The notes under the pieces are model-generated. The model ran no database searches. It was not told the DNA's origin and saw only the letters and a program-made list of their open reading frames with translations. The translations under genes and the position numbers were made by a program. A stretch of 64,000 bases of DNA, taken from contig JAGFCA010000005.1 of NCBI GenBank assembly GCA_022394755.1, forward strand, positions 158,313-222,312, given 5' to 3'. Positions 1-64,000 of this stretch are shown here, piece after piece (the first letter of the stretch is position 1; each line of letters starts with the position of its first letter). This DNA is from Candidatus Poribacteria bacterium (lineage in GTDB: Bacteria; Poribacteria; WGA-4E; WGA-3G).

Positions 1-598
1 TATAGGTCTTATCAATATTAAAAAGTATATTCTCTCCATTAGGACTGAATTGAATTCTGTCAACAGACTGATTTAAAGTCAAAAAGGATGAATCCTCTTT
101 AGTTTCAATATCATACAAATTAATAACACCTTCTGAATCACCTGATATGAGAAACTGTCCATTAGGATGGTATGCAACAGACCGTATCCATGTTGAATGA
201 TTGTCAAATGTAGTTATAAGTTCATCCGTTTGTAAGTTCCACAATTCAATTCTGTTTCGTCTGAAATTATTTTCAATGTCAGCGAAATTCGTACAATCTG
301 GACTTAGCGTGATATGATCAATAGTTTCATTCATGTATTTGGATATTAATCCCAATTCTTTACCTGTATGTATATCGTATCTCCAAACCCCTATCGAACT
401 GATTACAAAAAGTTGAATACCATCAGGAGAAAACTTATACTGTATTCTATCCGCATAATTTGTTATTTCTCCCTTCCCAAGTCTATACTTTGCACCCTTA
501 GGTAGATTCCATTGATTGTAGTCATCAGCATGGGTATTAAAAAGAAATCCCATACAAAACAAAAGTATAAATAAGATAGATGCGGATATTAGTTTCAT
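1..598 (-). CDS. Secreted WD40-repeat propeller protein (3' end outside window)
   Basis: Read from an ATG at 598 and open to the window edge, so only the N-terminal ~199 residues are seen. It starts with a hydrophobic signal peptide ending near an HAD cleavage site. The segment LPKGAKYRLGKGE follows, then a degenerate copy of the SPDG...SSIGVWRYD signature found in the WD40 proteins at 22850 and 56336. Repeats with SPDG/HPNG turns and LWNL/LYDI strand ends show a beta-propeller, probably periplasmic or exported. WD40 propellers are interaction scaffolds, and the partner cannot be inferred. It is more divergent than its two paralogues. The gene lies downstream of a palindrome-rich spacer that separates it from the DUF420 gene. 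Confidence 0.8.
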   Translation of the reverse strand, partial: MKLISASILFILLFCMGFLFNTHADDYNQWNLPKGAKYRLGKGEITNYADRIQYKFSPDGIQLFVISSIGVWRYDIHTGKELGLISKYMNETIDHITLSPDCTNFADIENNFRRNRIELWNLQTDELITTFDNHSTWIRSVAYHPNGQFLISGDSEGVINLYDIETKEDSSFLTLNQSVDRIQFSPNGENILFNIDKTY

Positions 599-648
599 AC
601 TGTATGTTCCTTTAATAGAATACTATAATAGGGCATTTTTTAATCATA

Positions 649-847
649 GCACTCCACTGGAGTGCAGGGATTGTTAAGCCTCGCTGCTATAGACATATTG
701 CTCCTCTGGAGCAAGAACTACGATCATCAGTGTGTTAGACGCAATCAATTAGAATCAACGATACTGGTATTACGATGTTTTTCACACCAGCGGTGTGATA
801 TGTCTAAAGAAATAATAGCCAAAGTGTACCGTACTCCAGCGGAGTGC
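649..847. repeat. Cluster of four small CC-NNN-GG palindromes
   Basis: The 599-967 spacer holds no convincing gene. Four short inverted repeats lie at about 649-665, 698-714, 782-798 and 831-847. Each has the core CC-3nt-GG and different but self-complementary arms (gcact/agtgc, ttgct/agcaa, tcaca/tgtga, gtact/agtgc). The starts are spaced 49, 84 and 49 nt. Arms that change while staying paired suggest selection for structure, as in REP/PU-type extragenic palindromes. A short ORF over this stretch is probably spurious. Confidence 0.6.
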
Positions 848-967
848 TATGTAATACCATTACTAATAATGATCGTCCTTAAAGAAACCCCAAAATCCCA
901 TGAGAACCGACAGAAACTGTCTAAACTATTGTAATAGATTTGTCTACAATCTATTGTGCATTGCTGT

Positions 968-1387
968 TTAAGGCATCTGATACAGCATTAGATAAATTAG
1001 CACACCGGTAACGGAAACATAAAGCCAGATTGGAATGGTTATCTTAGCAATACGACGGTGCTGTTCAAATCTCTCTCGCCATGCCAAGTAAAGGGTCCGC
1101 AGTGCTAAGGGAACAATGAAAAATGCTAAGATAATATGCGAGATAAGGATAGAAAAGTAAACTGGTCGAATCCACCCCTGTTTTGTAAATGGAGTTGATC
1201 CTTCATTGGCATGGTAGATCACATAACTGATTAGGAACAGAATAGATACAGAAAACGCAGCTAACATACATTTCTTATGTGCATCTATTTTCTTTTGACG
1301 AATAAACACGTAGCCAACTATAAGAATAATTGCACTAATAGAATTTAAGGATGCATTTACAGTTGGCAAATCAGATATCTGTAACAC
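968..1387 (-). CDS. DUF420 family membrane protein
   Basis: A 139-residue protein with four predicted membrane spans (around residues 13-30, 42-58, 78-98 and 117-135). It has the DUF420 pattern of conserved His residues near the membrane surface (DAHKKCMLAA, IYHANEG, ISHIILAF, EQHRRIAK). DUF420 proteins such as Bacillus YozB are small inner-membrane proteins often encoded near cytochrome oxidase assembly genes. No oxidase genes are visible here. The gene ends just before the palindrome cluster and starts 13 nt after the end of the upstream dioxygenase gene on the same strand, so the two may be co-transcribed. Family assignment is good; function is unknown. Confidence 0.75.
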   Translation of the reverse strand: MLQISDLPTVNASLNSISAIILIVGYVFIRQKKIDAHKKCMLAAFSVSILFLISYVIYHANEGSTPFTKQGWIRPVYFSILISHIILAFFIVPLALRTLYLAWRERFEQHRRIAKITIPIWLYVSVTGVLIYLMLYQMP

Positions 1388-1399
1388 TTTCCCTCACCT

Positions 1400-2278
1400 C
1401 TATCGAAGCCATCGATAGGCTTGAACACCCTTGGAATTTTCCAAAGCAAATTTCCACCGTTTACACCATGTCTCATAATCTGTCTGACACGCTTCAGGTC
1501 GCATACGACTCCGCATCAAGAATGCGGGATAATAGGGTCTACCCGTTGGTTGATACACATCATGGTAACGTAAATCAAAACTCCAACGCACTGTATCAGA
1601 TTCGTTCGGTCTCGCACTGTGAAGTGTGTAATTATGGAATAGGATCACGCCACCAGCCCGTATAGGTAATTCTTTAGGTGTAAGATTTGGTGGTTGGTGT
1701 TCTGGCGGTACTGCTAACCCCGCATTATTCCATGCATGTTTAAATAGTCCAAACTTATGACTACCCGGGAGGACTTGCAGACATCCATTCTCTAAAGTAG
1801 CATCCACAATCGGTATCCAAACAGTCAACATAAAATACGGATCGGTATCGGGCCAACACACACCCGCATCCTGATGCCAAGGTGTTGGTTCATGTTGAGA
1901 TTCCTTTACTGGCAATACAGAACGGATATGTTGTATCGGGTTGCATAATATCTCTGAACCGACAAAAGATTCAGCAAGGTCTAATATCTTAGGATTCTTG
2001 AGAAAATTAAACGTTGCTTCTCCACGAGCACGCATAATGTCCAAATCCGCAGTAACCTCACGTGCTTCTGCAGCAAGGTATAACAAGCGTTCTGTAAATG
2101 GCTTATCCGCATAGGTAGAAGTTATTTTCCCTTCACTATGCAATTTCTCAGCACGGGTAGCAATAAGATCCGAATATTCTTCTATAACTGGACCGAGATC
2201 ACTGTCATCTAATACATCTTCAAGGAGAAGATAACCGTTTTCATGGAAAAATGATACTTCCGATTCTGTTAGCCTCAT
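1400..2278 (-). CDS. Phytanoyl-CoA dioxygenase (PhyH) family Fe(II)/2-oxoglutarate oxygenase
   Basis: A 292-residue protein of the PhyH family. The cupin core has the facial triad: His135 and Asp137 in PWHQDAG, and His220 in HNYTLHSARP. Arg231 follows and probably binds the 2-oxoglutarate carboxylate. All key residues for Fe(II) and 2-oxoglutarate are therefore present and the enzyme should be active. The N-terminal FFHENGYLLLEDVL segment is typical of the family. The substrate is unknown; family members hydroxylate CoA esters, small metabolites or natural products. It is paralogous to the next upstream gene (2322-3128) and is followed by the DUF420 gene. Confidence 0.88.
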   Translation of the reverse strand: MRLTESEVSFFHENGYLLLEDVLDDSDLGPVIEEYSDLIATRAEKLHSEGKITSTYADKPFTERLLYLAAEAREVTADLDIMRARGEATFNFLKNPKILDLAESFVGSEILCNPIQHIRSVLPVKESQHEPTPWHQDAGVCWPDTDPYFMLTVWIPIVDATLENGCLQVLPGSHKFGLFKHAWNNAGLAVPPEHQPPNLTPKELPIRAGGVILFHNYTLHSARPNESDTVRWSFDLRYHDVYQPTGRPYYPAFLMRSRMRPEACQTDYETWCKRWKFALENSKGVQAYRWLR

Positions 2279-2321
2279 AGAATGTAATCCTTAATCTATA
2301 TTGATGGATAGGAAACAAATC

Positions 2322-3128
2322 TTAAATTACCCACCTCTGTTCAGGAGGGTCAAACACAAATCCGTGAAAAAACTTTCTTTGATCAGGTGAAAGCTCCGAA
2401 TTGTAGAATTCCTTTGGATATCCCCAATGTTCCTCAGAAGCAACCATCCAAGGATGTTCATAGGCGTAATATAACATCTCACGACAACCATCAGATTTTG
2501 TAAACATACCTGATGAATGCCAAAGTGCATTATGAAATAGAATGGCACTCCCCGCAGGAGCACATACCTCTAACGCACCGGGATATTCATGCGGATATCG
2601 CAGGTCTTCATGGTTAGGGTCATGCATTGCTTTATGACTCCCCGGAAGCAGCCAGAGATTTCCCTGTCCACCCTCGGTCATATCTGTCAAATAATAACCG
2701 ATTTTGAGTTGCAATAAAGGTATCGGACGTAGATTTCGGTAACCGTTATCATGTCCATCAATATGCCATCCCATTGGACGTTCTTTCAAATCTGTATAAT
2801 GCTCTATAATTGCATCGGACGCATGATGATGTGGCATCTCATTCAGAATACCTGTGATATATGGCAACATCGGTTTCCAGTCTAACAGTTCTAAGAACAG
2901 CGGATGATCACCAAGGATATAGAATATGCGAGTACTTTTTTCACCGTGTATATGTGTCATACCTGTCTGTGTCAATCCGTTTTCTTCACATTCCCGACGC
3001 ATCTCAATTACCTCTGCAAGTGCACTTCTTAGACTTACAACATGGGATGATGTGAAAAAATCATCTAAGATAAGATAACCGTTATTATCAAAAAAGAATT
3101 TTTGAGCATCCGTTAATTCTTCTGACAT
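2322..3128 (-). CDS. Phytanoyl-CoA dioxygenase (PhyH) family oxygenase
   Basis: A 268-residue PhyH-like oxygenase with the metal triad His122-x-Asp124 (GWHIDGHDN) and His204 (ALWHSSG). Arg216 is the likely 2-oxoglutarate contact. The N-terminus (FFFDNNGYLILDDFF) matches the family opening. It lies 43 nt upstream of the second PhyH gene, and only the domain core is similar between them. They probably act on different substrates rather than being a recent duplication. The upstream neighbour on the same strand is an amidohydrolase, so the three may form a small catabolic group, but no substrate is evident. Confidence 0.87.
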   Translation of the reverse strand: MSEELTDAQKFFFDNNGYLILDDFFTSSHVVSLRSALAEVIEMRRECEENGLTQTGMTHIHGEKSTRIFYILGDHPLFLELLDWKPMLPYITGILNEMPHHHASDAIIEHYTDLKERPMGWHIDGHDNGYRNLRPIPLLQLKIGYYLTDMTEGGQGNLWLLPGSHKAMHDPNHEDLRYPHEYPGALEVCAPAGSAILFHNALWHSSGMFTKSDGCREMLYYAYEHPWMVASEEHWGYPKEFYNSELSPDQRKFFHGFVFDPPEQRWVI

Positions 3129-3175
3129 AATACATCCTCTATCTTGCTAAATTGATTTAGAAGTCTTCCTGTAAA

Positions 3176-4150
3176 TTAATCAATTTTAAACAATTTCTGA
3201 GCATTCTTACCAAAAACCTGTGCTTTATCTACACTTGAAATAGACATCTTTTCTATTAACGCCACAAACCGTGGCATATCTACCCAGGGATGATCACTTC
3301 CAAATAAAAGATTCTCCGCTCCGACAAACCCAAAGGCATATTCCAATGATTGTAGGGATGGTGATACTGTGTCCAAATAGATACCACGTAGATATTCACT
3401 CGGAGGTTGAGTTATATGTTCTCGTGCTCTACCCAACACCTCTGTTTGGTGATCTAAACGACCACTCATATAGGGCAAAATACCACCTACATGTGGCATC
3501 ACAACTCGCAAGTTTGGATGTCTTTCGAGAATCCCGCTCAATATCAATCTGAGTAAAGCAAAACTGTTATCAACCTGCAATCCCATCATACCTATCATCC
3601 AGTGATCTTTAATTGCTTCTCCCCAAGTTGGTACAGTAGGATGCATGACAATTGGCATTTCGCAAAATTCGGCATGTGTATATACAGGTTCAAATTGTGG
3701 AGAATCAACAGGTTCACCCCCGATATGTGAATAGAGCATTATCCCACGAAACCCAAGTTCTTTCACACGATCCAGTTCGACAATTGCTTCATCTGTATTT
3801 TGCCATGGTAGGCATGCTAAACCCGCAAATCGGTCCGGATGTTGTTCCACAAGTTCAACAATTGCATTGTTAATAGCATGTGCACCTTCATTACCGAGTT
3901 CAGGAGAGAGCATGCAGGGTGGCGGGATATTTGTGCTGAGAAGTGCCATGTCAACATCTGCTGCATCCATATCCTTTAGTTTGCGTTTAGGATCGTATAC
4001 TTCATCTTGCAGTCGAAAGGTCTGTACATCTCCGTATGTTACAATTGCTTCACTGCCTTGGCGTATAACTTGTGGCGGATGTGGATTCTTTTCTAAAACT
4101 TCAATATACTCTTTTGGGAATATGTGACTTTGTACATCTATTCTCATCAT
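3176..4150 (-). CDS. Amidohydrolase family 2 (ACMSD-like TIM barrel)
   Basis: A protein of ~324 residues with the amidohydrolase-2/ACMSD pattern: an opening RIDVQSHIFP strand, a mid-protein IVMHPT, a VVMPHVGG strand and GSDHPWVD near the C-terminus. The usual N-terminal H-x-H metal motif reads Q-x-H here. This variant is known in some members and may alter metal binding. The reading frame extends to a TTG at 4168, but ATGs at 4150 and 4147 place the start directly before the first beta strand and are preferred. Family members hydrolyse or decarboxylate cyclic or aromatic substrates; the substrate here is unknown. The gene precedes the two PhyH oxygenase genes on the same strand. Confidence 0.8.
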   Translation of the reverse strand: MMRIDVQSHIFPKEYIEVLEKNPHPPQVIRQGSEAIVTYGDVQTFRLQDEVYDPKRKLKDMDAADVDMALLSTNIPPPCMLSPELGNEGAHAINNAIVELVEQHPDRFAGLACLPWQNTDEAIVELDRVKELGFRGIMLYSHIGGEPVDSPQFEPVYTHAEFCEMPIVMHPTVPTWGEAIKDHWMIGMMGLQVDNSFALLRLILSGILERHPNLRVVMPHVGGILPYMSGRLDHQTEVLGRAREHITQPPSEYLRGIYLDTVSPSLQSLEYAFGFVGAENLLFGSDHPWVDMPRFVALIEKMSISSVDKAQVFGKNAQKLFKID

Positions 4151-4179
4151 AGAATCAATTAATCTCAATACCCTTATTC

Positions 4180-7100
4180 CTAACTAAATGAACTCCACTT
4201 AACCATATAATCAGAGGATACTTCACGAACAAACATCGATGTAGAATGTTCCCTATTCCCTTGCCTATATACTGTTGTAGACAAAAACAGTTGCTTCTGT
4301 GCACGCGTCATACCCACATAGAACAGACGACGTTCCTCCTCCAGTTCCGCTTGCGTCATATCATGCCTCCATATAGGAAAACTCCCGTCTTCCATACCTA
4401 TTATAATCACTACAGGATACTCAGTGCCTTTCGCAGCATGCAATGTCATCAAGGTTACCTGTTCAGATGAATTATCAATCTCATCCAAATTAGTAAGTAA
4501 TTTCTGATAGCCTAAGAAATCAATCAGTCTATCTCCAAGATCAGCTTTCTCAAATTTCAAGAGCATATTCTTAAATCGTGCCTCGTTTTCTAACCAATCT
4601 GTATCTTCTTGAAGAATAGGCGGTATCTTCTCTTGTAAATGCTTGATAGATTCCTCAACTTGTTCTCTTTCTTCAAAATCAAGTGGTATATCTTCAGGAA
4701 AAGAGATAGGATGGATTTTGATATATCGATAGGCAGCATTGAGATATGCAATATTCTCGGAGAATTCATTACGTTCATCAGGTTCTGACTTTGATAGTAT
4801 ACCAATTCCTACAAGTGGTAATAATTCTGGAAGCGACTTCAATTCCTGCTTTTTCAAATCAATCTGCACTAATTTCTGGAAAATCTGTCGATTAACCTCA
4901 ACATCCTCCATCGCTCTATGTAATGTATTATGTGCTATACCAAATTTCTCAACTAATGCTTCAATTCCCCTACGTTGTCTACGTAGTAACCTACGTGCAG
5001 TAATAAGGGTATCATAATATGGATTCGATAAACCTCGGCTTAGAATATCCTTCATGTCCCGTTCAAGAATCAAATTATCATATTGAGCGATATTATGTCC
5101 AACTAAGATACTGTCCCCAATGAAATTACAAAATTCTGGAAGTATTGTCTCTATACTCGGTTCATTCTCTACATCCTCCTTTCTTATCCCATGTATTTTT
5201 GTAGCTGAAGGAGGAATGTCCCCACCTGGAGGTTTTACTAATCTGTGATAATCATCAATTTTTTCCCCTATTCCATTCAATCGCATTGCCGCAATCTCAA
5301 CGATCTGTGCTCTCTTTGTGTTGACCCCTGTTGTTTCCAGATCATACATAACCATATCAGACATGTTCGGTGTCTCAAATCTACTTAAGAGTCGTTGACA
5401 TAACTTTAAAGCAACGACGCTTCTTACTACAGCATTCCCAAGATGTATGACATCATTTTTATCCGGTATAGAACCAATCGAGATTATTCTCGTTCCAAAC
5501 TCCCTATCCTGAAGCTCCGTAAAATCACCTATCAGTATATTAACACTGTTTTCTTTTAGGATGGGTGTATTGTTTGGTACATTCAATGTATCCTGTTTTG
5601 GGAGATACTGAATATCAACATCCTGATCCAAATACTCTGTCAAGGTCTGTCTTATAATCTCTGTTGCACAATACTCGTCAATACCATAACTTGCAATTAT
5701 CCGTATAGGTTCACCCAGATCAATAGCACTATAAAGCACATCTTGTACTACTCCCAAGTTTTGTATTTCATCATAATTCTCAATAATAGACAATTCTTTG
5801 CCACGATATGGTGATCGGGATAGTGCTAATTTCTTCAATAACTCTTGGCCAATTACACCTATTTTTTCATCCTGTATATCATGCTTTAATTCATAAATTT
5901 GTTTCCTAAACATACGGATTTTATGACGTGTTAACGGTCCGACATCTTCTCGAAAATCTTCTACATACTCCAGTAATCTCGATAACTCAATCCCTTTCCG
6001 TTTTGCTAACCACTTCAGGCGTACCCAAGTCAACTCATCTATACGACGTTCGGGGAAATTAATTGCAGTTTCATAATCTCGCGGTAGTCCCCATTCAAGA
6101 AAACAGAGATAGGAGAGAATACCCTTTAGGTGTTCATCGTCTAATGCATTAGTTGGACGTATTCGTTGGTACTGTATTTCTGTTCTGTTAAGCTGCTCAG
6201 ACAACACATCCGCAAGTTTATGAGTTCGATAGAAAACAGCAATATCTCGATAAGAATAACCGCGTTGTTTTACCAAGTTCTGAATGAGTTTAATTACACT
6301 CCGTGCCTCCTCAGTAGCGGTATAAAATGTATAGTGAAAGATATCACGACCATCTTCGTTCACTGATTTAAGGGCACGTTCTTTTTGCCAAGTAGGATTC
6401 TTGGCAATAACCTCTTGCGCTGCACGTAATATCGTCTTGCTACATCGATAGTGATCGTCTAAGGTAATTATCTTAGGAGAATAATCCTCCCTAAGCTTGT
6501 CTATATAAATTGGATCTGAACCACGCCAACTATAAATCGCTTGATCACCATCTGCTACTACCATCAGATTAGAATCAGTCGTGGGACATAATTGTTGAAG
6601 AAGACGGTATTGAATCTTATTAACATCATGGTATTCATCTACAAGTATATATGAGAGTTGGTTATGGTATTGTTCCAATACGGTAGAACTTTTTTCAAAC
6701 AACTCAACTGATTTCAAAAGAAGATCATCAAAATCCAAAGCATGGTAACCAGAGAGTTTTTTTTGATACGCATCTAAAATCTCTCTAATGTTGGATTCAG
6801 CATTTTCATCATCTATATCAAGGAGAATATCCGAATCTATCTCAAATGTCTGTGATTTATCATATACATGGTGTTTATATTCACTGAGAACATTTCTTAA
6901 TCGCCAAGAGGGATAATCATTTGAATTAAGATTCAGATCTTTGACAATCTCTGTTAATATCTCATCTTGAATTTCTTGATCAAAAATAGCGAAATTCTCA
7001 TTTAATTCAATCTCTATAGCATGATCTCGTAGTACTTTTACACAGAACGAATGGAAAGTTCTAACATTCACGTTAGGACCATGTGGATCCCCAATTTCAT

Positions 7101-7317
7101 CAATAACACGATCTCGCATCTCTTGAGCGGCTTTGTTTGTAAAGGTGATAGCAAGAATGTTCTCAGGTCTGATACTATATTCCCGAATCAGATTGGCAAT
7201 ACGATGCGTAATAACCCTTGTTTTACCAGTGCCAGGACCCGCAATTACAAGTATAGGACCGTCCTTCTGTTCTACAGCTTCTTTCTGTTTCTCATTTAGT
7301 TCATGTAGAATATCCAT
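4180..7317 (-). CDS. UvrD/PcrA-type helicase with internal DnaQ-like exonuclease domain
   Basis: A 1045-residue superfamily 1A helicase. Walker A (GPGTGKT) is at residues 27-33, motif Ia-Ic at about 55-90 and Walker B (VDEYHD) at 226-231. Motif III (DGDQAIYSWRG) is near 256-266, motif IV near 285-292, motif V (TLHAAKGTEYP) at 958-968 and motif VI (RRLFYVGMTRA) at about 996-1006. A complete DEDDh exonuclease domain lies at about 654-815, between motifs IV and V: D659-x-E661, D747 in HNIAQYD, and H800...D805 in HRAMED. Residues ~515-645 form an alpha/beta-like segment I cannot assign. UvrD proteins are normally ~720 residues; the excess is this insertion. Predicted role: a helicase coupled to a 3'-5' nuclease in repair. 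Confidence 0.85.
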   Translation of the reverse strand: MDILHELNEKQKEAVEQKDGPILVIAGPGTGKTRVITHRIANLIREYSIRPENILAITFTNKAAQEMRDRVIDEIGDPHGPNVNVRTFHSFCVKVLRDHAIEIELNENFAIFDQEIQDEILTEIVKDLNLNSNDYPSWRLRNVLSEYKHHVYDKSQTFEIDSDILLDIDDENAESNIREILDAYQKKLSGYHALDFDDLLLKSVELFEKSSTVLEQYHNQLSYILVDEYHDVNKIQYRLLQQLCPTTDSNLMVVADGDQAIYSWRGSDPIYIDKLREDYSPKIITLDDHYRCSKTILRAAQEVIAKNPTWQKERALKSVNEDGRDIFHYTFYTATEEARSVIKLIQNLVKQRGYSYRDIAVFYRTHKLADVLSEQLNRTEIQYQRIRPTNALDDEHLKGILSYLCFLEWGLPRDYETAINFPERRIDELTWVRLKWLAKRKGIELSRLLEYVEDFREDVGPLTRHKIRMFRKQIYELKHDIQDEKIGVIGQELLKKLALSRSPYRGKELSIIENYDEIQNLGVVQDVLYSAIDLGEPIRIIASYGIDEYCATEIIRQTLTEYLDQDVDIQYLPKQDTLNVPNNTPILKENSVNILIGDFTELQDREFGTRIISIGSIPDKNDVIHLGNAVVRSVVALKLCQRLLSRFETPNMSDMVMYDLETTGVNTKRAQIVEIAAMRLNGIGEKIDDYHRLVKPPGGDIPPSATKIHGIRKEDVENEPSIETILPEFCNFIGDSILVGHNIAQYDNLILERDMKDILSRGLSNPYYDTLITARRLLRRQRRGIEALVEKFGIAHNTLHRAMEDVEVNRQIFQKLVQIDLKKQELKSLPELLPLVGIGILSKSEPDERNEFSENIAYLNAAYRYIKIHPISFPEDIPLDFEEREQVEESIKHLQEKIPPILQEDTDWLENEARFKNMLLKFEKADLGDRLIDFLGYQKLLTNLDEIDNSSEQVTLMTLHAAKGTEYPVVIIIGMEDGSFPIWRHDMTQAELEEERRLFYVGMTRAQKQLFLSTTVYRQGNREHSTSMFVREVSSDYMVKWSSFS

Positions 7318-8130
7318 CTATATCGCCTTAATAAGAATATTGTTTCGTAATTCTCAATGTTCCACAATAAATCGCTTCATCTGATCTGGTTCAAAAGTAT
7401 TGACAATACTAAGACTTAGTATATCTGAAGTCTTACGAAATCTCAAGTGGTATTACACCCAAAGGCACTACGGTGTGTAAAGTTTTTACCATTAACAGAT
7501 ATTTTAAAAATCCAGAACCGATAGGACGGTCTCATAGGGAATCTCTAAATGTGGATATTAGTGCAAGATACATAAGTCCTAATTCATAAAAACAAAAATA
7601 AAATGAAGAAAAAGATCATAACATACATCAAAATATTACAGAAACAAAAATACATAAATCGGTAAATTCACATTATAAACTAATTAGAATACAGAAATTT
7701 ACTTAGAAACAAAATTTACACCCGTTATAATATTTGTAATATATAATATACTATGAATACAAAAATCCGTTTTATAGCTACCTTATTCAATTTTCGGAAT
7801 TTATCAGGACAATGTGGAATTGTGAGAACTATTTATATACCATCTTCTCTGTTATCAAAGAAAATAGATAACACAACACCGTCAAAAAGTATGGTAATTG
7901 CAACTTTTTTTAAATTTCAGAAATTCTATACTAAATGTGCTATAAAGCCATACAGAGACTGGAGTAATGTGGTTTAAAATTTCATGAATTAAAGTTACAC
8001 TTTGTAGGAAAAGTGTAACATTTTCTCACATATCTAATAGATTGATATGACCAAACAATTAGAACGGCTGCTGCAACAGAAACGACCTGCACGACGAAGT
8101 AATAATAAAATTAATCCCTTGGAGAAACAA
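7318..8130. other. Long AT-rich non-coding gap
   Basis: About 810 bp separate the divergent helicase and lipoprotein genes. A 74-codon frame at 7753-7977 lacks a ribosome-binding site and recognisable features, and I do not call it. The sequence contains a TAAGTCCT segment near 7570-7577, which also occurs at the ends of the element at 36390-37095. It also contains the 44-bp dispersed repeat at 7996-8039. The frame into the lipoprotein gene is open from 8047, but the start at 8131 is better supported. Confidence 0.5.
7996..8039 (+). repeat. 44-bp dispersed repeat, copy 1
   Basis: This segment matches the reverse complement of 36502-36545 at about 43 of 44 positions. It contains the inverted arms acacttt and aaagtgt around a 5-6 nt loop, so it can form a small hairpin. 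The two copies lie 28 kb apart in opposite orientation in non-coding DNA. This fits a small mobile or REP-like element rather than a gene-specific signal. Confidence 0.7.
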
Positions 8131-8931
8131 ATGAAAACTATATTTACAGTTGTGTTAATTTTCAGTTTATGCATGGTTGTATCCTGTGTTAAAACAACAA
8201 AGACACCAGTCATCAAATATGAGGGACCAATACCACAAACACCTGAAACTATTCTTCAAGCATTTACATTTAATAATGTCTCTATTGAATGGTTGCAGGC
8301 ATGTAATGAGAGATACTCTCCAACCAAATGGATTCAAAGGATTCTTGATAAAGGCATTGTTTTTGAAGATGCTAATGATTTCCATCAGTATATGATGTTG
8401 CTTCGTAGTGGTTTAATGCATCAGGAGCGTATATATTTATCTGATCCGGAAAAATGGTTTCCCAAAATGTATTTCGGTACTATATATGATGACTGGAAAT
8501 CCTTTGAAGATGCTTACATTGATAGACAGATTTGGAAATACCAACAAACCAAAGCCGCAAAGCAGGCAGATCCTACCGTATTCTCCGTTGAATTTTTAGG
8601 ACCTGATGGAAGAACCGTTCTTCCACTTCCTAAAAAAAGCGTTATTATTAATAGAGGATTGAAGGGATACGGAGTAAGTAGTGGAAATGCTAAACTTACT
8701 GAGCAACATATGTTTGACATTGCATTTAAGGGTAAACACCCGTGGGGTTGGAAAGTCGTTTATATTGATGATATGGGTAATATTCTTCCTAAAAAACCGC
8801 CACCGATAAGTCGTGAAGAACTTGAACTTCCCGCAGATGTGCCGTGGCCGCCTAAAAACCAAGAACATTTAGATCGTATTTATGAGGAAGTAAAACAAGG
8901 TCGCTATAACAACAATGGGGATAACAGATGA
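8131..8931 (+). CDS. Putative lipoprotein of unknown family
   Basis: I do not recognise the family. The 266-residue product begins with a lipoprotein signal peptide whose lipobox MVVSC puts the modified Cys near residue 18. It is thus probably anchored in a membrane facing the periplasm or outside. The start at 8131 is chosen over an in-frame upstream ATG at 8047 because GGAG lies 6-7 nt before it and it gives a proper signal peptide. The mature part has the motif PTKWIQRILDKG and ends with VVYIDDMGNILPKK and a Pro-rich tail. Matching motifs (PEQWLQKVLDAG, VIYIDKMGNQL) occur in the product of 9390-10256, so the two genes are paralogues. Confidence 0.72.
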   Translation: MKTIFTVVLIFSLCMVVSCVKTTKTPVIKYEGPIPQTPETILQAFTFNNVSIEWLQACNERYSPTKWIQRILDKGIVFEDANDFHQYMMLLRSGLMHQERIYLSDPEKWFPKMYFGTIYDDWKSFEDAYIDRQIWKYQQTKAAKQADPTVFSVEFLGPDGRTVLPLPKKSVIINRGLKGYGVSSGNAKLTEQHMFDIAFKGKHPWGWKVVYIDDMGNILPKKPPPISREELELPADVPWPPKNQEHLDRIYEEVKQGRYNNNGDNR

Positions 8932-8947
8932 GACTTTTTTAATTTAA

Positions 8948-9154
8948 AGAAGTTGTATATTTGGTTCCAAGTTAGATGATTTTAAGAAAAGCATAACCAA
9001 AAACCAATAACTGTAAACTAATATATAACATACGTGATTCACGAAGAATAGGTGCTTTTAAAATCAGAAACCCTTATACAGTAAGGGTTCATAAAATTGC
9101 TCCGTGCAGGTTTCCGTGAAAGCTACATCATCTCAATACGATAAATATTAACAA
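8948..9154 (+). repeat. ~200-bp dispersed repeat with conserved hairpins, copy 1
   Basis: This stretch aligns, with substitutions and small indels, to 58718-58956. Shared blocks include agttgtatatttggtt, ataacatacgtgattcacga and a later cgtgcaggttt. A perfect hairpin with 8-bp arms aaccctta/taagggtt lies at 9068-9088; the other copy keeps a 7-bp version. The copy fills much of the 458-bp gap before the membrane-anchored protein gene. At 9161-9190 it is followed by a run of gatagc/gatagct units. It could be a non-autonomous mobile element or a structured RNA. Confidence 0.65.
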
Positions 9155-9389
9155 CTTTTTCTGATAGCCGATAGCTGATAGCTGATAGCTACTGAAGTAG
9201 CAATGTTTGTGAAAATGATTCATGCGATAATTATAGGTATCTATACACAAAGACAGCATCCTACTTATGCCAAAAACTCTACACACCTAATGCTACTTAT
9301 TGAACTTAATGATATATTGAAAATGTGGTAAAATGTGACTACATATATTAGTTCTCTATCATTGGAATCTTAAACGAAGGAAATAACGT

Positions 9390-10256
9390 GTGAAACGGCA
9401 TCCACTTAATAATCAGATTTTTTTCTTAGGATTAATAGGCAGTTTGGTTCTCATTATAGGGATCTATTTCTTTGTTAAATCGGAGGCAGGAAATCCTTAT
9501 ATCAATAGTCTACCTGAAAATATTACTACTATACAATCCCAACAAAATAAAAATACTGCAACGAAAAACAGAAAACATTCTATTCTCCATGATGAAACTG
9601 TGACCGACATTGAAGGTGATGAAGTTGGGACCAACATTGAAGGTACTACAATTCCTAAATTATCACAAAAGGTTTTGTGGGCAACCATGATGTACTGGCA
9701 TCAAGGACCACAAACCGTTGAAGCTCTCATGGAATCATATCATGTAGCGTACCTCCAAAATGAAAGGCATAGAAGGATTGATAAAATATATCCTCCCGAG
9801 CAGTGGCTACAAAAAGTGCTTGATGCGGGTTACACTATCCTCAATTATGTTGAATACGTTCAGTATCTGGATATTAGAGATTCACAGAATCAACTTGAAG
9901 TTCCAGGCGTTAGGAAGTTGTATTCAGAGACATTTGGAATTCCTGAAACAGAGATAGATAGACTCAAAGCATTATATGTTAAAAATCAATTTCTTCTTCA
10001 AGACCGCAAAAACGCCGTGGAGCGTGCAACGACTGAACCTATTGCAGGTGGTTTCTTTGCCGGAAACAAGTTTCTCCCTTTTTACAGAGATCGGGCAGTT
10101 GTCTATGTTCAACGCGATGAGAATAAGTTTTCTGCAAAATTCTTGGGTTCATCGCTGAATAATGTCCAAAGATTTCTTCTCCTGTTTTTAGGAATTGAAC
10201 CTAAAAATATTGAGGTTATCTACATTGATAAAATGGGAAATCAACTCTCAAAGTAA
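9390..10256 (+). CDS. Membrane-anchored protein, paralogue of the 8131 lipoprotein
   Basis: A 288-residue protein starting at a GTG preceded by GAAGGA at 9377-9382. An N-terminal hydrophobic segment (about residues 9-28) is an uncleaved anchor or signal peptide, followed by a Ser/Thr/Asn-rich linker to about residue 80. The folded part shares PEQWLQKVLDAG and the C-terminal VIYIDKMGNQL with the lipoprotein 460 bp upstream. The middle regions differ. Both may occupy the cell envelope but use different anchors (lipid versus helix). No family is recognised and function is unknown. Confidence 0.7.
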   Translation: MKRHPLNNQIFFLGLIGSLVLIIGIYFFVKSEAGNPYINSLPENITTIQSQQNKNTATKNRKHSILHDETVTDIEGDEVGTNIEGTTIPKLSQKVLWATMMYWHQGPQTVEALMESYHVAYLQNERHRRIDKIYPPEQWLQKVLDAGYTILNYVEYVQYLDIRDSQNQLEVPGVRKLYSETFGIPETEIDRLKALYVKNQFLLQDRKNAVERATTEPIAGGFFAGNKFLPFYRDRAVVYVQRDENKFSAKFLGSSLNNVQRFLLLFLGIEPKNIEVIYIDKMGNQLSK

Positions 10257-10312
10257 CCGTTGTGGAATCCTTTTATGCTATACCAATAACACAGGTGGGA
10301 GAACAAAAAACT

Positions 10313-11377
10313 TCAACCATCAAGATAATTGTATAATTCAGACAATACAACAGTTGCATAACACCCTACAGGTAATGAAAAATATAGACGAATTCCCTCA
10401 TCAACTTTCTCGACTTTATGAAATTCTAATTTCATCCGTAACGGACGACGAGTTCCAGCCAATCTAATACCTGCGACTTTGCGAAATGCATCATGCCGCA
10501 AACCCTCAGACTTCAGCAAACTATCCTCCATTTCCTGTATTTTTCCAACAGGTTGTCGCATCTTATATCCAAAAATTGGACCGGACGGGCTAATTTCAAA
10601 TGTATCCGCACGCGATTGTTCCTTAGAAGCATCTTTCACAAGAAATGGAGCATTGTTAATGTGTTTGATGGCCACATCTCCATCACACAACCTTCCTAAA
10701 TTTTGCAACCTCATATCCAAAATCCTATTAAACAGATATGCCTGATACGCAGACAAATATAACCTACGCATTCTATGCGGAATAGATCTAATCACCTTTT
10801 CCATTTTATCTGGATCATCCTGAAGAAGTCTTTCACCAGCTTTTATTGGAAAACTATCTGTCCGTATATAATTAACTAATGTTTTCCAATCCTTTTTTAC
10901 CAAGGCTTTTCCAATCAAATGAGTGTCTTGCTTATTTCCAAATCGTTGATCCCCAAATCTATTTGGCACACCTTCGGATTGAAATCTTAACATTCTATCC
11001 TTTATTATTGGGATGTGTATTAGAGGTATGTCCCGTAGAATTATCTCAAATCGATTTCCACGTAGATGTCCTACACGTAATTTATGACCATGTCCAGATG
11101 CCCAAAGTATCTCTATATCTGATAAATCTATTTTTAAAATCCTTTCAGGAGTAATTCCATGAACAGACAATACTTGGGTGGTGAGTGCATGCTTATCCTT
11201 TAATCCCGCATACCCAATATCATTAGGATTGACAGTTAACACACCTGCTATATGCTTAATTGCCTCAAATGTAGTAAGACCACGTTTCCGAATAGCGAAG
11301 AAGGTATGTGTACCAACTCCAGTCGGTTCATATAGTGGTATCTCTTCAACAATGAAATCTTCAGGTTCAAATCGCAT
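10313..11377 (-). CDS. truD: tRNA pseudouridine synthase D
   Basis: TruD makes pseudouridine at position 13 of tRNAs. The ~354-residue product has the family motif GYAGLKDKHA with the catalytic Asp (residue 61 from the chosen start). It also has NRFGDQRFG, and a C-terminal segment returning to the catalytic domain. The opening RFEPEDFIVEEIP is the standard TruD N-terminus. The frame extends 21 nt upstream to another ATG at 11398, but GAGG lies 8 nt before the ATG at 11377, which therefore is the likely start. The gene converges with the 9390-10256 gene and diverges from the selenoprotein array. Confidence 0.93.
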   Translation of the reverse strand: MRFEPEDFIVEEIPLYEPTGVGTHTFFAIRKRGLTTFEAIKHIAGVLTVNPNDIGYAGLKDKHALTTQVLSVHGITPERILKIDLSDIEILWASGHGHKLRVGHLRGNRFEIILRDIPLIHIPIIKDRMLRFQSEGVPNRFGDQRFGNKQDTHLIGKALVKKDWKTLVNYIRTDSFPIKAGERLLQDDPDKMEKVIRSIPHRMRRLYLSAYQAYLFNRILDMRLQNLGRLCDGDVAIKHINNAPFLVKDASKEQSRADTFEISPSGPIFGYKMRQPVGKIQEMEDSLLKSEGLRHDAFRKVAGIRLAGTRRPLRMKLEFHKVEKVDEGIRLYFSLPVGCYATVVLSELYNYLDG

Positions 11378-11577
11378 AATAACCTCAAATTTAATCATAG
11401 ATGTTATGATGTCAGATTGTCAAGTTTCATGTTAGAATAGGGTGTGTCAACTTTAGGGGATAATAAAAATCAATTTATAGATTGATGTTTCTTTATTGAG
11501 ACACTTCTCACATTTTCAATATTTGGGTAACTAAATCATAATACACAATGAATTCCATCAGTGTACTTAACGTTAAT

Positions 11578-11604
11578 TTGAAGAATAGGGATATTTCCTA
11601 TAAT
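11578..11604 (+). promoter_or_regulatory. Candidate promoter of the selenoprotein array
   Basis: TTGAAG (11578-11583) and TATAAT (11599-11604) are separated by 15 bp. The -10 is perfect but the spacing is short. A 10-bp palindrome TTAACGTTAA (11567-11576) lies just upstream and could be an operator. It is the best sigma-70-like match in the 350-bp gap between truD and the first array gene. Confidence 0.4.
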
Positions 11605-11640
11605 CTTGTCAAAACCTTATTTAGAAATGGGAAGACTATC

Positions 11641-11728
11641 AAAAGTGCATCCAAAAGTGTGTATATACGAATCATTACCACCTTCTAATTGTACCGATAT
11701 CCTATGCCGAAAAGGAATTTCATAAGAA
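11641..11728 (+). promoter_or_regulatory. Leader shared with the distal array member
   Basis: The sequence before the first array gene resembles 19824-19928 before the last one. Shared pieces are catccaaaa(a)tgtgta, acgaa(t/g)cattac and cgaaaaggaa near the start codon. Between the matching blocks the second leader carries an 18-bp tandem duplication. In both, the AAGGA is unusually far (about 12-13 nt) from the ATG. Conservation implies shared expression control or recent duplication of gene plus leader. Confidence 0.55.
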
Positions 11729-13267
11729 ATGGAAACATTATCAAATAAAATAAATCTCCATCTTGGCGATGACGCAGAAGTCCTCATCAAAGGGTTCATT
11801 GCACCGATTGAGGATATGAACCCCAACTTCCATGAAGAATGGTATGCGTTGGCAAATTTGCGCGTTGCTGAACCGGAAAAGATGTATTCTACTTCGGTTT
11901 TCCGATCATTCCTTCCAGATAAACCTGTTTCGGTTGCTGACTACTGGCAAATTGACGAACAAGGCGCGCTTGCCTTGCTGAAACAGTTTCAACGCAATCC
12001 GAATCTGGACATGCACATAAATGCCGGAGATTCCCAAGGTCTATGGGCATGTCTACATGCTTACAATGATGAACTCGCCAATATTATGTTCCGCATCCAT
12101 ACAGCATTTGCATTAGAGGATGGTTGGTTTACACCTTCTCAGTTAGCAGGAAATTTGGTTATTGACCGTATTAATAAGAGTGTAGCGTTTTTCCAAATGT
12201 GTGTTCCTGAAGGGACACTCTTTGATGTAAATTGGAAAAAACAGAAAGACGAACCTAATTACTATTATAGTGCAGGTGGTGGCGTTTGTCCTAAATTTGA
12301 ACTTGTTACAGAAAAGCATGATGTCTCTCAGGAAACCGTTTTTACAACATCAATTACACGTGAAGAGGCTGAATACATACTGATACAACGCTTCTATAAG
12401 TCCATGCAAATCAACTGGGTGCCATTTGAAGAAGCATTAGAAATATCACAAACACAACAGAAACCGATCCATGCCATTTCTGTCGATGGACCACTCTCAG
12501 ACGAAGCATGTTGAGGGAGCGGTAAAAACTTGAGGGCAGTTGTCCTCTCCGACGAACGAATCATTGAATTCTTGAATGAATATTTTATCAATATGTGGGT
12601 GCGTAATACCAAGCTTAGACGCTTACGCGATACAAACGGGTTTGGGGAAATGCCTCCATTGGTACGTACAATCATTGAGAACAAATGGCGTAGAGGTCCA
12701 GTAGATGCATGGGTTATATCTCCTGAACTTGAAGCGATAGGACATGTAGCAGTCAATACCTACCTTGAGGAAAATCGCCGTGAAGATGGAACATTAGAGA
12801 GCGAGAATTACCTCAGGTTTCTCGCTGATTCCTTAGAAGCAAAACTCCCTGGATTCGGGAACACTGTTCTCACACCTGAACAACCCACACAACAGATATT
12901 AGACGTTTTTCGCACTCCAGAATATGGACATCAAGACTACACGGTTGTCGTAATTGATACCACAGCGTTTGAAAACGGCGGTACACTCATTATGGATATT
13001 GAAGTGGGTAATGAAAAAGCGTATGGATCCTTCTTTCTGCTGGATGGTGTCCATAAACTTACCTTTGATGCTGTACACAAACGCCCGGAAGGAATAATGC
13101 TTGATGAGGCGCACGATATAGGTTGGTATGATCCTTGTGAAAAAGGACAGATGACACATCGTTTTGAACATGGACAACTCTATAAATTGGTTGCTATGGG
13201 ATGGGCATCTAATGAAAAAGGAAGTATCAACGCTTTTCAAGCAAGGATTTCAGTAGCGGAGAATTAA
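11729..13267 (+). CDS. Selenoprotein array member 1: thioredoxin-like protein with Cys-Sec motif
   Basis: If the TGA at 12512-12514 is read as selenocysteine (residue 262), this is one 512-residue protein. An N-terminal domain of unknown family (1-~225) has conserved APIEDM, YWQI and WACLHAYND motifs. A helix and the thioredoxin-like strand KPIHAISVDGPL follow, then C-Sec-G-S-G-K. Next comes the helix continuation LSDERIIEFLNE, the remaining Trx-like strands (~285-380), and a PPC-like beta-sandwich domain (~390-512). The Sec takes the place of the first Cys of CxxC, and the second is Gly. No signal peptide is seen, so it is probably cytoplasmic. The next gene starts 2 nt after the stop. Without recoding it would be two ORFs, the second lacking a good start. 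Confidence 0.82.
12532..12547 (+). promoter_or_regulatory. Bacterial SECIS-like hairpin of array member 1
   Basis: Starting 17 nt after the TGA, GAGGGC pairs with GTCCTC (one G-U) around the loop AGTT. Distance from TGA to loop is 23 nt. The loop has G at position 2, which fits the published bacterial SECIS rule (G in the first two loop bases, loop roughly 16-37 nt from UGA). The stem co-varies with the other array copies. Confidence 0.8.
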
Positions 13268-13268
13268 A

Positions 13269-13939
13269 ATGAAAACTTCACAAGACAAAATCACGCTAAA
13301 TCTTAATAATGATATTCAAATTTCTATCCACGGTGCCATCGCACCGATTGAGTACACACAATACAACTTCCATGTAGAATGGGACGAATTGGCGAACCTA
13401 CAGGTAGCTGAACCGGAAAAACGGTATCCAATCTCTGTATTTAATGCATTTCTACCTTCGGGATCCGTTTCGGTCGGTGAATGCTGGCAAATCAATGACG
13501 GTGTTATAGAATTACTAAGGCAGCTTCACACCAACCCAAACTTGAATTTGGACTGTAACAATGGGGATTCACTCGGTCTGTGGGCATGTCTACGTGCATA
13601 TAATGATGAGTATGTTGACATCGTGTTTCGAATTCATGCAGAATTCACACTAAATACTGGTAGATTTACAGCCTCACAATTGATATTAAAATCGGTAGAG
13701 AAAAAGGGGATGGTGAGTTTTATCTATTTAATGCAGAAGGTGAACTATCTACAGATGAAGAACCGTGTGATGCACTTGCTGTAACTTGGGGTGGACCAGA
13801 TGATGAATTACAGATTAAACACCAATTTGACCATGGTCAGATCTTTAGGTTAGGTGCATCAGGTTATTGGTACGAAGGAGAAATCTGTACAAACGCTTTT
13901 CTGACACAAATAACTATAGAGGAAAATAACAATGAATAA
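13269..13939 (+). pseudogene. Selenoprotein array member 2: deletion pseudogene lacking the Sec domain
   Basis: The first ~135 codons match the N-terminal domain of the array family (APIEYTQYNF, WACLRAYND, FRIHAEF). Near 13672-13685 the sequence jumps to the C-terminal beta-sandwich domain (IDIKIGREKGDGEFYLF and FRLGASG), which is in another frame. The nominal ORF therefore ends in 30 or so unrelated residues at 13784, while the domain remnant runs in frame 2 to a TAA at 13937-13939. The junction sequence cctcacaattga resembles both donor sites, so a short-homology deletion of about 0.9 kb fits. The end of this remnant carries the GAGG used by the next gene as ribosome-binding site. Confidence 0.85.
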
Positions 13940-15524
13940 ACCAACTAACAAAATTATCCTCAATCTTGATGGGGACGAAAAAGTAAACGTCAAAGGTGTT
14001 ATTGCACCGTTTGAATATGACTCAGCCGATTTTCACGTGGACTGGGACGAATTGGCGAACCTACGGGCTGCTGAACCGGAAAAGCAATATCCTGTGTCGG
14101 TCTTTCAATCTTTTCTCCCATCAGAATCGGTTTCAGTGGGTGAATGCTGGCAGATTCAAGAAGAAGACGCGCTAACATTGCTGCGACAACTCTCTCCACG
14201 TCCACAACTGAAACTACATATTAATTCGGGGGATCCTCGGCGTGCAATGTGGGCATGTCTACGTGCTTACAATGATGAATTTGCCGAGATTCTATTCCGT
14301 ATCCACGCACAATTCGTCATGAATCATGGCTGGTTGACCCCTTCACAATTTGCTGGACATTTGGTTATTGACCGGTTCCAAGAGGAGATCGTCTCCTTCA
14401 AGATGCATGTGCCTCAAACGACACTAAATTTTGATATCGGTTGGACAAACGAAGACAAGCGCACCGCTGCGGCTATCGGCTATTGCCCGAAAGTGGAACT
14501 CTGCGCGGGCATACAGCCTCAAAATGCCGAATTCGTCGCGTCAATCACGCAAGAGGAAGCGGAGGGCATACTAGCGTTGCAATTCTACGAATTCGAGAAA
14601 ATTAATTGGGTATCATTGGAAGAAGCCTTGGAGATGGCACCGGCACTGCAGAAACCGATTCATGCGATTTCAATAGATGGACCGCTTGCTGATGAATCCT
14701 GCTGAGGGAGTGGCAAAGGATTGAGAGCAGTTGAGCTCTCCGATGACCAGATCATAGCATTCTTGAACGAAAATTTTATCAATACGTGGGTACCCAATGC
14801 GGAATTAGGAAGGAGCATGAGTTTGCGAGAACCGATTGCAAGGCGACGTAAGCGCGAAGGTAAGACATTCGACACAAGCCACGCCTTAGCACAAACAATT
14901 ATGAAAGGCTGGAAAAAAGGTTCGCCGGTGGACTGTTTAGTTATATCGCATGAGTTTGAATTGATGGGTAGTTTAGATTACAATGAGTTCCCTGAGAACT
15001 TAGGAGAATTAGACGAAGAGACAGACGCATACCTGTTTTTTCTTGAGGCATCTTTGGAAGGAAAACGGCCTGGATTGGGTGACATTATCCTTACCCGTGA
15101 ACAGCCCTTGAAGGAGGCGGTAGAAACTTTTCGCACCACGGAGGTAGTGCATCAGGACTACACAGTTGTCGTAATTGACGTCACAGCCTTTGAAGATGGT
15201 GGCACGCTCACCATTGACATCCAGGTCGGTAGAGACGATGCAATAGGTATTTTCCATCTGCTTGACGGGGACAAAAAACTTCCGACTGAAAAAGTGCCAG
15301 ACGGTGTTGATCCGGAAGCATGGAAGAACCAACATGGTGAAGAATATATGAAGGCGTTTAGTGCCCTTGCCAAAGTGTGGGGTATATTCCCTGGTCAAAC
15401 AGGAAAAATTACTTACCAATTCGATCAAGGTAAACGCTTTAAACTGTGTGCAACAGGAGATCAATGGGGTGGAATAGGTGGCATAAACGCTTTTCGCGCA
15501 AAAATATCTGTAGAGGAAAACTGA
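13932..15524 (+). CDS. Selenoprotein array member 3: thioredoxin-like protein with Cys-Sec motif
   Basis: One 530-residue protein if TGA 14703-14705 is selenocysteine (residue 258). Domains are as in member 1: N-terminal domain with APFEYDSADF, GECWQI and WACLRAYND; linker helix NWVSLEEALE; thioredoxin-like strand KPIHAISIDGPLADES; redox motif C-Sec-G-S-G-K; helix LSDDQIIAFLNENF; then NAELGR and a basic segment typical of the family. A C-terminal PPC-like domain (HQDYTVVVIDVTAF ... INAFRAKIS) follows. GAGG lies 9 nt before the ATG, inside the end of the preceding pseudogene, which suggests translational coupling. The next gene begins 2 nt after the stop. Confidence 0.83.
14723..14740 (+). promoter_or_regulatory. 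Bacterial SECIS-like hairpin of array member 3
   Basis: GAGAGC and GCTCTC pair perfectly around loop AGTTGA, 17 nt after the TGA. Relative to members 1 and 4, two stem pairs have changed on both sides, keeping all pairing. The downstream residue here is Glu instead of Val, so the change is not explained by protein conservation. Confidence 0.82.
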
Positions 15525-15525
15525 C

Positions 15526-17151
15526 ATGGAAACCGTAATAAACAAAATCACCCTTAATCTTGTGGCGGACACTCAAGTCTCTGTCAAAGCCTTCATCGCA
15601 CCGATTGAGTACACACAATACAACTTCCATGTAGATTGGGACGAATTGGCAAATCTACAGGCTGCTGAACCAGTAAAGCAATATCCTGCTTCTGTCTTTC
15701 AATCTTTTCTACCGTTAGAATCGGTTGCGGTGGGAGAATGTTGGCAAATTCGGGAAGACAGCGTATTAACATTGCTAAAGCAACTCTATCCACGTCCACA
15801 ACTGAGACTTAAGGGTGATGACGGAGACTATAAAGGCATAGTTGCATGTTTAAGAGCCTACAATGATGATCTTGCTGACATTGTGTTCCGTATCCATGCC
15901 GAATTCATCATGGAGAATGGCAAGTTTACACCATCACAATTTGCTGGACATCTGGTTATTGACCGACACCAAAGGGAAGTCGTCTCTTTCAAGATGAACG
16001 TACCACAAACAACACTGAATTTCGATGCCGGTTGGAAACAAGAAAATGGGAACTGGTTTGCTGAGATCGGTTATTGTCCACGGATTGAACTTTGTTCTGG
16101 GGCATACCCTACTGATGTAGAATTCACGACAGAAATCACGCAAGAAGATGTAGAAAGTAAACTTATTTCGCATTACTACATGTTTCACAAAATTAACTGG
16201 GTATCGTTAGAGCAAGCGTTGGAGATAGCACCCGCGCAACAGAAGCCGATCCATGTTGTCTCATTAGATGGACCACTTTTTGACGAGTCGTGCTGAGGCA
16301 CCGGCAGAATCTTGAGGACAGGTGTCCTCTCTAAAAACAATATAATTGATTTTTTGAATGAAAACTTCATTAATACATGGGTAGAAAATGCAGAATTGGG
16401 ACGGACAGGAAGCCTGCAAGCACCAATTGCAAAAAGACGTGAACGGGAAGGAATATCCTTTAACACAAATCACTCTTTAGCAAAAAGTATTATGAAAGGA
16501 TGGGTAAAAGGTTCTCCGGTAGACTGTTTTGTTATATCACATGATTTTGAATTGATGGGTAGTGTCGACTTTAATGAGTTTCTTGACAACATGGAGAAAC
16601 CTGAAGATGAACCCGAAATGTATATGGTATTTCTCAAGGATTCTTTGAATGACAAACGACCCGGATTAGGCGACACTATCCTAACACCAGAACAACCTTC
16701 ACAGAATGTGTTAGACACCTTTCGCACACCAGAATTAGTGCATCAGGACTACACCGTTGTTTTCATTGATACCACTGCATTTCAGAATGGTGGCACCCTT
16801 ACTATTGATATCAACGTCGGTAAAGACAATGCAATAGGAATTTTTCAACTACTTGATGGAAGCAAGAAACTTCCGACTGAAAATGTGCCTGATGGCGTTG
16901 ATCCTGAAGCATGGAACAACCAAGATAGTGAAGAATATATGAAGGCGTTCGATGCCCTTGCAAAAGTGTGGGGTATATTCCCTGGACAAACAGGAAAAAT
17001 CGCTTACCAATTCGACCAAGGTAAACTTTTTAAACTGTGTGCAACTGGAGATCAATGGGGTGGAATAGGTGGGATAAACGCTTTCCATGCAACAGTTTCT
17101 GTGGAAACAAAGGATGGTAGAGATGAATCTATGAGTGAAACACTCGAATAA
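15526..17151 (+). CDS. Selenoprotein array member 4: thioredoxin-like protein with Cys-Sec motif
   Basis: One 541-residue protein if TGA 16294-16296 is selenocysteine (residue 257). Domain order matches member 3: N-terminal domain (APIEYTQYNF, GECWQI, VACLRAYND), helix NWVSLEQALE, strand KPIHVVSLDGPLFDES, C-Sec-G-T-G-R, helix IIDFLNENF, and a PPC-like domain ending NAFHATVSVE. It ends at a TAA (17149-17151), but the same frame then encodes a further PPC-like domain to 17577. A TAA may thus have truncated an originally longer protein like member 6. The stretch NAELGR plus the LPTENVPDGVDPEAW region is very close to member 3, indicating a recent duplication. Confidence 0.82.
16314..16329 (+). 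promoter_or_regulatory. Bacterial SECIS-like hairpin of array member 4
   Basis: GAGGAC and GTCCTC pair perfectly around loop AGGT (or 7 bp with a 2-nt loop), 17 nt after the TGA. The fifth pair is A-U here, G-U in member 1 and G-C in members 3 and 6. An Ala codon became Thr (GCA to ACA) while the pairing was improved. Confidence 0.82.
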
Positions 17152-17577
17152 AATGATAACACTTCAAAACCCATCTCACTGCCTATTAATGTTCTACTCA
17201 ACAAAAAGCGACCAGACAAAGAGATATTAGAAATCTTCCGAACACCAGAGTATGGTTATCAAGATTATACGGTTGTTAATATTGATACAACCGCTTTTGA
17301 GAGTGGGGGAATCCTCTCCATTGATATAAAGGTAGGCAATGCTGAACCTTCAGGTTCGTTTGACCTATTTGACGGTGAATCTAAACTACCAACTGAAGGT
17401 ATATCCTCTGAAGCACTCGCCTCTGCTTGGGATATTCAACCTGAGAAAACTGGTACAATACAGTATCATTTTGATGTAGGAAAACGTTTTAAGTTAGGCG
17501 CAACCGGTAATTGGTTTAGTGAAAAAGACAGTATAAATGCATTTCGTGCAAAAATCTCAGTAAAGGAAGTTGAATGA
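17152..17577 (+). pseudogene. Extra PPC-like domain cut off from array member 4 by a TAA
   Basis: Directly after the TAA of member 4, and in the same frame, the sequence encodes a linker and a complete PPC-like domain (YQDYTVVNIDTTAF, SGSFDLFDGESKLPTEG, FKLGATGNW, INAFRAKISV). It has no stop until TGA at 17575-17577. There is no convincing start codon with a ribosome-binding site. The intact equivalent is the second PPC-like domain of member 6. The last codons overlap the ATG of member 5 and supply its AAGGAA. Either the domain was lost by nonsense mutation, or it is reached by rare read-through. Confidence 0.72.
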
Positions 17578-19169
17578 ATACAGTATTAGACAGAATCACG
17601 TTATACCTTGATGGTGCTAAGAGTATATCGGTCAACGGTTTTATTGCACCCATAAAACATACCATCTCAAATTTCCATGTAGAGTGGGACGCATTAGCAA
17701 ATCTCTCTGTTGTTAACCCTGAGATGGAATATCCCCTATCTGTTTTCCAATCATTTATTCCCATAGAATCGGTTTCTGTTGGTGAATGTTGGGAAATAGA
17801 AGAATCTGGCGTGATGAAGCTACTTCAGCAATTACATCACACTCCCAACCTAAGAATGCATATTGATTATGGTGATTCACACGGGTTATGGGGATGTTTA
17901 CGAGCATGCAATGATAGGTATGCAGACATACAATTTCGTATTCATGCAGAATTTAAACTAAAGGATGGGTGGTTCACACCTTCAGAGTTTAGGGGAAATA
18001 TAATAATCGACAGACTTGAGGAAGATATACTGCACTTTAATATGTATGTTCCTGAAGGCACTGTGAACTTTGATGTAAATTGGAAAAAAGACAAAGATGC
18101 TTCCTATTCTATTACAGCTGCAGGGCTATGCCAACAAATGGAACTAACCGCTGGGATGCAGGAGAATATTAAAAACATTGAATATCCGCTTAGTATTACC
18201 GAAAAAGAAGCGAACCGTATCTTAAGCAAACAATTTTACAAATCAGAGCGAATTAACTGGGTACAAGCTGAGCATGCGATGGAGTTAGCAGAGACTCAGT
18301 GTAAACTCATTCATGTTATCTCTGTCGATGGTCCCTTGGCTGATGAGGCTTGCTCAGAGAGCGGTAAAGGTTTGAGGGCAGGTGTCCTCTCTAATGATAG
18401 AGTTATAGATTTCTTGAATGAAGATTTTATCAATATTTGGGTGTCCAATGTGGAGTTAGAACGTACACCTCGAAAAAAAGCATACATGGCAAAAAGGCAA
18501 AAGCGTGAATCCGATCAATTCAATAAAAACCACCCTTTGGCGAAATTTATAATGGCTGGTTGGAAAGAACATTCACCTGTCGATTGTTTAGTTATTGCGC
18601 CAGAAGGTGATGTGATGGGAAAACTTCCACTCAACGATTTCTTTGATGAATGTTATAAAAATAAACGTAAAGAGGAAGATGCCTACCTGCAGTTTCTAAA
18701 GGATTCGTTAGATGCAAAATTCCCCGGATTCGATGAGAATGTATCTGAATCTTTATTAACAGGTTCAGTAGTTATCCTCAATGAAGATAATCCTGAACAA
18801 GAAGTGATACACATCTATCGAACACCACGTTACGGATATCAAGATTACAATGTCATCACAATCGATACCACTGCATTTAAAGAGGGTGGTAGACTCACAA
18901 TAGACATAAAGGTTGGTATGGCAAAAGCCGGTGGTTCATTCGATCTGTTTGATGGTGATACAGAATTACCAACAAAAGGTTATCCAGATGGAGCAATCGC
19001 ATCTGCCTGGGATATTCCTACCGGACAAAAAGGTAAGATAGAATACCAATTTGAAGAAGGTATGGTCTTTAAACTCGGCGCTACCGGCACATGGTTCAGT
19101 GGTGCAGGAAACATAAATGCTTTTCATGCGAAAATCTCTGTAGATGCAGTAGAAACCGAAACAATGTAG
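17574..19169 (+). CDS. Array member 5: Cys-Ser variant of the selenoprotein family
   Basis: A continuous 531-residue protein that shows the intact architecture of the family without recoding. N-terminal domain (APIKHTISNF, GECWEI, WGCLRACND), helix NWVQAEHAME, strand KLIHVISVDGPLADEA, then C-S-E-S-G-K with Ser261 (TCA at 18354-18356) where the others have TGA. Next come LSNDRVIDFLNEDF, a basic segment and a PPC-like domain ending INAFHAKISV. Its existence argues that the TGA-split genes are single proteins. The retained hairpin downstream of the Ser codon suggests that it descends from a Sec form. Its start overlaps the end of the preceding domain remnant (ATGA). Confidence 0.88.
   Translation: MNTVLDRITLYLDGAKSISVNGFIAPIKHTISNFHVEWDALANLSVVNPEMEYPLSVFQSFIPIESVSVGECWEIEESGVMKLLQQLHHTPNLRMHIDYGDSHGLWGCLRACNDRYADIQFRIHAEFKLKDGWFTPSEFRGNIIIDRLEEDILHFNMYVPEGTVNFDVNWKKDKDASYSITAAGLCQQMELTAGMQENIKNIEYPLSITEKEANRILSKQFYKSERINWVQAEHAMELAETQCKLIHVISVDGPLADEACSESGKGLRAGVLSNDRVIDFLNEDFINIWVSNVELERTPRKKAYMAKRQKRESDQFNKNHPLAKFIMAGWKEHSPVDCLVIAPEGDVMGKLPLNDFFDECYKNKRKEEDAYLQFLKDSLDAKFPGFDENVSESLLTGSVVILNEDNPEQEVIHIYRTPRYGYQDYNVITIDTTAFKEGGRLTIDIKVGMAKAGGSFDLFDGDTELPTKGYPDGAIASAWDIPTGQKGKIEYQFEEGMVFKLGATGTWFSGAGNINAFHAKISVDAVETETM
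18374..18389 (+). other. Relic SECIS-like hairpin in member 5
   Basis: GAGGGC/GTCCTC around loop AGGT sits 17 nt after the TCA Ser codon, the same geometry as the SECIS-like hairpins of the TGA-bearing copies. It has no recoding job here. The most economical reading is a leftover from a Sec-containing ancestor. Confidence 0.65.
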
Positions 19170-19327
19170 TACTTGCGATTTGTAAATAAAGTTTGGATAA
19201 AGGCAAATTAAAATGATGTTTTCCTATGACAGATGTTATAATGTTACTTAACTTATGGACAGGGTTTTGTAATCAAAAACGGTATAGATATTAACGATAC
19301 CATTAATGCGATATAGAGGTGAGAGCC

Positions 19328-19642
19328 ATGCTTACTATCACGTTGGATGTACCTGGTGAACTTTCAACCCCACTTTCTATTTCCGGTTATAATCAAGAGA
19401 AACTGACTGAGGAGACAAAACGGTTGCTTGCAATATCTCTCTTTGACCGCAACATACTCTCTTTGGGGCAAGCTGCAAAATTAGCAGGACTACACTTATT
19501 GGATTTTATTCGACTTCTGGATCAGCAGGATATCCCGATCGCAGAATACGATGATGAGGAAATCCAACAGGAATTGAAAACTGTCGAATGCTTAATACAA
19601 CGTGAGTTTAATAATAGCGATGTGATCTTCATTTCTCCATAA
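19328..19642 (+). CDS. UPF0175 family small protein (antitoxin-like)
   Basis: A 104-residue protein. The pattern of a beta-rich N-terminus followed by LAISLFDRNILSLGQAAKLAGLH is typical of UPF0175: helix-turn-helix-like residues, then a helix FIRLLDQQDIP and an acidic tail. UPF0175 proteins are proposed antitoxins or regulators, often paired with PIN-domain toxins. No PIN-like gene is next to it. A GTG at 19319 is in frame, but GAGGTGA lies 5 nt before the ATG at 19328, which is the likelier start. It separates the first five array members from the sixth. Confidence 0.75.
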   Translation: MLTITLDVPGELSTPLSISGYNQEKLTEETKRLLAISLFDRNILSLGQAAKLAGLHLLDFIRLLDQQDIPIAEYDDEEIQQELKTVECLIQREFNNSDVIFISP

Positions 19643-19928
19643 ATTATCCACATTTAGACCCGGAAGGCGGGGAATGTCCAGGGAACGTCATAAGGCGTTC
19701 ATACCGTTGATTCGCGGTTTCCTAACCAAACCTAAAACATAATCGGACTTTTTAAACTCACCATAATACAAGAAAACAAGTAACCAATATAAGCAAGTTG
19801 ATAGCTATCGCTGATACCTCATAAGTACATCCAAAAATGTGTAACAACGAAGCATTACATCATTGTGATGCATTACATCATTGTGATGGCAATGGTATCC
19901 TATACCGAAAAGGAAGTTCTTAACGAAA
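19643..19928 (+). repeat. Intergenic repeat fragments and leader of array member 6
   Basis: The stretch around 19679-19722 contains a GC-richer block whose reverse complement shares ccgcgaatcaacggtatgaa with the 36985-37010 region. It is therefore a dispersed repeat. Further on, cattacatcattgtgatg is duplicated exactly at 19853-19870 and 19871-19888. The 19824-19928 leader resembles the leader of member 1 (11641-11728). No gene is seen. Confidence 0.6.
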
Positions 19929-21965
19929 ATGAAAACTTTCAACGACAAAATTACACTTGATCTTGACAGTGATGCACAAGTGTTAGTCAAAGGCTTTATC
20001 GCTCCAATTGAATACACCCAATACAATCACCACGTCGATTGGGATGAATTGGCAAATCTAAAAGCTGCTGAACCCGAGAGACAATATCCTACCTCTATTT
20101 TTCATGCATTTTTGCCACAGAATCCGGTTTCGGTAGGCGCTTGCTGGCAGATTGAAGAAAAAGGCATATTAACACTGCTGCGACAACTCAGTCCAAATCC
20201 ACAATTGGAGTTGGATGTTGCTGTGGATGATTCTTACGGTTTATGGGCATGTCTGCGCGCCTACAATGATGTGTTTGCTGAGATTCTGTTTCGTATCCAT
20301 GCGGAATTCGTTTTAGAAAAAGGTTGGTTTGCGCCATCGCAGTTTGCTGGGAATGTGGTTATTGACCGATTAGAAAAGAAAGTTTCCGCTTTCAAGATGC
20401 ACGTTCCGGATGCCACACTAAACTTTGATGCACGATGGAAATTTAGAGATGGAATCTGCGTTACGGACATTGGGTATTGCCCAAAAATGGAACTCTTTGC
20501 TGGTACACAAGGTATTTTGCAAGATACTAAATTCACGGAAGCAATCACCCAAGAAGAAGCATTACAAACACTGATGTTACGTTTTTATAAGTCAGCACAG
20601 ATTAACTGGGTATCACTGGAGGAAGCCTTAGAATTAGCACCTGCATTACAGAAACCGATTCACGCCATTTCATCAGGTGGTCCACTGGCAGACGAATCGT
20701 GTTGAGGGAGTGGCAAAAGCCTGAGAGCAGTTGCTCTCTCTGATGATCAAAACATTGAATACCTTAATAACAATTTCATCAACACTTGGGTGGCAGATGC
20801 TGAATTAGGACGTATCCAAAGTTTGAGGGAACCGATTGCTAAAAGGCGTGAGCGCGAAGGTAAGACGTTTGATACAACGCGCCCCTTAGCACAAGCAATT
20901 ATAAATGGATGGAAGACCGGATCGAAAAAAGGCTCACCCGTCGATTGCTTCGTCATATCACCAGAGTTTGAATTGATGGGTAGACTGCTTGTCAATGAAT
21001 TCTTCTACGACAATTGGGATAAATCTAAACTCCGAGACGAGGAGAGTTACCTTATATTTCTCAAGGAGTCCTTGGAGGGGAAGCAACCCGGATTGGGGAA
21101 CATCATTCTAAACAGTGAAGAACCTTCTCAGAATGTCTTTGATGTTTTCCGAACACCAATAGTGGGTTATCAGGATTACACTGTAGTCGTCATTGATACA
21201 AGACCGTTTGAAAATGGTGGAACGCTAACCATTGACATTGAAACCGGTAGAGCCGATGCTGAGGGAAACTTCTATTTAGTTGAGGGTGATAACGATCTCC
21301 CAACAGCAGAACGAGTAACTAAACACATGGTACTTGCTATGAAATGGCTCGAACCCGATGAGACTGGACAAATCACACATCGTTTTGACCGGGGACAGTT
21401 TTTTAAGTTGGGGGCAACCGGAGTTCACAGTTGGAGTGAGAAAGGTAGTATGAACGCTTTCAAAGCAAGAATATCTGTAGAGGAATATCCACAAGTAGAA
21501 TCCATAAATAAAGAGGACACTGAATCGGATAGAAACATCTCAGAAGAGTCATTAAACGAGTTGAGTCTTATACTTAATAGGACACAGCCATCTCAGGAGA
21601 TATTAGACACTTTTCGAGCACCAGGTGACGGTTATCAGGATTATACTGTCGTCAATATTGATACGACTGCGTTTGAAGACGGTGGCACGCTAATTATAAA
21701 TATCAAGGTCGGCAATACTGACACCTCCGGTTCGTTTGATCTCTTTGATGGTGATGCCAAACTGCCGACAGAAGGTTATCCCGATGACGCTCTTAAATCC
21801 GCGTGGGAGATCGAACCCGGTAAAACAGCAACAATCAACCATAATTTTGAACGTGGTAAAGCCTTTAAACTGGGTGCTACCGGGGATTGGCAAAGTAAGA
21901 AGGGCAGTATAAACGCTTTTCAGGCAAAAATATCTGTGGAACAAATTGAGATGAAAGGTATATAA
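19929..21965 (+). CDS. Selenoprotein array member 6: thioredoxin-like protein with Cys-Sec motif and two PPC-like domains
   Basis: One 678-residue protein if TGA 20703-20705 is selenocysteine (residue 259). N-terminal domain (APIEYTQYNH, GACWQI, WACLRAYND), helix NWVSLEEALE, strand KPIHAISSGGPLADES, C-Sec-G-S-G-K, LNNNFINTW, NAELGR-like ADAELGR, then two tandem PPC-like domains (about 400-520 and 545-675). The second half on its own would begin only at an internal ATG (20790), after the most conserved part of the thioredoxin-like domain. That makes independent translation unlikely. It has its own leader copied from member 1 and is separated from the array by UPF0175. Confidence 0.83.
20723..20738 (+). 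promoter_or_regulatory. Bacterial SECIS-like hairpin of array member 6
   Basis: GAGAGC pairs perfectly with GCTCTC around loop AGTT, 17 nt after the TGA. It has the stem of member 3 with a different loop length. G is at loop position 2, as in all other copies. Confidence 0.82.
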
Positions 21966-22010
21966 TTCACTAAGACTTGTATCCTATTACTCACTCAATA
22001 AGGAGGAAAA

Positions 22011-22820
22011 ATGAAAAGAGTAAATATCTTATGCGTAAGCTTAATCCTCACTGCATTGATCCTCAGTCCACAAATCCAAGCAAAAATAGACCCTAAAACC
22101 GCCGTTGGCATCTGGCTCTTTGACGAAGGTAATGGAAAAACGGTCAGCGATCTATCAGGGAACAAAAATGATGGGGAAATTATGGGTAATCCCTCATGGG
22201 AAAATGGAAAATTTGGTAAAGCATTACAGTTCGGTGAACCATCTGATTGGGTTCAGGTCAAAGACCACCCAAGCTTACGAGTTTCCGATGCATACTCCGT
22301 TATGGCATGGGTTAATGCTGAAAGATACTTCTTTCCCGGTACGCAATGGCAAGGCATTATTGCAAAAGCAAATAATCCAAGATCCTTTAGTTTCTATACC
22401 GATACATCCAAACGATCTTTAATCGCAATCCATTTTGGCGGGGCACATATCGTCGCATTCGGTACTGAGTTTCCTCTCAAAGAGTGGACACATCTCGCTT
22501 TCGTTGTTGAAACAGGAAAGAATGGTGGAAAAATTTCTGCCTACACAAACGGAAAACTTGTAAAAGAAACTCCAAATGCCGCGCTAAATGGGCTTCCTGG
22601 TGATAGCGATACCCAAGATGTTGTCATTGGACGAACACATGAAGGAGCACGCTTTTTCGGCGGCATGATTGACGAAGTTGCCCTTTTCAATGTTGCCCTA
22701 ACCGAAGATGACATGGCTGATATTGTGGCGGATGGACTTTCAAGAACGCTTGATATTACCCCAGTCGAACCCACACTGAAATTACCTGTAATTTGGTCGG
22801 CGCTCAAAACTCAGTATTAA
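22011..22820 (+). CDS. Secreted LamG/concanavalin-like protein
   Basis: A 269-residue exported protein. A signal peptide (about 1-25, ending near IQA) is followed by a LamG-type jelly roll (about 30-245) with the hallmarks GIWLFDEGNGKTVSDLSG, FSFYTDTS, EWTHLAFVVE and GMIDEVALFNVALTEDDM. LamG domains bind sugars or other ligands at the cell surface. The C-terminus reads LKLPVIWSALK, a divergent form of a short tail (KLTTTWGDIK) also ending the products of 28117, 29131 and 30133. A strong AAGGAGG lies just before the ATG. The WD40 gene follows and may be co-transcribed. Confidence 0.85.
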   Translation: MKRVNILCVSLILTALILSPQIQAKIDPKTAVGIWLFDEGNGKTVSDLSGNKNDGEIMGNPSWENGKFGKALQFGEPSDWVQVKDHPSLRVSDAYSVMAWVNAERYFFPGTQWQGIIAKANNPRSFSFYTDTSKRSLIAIHFGGAHIVAFGTEFPLKEWTHLAFVVETGKNGGKISAYTNGKLVKETPNAALNGLPGDSDTQDVVIGRTHEGARFFGGMIDEVALFNVALTEDDMADIVADGLSRTLDITPVEPTLKLPVIWSALKTQY

Positions 22821-22849
22821 TTCATCGGTCATGGTTAAAGGATACCATC

Positions 22850-24751
22850 ATGAAAAGTATACTTCGTTATCTATTTCTACTTCTGTTAGTATCAAACATT
22901 GTCATCCCTAATGTACTCGCTGAATACGAACCAGGCACTCAACTTGCACTCCCAGAAGGTGCATTAGCACGGCTTGGTAAAGGACAGGTAGAGCAAATCG
23001 CATTTTCTCCTGATGGAAATACACTTGCGGTTGCAAGTTCAATCGGTATCTGGCTATACGATATACGAACCTATAAAGAAGTCTTCCTCTTGACGGGACA
23101 CACAAGGGATGTAGTTTGTGTCTCTTTCAGTCCAGATGGAAAAACCCTCGCCAGCGGAAGTCAAGACGATACTGTTCGTTTATGGGATATCCACACAAGA
23201 AAACATATTGCTACCCTTCAACATACAGGTATGGTCTTAAGTGTATCTTTTAGTCCAGATGGTAAACTACTGGCTACTGGATGTGGTTATTTCATAACAG
23301 TTGATAGATCTACACCTTTACCTGATCAAGATACTGTTAGATTGTGGAATGTTCATACAAAGAAACATATTGCAACATTTAATGGACATTCTGACTATGT
23401 GGAAAGTGTGGTGTTTAGTCCAAATGGTAAAATCCTTGCTTCAGGCAGTCGTGATAAGACGATCCGGTTGTGGAATATTAAATCCGGGAAAAACATCATG
23501 ACACTCGAAAAACATACAGATTCAGTTAATTGTGTTAGATATAGTCCAGACGGTCATTTCATCGCAAGTGCCGGGAGTCTGGAAGACAAAAATATCCTAT
23601 TATGGAATACTGAAACCGCACAACACATCAATCCCCTGAAAGGACACACAAGCTTTATCAGTAGTATCGCATTTACATCTGATGGGAAACTAATCGCAAG
23701 CGGGGGTGGTGATAATACCGTACGCGTGTGGGATGCCAAAACTGGAAAAAAGAACATCACACTCACAGGTCATACAGATTGGATAGTAAGTGTAGCATTC
23801 AGTCCAGATAACAATACACTGGCAAGTGCAAGTCAAGATGGAACCATTCGACTCTGGGATGCAACCACTTTTAAAGGATATACTCAAAGTATTACTTGTG
23901 TAGTATTCAGTCCAGATAGTTCTACATTAGCAAGTTCAGGTTGGCATGATAAGAAAATACATCTATGGGATGTTAACACAGGAAAATATAAGAAAGTACT
24001 CACAGGTCATACAGATTCAGTCTCAAGAGTAGTATTCAATCCTATGAGCAATACTCTTATAAGCAGCGGTAGTGATAAGACTTTACGACTATGGGATATT
24101 ACGACTGGTAAAACCATAAAAATACTCAAAGACAATACATTCCCAATAGCAATTAGTTCAGATGGAAAAATTTTGGCATGTGGCGGTCCAGACAACACAA
24201 TACATTTGTTAGATGCAAACACAACGAATCATAAGCATACACTCAAAGGACATTCGGACTCTGTCCATAGTGTGGCTTTCAATCCAGATGGTAACATAAT
24301 TGCTACAGGTAGTTCCGACAATACCGTAAGGTTGTGGAATACCAACACTGGGAAACAGAAGAGAGTATTAAAGACCAATATACCATATTTTAATCATCTA
24401 ATGTTTAGTCCAGATGGTAATACATTAGCAAGTAATAACTACAACAATTCAATACTCCTATGGAATGTTTCTACAGGTAGTTTGAAGAAAACACTTAAAC
24501 ACAAGCAAAAAGCAGACGGATCTACAGATGGGGCGTTATCTATTGGGTTCAGTCCTGATAGTAAATTCTTAGTGACAGGCAGTTATTCTGGCAAGGTTCA
24601 TCTATGGGATATTAAAACTGGAGATTTTAAGAGAATACTTAATGGACATACAGGAAATGCCACTACTGTAGCAATTAGTCCGAATGGAAAATTCCTCGCA
24701 ACTGGTAGCACAGACGGAACAATCCTCCTTTTTGGTCAAGTATGGAAGTAA
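22850..24751 (+). CDS. Secreted WD40-repeat propeller protein
   Basis: A 633-residue protein. The frame is open from 22793, but AAAGGA before the ATG at 22850 and a clean signal peptide (MKSILRYLFLLLLVS, cleaved after VLA) fix the start there. The signature LPEGALARLGKGQ, then SPDGNTLAVASSIGIWLYD follows. About 13-14 WD40 repeats with GH, SPDG and LWD elements fill the rest, enough for two seven-bladed propellers. Export implies a role outside the cytoplasm, as a binding scaffold. It is paralogous to the proteins at 1-598 and 56336-58549, but its repeats are the most regular of the three. Confidence 0.9.
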   Translation: MKSILRYLFLLLLVSNIVIPNVLAEYEPGTQLALPEGALARLGKGQVEQIAFSPDGNTLAVASSIGIWLYDIRTYKEVFLLTGHTRDVVCVSFSPDGKTLASGSQDDTVRLWDIHTRKHIATLQHTGMVLSVSFSPDGKLLATGCGYFITVDRSTPLPDQDTVRLWNVHTKKHIATFNGHSDYVESVVFSPNGKILASGSRDKTIRLWNIKSGKNIMTLEKHTDSVNCVRYSPDGHFIASAGSLEDKNILLWNTETAQHINPLKGHTSFISSIAFTSDGKLIASGGGDNTVRVWDAKTGKKNITLTGHTDWIVSVAFSPDNNTLASASQDGTIRLWDATTFKGYTQSITCVVFSPDSSTLASSGWHDKKIHLWDVNTGKYKKVLTGHTDSVSRVVFNPMSNTLISSGSDKTLRLWDITTGKTIKILKDNTFPIAISSDGKILACGGPDNTIHLLDANTTNHKHTLKGHSDSVHSVAFNPDGNIIATGSSDNTVRLWNTNTGKQKRVLKTNIPYFNHLMFSPDGNTLASNNYNNSILLWNVSTGSLKKTLKHKQKADGSTDGALSIGFSPDSKFLVTGSYSGKVHLWDIKTGDFKRILNGHTGNATTVAISPNGKFLATGSTDGTILLFGQVWK

Positions 24752-25039
24752 TACCATTTTTAAATGAAAATGTCTCTTTTTTTCGTACAAACTGTTAGTT
24801 TGTGACTTATTAGATTACATTTCACAATACCTGTAATGCCTCACTATTTTACAATTGGTATAATAAGGTATGTACCTAATCCTTGAAGGCTTTTAAAAAT
24901 TATGTTATCCTTTTCTCATAAGACAAGAATATAAACAAGAACTTCCGCAATTACAATACAAGACTCTTACCAGAGATAAGAACATATCTTTGTTGAAGTT
25001 TCTGGAATTACGCTTCAACAATATATGAAAGGATAAGAA

Positions 25040-25771
25040 ATGCAAAGCCACGAAGTAGATTACGAGATATTTGGAAACGACATGCAGGTCGTTGAAGTTG
25101 AGCTTGACAGAGGAGAAACAATTATCGCTGAAGCCGGTGCAATGAACTGGATGGAAGATAGCATTTCCTATGAAGCAAAAATGGGAGATGGGACAAATCC
25201 AGACGGTGGTTTAATGGGTAAATTCTTAAGTGCAGGAAAAAGAGCACTTACCGGGGAATCCGTATTCTTAACACACTTCACCAATTCCAGTTCAAACAAA
25301 AGACGCGTTGCCTTCGCTGCTCCGTATCCCGGACATATAATGCCAATTGACTTATCCGCAACAGGTGGTGAACTGCTTTGTCAAAAAGATGCATTCCTTT
25401 GTGCAGCCTTTGGCACACAGTTAGATATCGCTTTTTCAAAAAGATTAGGCGCAGGATTCTTTGGTGGTGAAGGATTTATCCTACAGAGACTCCAAGGAGA
25501 CGGGATGGCTTTCATACATGCAGGTGGAAGTGTTGTAAAAAAAGAACTCTCAAACGAATTGCTCCGCGTTGATACAGGGTGTCTTGTCGCTTTCTCATCT
25601 GGTATTGAATACAATATTGAAATGACAAAAGGACTAAAATCCATGTTCTTCGGTGGTGAAGGACTATTCCTGGCAACACTGCAAGGCACTGGAACCGTGT
25701 ATCTTCAAAGTTTACCATTTTCAAAATTAGCTGATCGGATCATCGCACAAGTACCACGTTCCGGGGGTTAG
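25040..25771 (+). CDS. TIGR00266/AIM24 family protein
   Basis: A 243-residue protein with the TIGR00266/AIM24 pattern: an opening [18 protein letters not shown], repeated Gly-rich beta strands, [22 protein letters not shown], and a second [14 protein letters not shown]. The fold is a beta-helix/TRAP-like double layer; no catalytic activity is known. Members occur widely in bacteria and yeast mitochondria. GAAAGGA lies before the ATG. The 288-bp gap upstream holds a weak hairpin (gttgaag/cttcaac) near the start. No signal peptide, so it is cytosolic or membrane-peripheral. Confidence 0.88.
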
Positions 25772-25885
25772 AAATATCTAACCTAAGATATCCCATCTAA
25801 CATGTAATTCCTATACATTATATATCCATGATGTATATCCTATTCCAAAATATAATGGATAATTCTGTATCAGATTGGAGTTTTA

Positions 25886-26989
25886 GTGAAAATTCGATCA
25901 ATAAAAGCCTACCAAGTTGACCTGCCACTCCACGAAGGCAGTTATAAATGGTCTGGAGGTAAATCGGTATCCGTTTTTGACAGTACAATTGTATCTGTTG
26001 AAACGGATGAAGGTATAACAGGATATGGTGAAGTATGTCCTTTAGGACCATTCTACTTACCTGCCTACGCAAAAGGAGTCCGTACCGGTATTGATGAACT
26101 TGCTCCACATTTAATTGGAGAAAATCCGACCCAACTCTTACCACTAAACCAACGTATGGATGCTGCCTTAAAAGGACATCCGTATGTAAAAACAGGTATA
26201 GATATCGCCTGCTGGGATATTCTCGGTAAAGTATCAAACCAATCAGTTTGTACTCTACTCGGAGGAAGGTATGGCGAAGACTTTATGCTCTATCGTGCTA
26301 TATCCCAACAATCCCCGGATGAGATGGCAGAAAAAGTAGCGACCTATCGTGCCGAAGGTTACCGAAAATTTCAGTTAAAAGTCGGTGGTGATCCCAACAC
26401 CGATATTGAACGTATTCATGCGGTATCGGAATTGATGGAACCGAGTGATGTCCTCATCGCTGATGCCAATACCGGTTGGCTCATGCATCAAGCAGCTCGT
26501 GTTGTCCGTGGTGTTAGTGGGGTAAATGTTTACATTGAACAACCGTGCCTATCTTATGAAGAATGTCTCTCCATTCGGGAACGAACAGACCATCCTTTTG
26601 TCCTTGATGAAAACGTTGATAGTATTAATATGTTGTTACGCGGTCATGCTGATAGAGCAATGGATGTCGTCAACATCAAAATAAGCAAATTCGGTGGACT
26701 GACCAAAGCAAAACTCGCAAGAGATCTATGTGTTGAACTGGGAATTGCTATGACAATTGAAGACAGTTGGGGTGGGGACATCACCACAGCAGCAATAGCA
26801 CACCTTGCTCACAGCACACCAACGGAATTCCTCTTCACAGCAACCGATTTCAATAGTTATGTCACTGTCAGCACAGCCGAAGGTGCTCCCCAACGGGTTA
26901 ACGGTAGAATGGCTGCCTCTACACAACCCGGGTTAGGGATTACGCCAATTACAGATGTTTTGGGTGATCCATTAGTTGAAATTGAATAA
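25886..26989 (+). CDS. Enolase-superfamily dehydratase, cis-3-hydroxy-L-proline dehydratase-like
   Basis: A 367-residue mandelate racemase/muconate lactonizing enzyme family member. A capping domain (1-~125) precedes a TIM barrel with [10 protein letters not shown] (Lys165), metal ligands Asp193 (IADANTGW), Glu218 (YIEQP) and Asp241 (LDENV), and Lys265 (NIKISKFGG). Two opposing lysines are typical of the subgroup that includes cis-3-hydroxyproline dehydratase and betaine epimerases. The start is a GTG with GGAG 5 nt upstream. The next gene, 4 nt downstream, is an ornithine cyclodeaminase/mu-crystallin homologue. In known hydroxyproline catabolism that family reduces the pyrroline-2-carboxylate product. 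The pairing supports this function but does not prove the substrate. Confidence 0.82.
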
Positions 26990-26993
26990 GTCT

Positions 26994-27959
26994 ATGAACA
27001 TTAGAATCCTTACTGCTGAAGATGTCCGAGCAGCTCTCCCTATGTCCAAAGCAATTGATGCAATGCGGCATGCTTATGGACAACTTTCGGCGGGTACAGC
27101 AATAGCACCACCAAGACAACATATTACTTCCGATAAAGGCATCACTCTCATAATGCCGGCTTACCTACCCAAACGTAGTGAATTCGGCATAAAAGTTGTT
27201 TCCGTCTATGACGAAAATCCAGATATAAACCTACCACGTATCACTGCTACCGTATTAGTACTCGATCCCAATACAGGAACACCATTAGCGTTTATGGATG
27301 GCACAAGTCTTACTGCTATTCGAACAGGTGCTGGCGGTGGTTTGGCAGCAGACCTACTTGCCAGAAAGGACGCAAAAACAGTTGGACTCTTTGGAGCAGG
27401 CGTTCAGGCAAGAGCACAGTTACAGGCAGTAATGGCAGTCAGAAAAATAGAATGTGTAAATCTCATCAGTCGTACCCAAACATCCGCAGAAAATATCGCC
27501 ACTGAAATCTCTAACTGGAAAGATGCCCCCAAAGTGAACCTTGCTACCTCTCCCCAAGAAGTAGTAGAAAAAGCAGATATTGTCATCTGTGCAACGACAT
27601 CTGCAACACCACTTTTTGATGGTAACCACTTAAAACAAGGCACACACATCACAGCCGTAGGAACATTTGTACCAGAAAAACGTGAAGTAGATACAGCAAC
27701 CGTTACACGGGCAGATCGAATAGTAGTGGATTCACGAGAAGCATGTCTTGAGGAAGCAGGAGATCTGATTATTCCTAACGTTCAGATTGACGCTGAAATC
27801 GGTGAAATCGTTAATGGGGAAAAACAGGGACGACAGACAGAGGATGAAATTACTTTCTTTAAATCGGTTGGTGTAGCAGTACAAGATGCTGTCGCTGCAT
27901 CAGCTGTCCTGAAAGAAGCAGAAACAAAAGGATTCGGAACACTTGTTGAAATGAAATAG
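26994..27959 (+). CDS. Ornithine cyclodeaminase/mu-crystallin family NAD(P)-dependent reductase
   Basis: A 321-residue protein with the OCD/mu-crystallin features: ATVLVLDPNTGTPLAFMDG, TAIRTGAGGGLAADLLA, the dinucleotide-binding GLFGAGVQARAQL, and a later CATTSATPLFDG. The frame reaches back to a TTG at 26976 inside the preceding gene, but the ATG at 26994 gives the standard N-terminus and a 4-nt gap. Together with the enolase-superfamily enzyme it may convert cis-3-hydroxy-L-proline to proline: dehydration to pyrroline-2-carboxylate, then reduction. Other members are ornithine or alanine dehydrogenases, so substrate is an inference from the pair. Confidence 0.85.
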   Translation: MNIRILTAEDVRAALPMSKAIDAMRHAYGQLSAGTAIAPPRQHITSDKGITLIMPAYLPKRSEFGIKVVSVYDENPDINLPRITATVLVLDPNTGTPLAFMDGTSLTAIRTGAGGGLAADLLARKDAKTVGLFGAGVQARAQLQAVMAVRKIECVNLISRTQTSAENIATEISNWKDAPKVNLATSPQEVVEKADIVICATTSATPLFDGNHLKQGTHITAVGTFVPEKREVDTATVTRADRIVVDSREACLEEAGDLIIPNVQIDAEIGEIVNGEKQGRQTEDEITFFKSVGVAVQDAVAASAVLKEAETKGFGTLVEMK

Positions 27960-28058
27960 CATAAACAAGGGTTATACTGTTAGGAAGAGACAAATTCTAT
28001 AATAGACTATATCCAATTACTATTAACCAGCAACTAACAACCATAAACCAATAAAAAA

Positions 28059-28093
28059 TGGCTTGAACCCAGCAAATTACTGAATTCAAGCCA
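28059..28093 (-). terminator. Rho-independent terminator of the LamG gene at 28117
   Basis: Arms tggcttgaa and ttcaagcca pair over 9 bp with a 17-nt loop. On the minus strand the hairpin is followed by six Us. The same arms occur in the terminator of the neighbouring LamG paralogue (29073-29110), so gene and terminator were duplicated together. Confidence 0.75.
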
Positions 28094-28116
28094 ATCTATA
28101 GAAAGAATTATCTTTT

Positions 28117-28899
28117 TTAACGGGTTTTTATATCTCCCCAAGTTGTAGTCAACTTATCTTCAGGTTCAACAGACAGAAATTCTCCATCCATAACCTCTTT
28201 AATTTCAGCCACAGATAAGGCACGATTAAACAAGTAATACTCATCCAGTAGACCAGCGTACCACCGTCCATTCTTATGGTGTCCGATTCCTGCTGTCACT
28301 CCCCAGTCATTTGAAAGTTCGCCATTTCCTTTACCATTGTGTGTCTCTTCACCATCAACATAGATGAAGATATCCCCACTCTTACTATCGTAGGTTCCAG
28401 CAAAATGCACCCATTTATCTGCGTCAAGCACTGGACCGGGATTGATATTAAAGACTTCAGCATTTGCATTGTTACGATGGAAAAATCTAAATCCTGCAGG
28501 ACGAATCTCCATATGGTAAAGTCCACTACCATGCCCTGTACCAATTGCATCAAGCAAGGTTTGAGCATCACCTGAACCCGTATGGTTGACCCATACTGCG
28601 AGTGTGAATCCTTCCAACGGAGCATTCTTAAACTCAGGTCCGTTCATATTAACCCATACATTAGTTTCCAAGACAATGGCATTTCCTATGACACCCTTTT
28701 CCCATTTAGCATTACCTTCTACTGTTCCATCGTTCCCATTCACAGAACCATCTGCAACAGTATTCCCTTCTTTATCAAAACTATAGTAAACCGAAAGTGT
28801 TGGATCACTTAGATCTGCTAACGCAGGAAGTAAACAGACACCTACAAAAAATAATATTGAAAAACAGATATATATCTGCCTCCACATACTTTTAGACAT
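28117..28899 (-). CDS. Secreted LamG-domain protein
   Basis: A 260-residue exported protein. The frame extends to 28965, but AAAGGGG lies just before the ATG at 28899, which starts a normal signal peptide cleaved after ALA near residue 30. The LamG jelly roll follows (DPTLSVYYSFDKEGNTV, FTLAVWVNHTGS, KWVHFAGTYDS, GLLDEYYLFNRAL). The C-terminal tail is VEPEDKLTTTWGDIK. It is a close paralogue of the product of 29131-29907, 230 bp upstream. LamG domains typically bind carbohydrates or proteins outside the cell; nothing catalytic is seen. Confidence 0.87.
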   Translation of the reverse strand: MSKSMWRQIYICFSILFFVGVCLLPALADLSDPTLSVYYSFDKEGNTVADGSVNGNDGTVEGNAKWEKGVIGNAIVLETNVWVNMNGPEFKNAPLEGFTLAVWVNHTGSGDAQTLLDAIGTGHGSGLYHMEIRPAGFRFFHRNNANAEVFNINPGPVLDADKWVHFAGTYDSKSGDIFIYVDGEETHNGKGNGELSNDWGVTAGIGHHKNGRWYAGLLDEYYLFNRALSVAEIKEVMDGEFLSVEPEDKLTTTWGDIKTR

Positions 28900-29072
28900 T
28901 GAATATCCCCTTTCTAAACTTGTAATTATATAAAACTTTAATTGCATAATTAACTGTAATATCACAAACTACATGCAATCAAATTTATCTCATTTTTTCA
29001 TATATCTTGATCTAAGTCAAGAAAAATCAGAGGTGAAAACTATTCCGTTCACCATTTACTGCTACAAATGAA

Positions 29073-29110
29073 ATTGGCTTGAATCAGTGATATACCGAAT
29101 TCAAGCCAAT
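29073..29110 (-). terminator. Hairpin terminator of the LamG gene at 29131
   Basis: Perfect 12-bp arms attggcttgaat/attcaagccaat around a 14-nt loop lie just downstream of the stop codon. The U-run is poor, but the arms match those of the terminator at 28059-28093. Upstream of the 28117 gene no other structure is seen. Confidence 0.65.
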
Positions 29111-29130
29111 AAAATATTAGATATTAATCA

Positions 29131-29907
29131 CTAACGGTAAGACTTAATGTCTCCCCATGTTGTTGTCAACTTATCCTCAGGTTCTACTGCTAAAAGGGCT
29201 CCATTCATTACTTCTGATATTTCTTCTTGGGGTAATGCGCGTCCAAAAATATAATATTCATCCAAACGTCCATCAAACCAGCGACCTTCCTTATGATGAC
29301 CAATTCCTGCTGTCACACCCCAGTTATCGGAACATTTACCAGATCCTGTACCTGTGTGAGTCTCTTCTCCATTAATATAAGTCCTAATATCACCACTGTC
29401 ACTATCATAAGTTCCAGCGAAGTGAACCCACTTATTTCCTTCTATGACTGGACCTGGATTGAGATTAAAGACTGTTGTGTTTGATCCATCACGGTGGAAA
29501 AACCTGAAACCACCCGTCCGAATTTCCATATGGAATAGACCATTTCCATGATCGGTTCCAATTGCGTCCAGCAATGTCTGAGGATCGCTTGAACCAGAAT
29601 GGTTGATCCAAACTGCGATTGTAAAACCATCGACTGGACCACCCTCAAATTCAGCACCATTCATATCAATCCATGACTGATTTTCCAATACAATGGCATT
29701 TCCATACACACCTTCTTCTCTATTTATATCTCCAACAATCTTACCATCATTACCGTTCAATGAATGGTCAGTTACGTCCTCACCTTCTTCATCAAAATTA
29801 TAATAAACTGAAAGCGTAGGATCATTCACTGCCGCTTCAAGAGAAATTATTCCTACTACTAAAAATACGATAATAATTAGACTGAAATGTAATAACCGTA
29901 CTAACAT
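29131..29907 (-). CDS. Secreted LamG-domain protein
   Basis: A 258-residue exported protein with a signal peptide ending near SLEA and a LamG jelly roll (DPTLSVYYNFDEEGEDV, FTIAVWINHSGS, KWVHFAGTYDS, GRLDEYYIFGRALPQEEI). Its C-terminus is VEPEDKLTTTWGDIK, the same tail as the downstream paralogue. The two proteins are similar along their full length, so this is a tandem duplication including the downstream hairpin. Likely role: surface or periplasmic ligand binding. Confidence 0.87.
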   Translation of the reverse strand: MLVRLLHFSLIIIVFLVVGIISLEAAVNDPTLSVYYNFDEEGEDVTDHSLNGNDGKIVGDINREEGVYGNAIVLENQSWIDMNGAEFEGGPVDGFTIAVWINHSGSSDPQTLLDAIGTDHGNGLFHMEIRTGGFRFFHRDGSNTTVFNLNPGPVIEGNKWVHFAGTYDSDSGDIRTYINGEETHTGTGSGKCSDNWGVTAGIGHHKEGRWFDGRLDEYYIFGRALPQEEISEVMNGALLAVEPEDKLTTTWGDIKSYR

Positions 29908-30058
29908 TCTATCCTCCTAATTTAGGATTAATTGTTAATGAGAATTTATCAATATACAAATCAATCACTAACAATTTACACATACTTAAATGTATATTAC
30001 CAATTTCTTCTGAATTATATATGAAAGTTTCAACTTTTGTCAAATTAACATTTGTAGT

Positions 30059-30071
30059 AATGATTATCATT
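30059..30071 (+). promoter_or_regulatory. Fur-box-like palindrome
   Basis: AATGATTATCATT is a perfect 6-1-6 inverted repeat, matching the core of the known Fur consensus. It lies 62 bp before the GATase-like gene at 30133, upstream of a TTGCAA/TAATAT promoter-like pair (30080-30109). Short AT-rich palindromes arise by chance, and no iron gene is adjacent, so this is only a candidate. Confidence 0.35.
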
Positions 30072-30132
30072 CATTAAAATTGCAATTGTCGATTTATCCA
30101 TGCTAATATATAACAAAACTTAGGAGAAAACT

Positions 30133-30993
30133 ATGAGACATAAAGTTACATTTCGAATCTTATTCATTTCCATGCTCTTTTCAGTTATTACTATTCTACC
30201 TGTTTATTCAGTAGATATTACAGTAGGTTTCTTAAGCTCAGGTGAAGAACCCCATGAAGTTGAAGATGCTGCTTACAATTGGACAGATGAAAACTATCAA
30301 ACAACAAGACTAATTGCCAATGACAACGGAACGTTCAAGAATAACGCTGGAAATGCATTGAAATTGGATCAATACGCTGTTCTATGGCTCATACATACGA
30401 AATCAAATGCTCTACCTGATGCATTTCTATCGGATGGAACCAAGAAAACAATTCTCGACTATATAGAATCTGGTGGCAGCATCTTTCTTTCCGCTGTAGG
30501 ACTACGATATGTCGCAGATCTTGGTGTGGAAAAAGGTGGAAACCCTCGTGTATTTCAACCAATTGGCAAAGGTCCACCGCCAATCGGAGTAACACCAACA
30601 GACGAAGCTAAAAATCATCCTATCTTCAAAGGGTTTGATACAAATGAACCCATATTTCTTACAAGTATGGATCAGGGAGGATTTACATCAGACTTTCATA
30701 ACTTCGCAGCTAAAGACCCGGAAGGCAAAATACTTGGAACAAAAACACGCGGTGGTGGAGCAGGAGCTGGTGAACGTCCATTAGTTGAGTATGATGTTCA
30801 GGATGGAAAAATTATCACTCTTGGCCACCACAATGGTGTTTATACAGATAATAAGTCTAAAGAAAGTGATAACCTTAGAATGCTTACTAAGAATATACTG
30901 GATTATCTTGCCGATAATTCAGCATTCTTGGCAGTTCAACCGAATGAAAAATTGACGACAACATGGAGTAGATTTAAGTCTACTGTCGAATAA
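30133..30993 (+). CDS. Secreted GATase1/ThuA-like domain protein
   Basis: A 286-residue protein with a signal peptide (cleaved near VYS) and an alpha/beta domain: ITVGFLSSGEEP, AVLWLIHTKSN, ILDYIESGGSIFLSA, IITLGHHNGVY. This layout of parallel strands and a Gly-rich turn (ESGGSIFLS) resembles ThuA/class I glutamine-amidotransferase-like proteins. A catalytic Cys is not seen where expected, so it may be a binding or structural domain. The C-terminal VQPNEKLTTTWSRFK matches the tail of the LamG proteins. AGGAG lies before the ATG, and a strong terminator follows. Confidence 0.6.
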   Translation: MRHKVTFRILFISMLFSVITILPVYSVDITVGFLSSGEEPHEVEDAAYNWTDENYQTTRLIANDNGTFKNNAGNALKLDQYAVLWLIHTKSNALPDAFLSDGTKKTILDYIESGGSIFLSAVGLRYVADLGVEKGGNPRVFQPIGKGPPPIGVTPTDEAKNHPIFKGFDTNEPIFLTSMDQGGFTSDFHNFAAKDPEGKILGTKTRGGGAGAGERPLVEYDVQDGKIITLGHHNGVYTDNKSKESDNLRMLTKNILDYLADNSAFLAVQPNEKLTTTWSRFKSTVE

Positions 30994-31016
30994 TCAGCCA
31001 TTATTTTTAACGTAAT

Positions 31017-31050
31017 GAACCCGTATATTAAAATTACGGGTTCTTTTATT
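31017..31050 (+). terminator. Rho-independent terminator, possibly bidirectional
   Basis: Arms gaacccgta/tacgggttc (9 bp) around a 9-nt loop are followed by a T-rich run. It sits between the convergent genes ending at 30993 and 31068, so it may serve both strands. Confidence 0.88.
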
Positions 31051-31067
31051 TTCTTTAGATTATATTT

Positions 31068-31379
31068 CTAAGTATTAATTTTTTCATCATTTTGGATCTG
31101 TTGTGATTTTAATGAAGGATTTAGTAACGAATGGTGTAACACCCAATAAACCCCGGCAACTAATACTCCGCCAATGAGTGTTGCGAAGAACCATATACTG
31201 GTATGTACAAAGAAAATTCGACGGCCTTCTTTACGTAATCGTAATGCATCGAGATAAACACCAAATCCGAATACAATATGTACTAAAACTGATAGAATTG
31301 CAATTATACTTGTCCAAAATAATATTGCAGCTGTAGGTAGTAAATTAATAGTATTCATTCCTATACTTTGTATATCCAT
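31068..31379 (-). CDS. Small membrane protein of unknown family
   Basis: A 103-residue protein with two hydrophobic segments (about 15-40 and 63-82) separated by a basic loop (DALRLRKEGRR). It ends in a polar tail with several Lys and Asn. No family is recognised. It is read toward the strong terminator at 31017-31050, and no ORF overlaps it on the other strand. It may start from the ATG at 31379, with AGGAG-like bases upstream. Role unknown, probably an inner-membrane component. Confidence 0.6.
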   Translation of the reverse strand: MDIQSIGMNTINLLPTAAILFWTSIIAILSVLVHIVFGFGVYLDALRLRKEGRRIFFVHTSIWFFATLIGGVLVAGVYWVLHHSLLNPSLKSQQIQNDEKINT

Positions 31380-31578
31380 TATTTTCTCCTATAATATATG
31401 GTTTTCTTGAATGTCGAAGATCACATTTAAGCTCAAACAGTTCACATCAAATCTATACCAAAGCATCCTGTCAATAAAATCCTATCAATATTTGCAATCC
31501 TTTGACACTATCTAACCATTCTGCTACTATTATACTAATAATAATGTTAATAGAAAGGTAATCTAAAATATACTCACA

Positions 31579-32760
31579 ATGAATTTATCAGAAATACAAT
31601 CCGTACTAAGTAATTTGAAAGTTGAAGCATGGCTTCTTTACGACTTTCGTGGTATAAACCCTATATCACAAAATGCAGCTGGTTTAACAGGTAAAAATAT
31701 CACACGGCGATGGTATTGTCTAATTACTCCAGAGGATGAACCACACTGGTTAATTCATAAAATCGAAACATCGAATTTTACTGATGTACCGGGACAAATC
31801 TCCTTATATGCTGGATGGCAAGAACTCAATGAAAAAATGCAATCTCTTCTAAAAAATGTGAAATCAATTGCTATGGAATATTCACCAAATGCAGCAATCC
31901 CCTACATATCGCGCGTAGATGCAGGTACATTAGAATGGATCCGCAGCTATGGGGTTGAAATTCACTCATCAGCAGAACTTGCACAATCTATAGAAGCACG
32001 ACTGACCCAAAAACAATTTCTCGGACATCAAGAATCCGCACATTTAGTTTTACAAGCAAAAGATTACGCTTTTAAATGGATTGGAGACCAACTAAAAGAA
32101 GGAAATAAGATCTCTGAATATGAAGTTCAACAACAAATTATGCAACAGTTTGAGCAAATGGAATTGGTAACTAACCATCCTCCAATTGTTGCTGTGAATG
32201 CCAACAGCGCTGATCCACATTATGCACCTTCCGCGACAGTCAACGATCAAATACAACCTAATGACTTTATTCTAATAGATCTATGGGCAAAACAGAATGA
32301 TCCTGATGCAGTTTTCGCTGATACCACATGGGTAGGTTATGCAGGAACAACTGTACCTGAGAAGTACGTTACGATATTTGAAATAGTTCGGGAAGCAAGG
32401 GATAGGGCAGTATCATTTATTCAGGAAAAATGGGAAGCAAACGAACCAATTCCTGGATATTCTGTAGATGATTGTGTTCGAGGTTATATTACAGAGAAAG
32501 GATATGGAGAATACTTTATTCACAGAACTGGACACAATATCGGAACTGTCATTCACGGGAATGGTGCGAATTTAGATAACTTGGAAACACGTGATGAACG
32601 AATTCTTATACAAGGGGTGTGTTTCTCTATCGAACCCGGTATATACCTGCCCGATTTCGGCGTCCGGACTGAAATTGACGTCTTCTTAGCCGAACGAGGG
32701 AAAGCCGGCGTAAAATTGACAACCGCTCCCGTTCAAAATCAGGTATTGCCTCTGCTGTAA
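31579..32760 (+). CDS. M24 family metallopeptidase (Xaa-Pro aminopeptidase-like)
   Basis: A 393-residue protein with an N-terminal creatinase-like domain (1-~145) and a C-terminal pita-bread domain. The five metal ligands are Asp234 (ILIDLW), Asp248 (VFADTTW), His319 (RTGHNIG), Glu352 (FSIEPGIY) and Glu365 (VRTEID), all in place. It should bind two metal ions and remove N-terminal residues before Pro, or hydrolyse a related substrate. It is cytoplasmic: no signal peptide. The last 134 nt overlap the 3' end of the convergent gene at 32627. Confidence 0.9.
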   Translation: MNLSEIQSVLSNLKVEAWLLYDFRGINPISQNAAGLTGKNITRRWYCLITPEDEPHWLIHKIETSNFTDVPGQISLYAGWQELNEKMQSLLKNVKSIAMEYSPNAAIPYISRVDAGTLEWIRSYGVEIHSSAELAQSIEARLTQKQFLGHQESAHLVLQAKDYAFKWIGDQLKEGNKISEYEVQQQIMQQFEQMELVTNHPPIVAVNANSADPHYAPSATVNDQIQPNDFILIDLWAKQNDPDAVFADTTWVGYAGTTVPEKYVTIFEIVREARDRAVSFIQEKWEANEPIPGYSVDDCVRGYITEKGYGEYFIHRTGHNIGTVIHGNGANLDNLETRDERILIQGVCFSIEPGIYLPDFGVRTEIDVFLAERGKAGVKLTTAPVQNQVLPLL

Positions 32761-33499
32761 CCTTATAATTTCGCTTCTTCAAATCTTTCAGGATATGGCT
32801 AAAATAGATTCGAACATTTAGCATCCATTGCTCAGCATAAGCCGTCGCTAAAAGCGGGAGTGCAACTGCTAAGCGTGGAGAATTTAGCAACCACTGTTCT
32901 GCATACTCAGCGAAATCCGTTTCAACAAGTCCGGTACAACCCAACGTATAAATGACGTACCGTTTATCATCACGTTGGTCTTCTCGAGCATCAATTGCAG
33001 TTTTTAAAGACATCCTTCTATTACTATCAATTTCGAACACCCAGAAAAAGTAATCTTCATTATGTCCGAGATAACCTATCTCAACTTCTAAACGATGTGG
33101 GGTTTCTGTAAAAATTGGAATCGCCGCAAAATCCCGTTTAATTAAGATAGGATACAATGAGGAGAAGAATATCTGTTCTAATCCAAGCGGTTGTTCTACA
33201 TTATTAAGGATCTCCAGTAAGGTCTCTTGGTCTTCTAACTTTTGCACCTCTAAGCAACTCTTTAAAAAGACTTCATCACGGAGTGCATGTGTTTCAGGTG
33301 CAGCATTTTCAGATAGCGGTTTCAGTTCTTGTTTCAACTTAATTATTCGACGACGTTTCGGTAAAACACGCCATAAAATCCAGCGCGTCAATGCCTGCCA
33401 TGTCTCTTTTTCACGCAGCTGCGATAAAAAAGCAACAACCAAAGTCGTAATACGTTGTAGCGTACTCTCAGAGCCGAGGCCTTTCTTTCTGTTCGCCAT
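32627..33499 (-). CDS. Unknown protein convergently overlapping the M24 peptidase gene
   Basis: The 290-residue product has no recognised domain. An Arg/Lys-rich N-terminal region with ALTRWILWRVLPKRRRIIKL is followed by a mixed alpha/beta centre (LEQIFFSSLYPILIKRD, RLEVEIGYLGHNEDYFFWV). Towards the C-terminus comes a repeat-like pair (AEQWLLN, AEQWMLN) and a very basic end. Its 3' 134 bp lie inside the M24 gene on the other strand. One of the two C-termini must therefore be constrained by the overlap. The ORF is long and has a good composition, so it is probably real. An upstream start with a clear ribosome-binding site is not evident. Confidence 0.6.
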   Translation of the reverse strand: MANRKKGLGSESTLQRITTLVVAFLSQLREKETWQALTRWILWRVLPKRRRIIKLKQELKPLSENAAPETHALRDEVFLKSCLEVQKLEDQETLLEILNNVEQPLGLEQIFFSSLYPILIKRDFAAIPIFTETPHRLEVEIGYLGHNEDYFFWVFEIDSNRRMSLKTAIDAREDQRDDKRYVIYTLGCTGLVETDFAEYAEQWLLNSPRLAVALPLLATAYAEQWMLNVRIYFSHILKDLKKRNYKVTAEAIPDFERERLSILRRLSLVRLRRRQFQSGRRNRAGIYRVR

Positions 33500-33667
33500 A
33501 AATTATTGACTTTTCTCCGATAATATAGTAATATTTAAAGGTTGAATTCTTAGCAATTCAACAGTATTTCAGGCTTATCTGTTGCTATTCCAAAACACTC
33601 AAGAGTGTCTTAATATACCACTAACAAGTTCAGAATTGTATTGTAATTTACTATAGTAATCTGAAAA

Positions 33668-33752
33668 GCCGGAGTGGTGAAACTGGTAGACGCACTGGAT
33701 TCAAAATCCAGCGGGCCCTGGGTCCATGTCGGTTCGAGTCCGACCTCCGGCA
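33668..33752 (+). tRNA. tRNA-Leu (anticodon CAA)
   Basis: Acceptor arms GCCGGAG and CTCCGGC pair over 7 bp. The anticodon arm CTGGA-TTCAAAA-TCCAG shows anticodon CAA. A long variable arm (cgggccctgggtccatg) marks a class II tRNA, and GGTTCGAGTCC is the T arm. The discriminator is A, and no CCA is encoded. It reads Leu UUG codons. Confidence 0.95.
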
Positions 33753-33755
33753 TCT

Positions 33756-33777
33756 GGCGATGGTAACAACCATCGCC
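33756..33777 (+). terminator. Terminator after tRNA-Leu
   Basis: Arms ggcgatgg/ccatcgcc (8 bp) surround the loop taacaa immediately after the tRNA, followed by a T-rich stretch. It is likely the tRNA's terminator and might also serve the convergent isomerase gene. Confidence 0.8.
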
Positions 33778-33794
33778 TTCTCTAATTTTATTCA

Positions 33795-34586
33795 CTACAT
33801 CGCAACTATCTTACGCATACGATCGGCAAGATCAATTTGCGCATCTCTATCCCCACCTACTTCATGAATCACATAACCATCATATCCAACTGTACGGAAA
33901 GCTTCCATTACTGCTACCCAATCCGTATCTCCATCTAAGAGATTGGTAAATTGATGTGAACCACGAGAAAAATCTTTGAAGTGGACACGCTTAATACGAG
34001 AGCCAAGTTCACGAATCCAATGTTCAGGATAACCGTAAGCCATCATATTTGCCGTATCAAGATAAGTACCAACCCAATCACTACCCACTTCATCAACAAT
34101 GTCACGCATTTCCTTTGGACTCAATAGGAATTTATTCCACACATTCTCTAAACCAATTGCAACTTTGTGTGATTCCGCAGATGGGGCAAGGTCTTTTAAA
34201 TGTCCAACAAGGTTATCCCACACCTCTTGGTATGTTCCTTCAACGGACAGTTGACCAGGATGCAGCAAGATGCCACCAACACCAAGTGCACCAGCAACCT
34301 CTAAACCACGAGCAAGAGAACGGACACCACTTTTACGTGTTTCAGCATCAAGACTTAGCAAACTTCCACGATCCTTATAACCTGCAGTAATACTACTAAT
34401 CTCGACCCCAGCCTCTGCACATTTTGATGCAATACCTTTAAGCTCATCATCATTCATATTTATATCCGTATCCTGACCTTCACCGAAAGTCAACTCAACA
34501 GCATCGTAACCTGCATCTTGGCACAATGAAAGTGTATCGTCTAAGGACATTCCACCGAGTATTATTTGGGTAACACCTATCTTCAT
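33795..34586 (-). CDS. Sugar phosphate isomerase/epimerase-like TIM barrel
   Basis: A 263-residue xylose-isomerase-like TIM barrel. Strands IGVTQIILGG, YDAVELTFG, VGGILLHPG, VAIGLENVWNK, VGTYLDTANMM and KRVHFKDFS carry the usual Glu, Asp and His metal ligands (E in GLENV, D in YLDTAN, H in VHFKD). Members interconvert or cleave sugars, inositols or hydroxypyruvate; the substrate cannot be told. The start codon lies inside the end of the upstream zinc-ribbon gene (ATGA overlap), suggesting coupled translation. Confidence 0.85.
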   Translation of the reverse strand: MKIGVTQIILGGMSLDDTLSLCQDAGYDAVELTFGEGQDTDINMNDDELKGIASKCAEAGVEISSITAGYKDRGSLLSLDAETRKSGVRSLARGLEVAGALGVGGILLHPGQLSVEGTYQEVWDNLVGHLKDLAPSAESHKVAIGLENVWNKFLLSPKEMRDIVDEVGSDWVGTYLDTANMMAYGYPEHWIRELGSRIKRVHFKDFSRGSHQFTNLLDGDTDWVAVMEAFRTVGYDGYVIHEVGGDRDAQIDLADRMRKIVAM

Positions 34587-34837
34587 TTTCTCTCTACTTT
34601 CTCCTTTTCATTATAGAACTGCTTTGGTGCCAATGATTCTATAGACAAGTACCGTGTTTCAAGACATTGTGGACACCGAAGTTCAATATAGTACTTGTCG
34701 TTAAAGACCATATCAATCAATTCAATCTGATTCTCTTTTGTTTCTCCTAAAAATTCATTAAGCACATCATACTCACGATCACAATCTGGACAAATCTGAA
34801 GATCATGTCCAATATCAATCTTATCTAACCAACCCAT
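34583..34837 (-). CDS. Small zinc-ribbon-like protein
   Basis: An 84-residue protein with two CxxC pairs (ICPDCDREY and LRCPQCLETR) separated by ~37 residues. That is the spacing of a zinc ribbon. No other domain is visible. The last codons overlap the start of the isomerase gene by 4 nt. It may be a small adaptor or regulatory protein; a function cannot be given. HflX lies 109 bp upstream on the same strand. Confidence 0.65.
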   Translation of the reverse strand: MGWLDKIDIGHDLQICPDCDREYDVLNEFLGETKENQIELIDMVFNDKYYIELRCPQCLETRYLSIESLAPKQFYNEKEKVERK

Positions 34838-34946
34838 TATATGCTTATTCCTAAAATTATCACAATTTCAAACTACCATATTCGAAGATTGTCTTCATAT
34901 ATACCACATCTACAAAGTGAAACCTTAATCGTACAATATTCTTCAG

Positions 34947-36263
34947 TTATCCACACTGCACAACATCAGGTGATACAGAATACTGAGAAACTGATTTCAC
35001 ATACCGACTCGGTAAACGAGCTTTCACATGTACTCCATCATCAGCATAATCCGTACCTAATACCGTTCCATGTTTATACAACATATCCAACGTCTTGCCC
35101 TCTGAATATGGAATATTCAGATACAAGGTAGTCCCACTAAAAGAGAATCGTTCCGCTAACAAATCCAATAAATCTTCAAGTCCATCTCCACGTTGTGCTG
35201 AAATAGCCAGCGCATCTGGATATCGACTTTTTAGAATATGTAATGTATCTTCCTTCTTTAGTTGGTCAATCTTGTTCAGGGCTACCACCATAGGTATTTC
35301 AGATGCTTCTAATTCTGATAACACTGTATCTACAGCTGCAATCTGTGCTTCTGCCTCTGGATGGCTTACATCAACTACATGCAACAAGAGATCTGCCTCT
35401 GTTACTTCCTCCAAAGTAGCTTTAAAAGCTGCTACAAGTTGGTGTGGTAGTTTCTTGATAAAACCAACTGTATCACTCAGAAGTATATCTTGATTTCCTA
35501 TAGGAAGACTGACACGTCGCGTCGTCGAATCCAATGTAGCAAACAGTTTATCTTCTGCTAACACCTTTTCTCCAGTGAGTGTATTGAAAAGAGTCGATTT
35601 CCCGGCGTTGGTATACCCAACGAGAGATACTTTCAACTTATCAGAACGGTTTTGTCGCTGAACCTGCCGTCGTTTTTCTACGGTTTCTAATGCCTTTTTA
35701 ACCTGAGAAATCTGCCTTCGTATCCAACGTCTGTCCATTTCCAACTGCGTTTCACCCGGTCCACGGAGAGACCCAGCACCTCCGCCTCCACCGCCTGTTG
35801 CCATACGGGAAAGGTGAGTCCACATACGAGTTAAACGAGGCAAGGCATATTCAAGTTGGGCAAGACTCACCTGTAAACGCGCTTCACTGGTTAACGCACG
35901 TTGTGCAAAAACCTGTAAAATTAAACCTGTTCTGTCAAGTGTTGCAACATCAAGTTCATTCTCTATATTCCGTGTCTGTGCAGGGGATAATTCATCATCA
36001 AAAATAATCACATCTGCTTCAAGTTCTTTTACAACACCTTTTAACTCTTCTACCTTACCTTCACCAATGTAATATCTGGGATTAGGTGTATTTCGGGACT
36101 GAATCGTCTCACAGACAACTTCAATTCCCGCAGTCTCAGTTAACTGCTGTAATTCCTGTAGGGATACCTCAGTTTCATGCATCAAGGCATTTCGTAATTT
36201 TACACCAACAAGAATAGCTCTTGAAGGTGGAACTGGAGGTCGTGTATCATAAAGTTCTGGCAT
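34947..36263 (-). CDS. hflX: GTPase HflX
   Basis: A ~438-residue HflX. The N-terminal domain (IEVVCETIQSRNTPNPRYYIGEGKVEEL) is followed by a Gly-rich linker (GGGGGGAG) typical of HflX. The GTPase domain has GYTNAGKSTLFN (P-loop), DTVGFI (G3) and ALNKIDQ (G4). HflX binds the 50S ribosome and splits stalled ribosomes, often on heat or antibiotic stress. The frame extends to a GTG at 36281, but AAAGGA just before the ATG at 36263 favours the latter. The 3' end lies near a zinc-ribbon gene on the same strand. Confidence 0.93.
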   Translation of the reverse strand: MPELYDTRPPVPPSRAILVGVKLRNALMHETEVSLQELQQLTETAGIEVVCETIQSRNTPNPRYYIGEGKVEELKGVVKELEADVIIFDDELSPAQTRNIENELDVATLDRTGLILQVFAQRALTSEARLQVSLAQLEYALPRLTRMWTHLSRMATGGGGGGAGSLRGPGETQLEMDRRWIRRQISQVKKALETVEKRRQVQRQNRSDKLKVSLVGYTNAGKSTLFNTLTGEKVLAEDKLFATLDSTTRRVSLPIGNQDILLSDTVGFIKKLPHQLVAAFKATLEEVTEADLLLHVVDVSHPEAEAQIAAVDTVLSELEASEIPMVVALNKIDQLKKEDTLHILKSRYPDALAISAQRGDGLEDLLDLLAERFSFSGTTLYLNIPYSEGKTLDMLYKHGTVLGTDYADDGVHVKARLPSRYVKSVSQYSVSPDVVQCG

Positions 36264-36389
36264 AGAGATCCTTTTGTGCACTTTCTTTATTAGAACGAAT
36301 ACACATTCTTCTAAGGTACAGTTTATCAGATTCTAAATCCATTTTCAACAAAATCGTGTAACACACAGAGTTAATCAGATATAATAATC

Positions 36390-37095
36390 AGGACTTACGC
36401 AGTATTAAATTTTATTAAAGGATTTGAGAGTTGATGTTTTAAGTAATCTTTAAATAAATCCTTTTTAAACTTATAAATCGATTTTCCAACTTAGTACATT
36501 TTATTAGATGTGTGAGAAAATGTTACACTTTTCCTACAAAGTGTAGGATTTTTTCTTGTAATTACACTGCCTTTCCTATTAGTCCCCGTCTGGGTTTGTA
36601 ACGATTTAAACCTCAAATTCTAAAATTTGAAAAAAGTTACAATTTTGTAGTTTTCCTTGATGAGAGATGATTCTGTTTTTACTATTAATATTCTCATAAC
36701 ACAATTTTTATCGACAGATTCACTCCAGAAAATCAGATTATTGGATTAGATTATATAACATCTTATTTTACTACTATGTATTATAATATTTCTCTATATG
36801 TTATTGTGACTTATGTTTATTATTATGCCAATGTATACCTTATCTATATGATATTAGTTGCTTTGTTATTTATTTTCTTCAATTTATTTTTATGTATTAT
36901 GCAGGTTGTCTATCTGAATAGGAATTTCACATTTCGCCCCTCTGGGGCTTAGTTTTCCGTGCAAGATGGTTTCTACACACATTTCGCCCCGCGAATCAAC
37001 GGTATGAATGCCGTTGGGCATTCCCCGGGGCTAAAGATGAAAGCTAATGTGTAAGTCCTACAAATGTGCCTTGATTGTCAATCTGCATAAGTCCT
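36390..37095. mobile_element. ~700-bp non-coding element with terminal inverted repeats
   Basis: The ends AGGACTTACGCAG (36390-36402) and CTGCATAAGTCCT (37083-37095) are inverted copies with one mismatch. The interior has no ORF of note, is AT-rich, and contains the 44-bp dispersed repeat (36502-36545). A GC-rich block near 36950-37030 has gcccctctggggc and a segment shared with 19679-19722. This structure fits a MITE or a decayed IS. A further TAAGTCCT occurs near 37052. The rest of the 36282-37261 gap is AT-rich without visible genes. Confidence 0.65.
36502..36545 (-). repeat. 44-bp dispersed repeat, copy 2
   Basis: Reverse-complement match (about 43 of 44) to 7996-8039, with the same internal short hairpin. 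It lies inside the element with terminal inverted repeats at 36390-37095, which suggests that the first copy is a fragment or relative of the same mobile unit. Confidence 0.7.
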
Positions 37096-37261
37096 AATAA
37101 CTATATAATAGGAATGGCATTTATCAAGTTTTGTACCAGATATAATCATACATACTCTTTCCAACTGAATGTCTAATGTCATAAAACGGTTATTAAAACT
37201 CTTGATATATGGGACTCTATCTGTTAAAATGACTCAATTCATTTGAAACATGGAGATACTA

Positions 37262-38122
37262 ATGATTTTTGGACAAGGAACACATCAGTATAAAGTACAT
37301 GAGAATTGGTGGTCATTGCCACAAGGCTGGGAATTTGGATGGATTCCTGCAGTTGCCGTTGATTCACAAGATCGCGTTTATGTATATAGTCGTAGTGAAC
37401 ATCCAATGGTAGTTTTTGATAGAGATGGTAATTTCATTACATCATGGGGCGATGATATCCTAAAGGATGCACACGGGATTTATATAGATGAGAATGATAA
37501 TATCTACTGTACTGAACGTGAAACCCATGTAGTACAGAAATTTACATCAGATGGTGAATTACTTATGACTTTGGGCACGATGGATGAACCCGGTGCTGAA
37601 GGTGAACCTTTCAATTTACCTACTGATTTTGCGCTTGGACCTGATGGTGAGATGTATGTTAGTGATGGATACGGCAATTCACGGATTCATAAATATTCAC
37701 CTGATGGAGAGTTGATCAAATCATGGGGAAAACCCGGTACAGGTCCTGGTGAGTTTGACTTACCTCATTGTGTACGAGTTGACCCTCGTAATCGTCTTAT
37801 GGTTGCTGATCGAGAAAATAATCGCATACAGTTTTTTACTTTGGATGGCGAATATATTGAAGAGTGGGGGGACCTATTGCAGCCTGACACTATTTATATT
37901 GATGATGATGATTTAGTATATATTGCGGAACTCGGACAAAGAATCTCAATAATGACTTTGGACGGTGAAGTCGTTTCACAATGGGGAAGTGAACGTGGCA
38001 GTGAAGTTCCAGGGGAATTTATGGCTTGTCCACACGGCATTTGGTTAGATTCACATGGAGATATATATGTCGGTGAAGTACAAGCCGATGCAAGATTACA
38101 AAAATACATACGCCAAAGTTAA
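37262..38122 (+). CDS. NHL-repeat six-bladed propeller protein
   Basis: A 286-residue protein made of NHL-type blades: VAVDSQDRVYVYSR, DAHGIYIDENDNIYCTE, FALGPDGEMYVSDGYGNSRI, VRVDPRNRLMVADRENNRI, and a last PHGIWLDSHGDIYVGEV. This architecture resembles the peptidyl-alpha-hydroxyglycine lyase fold, but the catalytic residues cannot be confirmed. The reading frame starts at 37250, yet GGAGA 5 nt before the ATG at 37262 gives the better start. No signal peptide. Function unknown; propellers of this class bind ligands or act as lyases. Confidence 0.82.
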   Translation: MIFGQGTHQYKVHENWWSLPQGWEFGWIPAVAVDSQDRVYVYSRSEHPMVVFDRDGNFITSWGDDILKDAHGIYIDENDNIYCTERETHVVQKFTSDGELLMTLGTMDEPGAEGEPFNLPTDFALGPDGEMYVSDGYGNSRIHKYSPDGELIKSWGKPGTGPGEFDLPHCVRVDPRNRLMVADRENNRIQFFTLDGEYIEEWGDLLQPDTIYIDDDDLVYIAELGQRISIMTLDGEVVSQWGSERGSEVPGEFMACPHGIWLDSHGDIYVGEVQADARLQKYIRQS

Positions 38123-38219
38123 TAACATCTGTTATACATAGCTTTGAACATCTTTTCAATGGCAATCTAACTTCATTCAGTTTCAACAATCATGTTATTA
38201 CAGTTGTAAGGTGAAAACA

Positions 38220-39635
38220 ATGTCAGAAAGTTTGTCTTTTTTTAAAAAAGTCAATCAGAATTTTGACTATGCTGCACAATTCACTGATCACCCAACCGGA
38301 CTCCTGGATCAGATCAAGATATGCAACAGTTCTTGTCATTTTACCTTTCCCATCAAACGCGATAACGGAGATATTGAAACATTACACGGATGGCGTGCTG
38401 AACATAGTCACCATCAATTGCCAACAAAAGGCGGAATTCGATATAGCACGCTTGTAAATGAAGATGAAATCATGGCACTTGCCGCATTAATGACCTATAA
38501 ATGTGCACTTGTTGACATACCTTTTGGCGGAGCTAAAGGCGGAATACAACTTGATAGAAATGAGTATTCAGATACTGAATTGGAACGAATCACCCGACGT
38601 TATACATACGAATTGATTCAGAAAAACTATATAGGTCCAGGGATTGATGTTCCAGCACCAGACTTCGGAACAGGTGAAGATGAAATGGCGTGGATATTTG
38701 ACACCTATATCACCATGTCACCTGACAAACTGGATGCGATAGCATGTGTGACAGGAAAACCTATTAATCAAAATGGAATTGAAGGTCGAAAAGAGGCTAC
38801 TGGCCGTGGCGTTGCATTTGGTTTGGAAGAGGTATGTAACTATGCTGATGATATGAAGAATATCGGTTTAGAAACAGGTATACAAGGTAAGACTGTTGCA
38901 ATTCAAGGTTTTGGAAATGTAGGTTACCATGCAGCCAAATTTCTGTTTGAAAAGGATGCAATCGTCGTCGGTATATCCGAAATTGATGGTGTTGTCTATA
39001 ACCCAAAAGGTATTGATATTGACAAACTCTCTGATTATAGTAAAGAAAATGCTACAATCCGCAACTTTCCGGACGCTATATATATTGAGAATCCAAACGA
39101 AGGTTTAGAATTAGAATGTGATATATTAATCCCCGCAGCCTTAGAAAATCAGATTACCGAAGAAAATGCCCCTCGTATTAAAGCACGTATCATTGGAGAA
39201 GCAGCAAATGGACCAACGACATTTAAAGCACATTCCATATTAAAAGAAAAGGGAGCATTAATTATACCAGACACCTATCTAAACGCTGGAGGTGTTACTG
39301 TGTCATATTTTGAATGGCTCAGAAATCTGTCCCATGTTCGATTTGGAAGAATCGGGAAAAGGTTTGAAGAGACTACATATAATGCAATGTTACGAGCTGT
39401 TGAAAATGCTACAGGTTATCAGTTTACCGATACAGAACGTATGATTGTACATGGCGCGGATGAAACAGATTTAGTCAATTCTGGCTTGCAAGATACAATG
39501 ATTAATGCATATCAAGAAATACGAGAAATCCAGTTACAATACGGAATTCCTGAAGTTGATTGCAGAGCAGCTGCTTTTATTAACGCGATTGATAAAATTG
39601 CTCATTCCTATTTGCAGTTAGGTATTTTTCCATAG
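38220..39635 (+). CDS. Glu/Leu/Phe/Val dehydrogenase (glutamate dehydrogenase)
   Basis: A ~471-residue dehydrogenase with the substrate-binding segment GGAKGGI, the dinucleotide motif VAIQGFGNVGYHAAKFL, and GEAANGPTT in the C-terminal half. The N-terminal segment GWRAEHSHHQLPTKGGIRY is also a family hallmark. It should interconvert glutamate (or a branched amino acid) and 2-oxoglutarate with NAD(P). A GTG start at 38211 is possible. The ATG at 38220 is preferred because AAGGTG precedes it at good spacing. No operon partner is clear. Confidence 0.9.
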   Translation: MSESLSFFKKVNQNFDYAAQFTDHPTGLLDQIKICNSSCHFTFPIKRDNGDIETLHGWRAEHSHHQLPTKGGIRYSTLVNEDEIMALAALMTYKCALVDIPFGGAKGGIQLDRNEYSDTELERITRRYTYELIQKNYIGPGIDVPAPDFGTGEDEMAWIFDTYITMSPDKLDAIACVTGKPINQNGIEGRKEATGRGVAFGLEEVCNYADDMKNIGLETGIQGKTVAIQGFGNVGYHAAKFLFEKDAIVVGISEIDGVVYNPKGIDIDKLSDYSKENATIRNFPDAIYIENPNEGLELECDILIPAALENQITEENAPRIKARIIGEAANGPTTFKAHSILKEKGALIIPDTYLNAGGVTVSYFEWLRNLSHVRFGRIGKRFEETTYNAMLRAVENATGYQFTDTERMIVHGADETDLVNSGLQDTMINAYQEIREIQLQYGIPEVDCRAAAFINAIDKIAHSYLQLGIFP

Positions 39636-39828
39636 ACGAATTATCAAAGGTAAACAAAGTTCGATCTATGTAGTCCATCAGTTTATTGTGATTTATAGAT
39701 ATACCGACATTTCGTTAGATACATTTGTGAACCCACCCCATACAGATTTAAACTCCTAATTGTGCCGTTTAAAACTCACTTTAACTCACTTATTATCACT
39801 TATGCTGATAGAATAGAAAAGAGGAAGA

Positions 39829-40578
39829 ATGATTGCTTTAAGTGTCAATGTAAATAAAGTCGCCACATTGCGTAATTCAAGAGGTGGTGATATCCCAAAT
39901 ATCCTAACCGCTGTAGATACCTGTATTGGAGCAGGTGCTCAAGGTATTACAGTACATCCGCGCGAAGACCAAAGACATATTACACCAACTGATGTATATG
40001 AAATCTCACATCATCTTAAACAAATAAATGACCAGAATAAGACAAATATAGAATATAATATTGAAGGAGACCCACGTGTAGAACTGATTGATATGGTTTT
40101 GGATGTTAAGCCTACACAGTGTACCCTCGTGCCAGTTGTCAGCGGCGAAATTACAAGTCACACTGTGTGGGATATTAAGAAAGATGGTGAGATGTTAAAA
40201 CCTATAATATCTTCACTAAAAGAAGCTGGAATCCGAGTCAGTCTGTTTAGTGGAACTGATCTCAATCAAATATCAAGAACATTGGACATTGGAGCGGATA
40301 GAATTGAATTGTATACCGCTCCTTATGCTGAAGCACAGACAGAAATGCATATCTCACGTGAGTTTGTCTTCTTAAGAAATGCATCCGAAAAAGCCCTAAA
40401 CATTGGTCTTGGTGTAAATGCAGGACATGACCTTAATCTTGAGAATCTCCCGCGACTGCAGCAATTACCCCTTTTACAAGAGGTTTCAATCGGACATCAC
40501 TTGATGGCAGATGCTCTTTACATTGGCATGGAAGCAGCTGTGAAAGCTTATCGTGTCGCTTTAGGACAGGAGATATAA
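39829..40578 (+). CDS. pdxJ: Pyridoxine 5'-phosphate synthase
   Basis: A 249-residue TIM barrel of the PdxJ family: LSVNVNKVATLRNSRGG at the N-terminus, ITVHPREDQRHI, LVPVVSGEITS, and GLGVNAGHDLNLENLP with the His ligand region. PdxJ condenses 1-deoxyxylulose-5-phosphate with aminoacetone phosphate to make pyridoxine phosphate (vitamin B6). The stop overlaps the start of the HAD gene by one base, so they are co-transcribed. GAGGAAG lies before the ATG. Confidence 0.93.
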   Translation: MIALSVNVNKVATLRNSRGGDIPNILTAVDTCIGAGAQGITVHPREDQRHITPTDVYEISHHLKQINDQNKTNIEYNIEGDPRVELIDMVLDVKPTQCTLVPVVSGEITSHTVWDIKKDGEMLKPIISSLKEAGIRVSLFSGTDLNQISRTLDIGADRIELYTAPYAEAQTEMHISREFVFLRNASEKALNIGLGVNAGHDLNLENLPRLQQLPLLQEVSIGHHLMADALYIGMEAAVKAYRVALGQEI

Positions 40579-41213
40579 TGAAAAAGACATGTGCAATTTT
40601 CGATCTTGACGGAACACTGATACGGAAATCATCAGAGAAGGTCTTTCTAAACCTCTTACTAAATCGAGGAGAAATTCCAATTCCAAATCTACTTGCTTGG
40701 ATTTCCCATCTCTTGAAAGTAAAATCATATACAAAAGCAAAATCCTGCAGAGTGCATCTACGAGGATTAGATGAACACCATCTTTCAAAATTAGCTCAGG
40801 AATGCTTTGTAAATTCACTACGAAGTAGTATAACACCTCACATATCATCACTCATTGATACACATCGTAATGAAGGGCGTACGGTTATTCTTATGTCTGG
40901 TTCATTGTGGTTTATAGTTGAACTCTTTCATGAATATTTTCAGACAGACATCATGGTTGCCCACAAACTTGAGGTATCAGAAGGGAAATTCACAGGCAAC
41001 CGTGTTGGCTTACATCCATATGCAGAGAACAAAGCAGCACTTGCTCAAGAGCTTGCATCCGTTCATGGGTTTGACCTAACTTCCTCATACGCTTATGGTA
41101 ACCATCATTCTGATGTCCATAAATTAGAATTATTCGGCAATCCTGTGGCAGTAAATCCTGATAGAGAACTTCGAAGAATTGCTACTGAAAGAAATTGGCA
41201 GATTGAGTCGTAG
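40578..41213 (+). CDS. HAD-superfamily phosphatase (SerB/IB type)
   Basis: A 211-residue HAD phosphatase. Asp9 and Asp11 in AIFDLDGTL are the nucleophile and acid; VILMSGSLWF holds the Ser/Thr of motif II, and SYAYGNHHSDVHKLE is motif III/IV with the acidic pair replaced by N-H-H-S-D. Residues between ~15 and 90 form a helical cap, as in subclass IB. It starts within the stop of pdxJ (ATA-ATG overlap). A phosphatase of small metabolites, possibly of a B6 phosphate, but this is only a guess from location. Confidence 0.8.
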   Translation: MKKTCAIFDLDGTLIRKSSEKVFLNLLLNRGEIPIPNLLAWISHLLKVKSYTKAKSCRVHLRGLDEHHLSKLAQECFVNSLRSSITPHISSLIDTHRNEGRTVILMSGSLWFIVELFHEYFQTDIMVAHKLEVSEGKFTGNRVGLHPYAENKAALAQELASVHGFDLTSSYAYGNHHSDVHKLELFGNPVAVNPDRELRRIATERNWQIES

Positions 41214-41227
41214 TTTGGTTGGTTAAC

Positions 41228-41974
41228 GTGCGATTAGAAAAATTCATTGCGACTTCTGGAGTTGCTTCTCGACGGGCAGTCAAACGTTCAATACGTGAAG
41301 GACGAGTGACTGTCAACGGTACAACGGTATTTATTCCGGGACATCCGATACAGGTACAGACAGATACTGTTGAATTCGAAGGTAAACTGGTTGAGCCATT
41401 ATCACAGCGAATCTATATCATGCTCAACAAACCTGCGGGTTATATCACCACACGCCATGATGAGCGTGGTCGTCCAACAGTTATGGACCTACTCACCGAC
41501 TTACCTAAGTCAATTTACCCTGTGGGACGATTAGATTTGGATACTGAAGGTCTCTTACTATTTACGAATGATGGACAATTCGCAAATCGTATGATGCATC
41601 CAAGCCATGAAACTGAAAAAACCTATCTTGCATGGGTCAGTGGGGTTCCAAATAAACGTTCTCTCAATCATCTTCGAAATGGTGTTAAAATCCAAAAAGG
41701 TAAAACATCCCCAGCAAAAATTAAGTTATTAGATGTGAACTTACCTGCTACTAAGGCTTTATCTGACAAGAGGAATAGAAGTAGTAAGATGTCAAAATTG
41801 AGGGTGATAATACATGAAGGGAAAAAACGGCAAGTAAGGTTAATGTTTAAGGCAGTAGGTCATAAGGTGTTGCGCTTGAAAAGGATACGGATTGGCAGCT
41901 TGGCGTTAGGAAAACTTCCGCAGGGGAAGTATAGATACCTCACCCCCGCAGAAGTAAAAGATTTAACTGACTAA
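41228..41974 (+). CDS. Pseudouridine synthase of the RsuA/RluB family
   Basis: A ~248-residue protein with an S4 RNA-binding domain (RLEKFIATSGVASRRAVK) followed by the catalytic core: NKPAGYITT, PVGRLDLDTEGLLLFTNDG with the catalytic Asp in GRLD, and RQVRLMFKAVGH. The 23S/16S rRNA or tRNA site cannot be decided. The frame opens with TTG at 41219; GTG at 41228 gives the canonical N-terminus RLEKFI. It follows the HAD gene closely and converges with the selenothioredoxin gene, overlapping its stop by 4 nt. Confidence 0.87.
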   Translation: MRLEKFIATSGVASRRAVKRSIREGRVTVNGTTVFIPGHPIQVQTDTVEFEGKLVEPLSQRIYIMLNKPAGYITTRHDERGRPTVMDLLTDLPKSIYPVGRLDLDTEGLLLFTNDGQFANRMMHPSHETEKTYLAWVSGVPNKRSLNHLRNGVKIQKGKTSPAKIKLLDVNLPATKALSDKRNRSSKMSKLRVIIHEGKKRQVRLMFKAVGHKVLRLKRIRIGSLALGKLPQGKYRYLTPAEVKDLTD

Positions 41975-43086
41975 TTATCATTGGCGGCAGCATCTGCAGC
42001 CGATTGTCTAACATTCTTCAAGTTCGTTTCAGCCTGCTTCTTCATGTTTTCATCAGATGTCTGACTAATCAACTTCTCCAGAATCTCAATTGATGTATCG
42101 TATTGACCTACAAGCGAATAAACTACACCAAGATAAAGTTGGGATATTTCATTTCGTATACTATCTGGATATTTATCTATGATAATTTGGAAGTGTGCTG
42201 CAGCAGTTTCGAAATAGCCTTGTTTAAGTTCTTCATTAACCCGTCCTATCATACGAGCATGACTTAAAGCAATGTCATAGTGCATGTCAGGAAGAATTCC
42301 AGATGTGTTTTTCGGATCTGATGCAAGTATCATATCACTAAGGATTAATGCCTCTCCAAATTGTCCTTGATTCAGATATGTTTTGACGAATTCATAATTC
42401 AATTTGACATCATCAGGCATCTTCTCTTTTATCAAAAGAGCTTTATCTATTTGATTCTTACCCAGATAGTAAATAGCAAAATCTCGGTTGAGATCGACAT
42501 CATCCGGCATCTTTGCAAGTATTGGTTCCGCCTTTTCAACTTGATAACGTTGTAGATATAACTTTGCCATTTCTCGATTTAGTGGCAAGTCATCAGGCAT
42601 CTTCTGAAACTTAGCCAGCTTCTCTTGAAAATCTGTTTCTAATTTTATCGCTTCTTCCATAACCGGAAGAAATTGTTCAGGTAGTGCAAAGCCTATATGA
42701 TGTTTAATCAATCCACCATCTGGACTCACAAACAAGATTGCAGGGTACCCAGTCACTCCAAACTTGATGCCTGTTTCTTTATTGATCGGTTTATCCTCAT
42801 GTTCAGGATTTACCTTTACTGGGATGAATTTCTCTGTAAGAGCAATGACTTTAGAATCTGTAAACGTTTCGGCATCCAGCCGCTTACAGTAACCTCACCA
42901 ATCTGTATAGAAGTCCATCATAATCGGTTTACCACTTTCAACAGCTTGCAATTGTGCTTCTTCAATGGACGTTCCCCATTCCACCGTATCTCCTTCAGCA
43001 TAAACTTGCATTGAAGCAACCATTAGTAAGATTATGCCGAATGCAGGTAATAAGGTGAGCTTTTTTTGTAAAACAGAATTAAACAC
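41971..43086 (-). CDS. Secreted selenothioredoxin with C-terminal TPR repeats
   Basis: If TGA 42897-42895 is selenocysteine (residue 64), the gene encodes one ~371-residue protein. It has a signal peptide (cleaved near VYA, residues 1-~30) and a thioredoxin domain with DFYTDW-Sec-GYCKRL, i.e. a Sec-x-x-Cys active site (Cys67). The thioredoxin continues VIALTEKFIPVKV ... GVTGYPAILFVSPDGG (cis-Pro YPA). About five TPR-like repeats follow (MPDD...LNREMAKLYLQR, etc.) to the C-terminus. Start: GTG 43086 with GGAG 7 nt before it; an in-frame TTG at 43110 is less likely. Predicted to act in periplasmic redox exchange. Confidence 0.85.
42859..42888 (-). promoter_or_regulatory. Bacterial SECIS-like hairpin of the selenothioredoxin
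   Basis: Upper stem CGGC (42882-42879)/GCCG (42873-42870) around loop UGGAU, and lower stem TGTAA (42888-42884)/TTACA (42863-42859). The loop begins 16 nt after the TGA and has G at position 2. Distance and loop fit the known bacterial SECIS rule. The sequence is unrelated to the array hairpins. Confidence 0.75.
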
Positions 43087-43496
43087 TATTTTCTCCTTAT
43101 TAATAATCAATCAGGGAATTCCCGACTGATGGTCTAACAATTTTAACCATTCAAAATATTTCCAGTATAATAAGTGGTATATTACCATATACTGACTTGA
43201 ACTGTCCAACTAAACACCTAATAATACCTATAGTTAATGTGGTTTCAAGGGTTCTTTAAAACCCAACTCATTGGAATTGATTCTCAGATTTAGGATTCCA
43301 CAGCATATAATATGACATAAGAATATAACTCCAAGATTAGAGAATTGTTTACGAAATCACACCAACGAATATAATATATTATATATACACACCAGCCTAA
43401 TATTAGTTCCACCCTATTTCATACATAGATTCAATGGTAATCCCCAACTAAATGTTCTCAGCAACTTAATCTCTCAATAAATTTGAAACTCTACTC
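43087..43496. other. Intergenic gap without recognisable features
   Basis: About 410 bp between the minus-strand selenothioredoxin and mnmE genes. It contains the ribosome-binding region of the thioredoxin gene, but otherwise I see no gene, strong hairpin or known repeat. Short ORFs here look like chance. Confidence 0.5.
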
Positions 43497-44885
43497 CTAC
43501 TTTCCAACACAGAATTGTGAGAATATACGATCCAGGATGTCTTCCGTTGTCGTCTTCCCAACAATATCTCCTAAGGCATCAAGACATATACGCAAGTCAA
43601 CGGAAACCAGATCCGGTGGCATATCATTCTCTAAACTTTCTATTACATTATCAATAGCTGTTTTGGCTTGACGTAATGCATCTTGATGTCGCACATTGCT
43701 AATTATAGACGATTCACCAAAAGTGAAGTCCTTACCGAGTAATTCTTCTTGTATGGCTGTCTTCAACTGCTCAACACCTTTTTCTTGAATAATTGATGTT
43801 TGAATTACTCGCTTATCAGGACAAAGATTAATTAAATCCGAAGGGTTAATCACCCTATTAAGATCCGTCTTATTTAAGACAAGAATAGCAGGATGAGAAT
43901 TAGCTATCTGTAGGAGCTCAATATCATCCTCATTTAACGATTCAGAAGCATCAAATATTATAAGAAGAAACTCTACATTATTAGCTATCTCTCTACTTCT
44001 TTGAACACCTTCTTTTTCTACTGGATCATCCGTATATCGTATTCCTGCTGTATCCACAAGATTAATTGGTATTCCTGCTATATTAATCAATTCATCAATT
44101 GTATCACGGGTTGTTCCCGGAATATCAGTAACAATTGCACGTGCTGTGTTAATAAGAACATTAAACAGACTGGACTTACCAACGTTAGGTTTCCCAACTA
44201 TTGCGACATTAATCCCTTCTTTGAGTATACGTCCTTCTGTCGAAGAATCCAGCAAATTTACCAGATCAGTATTAATTTCGCGTGAATTGGTCAATTGTAT
44301 CTCAATCTTCATAAAATCCAAGTCTTCATCCGGAAAATCAATTGAGGCTTCGATTTCAGCGAGTAGTGATGCGACTCTATCACTAAGATTGTTTATACTT
44401 TCCGATAGTTTACCCTCAAGAGCTTGAATAGCAACCTTACGGCTTAAATCTGTTTTAGAACTGATAAGCTCAGCAACAGCTTCCGCTTGAGCCAAGTCTA
44501 ACCTACCATTTAAGAATGCCCTCTTGGTAAATTCTCCAGGCTCAGCCGGTCTACCGCCTGCTTTTACAACAAGATCTAACACAGTAGACAATGTCACTAT
44601 ACCACCGTGGCAGTTAAATTCTACAATATCTTCTGTGGTATATGTATGAGGAGCACGCATTATACCGAGAAGTACTTCATCAATTATCTCATCTGATGTT
44701 GACTTATCAACGATATAACCGTGTGTCAATGAATGGGAAGGAAGTTGTTCAGTCTGAAGCTTTCGGGATGGACGAAAAACTTCGCTGGCAATAGGAAGGG
44801 CAAGTGGACCACTGACGCGCACAATACCTATGCCACCTTCACCTTTAGGTGTTGCTATGGCAGCTATTGTGTCGTCAACGTTCAT
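43497..44885 (-). CDS. mnmE: tRNA modification GTPase MnmE
   Basis: A 462-residue MnmE. The N-terminal domain (IAAIATPKGEGGIGIVRVSG) binds formyl-tetrahydrofolate. The helical domain is interrupted by the G domain: GKPNVGKSSLFN, DTAG, NKTD. The C-terminal FCVGK supplies the essential Cys. With MnmG it makes 5-carboxymethylaminomethyl-uridine at tRNA wobble U34. It is the last gene of the minus-strand rnpA-yidD-yidC-khpB-mnmE cluster, a conserved bacterial order. Confidence 0.95.
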   Translation of the reverse strand: MNVDDTIAAIATPKGEGGIGIVRVSGPLALPIASEVFRPSRKLQTEQLPSHSLTHGYIVDKSTSDEIIDEVLLGIMRAPHTYTTEDIVEFNCHGGIVTLSTVLDLVVKAGGRPAEPGEFTKRAFLNGRLDLAQAEAVAELISSKTDLSRKVAIQALEGKLSESINNLSDRVASLLAEIEASIDFPDEDLDFMKIEIQLTNSREINTDLVNLLDSSTEGRILKEGINVAIVGKPNVGKSSLFNVLINTARAIVTDIPGTTRDTIDELINIAGIPINLVDTAGIRYTDDPVEKEGVQRSREIANNVEFLLIIFDASESLNEDDIELLQIANSHPAILVLNKTDLNRVINPSDLINLCPDKRVIQTSIIQEKGVEQLKTAIQEELLGKDFTFGESSIISNVRHQDALRQAKTAIDNVIESLENDMPPDLVSVDLRICLDALGDIVGKTTTEDILDRIFSQFCVGK

Positions 44886-44942
44886 ATTCTAATCCTGTTC
44901 TATGGTGAACAATATGCTCTATAATCGTAACAGTATTCAGAA

Positions 44943-45575
44943 TCAATTCTCGTTCTGTATTGTAACAACAACCCGTCGAAAATCACCTTCACCTTGACTA
45001 AAAGTGGATACAGTATCATCAGATTGTAGTGCAAGATGGACTATTCGACGATCTTTTGCAGACATGGGTGACATGACAGCATCCTTACGGGTACGTTTTA
45101 CTTTGCTCGCAATTTGATGGGCAAGCTCAGATAAGGAATCCTCTCTTCGCTCTCTGTAACCTTCTGTATCAACAAATATCTTCTTTTTAACAAGTGCATT
45201 TTTATTTACAATACAATTGAGAATACGTTCAATAGAGTCAAGTGTCTGTCCATGCTTACCGATTAATAATGCGGGGAAATCAGTAATCATGTTTAGGTGT
45301 TGGCTTCCATCAATCTGTGACGATTCGATCTCACCATCAATGCCGATTCGAGTAAGGATTTCTTTCAATACAGATTCAGCAGAAGTACTGATATCTTCCT
45401 TGAGTGCAGCACGTATTTTCGCTGGTTTTGCACCAAAACTAAGTATACCTTTCGTAGGTTCATTTAGAATGATGATGTTTACATCATCCTGCGTAACTTG
45501 TAGTTCTGATAGTGCAAGATCAATTGCTTCTTCTACAGTTTCAGCTTCAGTTTCAATAAAATTTTGCATATTCAT
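44943..45575 (-). CDS. khpB: RNA-binding protein KhpB (Jag/SpoIIIJ-associated)
   Basis: A 210-residue protein with the Jag N-terminal domain (FIETEAETVEEAIDLAL...GILSFGAKPAKI), a KH domain (FPALLIGKHGQTLDSIERIL) and a C-terminal R3H domain (SPMSAKDRRIVHLALQ). KhpB is an RNA chaperone or binding protein linked to cell-wall growth in Gram-positive bacteria. Between mnmE and yidC, the location is the usual one. Confidence 0.92.
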   Translation of the reverse strand: MNMQNFIETEAETVEEAIDLALSELQVTQDDVNIIILNEPTKGILSFGAKPAKIRAALKEDISTSAESVLKEILTRIGIDGEIESSQIDGSQHLNMITDFPALLIGKHGQTLDSIERILNCIVNKNALVKKKIFVDTEGYRERREDSLSELAHQIASKVKRTRKDAVMSPMSAKDRRIVHLALQSDDTVSTFSQGEGDFRRVVVTIQNEN

Positions 45576-45676
45576 AATTCCATTCTCTTGTTGAAATTTC
45601 AGACATACAGTTTAGGAACTTTAATATGAACTATTGAAGGTCAACTCATACTCTTAATAGGCAAACTCACCTGGTA

Positions 45677-47509
45677 TTATTTTGATGGTTTCACCTCATT
45701 TTTGGATTCACCATCATGGAAATATCTGGTTTGAATCTGCTGTTGAGCAACGGTAAGCACATTATTACATAACCAGTATAACACAAATCCAGAAGCCCAG
45801 TTATAAAAAAGAAATACAAAAATTAAAGGCATAAATTGCATAATTTTTGCTTGTGTATTACTGGTAGCAGGAGTTGCTGTCATACCACCTACGAATTTCT
45901 GCTGAAGCCATGTTGTCAGTCCATTTAATATGGGTAAGAACCGAATAGCATCTATTTCTAAGAATATTAAAGGTATTGTAAAAGGCAATCTTATGAGTAC
46001 ATCTGGTGCCGAAAGATCATCAATCCAAAAGAAGAAAGGAGCACCACGAAATTCTACAGCGCTTCCGAGTAGTGAGAAAAGTGCCCAAAAAATGGGAAGT
46101 TGTGGTAACCAAGGAATACACCCTCCTAAAGGATTAACTCCATTTTCTTTATAGATCCGCATTGTGGCTCTATTTAGTTTTTGAGGATCATCACGAAATT
46201 TCTCACGTAATTCAGTTAATTGCGGTTGTAATTCCTGCATTTTCTTCATAGAAACATGCGCTTTACGTGTAAGTGGAAAAGAAACAACCTTCACTAAAGC
46301 AGTTAATAATATTATTGCCACACCATAATTACCAAAGAAGGAATATAATTGTCTAACAAACCAAAGCATTCCCCATGACAAAGGACCAAAAAACCCAAAA
46401 TTTATTACTTTAGATAAATTAATCGGTTTTTCTAAATCATTAGGTGCAGTAATTTGTTTCAGCAGTGTGTCATCATTAGGTCCGACATATAGACGATATA
46501 TATCCGATTTATTATTATTGGCTTGAAGAAGGAAGGTAGGTATATTTAAAACAGCTGTTTGATCAGGTGCAGCAACAAGGGGATCAATTGTTTGATTTGT
46601 TATTGAGGAATCAAGTCTATAAGTTGCTTGGAGGTTAGGGTCCGGTATCATTACTGCGCTAAAGTATTGACTACTTAAGCCTGCCCAAAGGACAGTAGCT
46701 GATGCAACTTCTTGTTTTAATTCGTGAGTTGGTTTTCCTGTTCCAATATAGGTCTTAGCACCTTCTTTGGTACTGCGTCTTCCCGGTTTACCTGCTTTTT
46801 TCTCGTGTATAAGTAGATCAGCATTAATGCCTCGACCCCATCGGAGTTCATATCCATTTATAGGTGAATTTGAACCGATTTGTACTGTTTGAGAATCAGA
46901 ACTAACATTCTCAAAATTCAGCACCATATCTACTATATAACCATTCGGATAAAATGTAAAAACTTTTTCAACTTTTAGTTGATTGCCAATTGTAGTCGTG
47001 AATGTAAGGGTTTCTGAACCTTCAGTGTTTTGAAGTTGTATGTTATTCTTATCTGCTTTCCATCTTGCACGCTGTAAATCATCCTGAAGATTTTGATTTC
47101 CAAAACGAATAGCAAGACAATCCAAAGCATTTTCAGGAATTAGGTTCAGAGCAAGATTCTTTGTTGTGGTTGATCTGTCAGGAAACCGTAATTCTCCACT
47201 CTCATTTTTCTCTACTAATTCCCATCTCTTTGCTATTCCAAGTTTTTCGTTAAATGTAATATCGTATGTATTTGTTAGGATATGAACAGTCGGATCATCT
47301 GGCTTTTCCTGGGTGACAAGGGAATTTTCTGTATTACTTAAACCATTTTCTTCATCTCCTGGTTGTACATCAGGTGTACCGTTTAACGGAGTCTGTTCGC
47401 TTAATTCGGATTCGTTCTGTTCAGGGTTAAACCGATTACCGAATATAAGACTCCAGGCAATCATTACTACAACCATGAGAACGAGTGCGAGAACATAACG
47501 TGATCCCAT
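45677..47509 (-). CDS. yidC: Membrane protein insertase YidC
   Basis: A 610-residue YidC of the Gram-negative type. The first membrane span (residues 4-23) and a large periplasmic beta-sandwich domain (~60-350) precede the insertase core of five spans (~370-590): NYGVAIILLTALVKVVSFPLT, PLGGCIPWLPQLPIFWALF, and FVLYWLCNNVLTVAQQ. The periplasmic domain shows it is not the short Gram-positive form. It inserts membrane proteins alone or with Sec. Confidence 0.95.
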   Translation of the reverse strand: MGSRYVLALVLMVVVMIAWSLIFGNRFNPEQNESELSEQTPLNGTPDVQPGDEENGLSNTENSLVTQEKPDDPTVHILTNTYDITFNEKLGIAKRWELVEKNESGELRFPDRSTTTKNLALNLIPENALDCLAIRFGNQNLQDDLQRARWKADKNNIQLQNTEGSETLTFTTTIGNQLKVEKVFTFYPNGYIVDMVLNFENVSSDSQTVQIGSNSPINGYELRWGRGINADLLIHEKKAGKPGRRSTKEGAKTYIGTGKPTHELKQEVASATVLWAGLSSQYFSAVMIPDPNLQATYRLDSSITNQTIDPLVAAPDQTAVLNIPTFLLQANNNKSDIYRLYVGPNDDTLLKQITAPNDLEKPINLSKVINFGFFGPLSWGMLWFVRQLYSFFGNYGVAIILLTALVKVVSFPLTRKAHVSMKKMQELQPQLTELREKFRDDPQKLNRATMRIYKENGVNPLGGCIPWLPQLPIFWALFSLLGSAVEFRGAPFFFWIDDLSAPDVLIRLPFTIPLIFLEIDAIRFLPILNGLTTWLQQKFVGGMTATPATSNTQAKIMQFMPLIFVFLFYNWASGFVLYWLCNNVLTVAQQQIQTRYFHDGESKNEVKPSK

Positions 47510-47585
47510 TTACTATTTGGTGCTCCTCAATTTTTATTATTCTAATATATATACTCTATGATTCATTAAACTGTATGGATTCTAA

Positions 47586-47795
47586 TTATTTAAGTGGGTC
47601 AAAACCCCCAGGATGGTAAGGATGGCATTTTACCAAACGCTTTAATGTTAACCAGATACCCTTTAATGTCCCATATTGTTCAAAAGCTTGTTGTGCATAG
47701 TGTGAACAAGTCGGATGGAAGCGACATGTTGGAGGAAGTAATGGGGAAAGAAAACGCCGATAACCGCGGATACCGTACAGAAATAATCGCTTCAT
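47586..47795 (-). CDS. yidD: Membrane protein insertion efficiency factor YidD
   Basis: A 69-residue YidD with the typical [17 protein letters not shown] and [11 protein letters not shown] motifs. It is thought to assist YidC. It lies between rnpA and yidC, as in most bacteria. Confidence 0.93.
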
Positions 47796-47931
47796 GGTAA
47801 TTTAGATTGTATTCAGATGTGTGCTGGATTAGATTTAAGCAAGTCATTAAATCCGACTTACCTGTAATGTAGGGAGTTAGTTTTGACTACAAATAGTCGG
47901 TAAGTATTTTTGTAAGACATAGAACTTCTAC

Positions 47932-48279
47932 TTAAGTAACCAAGATTTTAGCCTTACGGAAAAGTTTAGACAAACTTTCTTCTACCTGCGAGGCAGTAAG
48001 TTCACATGCTGCTGGTCTCCCAACAACAACAATATCATATTTTGGATATAGATCAGATCTTAGTAAACGAAACACCTCACGAATTAGCCTTTTAACTCTA
48101 TTCCTCTGAACACTTTTACCTACTTTCTTACTAACAGTAATTCCTAACCGTGCTTGATCTAACGGGGTTGAGTATATGTATATTACAAAATAAGCATCCC
48201 AGTATTTTCTACCGGATTTATAGGCTCGTTGAAATTCCCACTGTTTTTTCAACCTATCTGGATGTGGTTGGTAAGGCAT
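47932..48279 (-). CDS. rnpA: Ribonuclease P protein component
   Basis: A 115-residue RnpA with the RNA-binding motif QRNRVKRLIRE and the N-terminal FQRAYKSGRKYWD. It helps the RNase P RNA cut tRNA 5' leaders. It heads the conserved rnpA-yidD-yidC group, but rpmH (L34), which normally precedes it, is absent. The upstream 107 bp do not encode the L34 signature. Confidence 0.93.
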   Translation of the reverse strand: MPYQPHPDRLKKQWEFQRAYKSGRKYWDAYFVIYIYSTPLDQARLGITVSKKVGKSVQRNRVKRLIREVFRLLRSDLYPKYDIVVVGRPAACELTASQVEESLSKLFRKAKILVT

Positions 48280-48386
48280 ACTGTTAAGCTAATTCAGATT
48301 AATACCACCCTTTCATCTGCACGATACTTTTATCAAACTTGTCATTATAAATAGACAATAAATACAAAGGATAAATTGGGCACAAT

Positions 48387-48899
48387 TCAGTTAATATAGA
48401 GATACTTTTTCCATGATGGATGGTAGCCACGAAAATGCCGATTAAGCTGCAAATACGTTAGAATAGAAGGAGTTTTCGGTAAGCGTCTCAATTTGAATTG
48501 TGTTTCATGAAGCATCTGATTCCCTTTTCTATTGTTGCATCGTTTACAAGCGGTCACAACATTTTCCCAGGTGGTTTTTCCATCCTTTGAAAGGGGAATA
48601 ACATGGTCTAATGTTAACAAAGACCCAGGATATTCTTTGTTGCAATACTGACATATGTGTTGGTCCCTGGCAAGCACATTCTTACGAGAAAACTTTACTA
48701 CACTTCGCGGAACATGTACATAGTTTACCAAACGAATTACATGCGGGACTTTAACAACAGCTGATGGGGATTGTATTTCCGCATCAGACACTTCCTCAGT
48801 TTGAGCGGTTCCTTTAAAAACCATCTTCAAGGCACGTCTGAGATTGCAAACATTAATTGCTTCATAACTGGCATTTAGCACCAGAACGGTTACTTCCAC
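48387..48899 (-). CDS. HNH endonuclease family protein
   Basis: A 170-residue protein with the HNH motif: CQYCNKEY, LTLDHVIPLSKDG, WENVVTACKRCNNRKG. The two CxxC pairs bind zinc, and the His in LDHVIP is catalytic. The N-terminal part (VLVLNASYEAINVCNLRRAL) is a conserved feature of a widespread bacterial HNH family of unknown role, often in single copy. It sits where rpmH would be expected upstream of rnpA. Confidence 0.9.
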   Translation of the reverse strand: MEVTVLVLNASYEAINVCNLRRALKMVFKGTAQTEEVSDAEIQSPSAVVKVPHVIRLVNYVHVPRSVVKFSRKNVLARDQHICQYCNKEYPGSLLTLDHVIPLSKDGKTTWENVVTACKRCNNRKGNQMLHETQFKLRRLPKTPSILTYLQLNRHFRGYHPSWKKYLYIN

Positions 48900-49247
48900 T
48901 CGCCTGTCCTCCTACAAGCAAGGCATTCAGACTTAACCATACATAATAATAACATATCCAACCACATATTGCAACTAAAATGTACAGTATAAATACCTGT
49001 TAGTTTTCAAATCAGGAACCTATAAAATAGTCCTACTGACCTTCCTATTATAGTGCAGTTTCATCTCATCTCTATTACGAAATGTTGAGAAGAAAGATAC
49101 ACCCTATTTTCAAGGATAACAACCATTCTGTGGATTGGTATGTTTTTATGTAAGGCAGATTAAAACTGACGAGAATGAAGAAATCTGATAGAATAGGTTA
49201 ATCTACTATATAACTAAAGTCAATACTCTTAGGTTGATTTAAGAAAT
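48900..49247. other. Intergenic gap without recognisable features
   Basis: About 350 bp between the divergent HNH and sulfatase genes. It should carry both promoters, but I can see no clear match to a sigma-70 promoter, no strong hairpin and no known repeat. Confidence 0.45.
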
Positions 49248-50666
49248 ATGTCCTTATATAAAAGTCATCCGAATCTTATCTATGTCTTTGCAGACCAACT
49301 CCGTTATCAATCCTGTGGATATGCAGGAGATACCAATGCTGTAACACCTAATATCGATAATCTTGCTACCAAAGGTGTAAACTTTTGTAATGCTGTATCA
49401 GGCAGTCCGATGTGTGCTCCATATCGCGCATCCCTCTTCACAGGTAAATATTCCAGCAGTACAGGAATGGCAATTAATGAACTCCGTATGAACCCCAATC
49501 ATGACTGTTTCGGACATGTCCTACATCGTAACGGATATCAGACAAGCTATATCGGTAAATGGCATTTATGGGCAAATCAATTGGGGAAACATCACGACAC
49601 GCAAAATTCCTATATACCTCCTGGACCCCACAGACTCGGTTTTGATGGTGAATGGTCTGCGTACAATTTTCATCATACATATTTTGACACATACTACCAT
49701 AAAGACAGTCCTGAGAGAATTATAATCAAAGGCTATGAACCCGATGGACAAACTGATTTAGCAATCGAATACCTTGAACGTGCTTCTAAAGAAGATGATC
49801 CCTTTGCTCTTTTCCTATCTATTGGAACACCACACGATCCATGGAATGAAAACAATGTACCTGCTGAATATTATGAAATGTTTAGCGATATTAAGTTGTC
49901 TTTACCACCCAATTATAGAGATGAAAATGATCCGTATGGGGATACATGGGCAATGATGTCCGATGTTGAACGGAATAAGATTCCTGAATGGATGCGTGTG
50001 TACTATGCGATGACTACCAATCTTGATTGGAATATCGGTAGATTATTGAAGGCAGTTGAGAATCTCGGACTTAGTAATGACACAATCTTTGTATTCACCT
50101 CTGACCATGGAGAAATGTTTGGGGCACAAGGACGCAAGGCAAAAAACATCTTTTACGAAGAAGCCGTCCGAATACCATTTCTTATCCGGTGGGATAATCA
50201 GATTTCAAATGGACATACCAGTGATGTATGTCTGAATACTCCAGATATCATGCCTACAATTCTGTCTTTGATGGATCTACCAATTCCTAAGGATGTTGAA
50301 GGTGTGGACCTGAGTCCAGCAGCATTTGATCAGTCTTTTGATGAACCCAATGCAGCGTTTATGCAAGGGATGGGATGTACTGCAAAATGGGAGGACGGTC
50401 ATGAGTGGCGTGCATTACGGACAAAACAGCATACATACGCTATGCACCGTCCAGATAGATGCGAAAAACTGTTTGATAATCTAACTGATCCTTATCAGAA
50501 GAATAATCTGATTGATGAACCTTCTGCAGTTGCTATCCGCGATGAACTTCGTGAGATGTTAAAACAGAGAATGAATTCGCTCAATGATACATTTGAAGCA
50601 TGCACGTGGTATCGTGATAATTGGACAGAGGATAGAAATATAATGAGAACAGCGACATTGAGTTGA
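49248..50666 (+). CDS. Sulfatase (type I, Cys-type)
   Basis: A 472-residue alkaline-phosphatase-fold sulfatase. The Cys56-x-Pro-x-Arg60 motif (MCAPYRASLFTG) is the site turned into formylglycine. Asp16 (FADQ) and Asp/His in FVFTSDHGEMFGAQG are metal ligands, and GKWHLW is also typical. It removes sulfate from a polysaccharide or other sulfated ester; such enzymes are common in marine and sponge-associated bacteria. No signal peptide is seen, so it may be cytoplasmic or start upstream. The maturation enzyme is not in the window. Confidence 0.9.
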   Translation: MSLYKSHPNLIYVFADQLRYQSCGYAGDTNAVTPNIDNLATKGVNFCNAVSGSPMCAPYRASLFTGKYSSSTGMAINELRMNPNHDCFGHVLHRNGYQTSYIGKWHLWANQLGKHHDTQNSYIPPGPHRLGFDGEWSAYNFHHTYFDTYYHKDSPERIIIKGYEPDGQTDLAIEYLERASKEDDPFALFLSIGTPHDPWNENNVPAEYYEMFSDIKLSLPPNYRDENDPYGDTWAMMSDVERNKIPEWMRVYYAMTTNLDWNIGRLLKAVENLGLSNDTIFVFTSDHGEMFGAQGRKAKNIFYEEAVRIPFLIRWDNQISNGHTSDVCLNTPDIMPTILSLMDLPIPKDVEGVDLSPAAFDQSFDEPNAAFMQGMGCTAKWEDGHEWRALRTKQHTYAMHRPDRCEKLFDNLTDPYQKNNLIDEPSAVAIRDELREMLKQRMNSLNDTFEACTWYRDNWTEDRNIMRTATLS

Positions 50667-50728
50667 GTATTTCTTTTGTAAAATCCATTTTCTAAGGATT
50701 CACTCGGTAATTGCTTCAATTCAATTAC

Positions 50729-51709
50729 TTAATACCACATTGCTTTATCCACAACATTCTTTAATTGCTTCCCTTCGGCAAACAGACGCGCATTTTCAAA
50801 AAACACTTCAAAATGGCGTTCTGATATATTCTGAGCATCCTTAACAGCAATATGTGGGGTTATCAATACATTAGACATTTTCCATAATGGACTATCCGCT
50901 GGTAAAGGCTCAATTTCAAACACATCTAAACCACATCCAGCAATCATCCCGTTTTTAAGGGCATCAACAAGATCGTCAAGTTTCGTAGTTTTACCCCGTC
51001 CGATATTAATGAAATATGCTGTTTCTTTCATCAACCTAAACCGATCACTATTCCACATTCCCTCTGTTTCAGGTGTGTGAGGAGTCGTCACTATTACAAA
51101 GTCTGCCAAGGGGATGAGTGTGTCTAATTCCTCCGGTACATGTCTTTCTATATCAGGTATGGTATATTCCCATCTCTGATCTACTCCTAAAACTCTCATT
51201 CCAAAAGCGGTACATAATTTTGCAGTTTCATGTCCGATACCACCAACACCGACTATCAAGGCAGTTGCTTCTGCGAGATCTATATACCCACTTTTTCGGG
51301 CATTACTATCCCAAATACCAGCACGTTGTGCATCAATATAAGAAGGTAAACCGCGTGCAAGCGAAAGTACAAACATCAGAATATGTTGTGCAATATGGTC
51401 ATTATATATACCACGGGGATTACATACAACCACAGGATGCTCAATCAGTTCTGGATAGTAAAAACCGACAGATGGTCCAGCAGCCGGACTTTGCAACCAC
51501 TGTAATTTTTTAGCTAAGGGCAACTTTTCTGGAGATACCCAGCCATAAACTGCATCTGTAATCGGAAGATACTCATTTACCTCTTCATCTGTCTTTGGCA
51601 TGAATATCATATAATCAGGTAATTCTTTCTTTATAATCTCTGCCCAAGTTTGTAATTGTGAATTCTGGGGCGGCATAATCATTAGTTTCGGCACTGTTTC
51701 AGACCTCAT
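50729..51709 (-). CDS. D-isomer specific 2-hydroxyacid dehydrogenase family protein
   Basis: A 326-residue member of the family, with the Rossmann motif LIVGVGGIGHETAKL, the later FVIVTTPHTPET, INIGRGKTTKLDDLV (Arg of the active site), and ITPHIAVKD with the catalytic His. It reduces a 2-oxoacid with NAD(P)H or works in reverse; the substrate is unknown. It converges with the sulfatase gene and diverges from the XPB-like gene. Confidence 0.88.
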   Translation of the reverse strand: MRSETVPKLMIMPPQNSQLQTWAEIIKKELPDYMIFMPKTDEEVNEYLPITDAVYGWVSPEKLPLAKKLQWLQSPAAGPSVGFYYPELIEHPVVVCNPRGIYNDHIAQHILMFVLSLARGLPSYIDAQRAGIWDSNARKSGYIDLAEATALIVGVGGIGHETAKLCTAFGMRVLGVDQRWEYTIPDIERHVPEELDTLIPLADFVIVTTPHTPETEGMWNSDRFRLMKETAYFINIGRGKTTKLDDLVDALKNGMIAGCGLDVFEIEPLPADSPLWKMSNVLITPHIAVKDAQNISERHFEVFFENARLFAEGKQLKNVVDKAMWY

Positions 51710-51928
51710 TCAATTATTATACAAGATAGAATAATATTATCACGCTAATACTTCAAAAGCAAGTGGTTTGAAATGGATTGTATTCCCAAGCATCCACAAG
51801 GAAACCGTAGCAACCAAGGGTTGAGAATTTAATATTGGTGATAAAATAGTTGAATTCTCTAACTTCGATTTTACGTTATACTATAAAATGTGATTCATTT
51901 TAATAACGAGATTCTTTCATAGAGACTT

Positions 51929-53305
51929 ATGGAACAGATTACAATTGACTTTGATAAAGGCACACTTATCCTACAAAACGTCTCAAAGGAAATGCAGGCA
52001 CTGTTACCAGATATCCTTTGGGACGATCGTACTCTTACATACCGTGCCCCGGCATACCGTTATCGTAAAATTGTTTCCCAGCTTCGTGCTCACAACACGC
52101 CATATACTGATTCAGCCCGTCAATTCACAATCAAAACCTTCTCAAATCATAATCCGTTAACACCCTACCCCTACCAATCCGAAGCAATTGATGCATGGCT
52201 TGCGAATAACAAATGTGGTGTCATAAGTCTTCCTACAGGAGCAGGGAAAACATTCATTGCTATTCTGTTGATTGAAGAAACGCAACGACCAACACTTGTG
52301 CATGTCCCAACAATAGACCTGATGCATCAATGGTATGATGTATTAAAAGAACATTTTGGACAGGAAGTTGGACTATATGGGGGTGGACATCATGAATTAT
52401 GTGATCTAACTGTCACAACATATCAATCCGCAGTAATGCACGCACCACACTACGGGAATAGGTTTGGTTTTGCAATCTACGATGAATGTCATCATCTTCC
52501 AGGTGATCAGTATCAGTATGCAGCTATAAGTAGTCTTGCCCCTTTTCGTTTGGGTTTATCAGCAACTCCTGATCGTGTGGACGGAAAAGAGAACAGGCTC
52601 TATGAACTTGTCGGTGAATGTTGTTATGAAGCAAAGGTACAGGATCTATCAGGAGACACACTCGCCCCTTATCGTGTGGTCACTATGGCTATAGATATGG
52701 AAGACACAGAACGTATACAGTATCTTGAAGCGCGAAGGACATATTTAGACTTTCTTAGGAAGTCAAATATCAATATGGGAACATCAAGTGGATGGCGGAA
52801 TTTTCTGTGGAAGTCCTCTCAATCTGATGAAGGACGGGTTGCCTTCAAAGCGTATCTGACACAGAAGCAACTTAGTTTCGCTTCAAAAGCAAAACAGGAG
52901 TGGGTATGGAAACTAATTCAAAGACATCAAGGAGATAGAATAATCATCTTTACCCAGGATAATGATACTGCTTACGACATTGGAACTCGATTCTTTCTAC
53001 CTGTCCTAACACATCAGACAAAACAGAAAGAACGAGCATCCTTTCTAAGTGGATTTCGTGATGGCAGGTATTCTATCTTAGTAACTTCAAAAGCATTGAA
53101 TGAAGGGGTTGATGTACCTGAAGCAAATGTTGCAATTATCGTATCTGGCAGTGGGAGTGTCCGTGAACATGTTCAACGTTTAGGACGTATCCTCCGTAAA
53201 AAGGAAGGAAAACAAGCTGTTCTGTATGAACTTATTTCAAAACAGACCGGTGAACATTCTGTCAATAAACGTCGTCGCCAACACAACGCTTATGAAAGAA
53301 AATAG
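51929..53305 (+). CDS. XPB/Rad25-like superfamily 2 helicase
   Basis: A 458-residue helicase. An N-terminal ~70-residue region resembles the damage-recognition domain of archaeal XPB. Next come LPTGAGKTF (Walker A, 101-108), YDECHH (DECH box, 184-189), LSATPDR (motif III), and in the second half VTSKALNEGVDVPEAN (motif V) and QRLGRILRKKEGK (motif VI). XPB opens DNA in nucleotide excision repair and, in eukaryotes, transcription. The next gene, 15 nt downstream, is a Bax1-like nuclease, the usual archaeal partner. Confidence 0.88.
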   Translation: MEQITIDFDKGTLILQNVSKEMQALLPDILWDDRTLTYRAPAYRYRKIVSQLRAHNTPYTDSARQFTIKTFSNHNPLTPYPYQSEAIDAWLANNKCGVISLPTGAGKTFIAILLIEETQRPTLVHVPTIDLMHQWYDVLKEHFGQEVGLYGGGHHELCDLTVTTYQSAVMHAPHYGNRFGFAIYDECHHLPGDQYQYAAISSLAPFRLGLSATPDRVDGKENRLYELVGECCYEAKVQDLSGDTLAPYRVVTMAIDMEDTERIQYLEARRTYLDFLRKSNINMGTSSGWRNFLWKSSQSDEGRVAFKAYLTQKQLSFASKAKQEWVWKLIQRHQGDRIIIFTQDNDTAYDIGTRFFLPVLTHQTKQKERASFLSGFRDGRYSILVTSKALNEGVDVPEANVAIIVSGSGSVREHVQRLGRILRKKEGKQAVLYELISKQTGEHSVNKRRRQHNAYERK

Positions 53306-53320
53306 ACCATTCAACTTATT

Positions 53321-54562
53321 ATGCTTACTAAAGACCTGCTACGCTATAAAACCCAAAAGGGACAAATATACCCTCAATTTGTTGATCCAACGAACTCCGA
53401 ATTGTTGGAGATTGCAGAGCAATTTATCTCTGTATTTGAAAATGCGATTGACAATAGAAGATCCACATTATTAGAAGGAAGTAAGACCATAATTGATAGT
53501 TCTTCAGCATCACCCTTAATATCACGAGGATTTGAAAAGCTGCTGTTGGATCGTACTGAGTTTGATACAGCACCAAATGAAGAACTAATTGCCTTTCGGA
53601 ATAAGCTTTTCACTGAGACAAGTCGAATTCTCTCACAAGAACAATTTCAGGACTATAATGCATACCATCAAAGAGTTCTGAACTTAATAGATACCGACTC
53701 AGACTTATCAGATACAGAGTTACATGATCAACTATACGCAGATTTACCGAGTTACCAACAAATTTTGTCATTTAAGAGTATTTCTCCTGAGCATCTCCTT
53801 CATCGCTACAACACAGCACAAGTGCAAGGACTATTGTTGCATTGTAATTCACTCACATTAAAACTTACCGATTCGATGACTGCTGAACTTCGTCAATTGT
53901 TTAAGTATCTTCGATTTCATCAGCTGCTATCCACCATTCGAAAAGAAAAAACCGAATCAGGAGATATATTCCAGATTACTGTCGATGGTCCTCTGAACCT
54001 ATTCTACAAGACAAAACGGTACGGTATGAATTTGGCAAATTTCTTTGTCGCTGTGCTACATCAACAGAAGTGGGAACTGACTGCAGAAATTCAGTTTAGA
54101 AATAAACGTGCCTCCCAATTGTCTATTGATGATTCATGCGGAATTAAACCAATTTCACAACAGTTCCTTGCATATATACCTGAAGATATTCAACACTTTC
54201 AACAAATGCTTGCAAACAAAACTGATGCGTGGAAAATACAACCCGGTAGCCAATTCTTTCCTTTACCTGGAGACATATACTGCTTCCCAGATTATCAGTT
54301 AATCCACAACAGTGGTGTAGAAGTAGCGATTGAGTTGTTTCACCCATGGCACCAAGGACATCTGCTTACTCGGTTGAACTCACTAAAGAATGAGACAGAT
54401 ATACCACTCATTATTGGAGTATCCAAGGAATTAGAGAAAAACGCTACGATTGCAGAAGCATTAGAAACATCGTCCTATTTCTCTAACTATGGGTTTACTT
54501 TCCGAGACGTTCCAACTATGGGTACACTTCTACCTATTCTGAATTCCCTTCTACAAATATAA
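53321..54562 (+). CDS. Bax1-like nuclease (DUF790)
   Basis: A 413-residue DUF790 protein. The N-terminus LTKDLLRYKTQKGQIYPQFV matches the family opening. The C-terminal third carries a PD-(D/E)XK-like core, with EVAIELFHPWH and later LIIGVSKELEK. In archaea Bax1 is a nuclease that forms a complex with XPB to unwind and cut bubble DNA. The 15-nt spacing to an XPB-like gene supports the same complex here. Some bacteria also have the pair; it is not archaeal-specific. Confidence 0.8.
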   Translation: MLTKDLLRYKTQKGQIYPQFVDPTNSELLEIAEQFISVFENAIDNRRSTLLEGSKTIIDSSSASPLISRGFEKLLLDRTEFDTAPNEELIAFRNKLFTETSRILSQEQFQDYNAYHQRVLNLIDTDSDLSDTELHDQLYADLPSYQQILSFKSISPEHLLHRYNTAQVQGLLLHCNSLTLKLTDSMTAELRQLFKYLRFHQLLSTIRKEKTESGDIFQITVDGPLNLFYKTKRYGMNLANFFVAVLHQQKWELTAEIQFRNKRASQLSIDDSCGIKPISQQFLAYIPEDIQHFQQMLANKTDAWKIQPGSQFFPLPGDIYCFPDYQLIHNSGVEVAIELFHPWHQGHLLTRLNSLKNETDIPLIIGVSKELEKNATIAEALETSSYFSNYGFTFRDVPTMGTLLPILNSLLQI

Positions 54563-54659
54563 AAGCACTACTAAAGTATATCTTGAATAGAAATCCATCT
54601 TGTTTAATCCTTTTGGAATCTGCTAAAATAAGACTGTGAGTAGGCAACAAGGAGTAAAA

Positions 54660-56258
54660 ATGAGATGTTTTGAAACCCGAGGCCCTGTAGACCCACAGAA
54701 AAACTACGTTGTTTCTCGAATTAGGGAAACAACTGATTTTATCAATCGTATTAAAGACGGCAGATATGTAGTCATCTTTGCCCCCCGTCAAACTGGGAAA
54801 ACGACATTCTTTCGCCAAGCCCTTCAAAGACTTACTGAAGAAGTTGATACTTACTTTCCAATTCAGTTAGATTTTCAAATATACAGCAATGTTTCTATAA
54901 GGGATTTTTACGGTTACTTATTTGAGGATATATGCAGGGAAATTCATAACGTCTTCAAAAAGTATAATAGTGAACCCACTGAAGAACTAAAACAATACTT
55001 AGAAACAGCAAATGTAAGTGATCATATTTCAATGATGCGGTTTTTTGAACAGTTAATGTATTTGCTAAAAGATAAACAGATTGTACTTATCATTGATGAA
55101 TTTGACGGTATCCCAACAGACGCGCTGAGTGACTTCTTGTATTCTCTTAGACAAACTTACATTACCCGGACCCTTGATCGATCCCCTTATAGTCTTGGTA
55201 TAATTGGAGTAAAAAGTATTACTCAGTTGAATTATGACCGGTCTATATCCCCCTTTAATATCCAGGATGATTTCAACTTACCTAACTTTACACTTGAACA
55301 GGTGCATGAACTGCTATTCCAATACACTGAAGAATCGGGACAAGCATTTGAGGGTGAAGTAATTGAAATGATTCATAGACAGACAGGGGGTCAACCATTT
55401 CTTGTTAACCGGTTTGGTCAGATCCTTACCGAAGAATTGGATATTCCAAAAACTGATACAATCCTAATGGAGCACTTTTTATTAGCACACACACAGATTA
55501 TACAAGAAGGTAATATAAACATTCAACATCTCATTACTAACATCCGTCGTGATCCATCCTTTAAAACTATCCTTATGCATATCTCTTCTTATGAAAACGG
55601 TCTAAACTTCAATCCTTATGATGAACAAATAAATGAACTTGTCACTTATGGAGTAATTGCTAAAGGAACTGATAATCAATGCAGGATTGTTAATCCAATA
55701 TATCAACAGTGTATCTTACAGGCATTCCGACCATTATTGAATGGACTTGAGCACGAATACCACCCAGAAGAGACTGAAATTGAAGACTATATTACTTCTG
55801 ATGGATATATTGATTTTGAACAACTTCTCGACAATTTCCAAGACTTTATTACTCGGGTAGGTTTTCGAATTCTCCAAGTTCCAGATTCCCCTCAAGAATT
55901 TATTGGACAAGAACTGCTTTACGCATACCTTGATCAATTCGTTAGAATAGTCCGGTGTGTTATGTTCCTTGAAGCACAAACTGGACGTGGAAGAATGGAC
56001 TTAATTGTTTTTCATCAAAATCAGAAATATATCGTTGAAACAAAAATCTGGGAAGGTGAGAAACGGTATCGGACTGGAAAAAAACAACTTCTGAAATATA
56101 TGAAATTAGAAAACACAAAAGAAGGATACTATATTGTTTTTGACCACCGTGAAAACCCAAACCCACTATCAGAAACAGAAACGATGGGTGATTTAAAATT
56201 ACGAAGTTATGTGATTCCTATACTACAAATACCTCCTTCATCAGTAGTATCAAAATAA
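54660..56258 (+). CDS. AAA-like ATPase with C-terminal PD-(D/E)XK nuclease-like domain
   Basis: A ~532-residue protein. Walker A (APRQTGKTT, 41-49) is followed by LIIDEFDGIP (Walker B), and LSDFLYSLRQ. The later ~120 residues look like a PD-(D/E)XK fold: GRGRMDLIVFHQNQKYIVETKIW, where D and E-x-K are the catalytic residues. The layout is seen in AAA-family proteins with DUF1703-like nuclease domains of unknown biology, possibly defence-related. The frame opens at a GTG (54636), but GGAG before the ATG at 54660 is better. No operon with flanking genes is evident. Confidence 0.8.
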   Translation: MRCFETRGPVDPQKNYVVSRIRETTDFINRIKDGRYVVIFAPRQTGKTTFFRQALQRLTEEVDTYFPIQLDFQIYSNVSIRDFYGYLFEDICREIHNVFKKYNSEPTEELKQYLETANVSDHISMMRFFEQLMYLLKDKQIVLIIDEFDGIPTDALSDFLYSLRQTYITRTLDRSPYSLGIIGVKSITQLNYDRSISPFNIQDDFNLPNFTLEQVHELLFQYTEESGQAFEGEVIEMIHRQTGGQPFLVNRFGQILTEELDIPKTDTILMEHFLLAHTQIIQEGNINIQHLITNIRRDPSFKTILMHISSYENGLNFNPYDEQINELVTYGVIAKGTDNQCRIVNPIYQQCILQAFRPLLNGLEHEYHPEETEIEDYITSDGYIDFEQLLDNFQDFITRVGFRILQVPDSPQEFIGQELLYAYLDQFVRIVRCVMFLEAQTGRGRMDLIVFHQNQKYIVETKIWEGEKRYRTGKKQLLKYMKLENTKEGYYIVFDHRENPNPLSETETMGDLKLRSYVIPILQIPPSSVVSK

Positions 56259-56335
56259 GATACTATATTATTGAGTTCTCGAAAAGTTTTTCTAATGAAT
56301 TTTTCAAATTAATGTAATTAAAATGGAAGTGTATA

Positions 56336-58549
56336 ATGAAATCGAAATTTATATATACAATCTTAATACTATTTCTACTTTCAACACTTTTTTGTACACA
56401 TCTTCTTGCAATAGACTACTCCGAATTGAATCTGCCAAAAGGAGCTAAAGCACGCATAGGAAAGGGTGTAATCTTAGACATACAGATTTCACCTAATAAC
56501 ACCCGTTTAGCGGTAGCAAGTTCGATAGGTAGTTGGTTATATGATATTAGTACTGATAAACAATTTGCACCGATTATTAAATTCGAGAAACTGTCTGTTT
56601 CAAAGATTGCATTTTCACCTGATAGTACAAAGTTAGCTGTCAGTAGTCCTGACCTTCCGATTCAAATATGGAATGTAGAAAATGGTGAAGTGGTATTTAC
56701 TTTCACAGAATCAAAGGGAGCATTAATTTCTTTGGAATTCACTGAGAATGGAAATACTCCTGTGAGTCTTTATCAAACTGGAGTCATTAAAGTATGGGAC
56801 ACCATTAATGGTATAGAAATAGATTCATTTTCAACGATAAAACCAAAGATTTCGATCAAAGGCAATCATTTTATACGTCCATTGTCATTGCATGTTGATG
56901 ATAATACATTTACCGTTGCGAATGGAAATATGGACGGGTCTATTAGCATCAAAGATGGAAAGTCAGGTCGAAATATTAATAAGCTGACTTCAAAATCCGA
57001 TATAGGTCTCAGTCTACCAATTTACTATCGGGAAGAGGATACCCTTGAAAAACATCCGAAATCTGATAAATATCCCTTGAAATGGGTACATGAAATAGAT
57101 TTCTCTAAGGATGGCAACACCCTTTTTACATATAGTAATCTGATAAATGTAAAATGGCATTCAGTGGGTGGTACGAGTGGACCATCTGAAGTATGGGATG
57201 TGAAAACTGGTCAGCAACTCGCATCACTTAAGACTCATGTTAGTATACAAACATCAAGTAATAGTAAAACTATTGCTCTGATAGGACATAAGAGTTGTGA
57301 GATATGGGATATCAAAACAAAACGTAAAATAACGGAATTTCCAAATGTTAAGATTATCAGGTTTTCAGGGGATGGTAAGACTTACGCTATTATCGGTAAA
57401 GATTTCTATGCATTATGGGATATAGCATCCCAAAGCGAAATTATACTACACAGATCGATCCTTGAATGGGTTGAAAATCCTCCAGAAGAATACTTTTTAT
57501 CTTATGACGGTACTTTACTTGCAACAGCAGATGAAAATGGAACAATAGCATTATGGGAAACAAGAAACTCTAAGCGAAAACGTTCCCTTATAACTGGGTA
57601 TGCAAAACCTTTCTTTTCATTAGCATTTGCAGAGGACAGTAATAGCCTTGCTACTTTGGACTTAGCAAAAAATATCCATGTTTGGGATATAAGTAATCAC
57701 AAAAAAACACAGTCAATCAAAACTGGTTACCTGAACCGAGGGAGGATAACATACTCACAAAATGACAAGACCCTTATTTGTGAAAGTGAAGGCATGATTA
57801 AGAAATGGGATATTTCTTCAGGATTACTAAATGATACTTTTACCATTCCAGACGCATCTTTGGTTCTATTTTCAGCATCATTTGATGATGGAACACATCT
57901 CAATATTCATGGTACAAGTGTTTTTTCTAAAAAAAATAACACATTACTTATTGAGACACGAAATGGGATTGAAGTATGGGATATTCATACTCAAAAGCGT
58001 CTAAATTCCTTTGAAAAAGTCAAACAGACTGTTAGCGTATCGATATTGTCTAACAATGAACATAAACTCGCAGTTAGTAGTGGATACGATGTTAGATTGT
58101 GGGATACACATACCCAAAATGAATATGCAACGCTTAAAATGCCAATGAGTTTGAAAGAGAAGATATCTCAACTACTTCGATTTAAGTTCTACCGTATATA
58201 TTCTTTGGCACTTTCTCCTGACGGAAAAATCTTGGCTGTTGGAACCAATGAAAAGAGAATTCATATTTGGGATATCACCTCACGAAGCATTATAAAGACC
58301 TTACATGATCAAAAATACGTTTCAAGCCAATTAGTATTCTCGCCAGATGGTAAACTCCTTGCCAGCGGGGATACAGGAGGATTGATTCATTTATGGGAAG
58401 TGCCAAGTTATAAACATGTTGCCACCTATGACGGATACAAAAATAGTATACGTTCTCTAATATTCTCTCCTGATGGAAAATCATTAGCAAGTACAAATAT
58501 TGGAGATTATAGTGGGACTATTCTCCTATGGAATATACCTTCTAAATAG
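56336..58549 (+). CDS. Secreted WD40-repeat propeller protein
   Basis: A 737-residue protein with a signal peptide (MKSKFIYTILILFLLS, cleaved near LLA). The signature LPKGAKARIGKG, then SPNNTRLAVASSIGSWLYD follows. The rest is degenerate WD40 repeats, some identified only by VWD, LWD and SPDG elements; the last three blades are the most regular (LSPDGKILAVGTNEKRIHIWD, FSPDGKLLASGDTGGLIHLWE). Exported propeller of the same family as 22850-24751 and 1-598. Role probably scaffold or binding. Confidence 0.88.
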   Translation: MKSKFIYTILILFLLSTLFCTHLLAIDYSELNLPKGAKARIGKGVILDIQISPNNTRLAVASSIGSWLYDISTDKQFAPIIKFEKLSVSKIAFSPDSTKLAVSSPDLPIQIWNVENGEVVFTFTESKGALISLEFTENGNTPVSLYQTGVIKVWDTINGIEIDSFSTIKPKISIKGNHFIRPLSLHVDDNTFTVANGNMDGSISIKDGKSGRNINKLTSKSDIGLSLPIYYREEDTLEKHPKSDKYPLKWVHEIDFSKDGNTLFTYSNLINVKWHSVGGTSGPSEVWDVKTGQQLASLKTHVSIQTSSNSKTIALIGHKSCEIWDIKTKRKITEFPNVKIIRFSGDGKTYAIIGKDFYALWDIASQSEIILHRSILEWVENPPEEYFLSYDGTLLATADENGTIALWETRNSKRKRSLITGYAKPFFSLAFAEDSNSLATLDLAKNIHVWDISNHKKTQSIKTGYLNRGRITYSQNDKTLICESEGMIKKWDISSGLLNDTFTIPDASLVLFSASFDDGTHLNIHGTSVFSKKNNTLLIETRNGIEVWDIHTQKRLNSFEKVKQTVSVSILSNNEHKLAVSSGYDVRLWDTHTQNEYATLKMPMSLKEKISQLLRFKFYRIYSLALSPDGKILAVGTNEKRIHIWDITSRSIIKTLHDQKYVSSQLVFSPDGKLLASGDTGGLIHLWEVPSYKHVATYDGYKNSIRSLIFSPDGKSLASTNIGDYSGTILLWNIPSK

Positions 58550-58717
58550 TGATACAAATCTATATTGGAATTAAATTAACATCAGATTGACTGGGTGTGT
58601 AAGTTTTTTGACATTAACAAACTTTTTAAAACGACAGCATTGGTATGAGAATGATTTTTTCTAAATGAAGTTCAAGCATCTATTATCAAACTCACGCTCT
58701 TAGATACACAATCTAAC

Positions 58718-58956
58718 AGAAGTTGTATATTTGGTTCTAAGTTAGCTTATTTTAAGAGAAATACTACCGAAAACTGATAACTGTAAACAAAAAATGTATT
58801 CCATACACACTTTAGTTAATATAAATATAACATACGTGATTCACGAAGAATTGGGGTACTAAAATTTATAAACCCTTGTAGAATAAGGGTTCGCAAAATT
58901 GCTTCGTGCAGGTTTGCGTGAAAGTGTCATCATTTCAAAACGACAAAAATTAACAC
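58718..58956 (+). repeat. ~200-bp dispersed repeat with conserved hairpins, copy 2
   Basis: Aligns with 8948-9154. It keeps aaccctt/aagggtt (58871-58891), the cgtgattcacga palindrome and a cgtgcaggttt block, and has a ~30-bp insertion. In the same 514-bp gap, taacatcagattgact occurs twice exactly (58577-58592 and 58999-59014), flanking the repeat as if marking an insertion or duplication. Confidence 0.65.
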
Positions 58957-59008
58957 TATAGCAACGTAATGTATAGAGACAAAAACTTTACATACCCTTA
59001 ACATCAGA

Positions 59009-59037
59009 TTGACTCAAACCACAGAATCAGGTATAGT
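59009..59037 (+). promoter_or_regulatory. Sigma-70-type promoter of the TPR lipoprotein gene
   Basis: TTGACT (59009-59014) and TATAGT (59032-59037) are 17 bp apart, 27 bp before the ATG at 59064. The -35 lies in one copy of the 16-bp direct repeat. Confidence 0.65.
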
Positions 59038-59063
59038 ATTGTTGAAGAAATGGGTATAAATCT

Positions 59064-59582
59064 ATGAAAACACTTCTATTATTCTGTGCATTTTGTATAT
59101 CTATTGGATGTGGACTGAATACTATTCCATATTCCGTTGAGACGACTTCTCAAGAACCCAATGAGGCTGCACAATCACATTATAAATGGGGTCTTACCTA
59201 CGCGAAGAATGGTGATCATGTACAGGCAATTTCTGAGTTCAAATTGGCAATTCAGAATGAACCGGGATGGGCACTTCCATACTACAATCTGGGTGCTGTA
59301 TATGGAAATATGGGTGAACTATATGAGGCAATCTTGGCATGGGAACGTACAACACAGTTAGATCCCAATTTTGCTAAAGCATACTATAACCTTGCCATCG
59401 GTTACTCCAGTAGAGCAGAAGATAAGTATGGTAAGGATATAGAAAAGGCAATTTTTTCTCTCCATGAAGCAATTCGGTTAGATAAGACAACCGTCGCTTC
59501 TGCAAAAATTGAACCTGCATTTGATAGACTACGAAACCTGCCTGAATTTAGAAAGTTAGTCCTAACTACTAAGGAAAAATAA
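59064..59582 (+). CDS. TPR-repeat lipoprotein
   Basis: A 172-residue lipoprotein with lipobox ISIGC (Cys at residue 16) and about three TPR motifs (AQSHYKWGLTYAKNGDHVQA, WALPYYNLGAVYGNMGELYE, AKAYYNLAIGYSSRAEDKYG). TPR lipoproteins are assembly or interaction factors in the envelope. The kinase gene follows after 15 nt. A clear promoter precedes it. Confidence 0.85.
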   Translation: MKTLLLFCAFCISIGCGLNTIPYSVETTSQEPNEAAQSHYKWGLTYAKNGDHVQAISEFKLAIQNEPGWALPYYNLGAVYGNMGELYEAILAWERTTQLDPNFAKAYYNLAIGYSSRAEDKYGKDIEKAIFSLHEAIRLDKTTVASAKIEPAFDRLRNLPEFRKLVLTTKEK

Positions 59583-59597
59583 AACACACATCATTAC

Positions 59598-60524
59598 ATG
59601 GCACAGTATACTACCCTAACATCAACTCAACTTGCCAACATAGTGTCACATTACGATATTGGTACATCGGTAAAACTTGAAGAGATGTCAGGAGGTTATG
59701 GAAATAGCAACTTTAAACTGACTACTTCAGAGGGTGTTTTTCTACTGAAAATATGTGATGAGAAGACTACAGATGAACTACAGTTACAAATCTCTTTATT
59801 AGCCCATCTTCAAGAACATGGTTACCCAACACCATATCCTATTCCACAGAAAAATGGTGAATCTCTTCATTTATCGCAAGATTTACGTGTGATTATATAT
59901 CCTTTTTTGAATGGAGGAACCCCACAACCATCACAATGTGTGTTGAAACAAATAGGAGAAGCGTTAGCAAGACTGCATCAGATATCACCGCTAATGGAAC
60001 TGCCACGTTTTCCAATGGGTTTATCTCAAATAGTTCCATTTATTGAAGAAATAAAAGAAACAGAATTTAGGAATCACCCTTTTGTATTATGGCTGAAATC
60101 AGAACTGGAATGGATGATGCCTATATTGGTAAAACCTTTACCTTCCGGTCTGTTACACGGGGATCTGTTTTTGGACAATACACTGATTGATGGTGAAAAA
60201 ATGGTCACTATTATTGATTTTGAGGAGGGGTGCCATGATACACTGTTAATTGATATCGGAATGACAATTATAGGGTGTTGCTACACCAAAGAACATGAAT
60301 TGGATGTCGGTCTGGTGCACAGTTTCTTGAAGGCATATAATAATACTCGTCCAATTTCTGATGAGGAATTTGAGAGATTAGATTGTTATGTTCACTATGC
60401 AGCACTTACAATTGCTTTTTGGCGATTTAGACAATTCAACATACGACGACCTGATAAGAATAGTGCCGATAAGTATCAAGAGATGATAATTCGCAGTTGT
60501 AATTGGGAAACTTTGAATACATAG
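59598..60524 (+). CDS. Aminoglycoside phosphotransferase-like kinase (homoserine kinase type II-like)
   Basis: A 308-residue APH-fold kinase. The N lobe has GGYGNSNFKL and VFLLKICDE (Lys). The catalytic loop is LLHGDLFLDNTL (H-x-D-x-x-x-x-N), and IIDFEEG is the metal-binding motif. The layout resembles ThrB2-type homoserine kinases, but this class also includes methylthioribose, choline and sugar kinases. Follows the TPR lipoprotein gene closely and precedes an ABC-F ATPase. Confidence 0.8.
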   Translation: MAQYTTLTSTQLANIVSHYDIGTSVKLEEMSGGYGNSNFKLTTSEGVFLLKICDEKTTDELQLQISLLAHLQEHGYPTPYPIPQKNGESLHLSQDLRVIIYPFLNGGTPQPSQCVLKQIGEALARLHQISPLMELPRFPMGLSQIVPFIEEIKETEFRNHPFVLWLKSELEWMMPILVKPLPSGLLHGDLFLDNTLIDGEKMVTIIDFEEGCHDTLLIDIGMTIIGCCYTKEHELDVGLVHSFLKAYNNTRPISDEEFERLDCYVHYAALTIAFWRFRQFNIRRPDKNSADKYQEMIIRSCNWETLNT

Positions 60525-60593
60525 AATTAATCATGAGAAAAATATTTGTTGTCCAATTAACACATTTGTAAATAGATTTTAGAGTAAAAGATA

Positions 60594-62330
60594 ATGTCCT
60601 TAGTAGAATTTCAAAATGTAACGAAAATGTACGATCCAGAAATAATTCTGGACGATATATCAATTACGATTGCCCCTGGGGATCGCTTAGGTTTGATTGG
60701 ACGGAATGGGTGCGGAAAGACAACATTATTAAAAATTATGTGTGGTCTTCTCACCGATTTCAAAGGCAAGGTCATACAAGCGAAAGGATTGCGTGTAGGT
60801 TACCTCAGCCAAGAACCGGATTTAGAAGAGGATTGTACACTCCGACAAGAAATGCTTAAGGTTTTTGCGGATAGACTTGAACTTGAAGATCAGATGCTTC
60901 TACTTGCAGAACAGATGGAATCTCAAGAAACTCCCGAGCTTTTACAGCACTATTCTCGTATACAAGATAAACATGACCGATTAGGTGGTTACGACTATGA
61001 ACACCTAATTAATCGTGTCTTAGGAGGATTAGGTTTTAGTGTAAAGGATTTCAACCTACCCGTTAGTGTACTTAGTGGTGGACAGAAAAGTCGTGCGACA
61101 CTTGGCAAACTGTTACTTGAAGATCCTGACCTACTACTCTTGGATGAACCGACAAATCATCTGGATATTAACGGTATTGAGTGGTTGGAAAATTATATTA
61201 ATAATGAATATAAAGGAGCTGTTCTTCTTGTTTCCCACGATAGGTATTTCTTAGATAATGTTGTCAACAAAGTATGGGAATTGAATCAACATCAAATCAA
61301 TATTTACAGAGGAAATTACACTAAGTATATTGAAATAAAAGGTGTAGAAAAATTGGTTGATGAAAGGACATTCAAAATACAACAAGACTATATTGCGAAG
61401 GAATCTGAATTTATTGAACGGAACATAGCGGGTCAACGAACTCGTGAAGCACAAGGTCGCTTGAAAAGATTAGATAGAATGGAAAGAGTTGAAAAACCGA
61501 GTGCCGATTCCCCGTCGTTGAACCTTAATTTCTCTGCAGAAACACGTGGTGGTGATGATATACTGCGTTGCGATAAGGTTAGCAAACAGTTTGATGAGAA
61601 AATACTATTCACAGATCTAACCTTTGAGGTATATCGCGAGGATGTGGTTGGCATTCTCGGTCCAAACGGTGTTGGAAAAACGACATTCTTCCGTATGATG
61701 TTGGGAGAAGAACATCCAACACACGGTGAACTCTGGGTAGGACCTACCCTCAAATTTGGATATTATACACAAGAATTTAAAGGACTCAATCTCAACAAAG
61801 AAATCATTGAGGAGATTTGGGAACTCTGTCCTGATTATACACAAACGCAAGTTCGTAGTTATTTAGCAAAGTTTCTATTTTCCGGTGATGATGTGTTTAA
61901 ACAGATTCGAAACTTGAGTGGGGGAGAACAAAGTCGTGTTCAGTTAGCTAAGCTGCTACTGGAAAAAGCCAATGTACTTCTCCTTGATGAACCTACAAAC
62001 CATTTGGATATTCCTGCTCGTGAAGCACTTGAAAATGCCCTTTCTAATTATCCTGCAACACTTTTTATCATTTCACATGATCGATATTTGCTGAATAGTT
62101 TAGCCACGAAGATGCTGATTTTTGAGAGTACTAAAGAAGGAATTACAACCCGATTCTTTGATGGAACTTATGCTGAATATGAAGCAGAACAAAAGCAGGT
62201 TTCTGAATCCGAGAATGTTGAATCAGAAAAAACTATACAGAAAAATACAGATAATAAGCGTACAAAGACCAAATCTAAATCCAAATCTAAACGAAAAATG
62301 AAGGCACAACGTTTGGTTGGTAGCAATTAA
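60594..62330 (+). CDS. ABC-F family ATP-binding protein
   Basis: A 578-residue protein with two ABC domains and no membrane part. Walker A motifs are GRNGCGKTTLL and GPNGVGKTTFF, signatures are LSGGQKSRATLG and LSGGEQSRVQLA, and Walker B segments are LLLLDEPTNHLD and VLLLDEPTNHLD. The linker between the domains and the Lys-rich tail (KTKSKSKSKRK) fit the Uup/EttA-like group. ABC-F proteins act on ribosomes. Confidence 0.92.
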   Translation: MSLVEFQNVTKMYDPEIILDDISITIAPGDRLGLIGRNGCGKTTLLKIMCGLLTDFKGKVIQAKGLRVGYLSQEPDLEEDCTLRQEMLKVFADRLELEDQMLLLAEQMESQETPELLQHYSRIQDKHDRLGGYDYEHLINRVLGGLGFSVKDFNLPVSVLSGGQKSRATLGKLLLEDPDLLLLDEPTNHLDINGIEWLENYINNEYKGAVLLVSHDRYFLDNVVNKVWELNQHQINIYRGNYTKYIEIKGVEKLVDERTFKIQQDYIAKESEFIERNIAGQRTREAQGRLKRLDRMERVEKPSADSPSLNLNFSAETRGGDDILRCDKVSKQFDEKILFTDLTFEVYREDVVGILGPNGVGKTTFFRMMLGEEHPTHGELWVGPTLKFGYYTQEFKGLNLNKEIIEEIWELCPDYTQTQVRSYLAKFLFSGDDVFKQIRNLSGGEQSRVQLAKLLLEKANVLLLDEPTNHLDIPAREALENALSNYPATLFIISHDRYLLNSLATKMLIFESTKEGITTRFFDGTYAEYEAEQKQVSESENVESEKTIQKNTDNKRTKTKSKSKSKRKMKAQRLVGSN

Positions 62331-62376
62331 AACCCTCCCGAATTCTTACTAATTCTGTAATTAATCCCATTTTAAT

Positions 62377-62405
62377 TTGACATAGGCTGAATTTATACCT
62401 ATAAT
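62377..62405 (+). promoter_or_regulatory. Consensus sigma-70 promoter of the MarR-fusion gene
   Basis: TTGACA (62377-62382) and TATAAT (62400-62405) are separated by 17 bp, a perfect match to the sigma-70 consensus. It lies in the gap before the MarR gene, with the palindrome 62409-62420 directly downstream. Confidence 0.88.
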
Positions 62406-62408
62406 TAT

Positions 62409-62420
62409 GTCGTATACGAC
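62409..62420 (+). promoter_or_regulatory. Operator-like perfect palindrome GTCGTATACGAC
   Basis: A 12-bp perfect inverted repeat placed 3 bp after the -10 box, around the expected transcription start. A repressor bound there would block initiation. MarR-family proteins bind such short palindromes and usually regulate their own gene, so it is probably the autoregulatory site. Confidence 0.7.
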
Positions 62421-62456
62421 GGAATTTACCTCTTATATAGGACGTAATTTAGAAAT

Positions 62457-63335
62457 ATGTCTAAAAACCGTGAATTCAGCCAAGAAATTGATGTTGTTAT
62501 GCGTGTGATGCGTCATGCCCAAGCATCAACAAAATCCCGGTTTATTCAGGATTTAGTTCCGAATCGTCTAACAATAGTCCAATTTAATGCTTTACAACAC
62601 TTACATTGGTATGGGCGTGAATCCGGTATGTATGTAAGTGAATTGGGTGAACATCTCGGTCTTGCACATAATACAGTTTCTGGTTTAGTTAACAGGTTAG
62701 AACGGCAAGGTTGGGTTGTCCGTCGTAAGTGCGATGAAGATCGTAGAAGAGCTCGTATTCAACTAACACCGCAATCACAGGAACTTTTTAGCGAAGGTGT
62801 GAAACAGGCAGAAGACTTTTGGGAACACACTTTTGGACAATTGTCTCCAGAAGAACAAGACAACCTTATAGAAAGTCTAAAGAGATTGAAAAAAGTGATG
62901 GCGAAACCTGTTTGGCCAAGTTATTCCCAGTTACACCCTCGTGATGCTGATCATTTACGTGAGAAGTTTGAAGCGGGACTTGACGAACTGGCTCAAGCAA
63001 AACTCAAACTCGTCGGAATGCGATTAATTCTCGCTCAAATCGCTGAAAAACGGAATGAACATGAACTCGCTGCGTACCTAAACCAAGCTGCCTCAGAAGA
63101 ATTACGGCATACAAACCAATTATTTACTCTACTCGGTATCGGAGAAAACTTCAGTAGTCTTCTATCGGCATTGGTAGATGAAGATAAAATCGTGTATGAG
63201 GAGTTGTTGGCATTACTCGCTGATGCACCTTGTGCAGAAGAAGATGAAGAATTAACACTTCTTCAACAGATGGTTAAAGATAGCCGTAGATACAAAGAAT
63301 GGTTTCATTGTGTACACAAAGAGACAAATCGGTGA
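62457..63335 (+). CDS. MarR-family regulator fused to a ferritin-like/helical domain
   Basis: A 292-residue protein. The N-terminal ~150 residues are a winged helix MarR domain: TIVQFNALQHL, GEHLGLAHNTVSGLVNRLERQG (recognition helix), and DEDRRRARIQLTPQ (wing). The C-terminal ~130 residues are helical with E-x-x-H (ASEELRHTNQL) and other acidic residues on helices, as in ferritin-like or rubrerythrin domains. Metals or oxygen sensing by this part is possible but not shown. A perfect promoter and palindrome precede the gene, pointing to autoregulation. It is followed by a sigma factor gene. Confidence 0.8.
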   Translation: MSKNREFSQEIDVVMRVMRHAQASTKSRFIQDLVPNRLTIVQFNALQHLHWYGRESGMYVSELGEHLGLAHNTVSGLVNRLERQGWVVRRKCDEDRRRARIQLTPQSQELFSEGVKQAEDFWEHTFGQLSPEEQDNLIESLKRLKKVMAKPVWPSYSQLHPRDADHLREKFEAGLDELAQAKLKLVGMRLILAQIAEKRNEHELAAYLNQAASEELRHTNQLFTLLGIGENFSSLLSALVDEDKIVYEELLALLADAPCAEEDEELTLLQQMVKDSRRYKEWFHCVHKETNR

Positions 63336-63400
63336 CTTCGATTCTATAACTAACGACTGAATTCAGAACCAGTCAATGACACATAACATAAGAGGAGAAC

Positions 63401-64000
63401 ATGCAGTCCCAAAGCCCCGAAAGTATTCCTCCAAGTTGTAATGATGATGCTCAACTCATAGAACAATTTCAAAGTGGGGACACCGCTGTATTTGATACGC
63501 TTTTTACACGGTATCAAAAAAGAACTTATCGGTTAGTCCTACGTTTTGTTCCTAACCATGAAGATGCCCTCGATATTACACAAGATGCATTTATACGTGC
63601 CTACCAAGGTTTGGGTAACTTCAAGAGTCAGTGCCAGTTCTATAGTTGGCTATATAAAATCACTGTCAACCTATGTATAGATTTTTTACGAAAAAAATCA
63701 CGTTCGGAAGTAATGGTATATGATTCCGATGAAACCGAGGAATTACCGATGGCGAATTTTCCTGACCTACGGTTAGATTCACCTGCAAAAGCTGTAGAGA
63801 ATAAGGAACTTCGGCTTCAGATACGTAAGGCAATTCGTCAGCTGCCACCGAAACAACGTAAGATTTTCATCTTACGGCACTGGGATGGTCTATCTCTCAA
63901 AGATATTGCTACAGCGGTTGGTAGATCAGATGGAACTGTCAAAGCGCACCTGTTCCATGCACATCGTAATCTACGTAAACACTTACAGTCCTACCTTAAA
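63401..64000 (+). CDS. RNA polymerase sigma factor, ECF type (3' end outside window)
   Basis: Read from an ATG at 63401 with AGAGGAG just upstream, and open to the window edge (200 codons). Region 2 has FDTLFTRYQKRTYRLVLRFV and DALDITQDAFIRAYQ. Region 4 has LPPKQRKIFILRHWDGLSLK and a helix-turn-helix GRSDGTVKAHLFHAHRNLRK. This is an ECF sigma factor; its anti-sigma factor may lie beyond the edge. Regulon unknown. Confidence 0.9.
   Translation, partial: MQSQSPESIPPSCNDDAQLIEQFQSGDTAVFDTLFTRYQKRTYRLVLRFVPNHEDALDITQDAFIRAYQGLGNFKSQCQFYSWLYKITVNLCIDFLRKKSRSEVMVYDSDETEELPMANFPDLRLDSPAKAVENKELRLQIRKAIRQLPPKQRKIFILRHWDGLSLKDIATAVGRSDGTVKAHLFHAHRNLRKHLQSYLK

Follow-up and report, generated by a model that had tools for sequence, protein, structure and literature searches.

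Tandem genes for predicted selenoproteins homologous to selenoprotein N in a Poribacteria genome

The window analyzed here, a 64,000-nucleotide stretch of a contig from a Candidatus Poribacteria bacterium, includes five tandem paralogous genes on the + strand. Four of them have one in-frame TGA at the same codon, within the motif C-TGA-G-[ST]-G-[KR], and the remaining one (17574-19169) is open for 531 residues and reads C-S-E-S-G-K at this site. The coordinates of the five loci and both of these observations agreed with the original prediction, which took the TGA for a selenocysteine (Sec) codon. Anticipating the relationship to selenoprotein N (SELENON) described below, the features are:

11620..11728, + strand, conserved leader upstream of copy 1
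11729..13267, + strand, SELENON-like gene copy 1, predicted Sec codon TGA 12512-12514
12532..12547, + strand, SECIS-like hairpin of copy 1, GAGGGC-AGTT-GTCCTC
13269..13927, + strand, remnant copy, matches P0001 residues 1-139 and 440-526, Sec region absent
13932..15524, + strand, SELENON-like gene copy 2, predicted Sec codon TGA 14703-14705
14723..14740, + strand, SECIS-like hairpin of copy 2, GAGAGC-AGTTGA-GCTCTC
15526..17151, + strand, SELENON-like gene copy 3, predicted Sec codon TGA 16294-16296
16314..16329, + strand, SECIS-like hairpin of copy 3, GAGGAC-AGGT-GTCCTC
17152..17573, + strand, orphan PPC-like C-terminal domain between copies 3 and 4
17574..19169, + strand, SELENON-like gene copy 4, non-Sec, TCA (Ser) at 18354-18356, then Glu
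18374..18389, + strand, SECIS-like hairpin of the Ser copy 4, GAGGGC-AGGT-GTCCTC
19810..19928, + strand, conserved leader upstream of copy 5
19929..21965, + strand, SELENON-like gene copy 5, 678 residues, predicted Sec codon TGA 20703-20705
20723..20738, + strand, SECIS-like hairpin of copy 5, GAGAGC-AGTT-GCTCTC

The terminal stop of copy 2 (13932..15524) is likewise TGA. In copy 5 the PPC-like C-terminal domain is repeated, positions 179816-180265 in contig numbering being a second match to residues 379-528.

The site codon was compared in the window genes and in related Poribacteria loci. The best 80 of the 104 relatives from a family-profile scan represent 72 distinct loci, all of them in Poribacteria MAGs. 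Of 194 distinct contexts, two of them cut repeats of window genes, 191 have TGA, two have TCA (a single window gene that occurs in two records) and one has GGA. This conservation is far beyond chance, and among 36 further matches not covering the site none ended there at TAA or TAG. Cys precedes the site in 191 of 191 TGA contexts, the residue before this Cys being Ser, Ala or, in a few, Gly, while the four residues that follow are GSGK in 151, GTGK in 17, ASGK in 13, GTGR in eight and ANGK in two. Protein similarity continues across the TGA, as had been proposed for the window genes, with a mean pairwise identity among 39 diverse members of 0.77 for residues 241-260 and 0.68 for residues 261-280. 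The median dN/dS in 237 pairs sharing 80-97% identity was 0.19 before and 0.16 after the site, where the maximum was 0.34; purifying selection is as strong downstream of the TGA as upstream. TGA is also the terminal stop of 63 of 170 family copies. More than one stop was found in few of the copies listed, namely TGA plus TAA in G036 and two TGA each in G031 and G045. By profile search, the family is present in 64 of 84 Poribacteria genomes and 6 of 21 genera; matched stretches, partial ones counted, reach at least 18 per genome. The single-contig chromosome record OY282374.1 has at least eight TGA copies of the SELENON-like family.

Downstream of the TGA lies a hairpin with the geometry published for bacterial SECIS elements, supported by covariation and codon bias. 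The model, as given in the available text of PMC13188914, consists of a stem of 4-16 bp located 16-37 nt after the UGA, with an MFE of -7.5 or lower and a loop of 3-9 nt that has a G within its first two positions. Its geometry was found in 168 of 168 distinct full-length TGA copies, and 99.4% of these have an MFE (45 nt) within the limit. The spacing is 23, the loop 4 and the stem 6 in 131 of the 168. In a gap-free alignment, positions 20-25 after the T of the TGA pair with positions 30-35, and the loop is AGGU or AGUU; some off-register copies pair two bases further with a 6-nt loop, like window copy 2. In window copy 1, the 45-nt minimum-energy fold favours a different pairing. Since the loosest hairpin geometry also occurs at 62% of other positions, only stem strength, codon choice and covariation are informative. 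A strong stem follows 92.3% of the TGA sites, compared to 3.9% and 8.6% in two controls and to 4.8% of the 63 terminal TGA stops of the same genes. Within the hairpin, Arg is encoded by AGR in 168/168 copies (27.5% elsewhere) and Leu by CTC in 162/168 (18.3% elsewhere): the hairpin forces unusual codons. Covariation was analyzed in 114 distinct sequences, where 16 cells changed on both sides versus 3.5 in shuffles (0/500), and unpaired cells in the main register were 15 at pair 9-18, nine at 10-17, three at 11-16 and one at 6-21. In three distant Sec paralogues the stem is 7 bp long and the loop contains GGUC.

A check for the Sec machinery had been suggested together with the Sec reading, and selA, selB, selC and selD are all present in the window's genome, a 5.19-Mb draft in 228 contigs. 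There, selB adjoins the tRNA-Sec gene (selC), and selD has an in-frame TGA of its own. Across the phylum, selA was detected in 71 and tRNA-Sec in 73 of 84 Poribacteria genomes. The 64 family-bearing genomes include 56 with selA, 57 with tRNA-Sec and 60 with at least one of them, so that eight are without selA, seven without tRNA-Sec and four without both. These four (G029, G032, G059 and G060) are drafts 73-96% complete, G060 at 96%, and the missing genes in family-bearing genomes are probably assembly gaps. According to the accessible part of PMC5649159, SelA and SelB occur commonly in bins of sponge symbionts from various phyla.

Homologues were sought in three profile searches. The first covered 5.8 billion proteins, and among the best 120 of its 531 matches, the ones listed, 14 proteins span the site, with Gly in 11, Trp in two and Thr in one; the Cys before the site is also lost in two of these 14 non-Sec proteins (Ser in P0012, Gly in P0016). 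In the second, for which a distant Sec paralogue was the query, the matches listed were mostly N-terminal halves: 99 of the 119 new proteins listed end at [DANT]ESC, directly before the site, and P0127 spans it with Gly. The third reached further organisms, for example the Planctomycetes record P0344, and one of its proteins, P0258, is named 'selenoprotein N' by its source; 108 of its 113 new matches stop one residue short of the site. Homologues from outside the Poribacteria are P0225, P0242-P0264 and P0344. Because gene callers treat the TGA as a stop, the family is easy to overlook. Overall, the non-Sec copies have Gly, Ser, Thr or Trp at the site, and one full-length distant homologue, P0256, has Cys. 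The same Sec module is joined to TlpA-like domains in Poribacteria proteins P0227-P0241 and, in P0201, to an ECF sigma factor that includes a membrane stretch. All four full-length-matching loci of the sigma-factor fusion (L132-L135) have one TGA at the site and 695-709 open codons.

Human SELENON matched 39 of 39 aligned members in BLASTP comparisons, with E values from 5e-27 to 1e-43, and the reversed-sequence controls gave E values of 2.8 or worse. Identity is 25-31% over about 250-450 columns, and the matches extend from human residues 153-255 to 490-588, that is, over the domain before Sec and the Sec domain, with U462 aligned to the family TGA codon. The human query was a transcribed sequence, not a database entry, and was checked against printed residues. 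We take the human SELENON isoforms to be offset by 34 residues. After this offset, Cys461/Sec462 and Cys142 of the query fit Cys427/Sec428 and Cys108 in the available text of PMC7474598, and Asn238 fits Asn204 of PMC8584023, while four glycosylation sites printed in the accessible part of PMC12839072 are off by one. The query's length of 590, Sec462 and Arg466 agree with that same part of PMC12839072. The likeness includes homology over the domain before Sec and through Sec, a C-U-G-S-G-[KR] redox motif and a thioredoxin-like Sec domain. In algae, SELENON occurs almost only in the Sec form (PMC7539508, available portion).

The bacterial proteins also differ from SELENON. The animal protein has a calcium-sensing EF-hand, whereas no EF-hand was found in 39 of 39 members among Pfam matches with E up to 1, and the alignments to human SELENON start past the EF-hand region. 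No membrane anchor was found in the five window copies, their top 17-residue hydropathy being 0.97-1.22 versus 2.25 for the human control; these copies look cytoplasmic. An N-terminal hydrophobic stretch is present in 31 of 170 family copies, which may be exported. Because no EF-hand and, in the window copies, no membrane anchor was found, we describe the bacterial proteins as SELENON-like homologues and not as SELENON in the strict sense. They add one or more PPC-like beta-sandwich C-terminal domains and, unlike SELENON, are encoded by many tandem copies per genome. Their SECIS-like hairpin lies within the reading frame, while the SECIS of animal SELENON is in the 3' UTR (PMC12839072, accessible part).

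Other known systems were compared. Pfam Thioredox_DsbH (PF03190) was matched weakly, by 4 of 21 domain pieces with a best E of 0.019. The thioredoxin folds of DsbH, AGR and ERp18-19 have a CxxC motif, whereas all 21 aligned pieces of the bacterial family have Gly where the second Cys would be (C-U-G-S-G). Sequence searches found no related PDB entry. In thioredoxin reductase the Cys-Sec pair sits on a mobile C-terminal tail, unlike that of the bacterial family, which is inside a thioredoxin fold. Both have adjacent Cys and Sec followed by Gly, the C-terminal Gly-Cys-Sec-Gly giving GCUG versus SCUG (PMC12839072, accessible part). Bacterial Sec proteins, some with a CU motif, include in the available descriptions the Trx7/PDZ selenoprotein (NF041199), SaoB (CUxxT) and SaoL. 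No model of these families matched: against NCBIfam 20, full proteins gave a best E of 0.16, domain pieces gave chance-like single matches (best E 0.0083) and six distant homologues gave nothing; the available portion of the 119-family prokaryotic selenoprotein table of PMC13188914 has no SELENON entry.

If the TGA were a true stop, the genes would be split or decaying and the N-terminal half alone would be produced. TGA is indeed a common terminal stop in the family (63/170) and public gene calls end at the site, as do 108 of 113 new matches of the third search. Nonetheless, this explanation is highly improbable in view of the TGA shared by 191 of 194 contexts, the downstream dN/dS of 0.16, the forced codons and covariation 3' of the site, the presence of selA, selB, selC and selD, and the existence of full-length homologues with a sense codon there. 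The use of TGA as a normal end of genes (63/170) in turn speaks against decoding as a different amino acid (Trp or Gly) through a reassigned code or a suppressor tRNA. The residues of the 14 spanning relatives among the matches listed (Gly 11, Trp 2, Thr 1) would suit such a reading, but a SECIS-like hairpin follows the site, selC is in the genome, and the corresponding residue is Cys in the distant homologue P0256 and Sec in human SELENON, which leaves it a very small probability.

Another alternative accepts Sec and changes the function: the vicinal Cys-Sec could be a soft-metal site that binds or detoxifies a metal or organometal, instead of a disulfide reductase center. The available text of PMC13188914 gives CU motifs for organometallic selenoproteins, SaoL among them. 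However, homology and fold point to SELENON and the DsbH/AGR thioredoxin folds, and no metal-resistance gene was recognized by inspection of the window ORF list; we regard this function as unlikely.

The explanation that we favour, with good confidence, is that the window holds five tandem SELENON homologues, four with a TGA at the SELENON Sec position that would be read as Sec, likely under the direction of the hairpin, and that the products would be thioredoxin-fold Cys-Sec reductases. Judged from the sequences, Sec decoding of the site TGA is very likely. The predicted Sec and thioredoxin-like fold of the original prediction were supported; its description of a new family has to be replaced, since 39 of 39 aligned members match SELENON. 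SelA, SelB, SelC and SelD would insert Sec where a DsbH/AGR-type CxxC has its first Cys, and from there it would attack a substrate disulfide or other oxidised group. Cys257 (numbering of the copy at 13932) would then resolve the mixed selenosulfide, a role assigned to it because Gly replaces the second Cys normally found. Choosing the substrate or placing the protein may fall to the N-terminal domain and the PPC-like beta-sandwich. For animal SELENON, the available text of PMC7474598 assigns the attack to the residue at position 428 and describes a C427S mutant used to trap partners. By analogy, a cycle in which Sec attacks and Cys resolves would be the most economical reading for the bacterial proteins.

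The SELENON family is known from animals and algae, and a large bacterial branch of it is likely to exist. The kind of protein is known, and its setting and architecture are new. No earlier report of a bacterial SELENON was found in the open-access literature, and in the available sections of PMC3473315 and PMC13188914 the selenoprotein families common to bacteria and eukaryotes are few, SELENON not being among them. A broader scenario, which we offer as speculation with the balance against it, is that SELENON was a bacterial invention. The Poribacteria superfamily would be a duplicable soluble or exported selenium redox module, including the TlpA-like fusions, with the membrane ECF sigma fusions acting as a selenium-based transcriptional redox switch; animals and algae would have taken one branch and added the calcium sensor, and the UGA-adjacent recoding hairpin of animals would be what remains of the bacterial SECIS. 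In humans, SELENON is a muscular dystrophy gene, and its soluble bacterial homologues are proteins to crystallise and assay. They allow a test of the Cys-Sec mechanism separate from calcium and give a view of the origin of the family. As of 2020, there was no solved SELENON structure according to the accessible part of PMC7474598.

Two further pieces in the window were absent from the original prediction, the remnant at 13269-13927 and the orphan domain at 17152-17573. The former comprises ~139 N-terminal residues plus part of the C-terminal domain, and the latter (G000:C82:175464-175886) shares 56% identity with P0001 residues 387-527. The Ser copy 4, which retains the hairpin and has lost Sec and the next Gly, may reflect a loss that happened recently, or it may be a binding form without catalytic activity. 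Beyond the window, the contig has a sixth TGA copy (G000:C82:244325-245902).

An ECF sigma factor, a membrane stretch and a SELENON-like domain were found in a single reading frame at four Poribacteria loci, L132 (genome G076), L133 (G063), L134 (G073) and L135 (G064), and in all four the only TGA is placed at the Sec site. The same SECIS-like hairpin lies 3′ of the TGA in L133, the single fusion locus that was folded. Such fusions might let a selenium-dependent redox switch control transcription.

The Sec residue is not present in every relative. In the copy at 17574-19169 it is replaced by Ser and the next Gly by Glu, with both the hairpin and the open reading frame retained; other relatives have Gly, Thr or Trp at this position. 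The selD gene of the genome that holds the window was also inspected, and a short hairpin was found downstream of its in-frame TGA.

G000:C76:62115-63041, selD (L012), single in-frame TGA in the context C-A-G-U-A-S-K

Some family genes are preceded by a conserved leader of about 105 nt with the pattern AAGTGCATCC...TGTATAAG...GGTATCCTATACCGAAAAGGAA.

11620-11728, window, conserved leader before family gene
19810-19928, window, conserved leader before family gene

Alignment of 15 copies (these two and 13 from other loci) showed 38 invariant positions and no covariation, and a search with the core found 18 distinct matches. The leader is perhaps a promoter or regulator site.

Because 31 of the 170 family copies (L062, L072:5917, L076, L083 and L096, among others) have an N-terminal hydrophobic stretch that resembles a signal peptide, some Sec products may be exported.

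Proteins P0227-P0241 are C-terminal pieces, in which the remainder of the Sec-thioredoxin domain is fused to TlpA/AhpC-type redoxin domains according to Pfam labels. Another gene, encoding a UPF0175 family protein, lies between SELENON-like copies in the window.

L056, around 871 (-), C-terminal piece, Sec-thioredoxin and TlpA/AhpC-type redoxin (Pfam labels)
19319-19642, UPF0175 family protein (Pfam E 6e-19)
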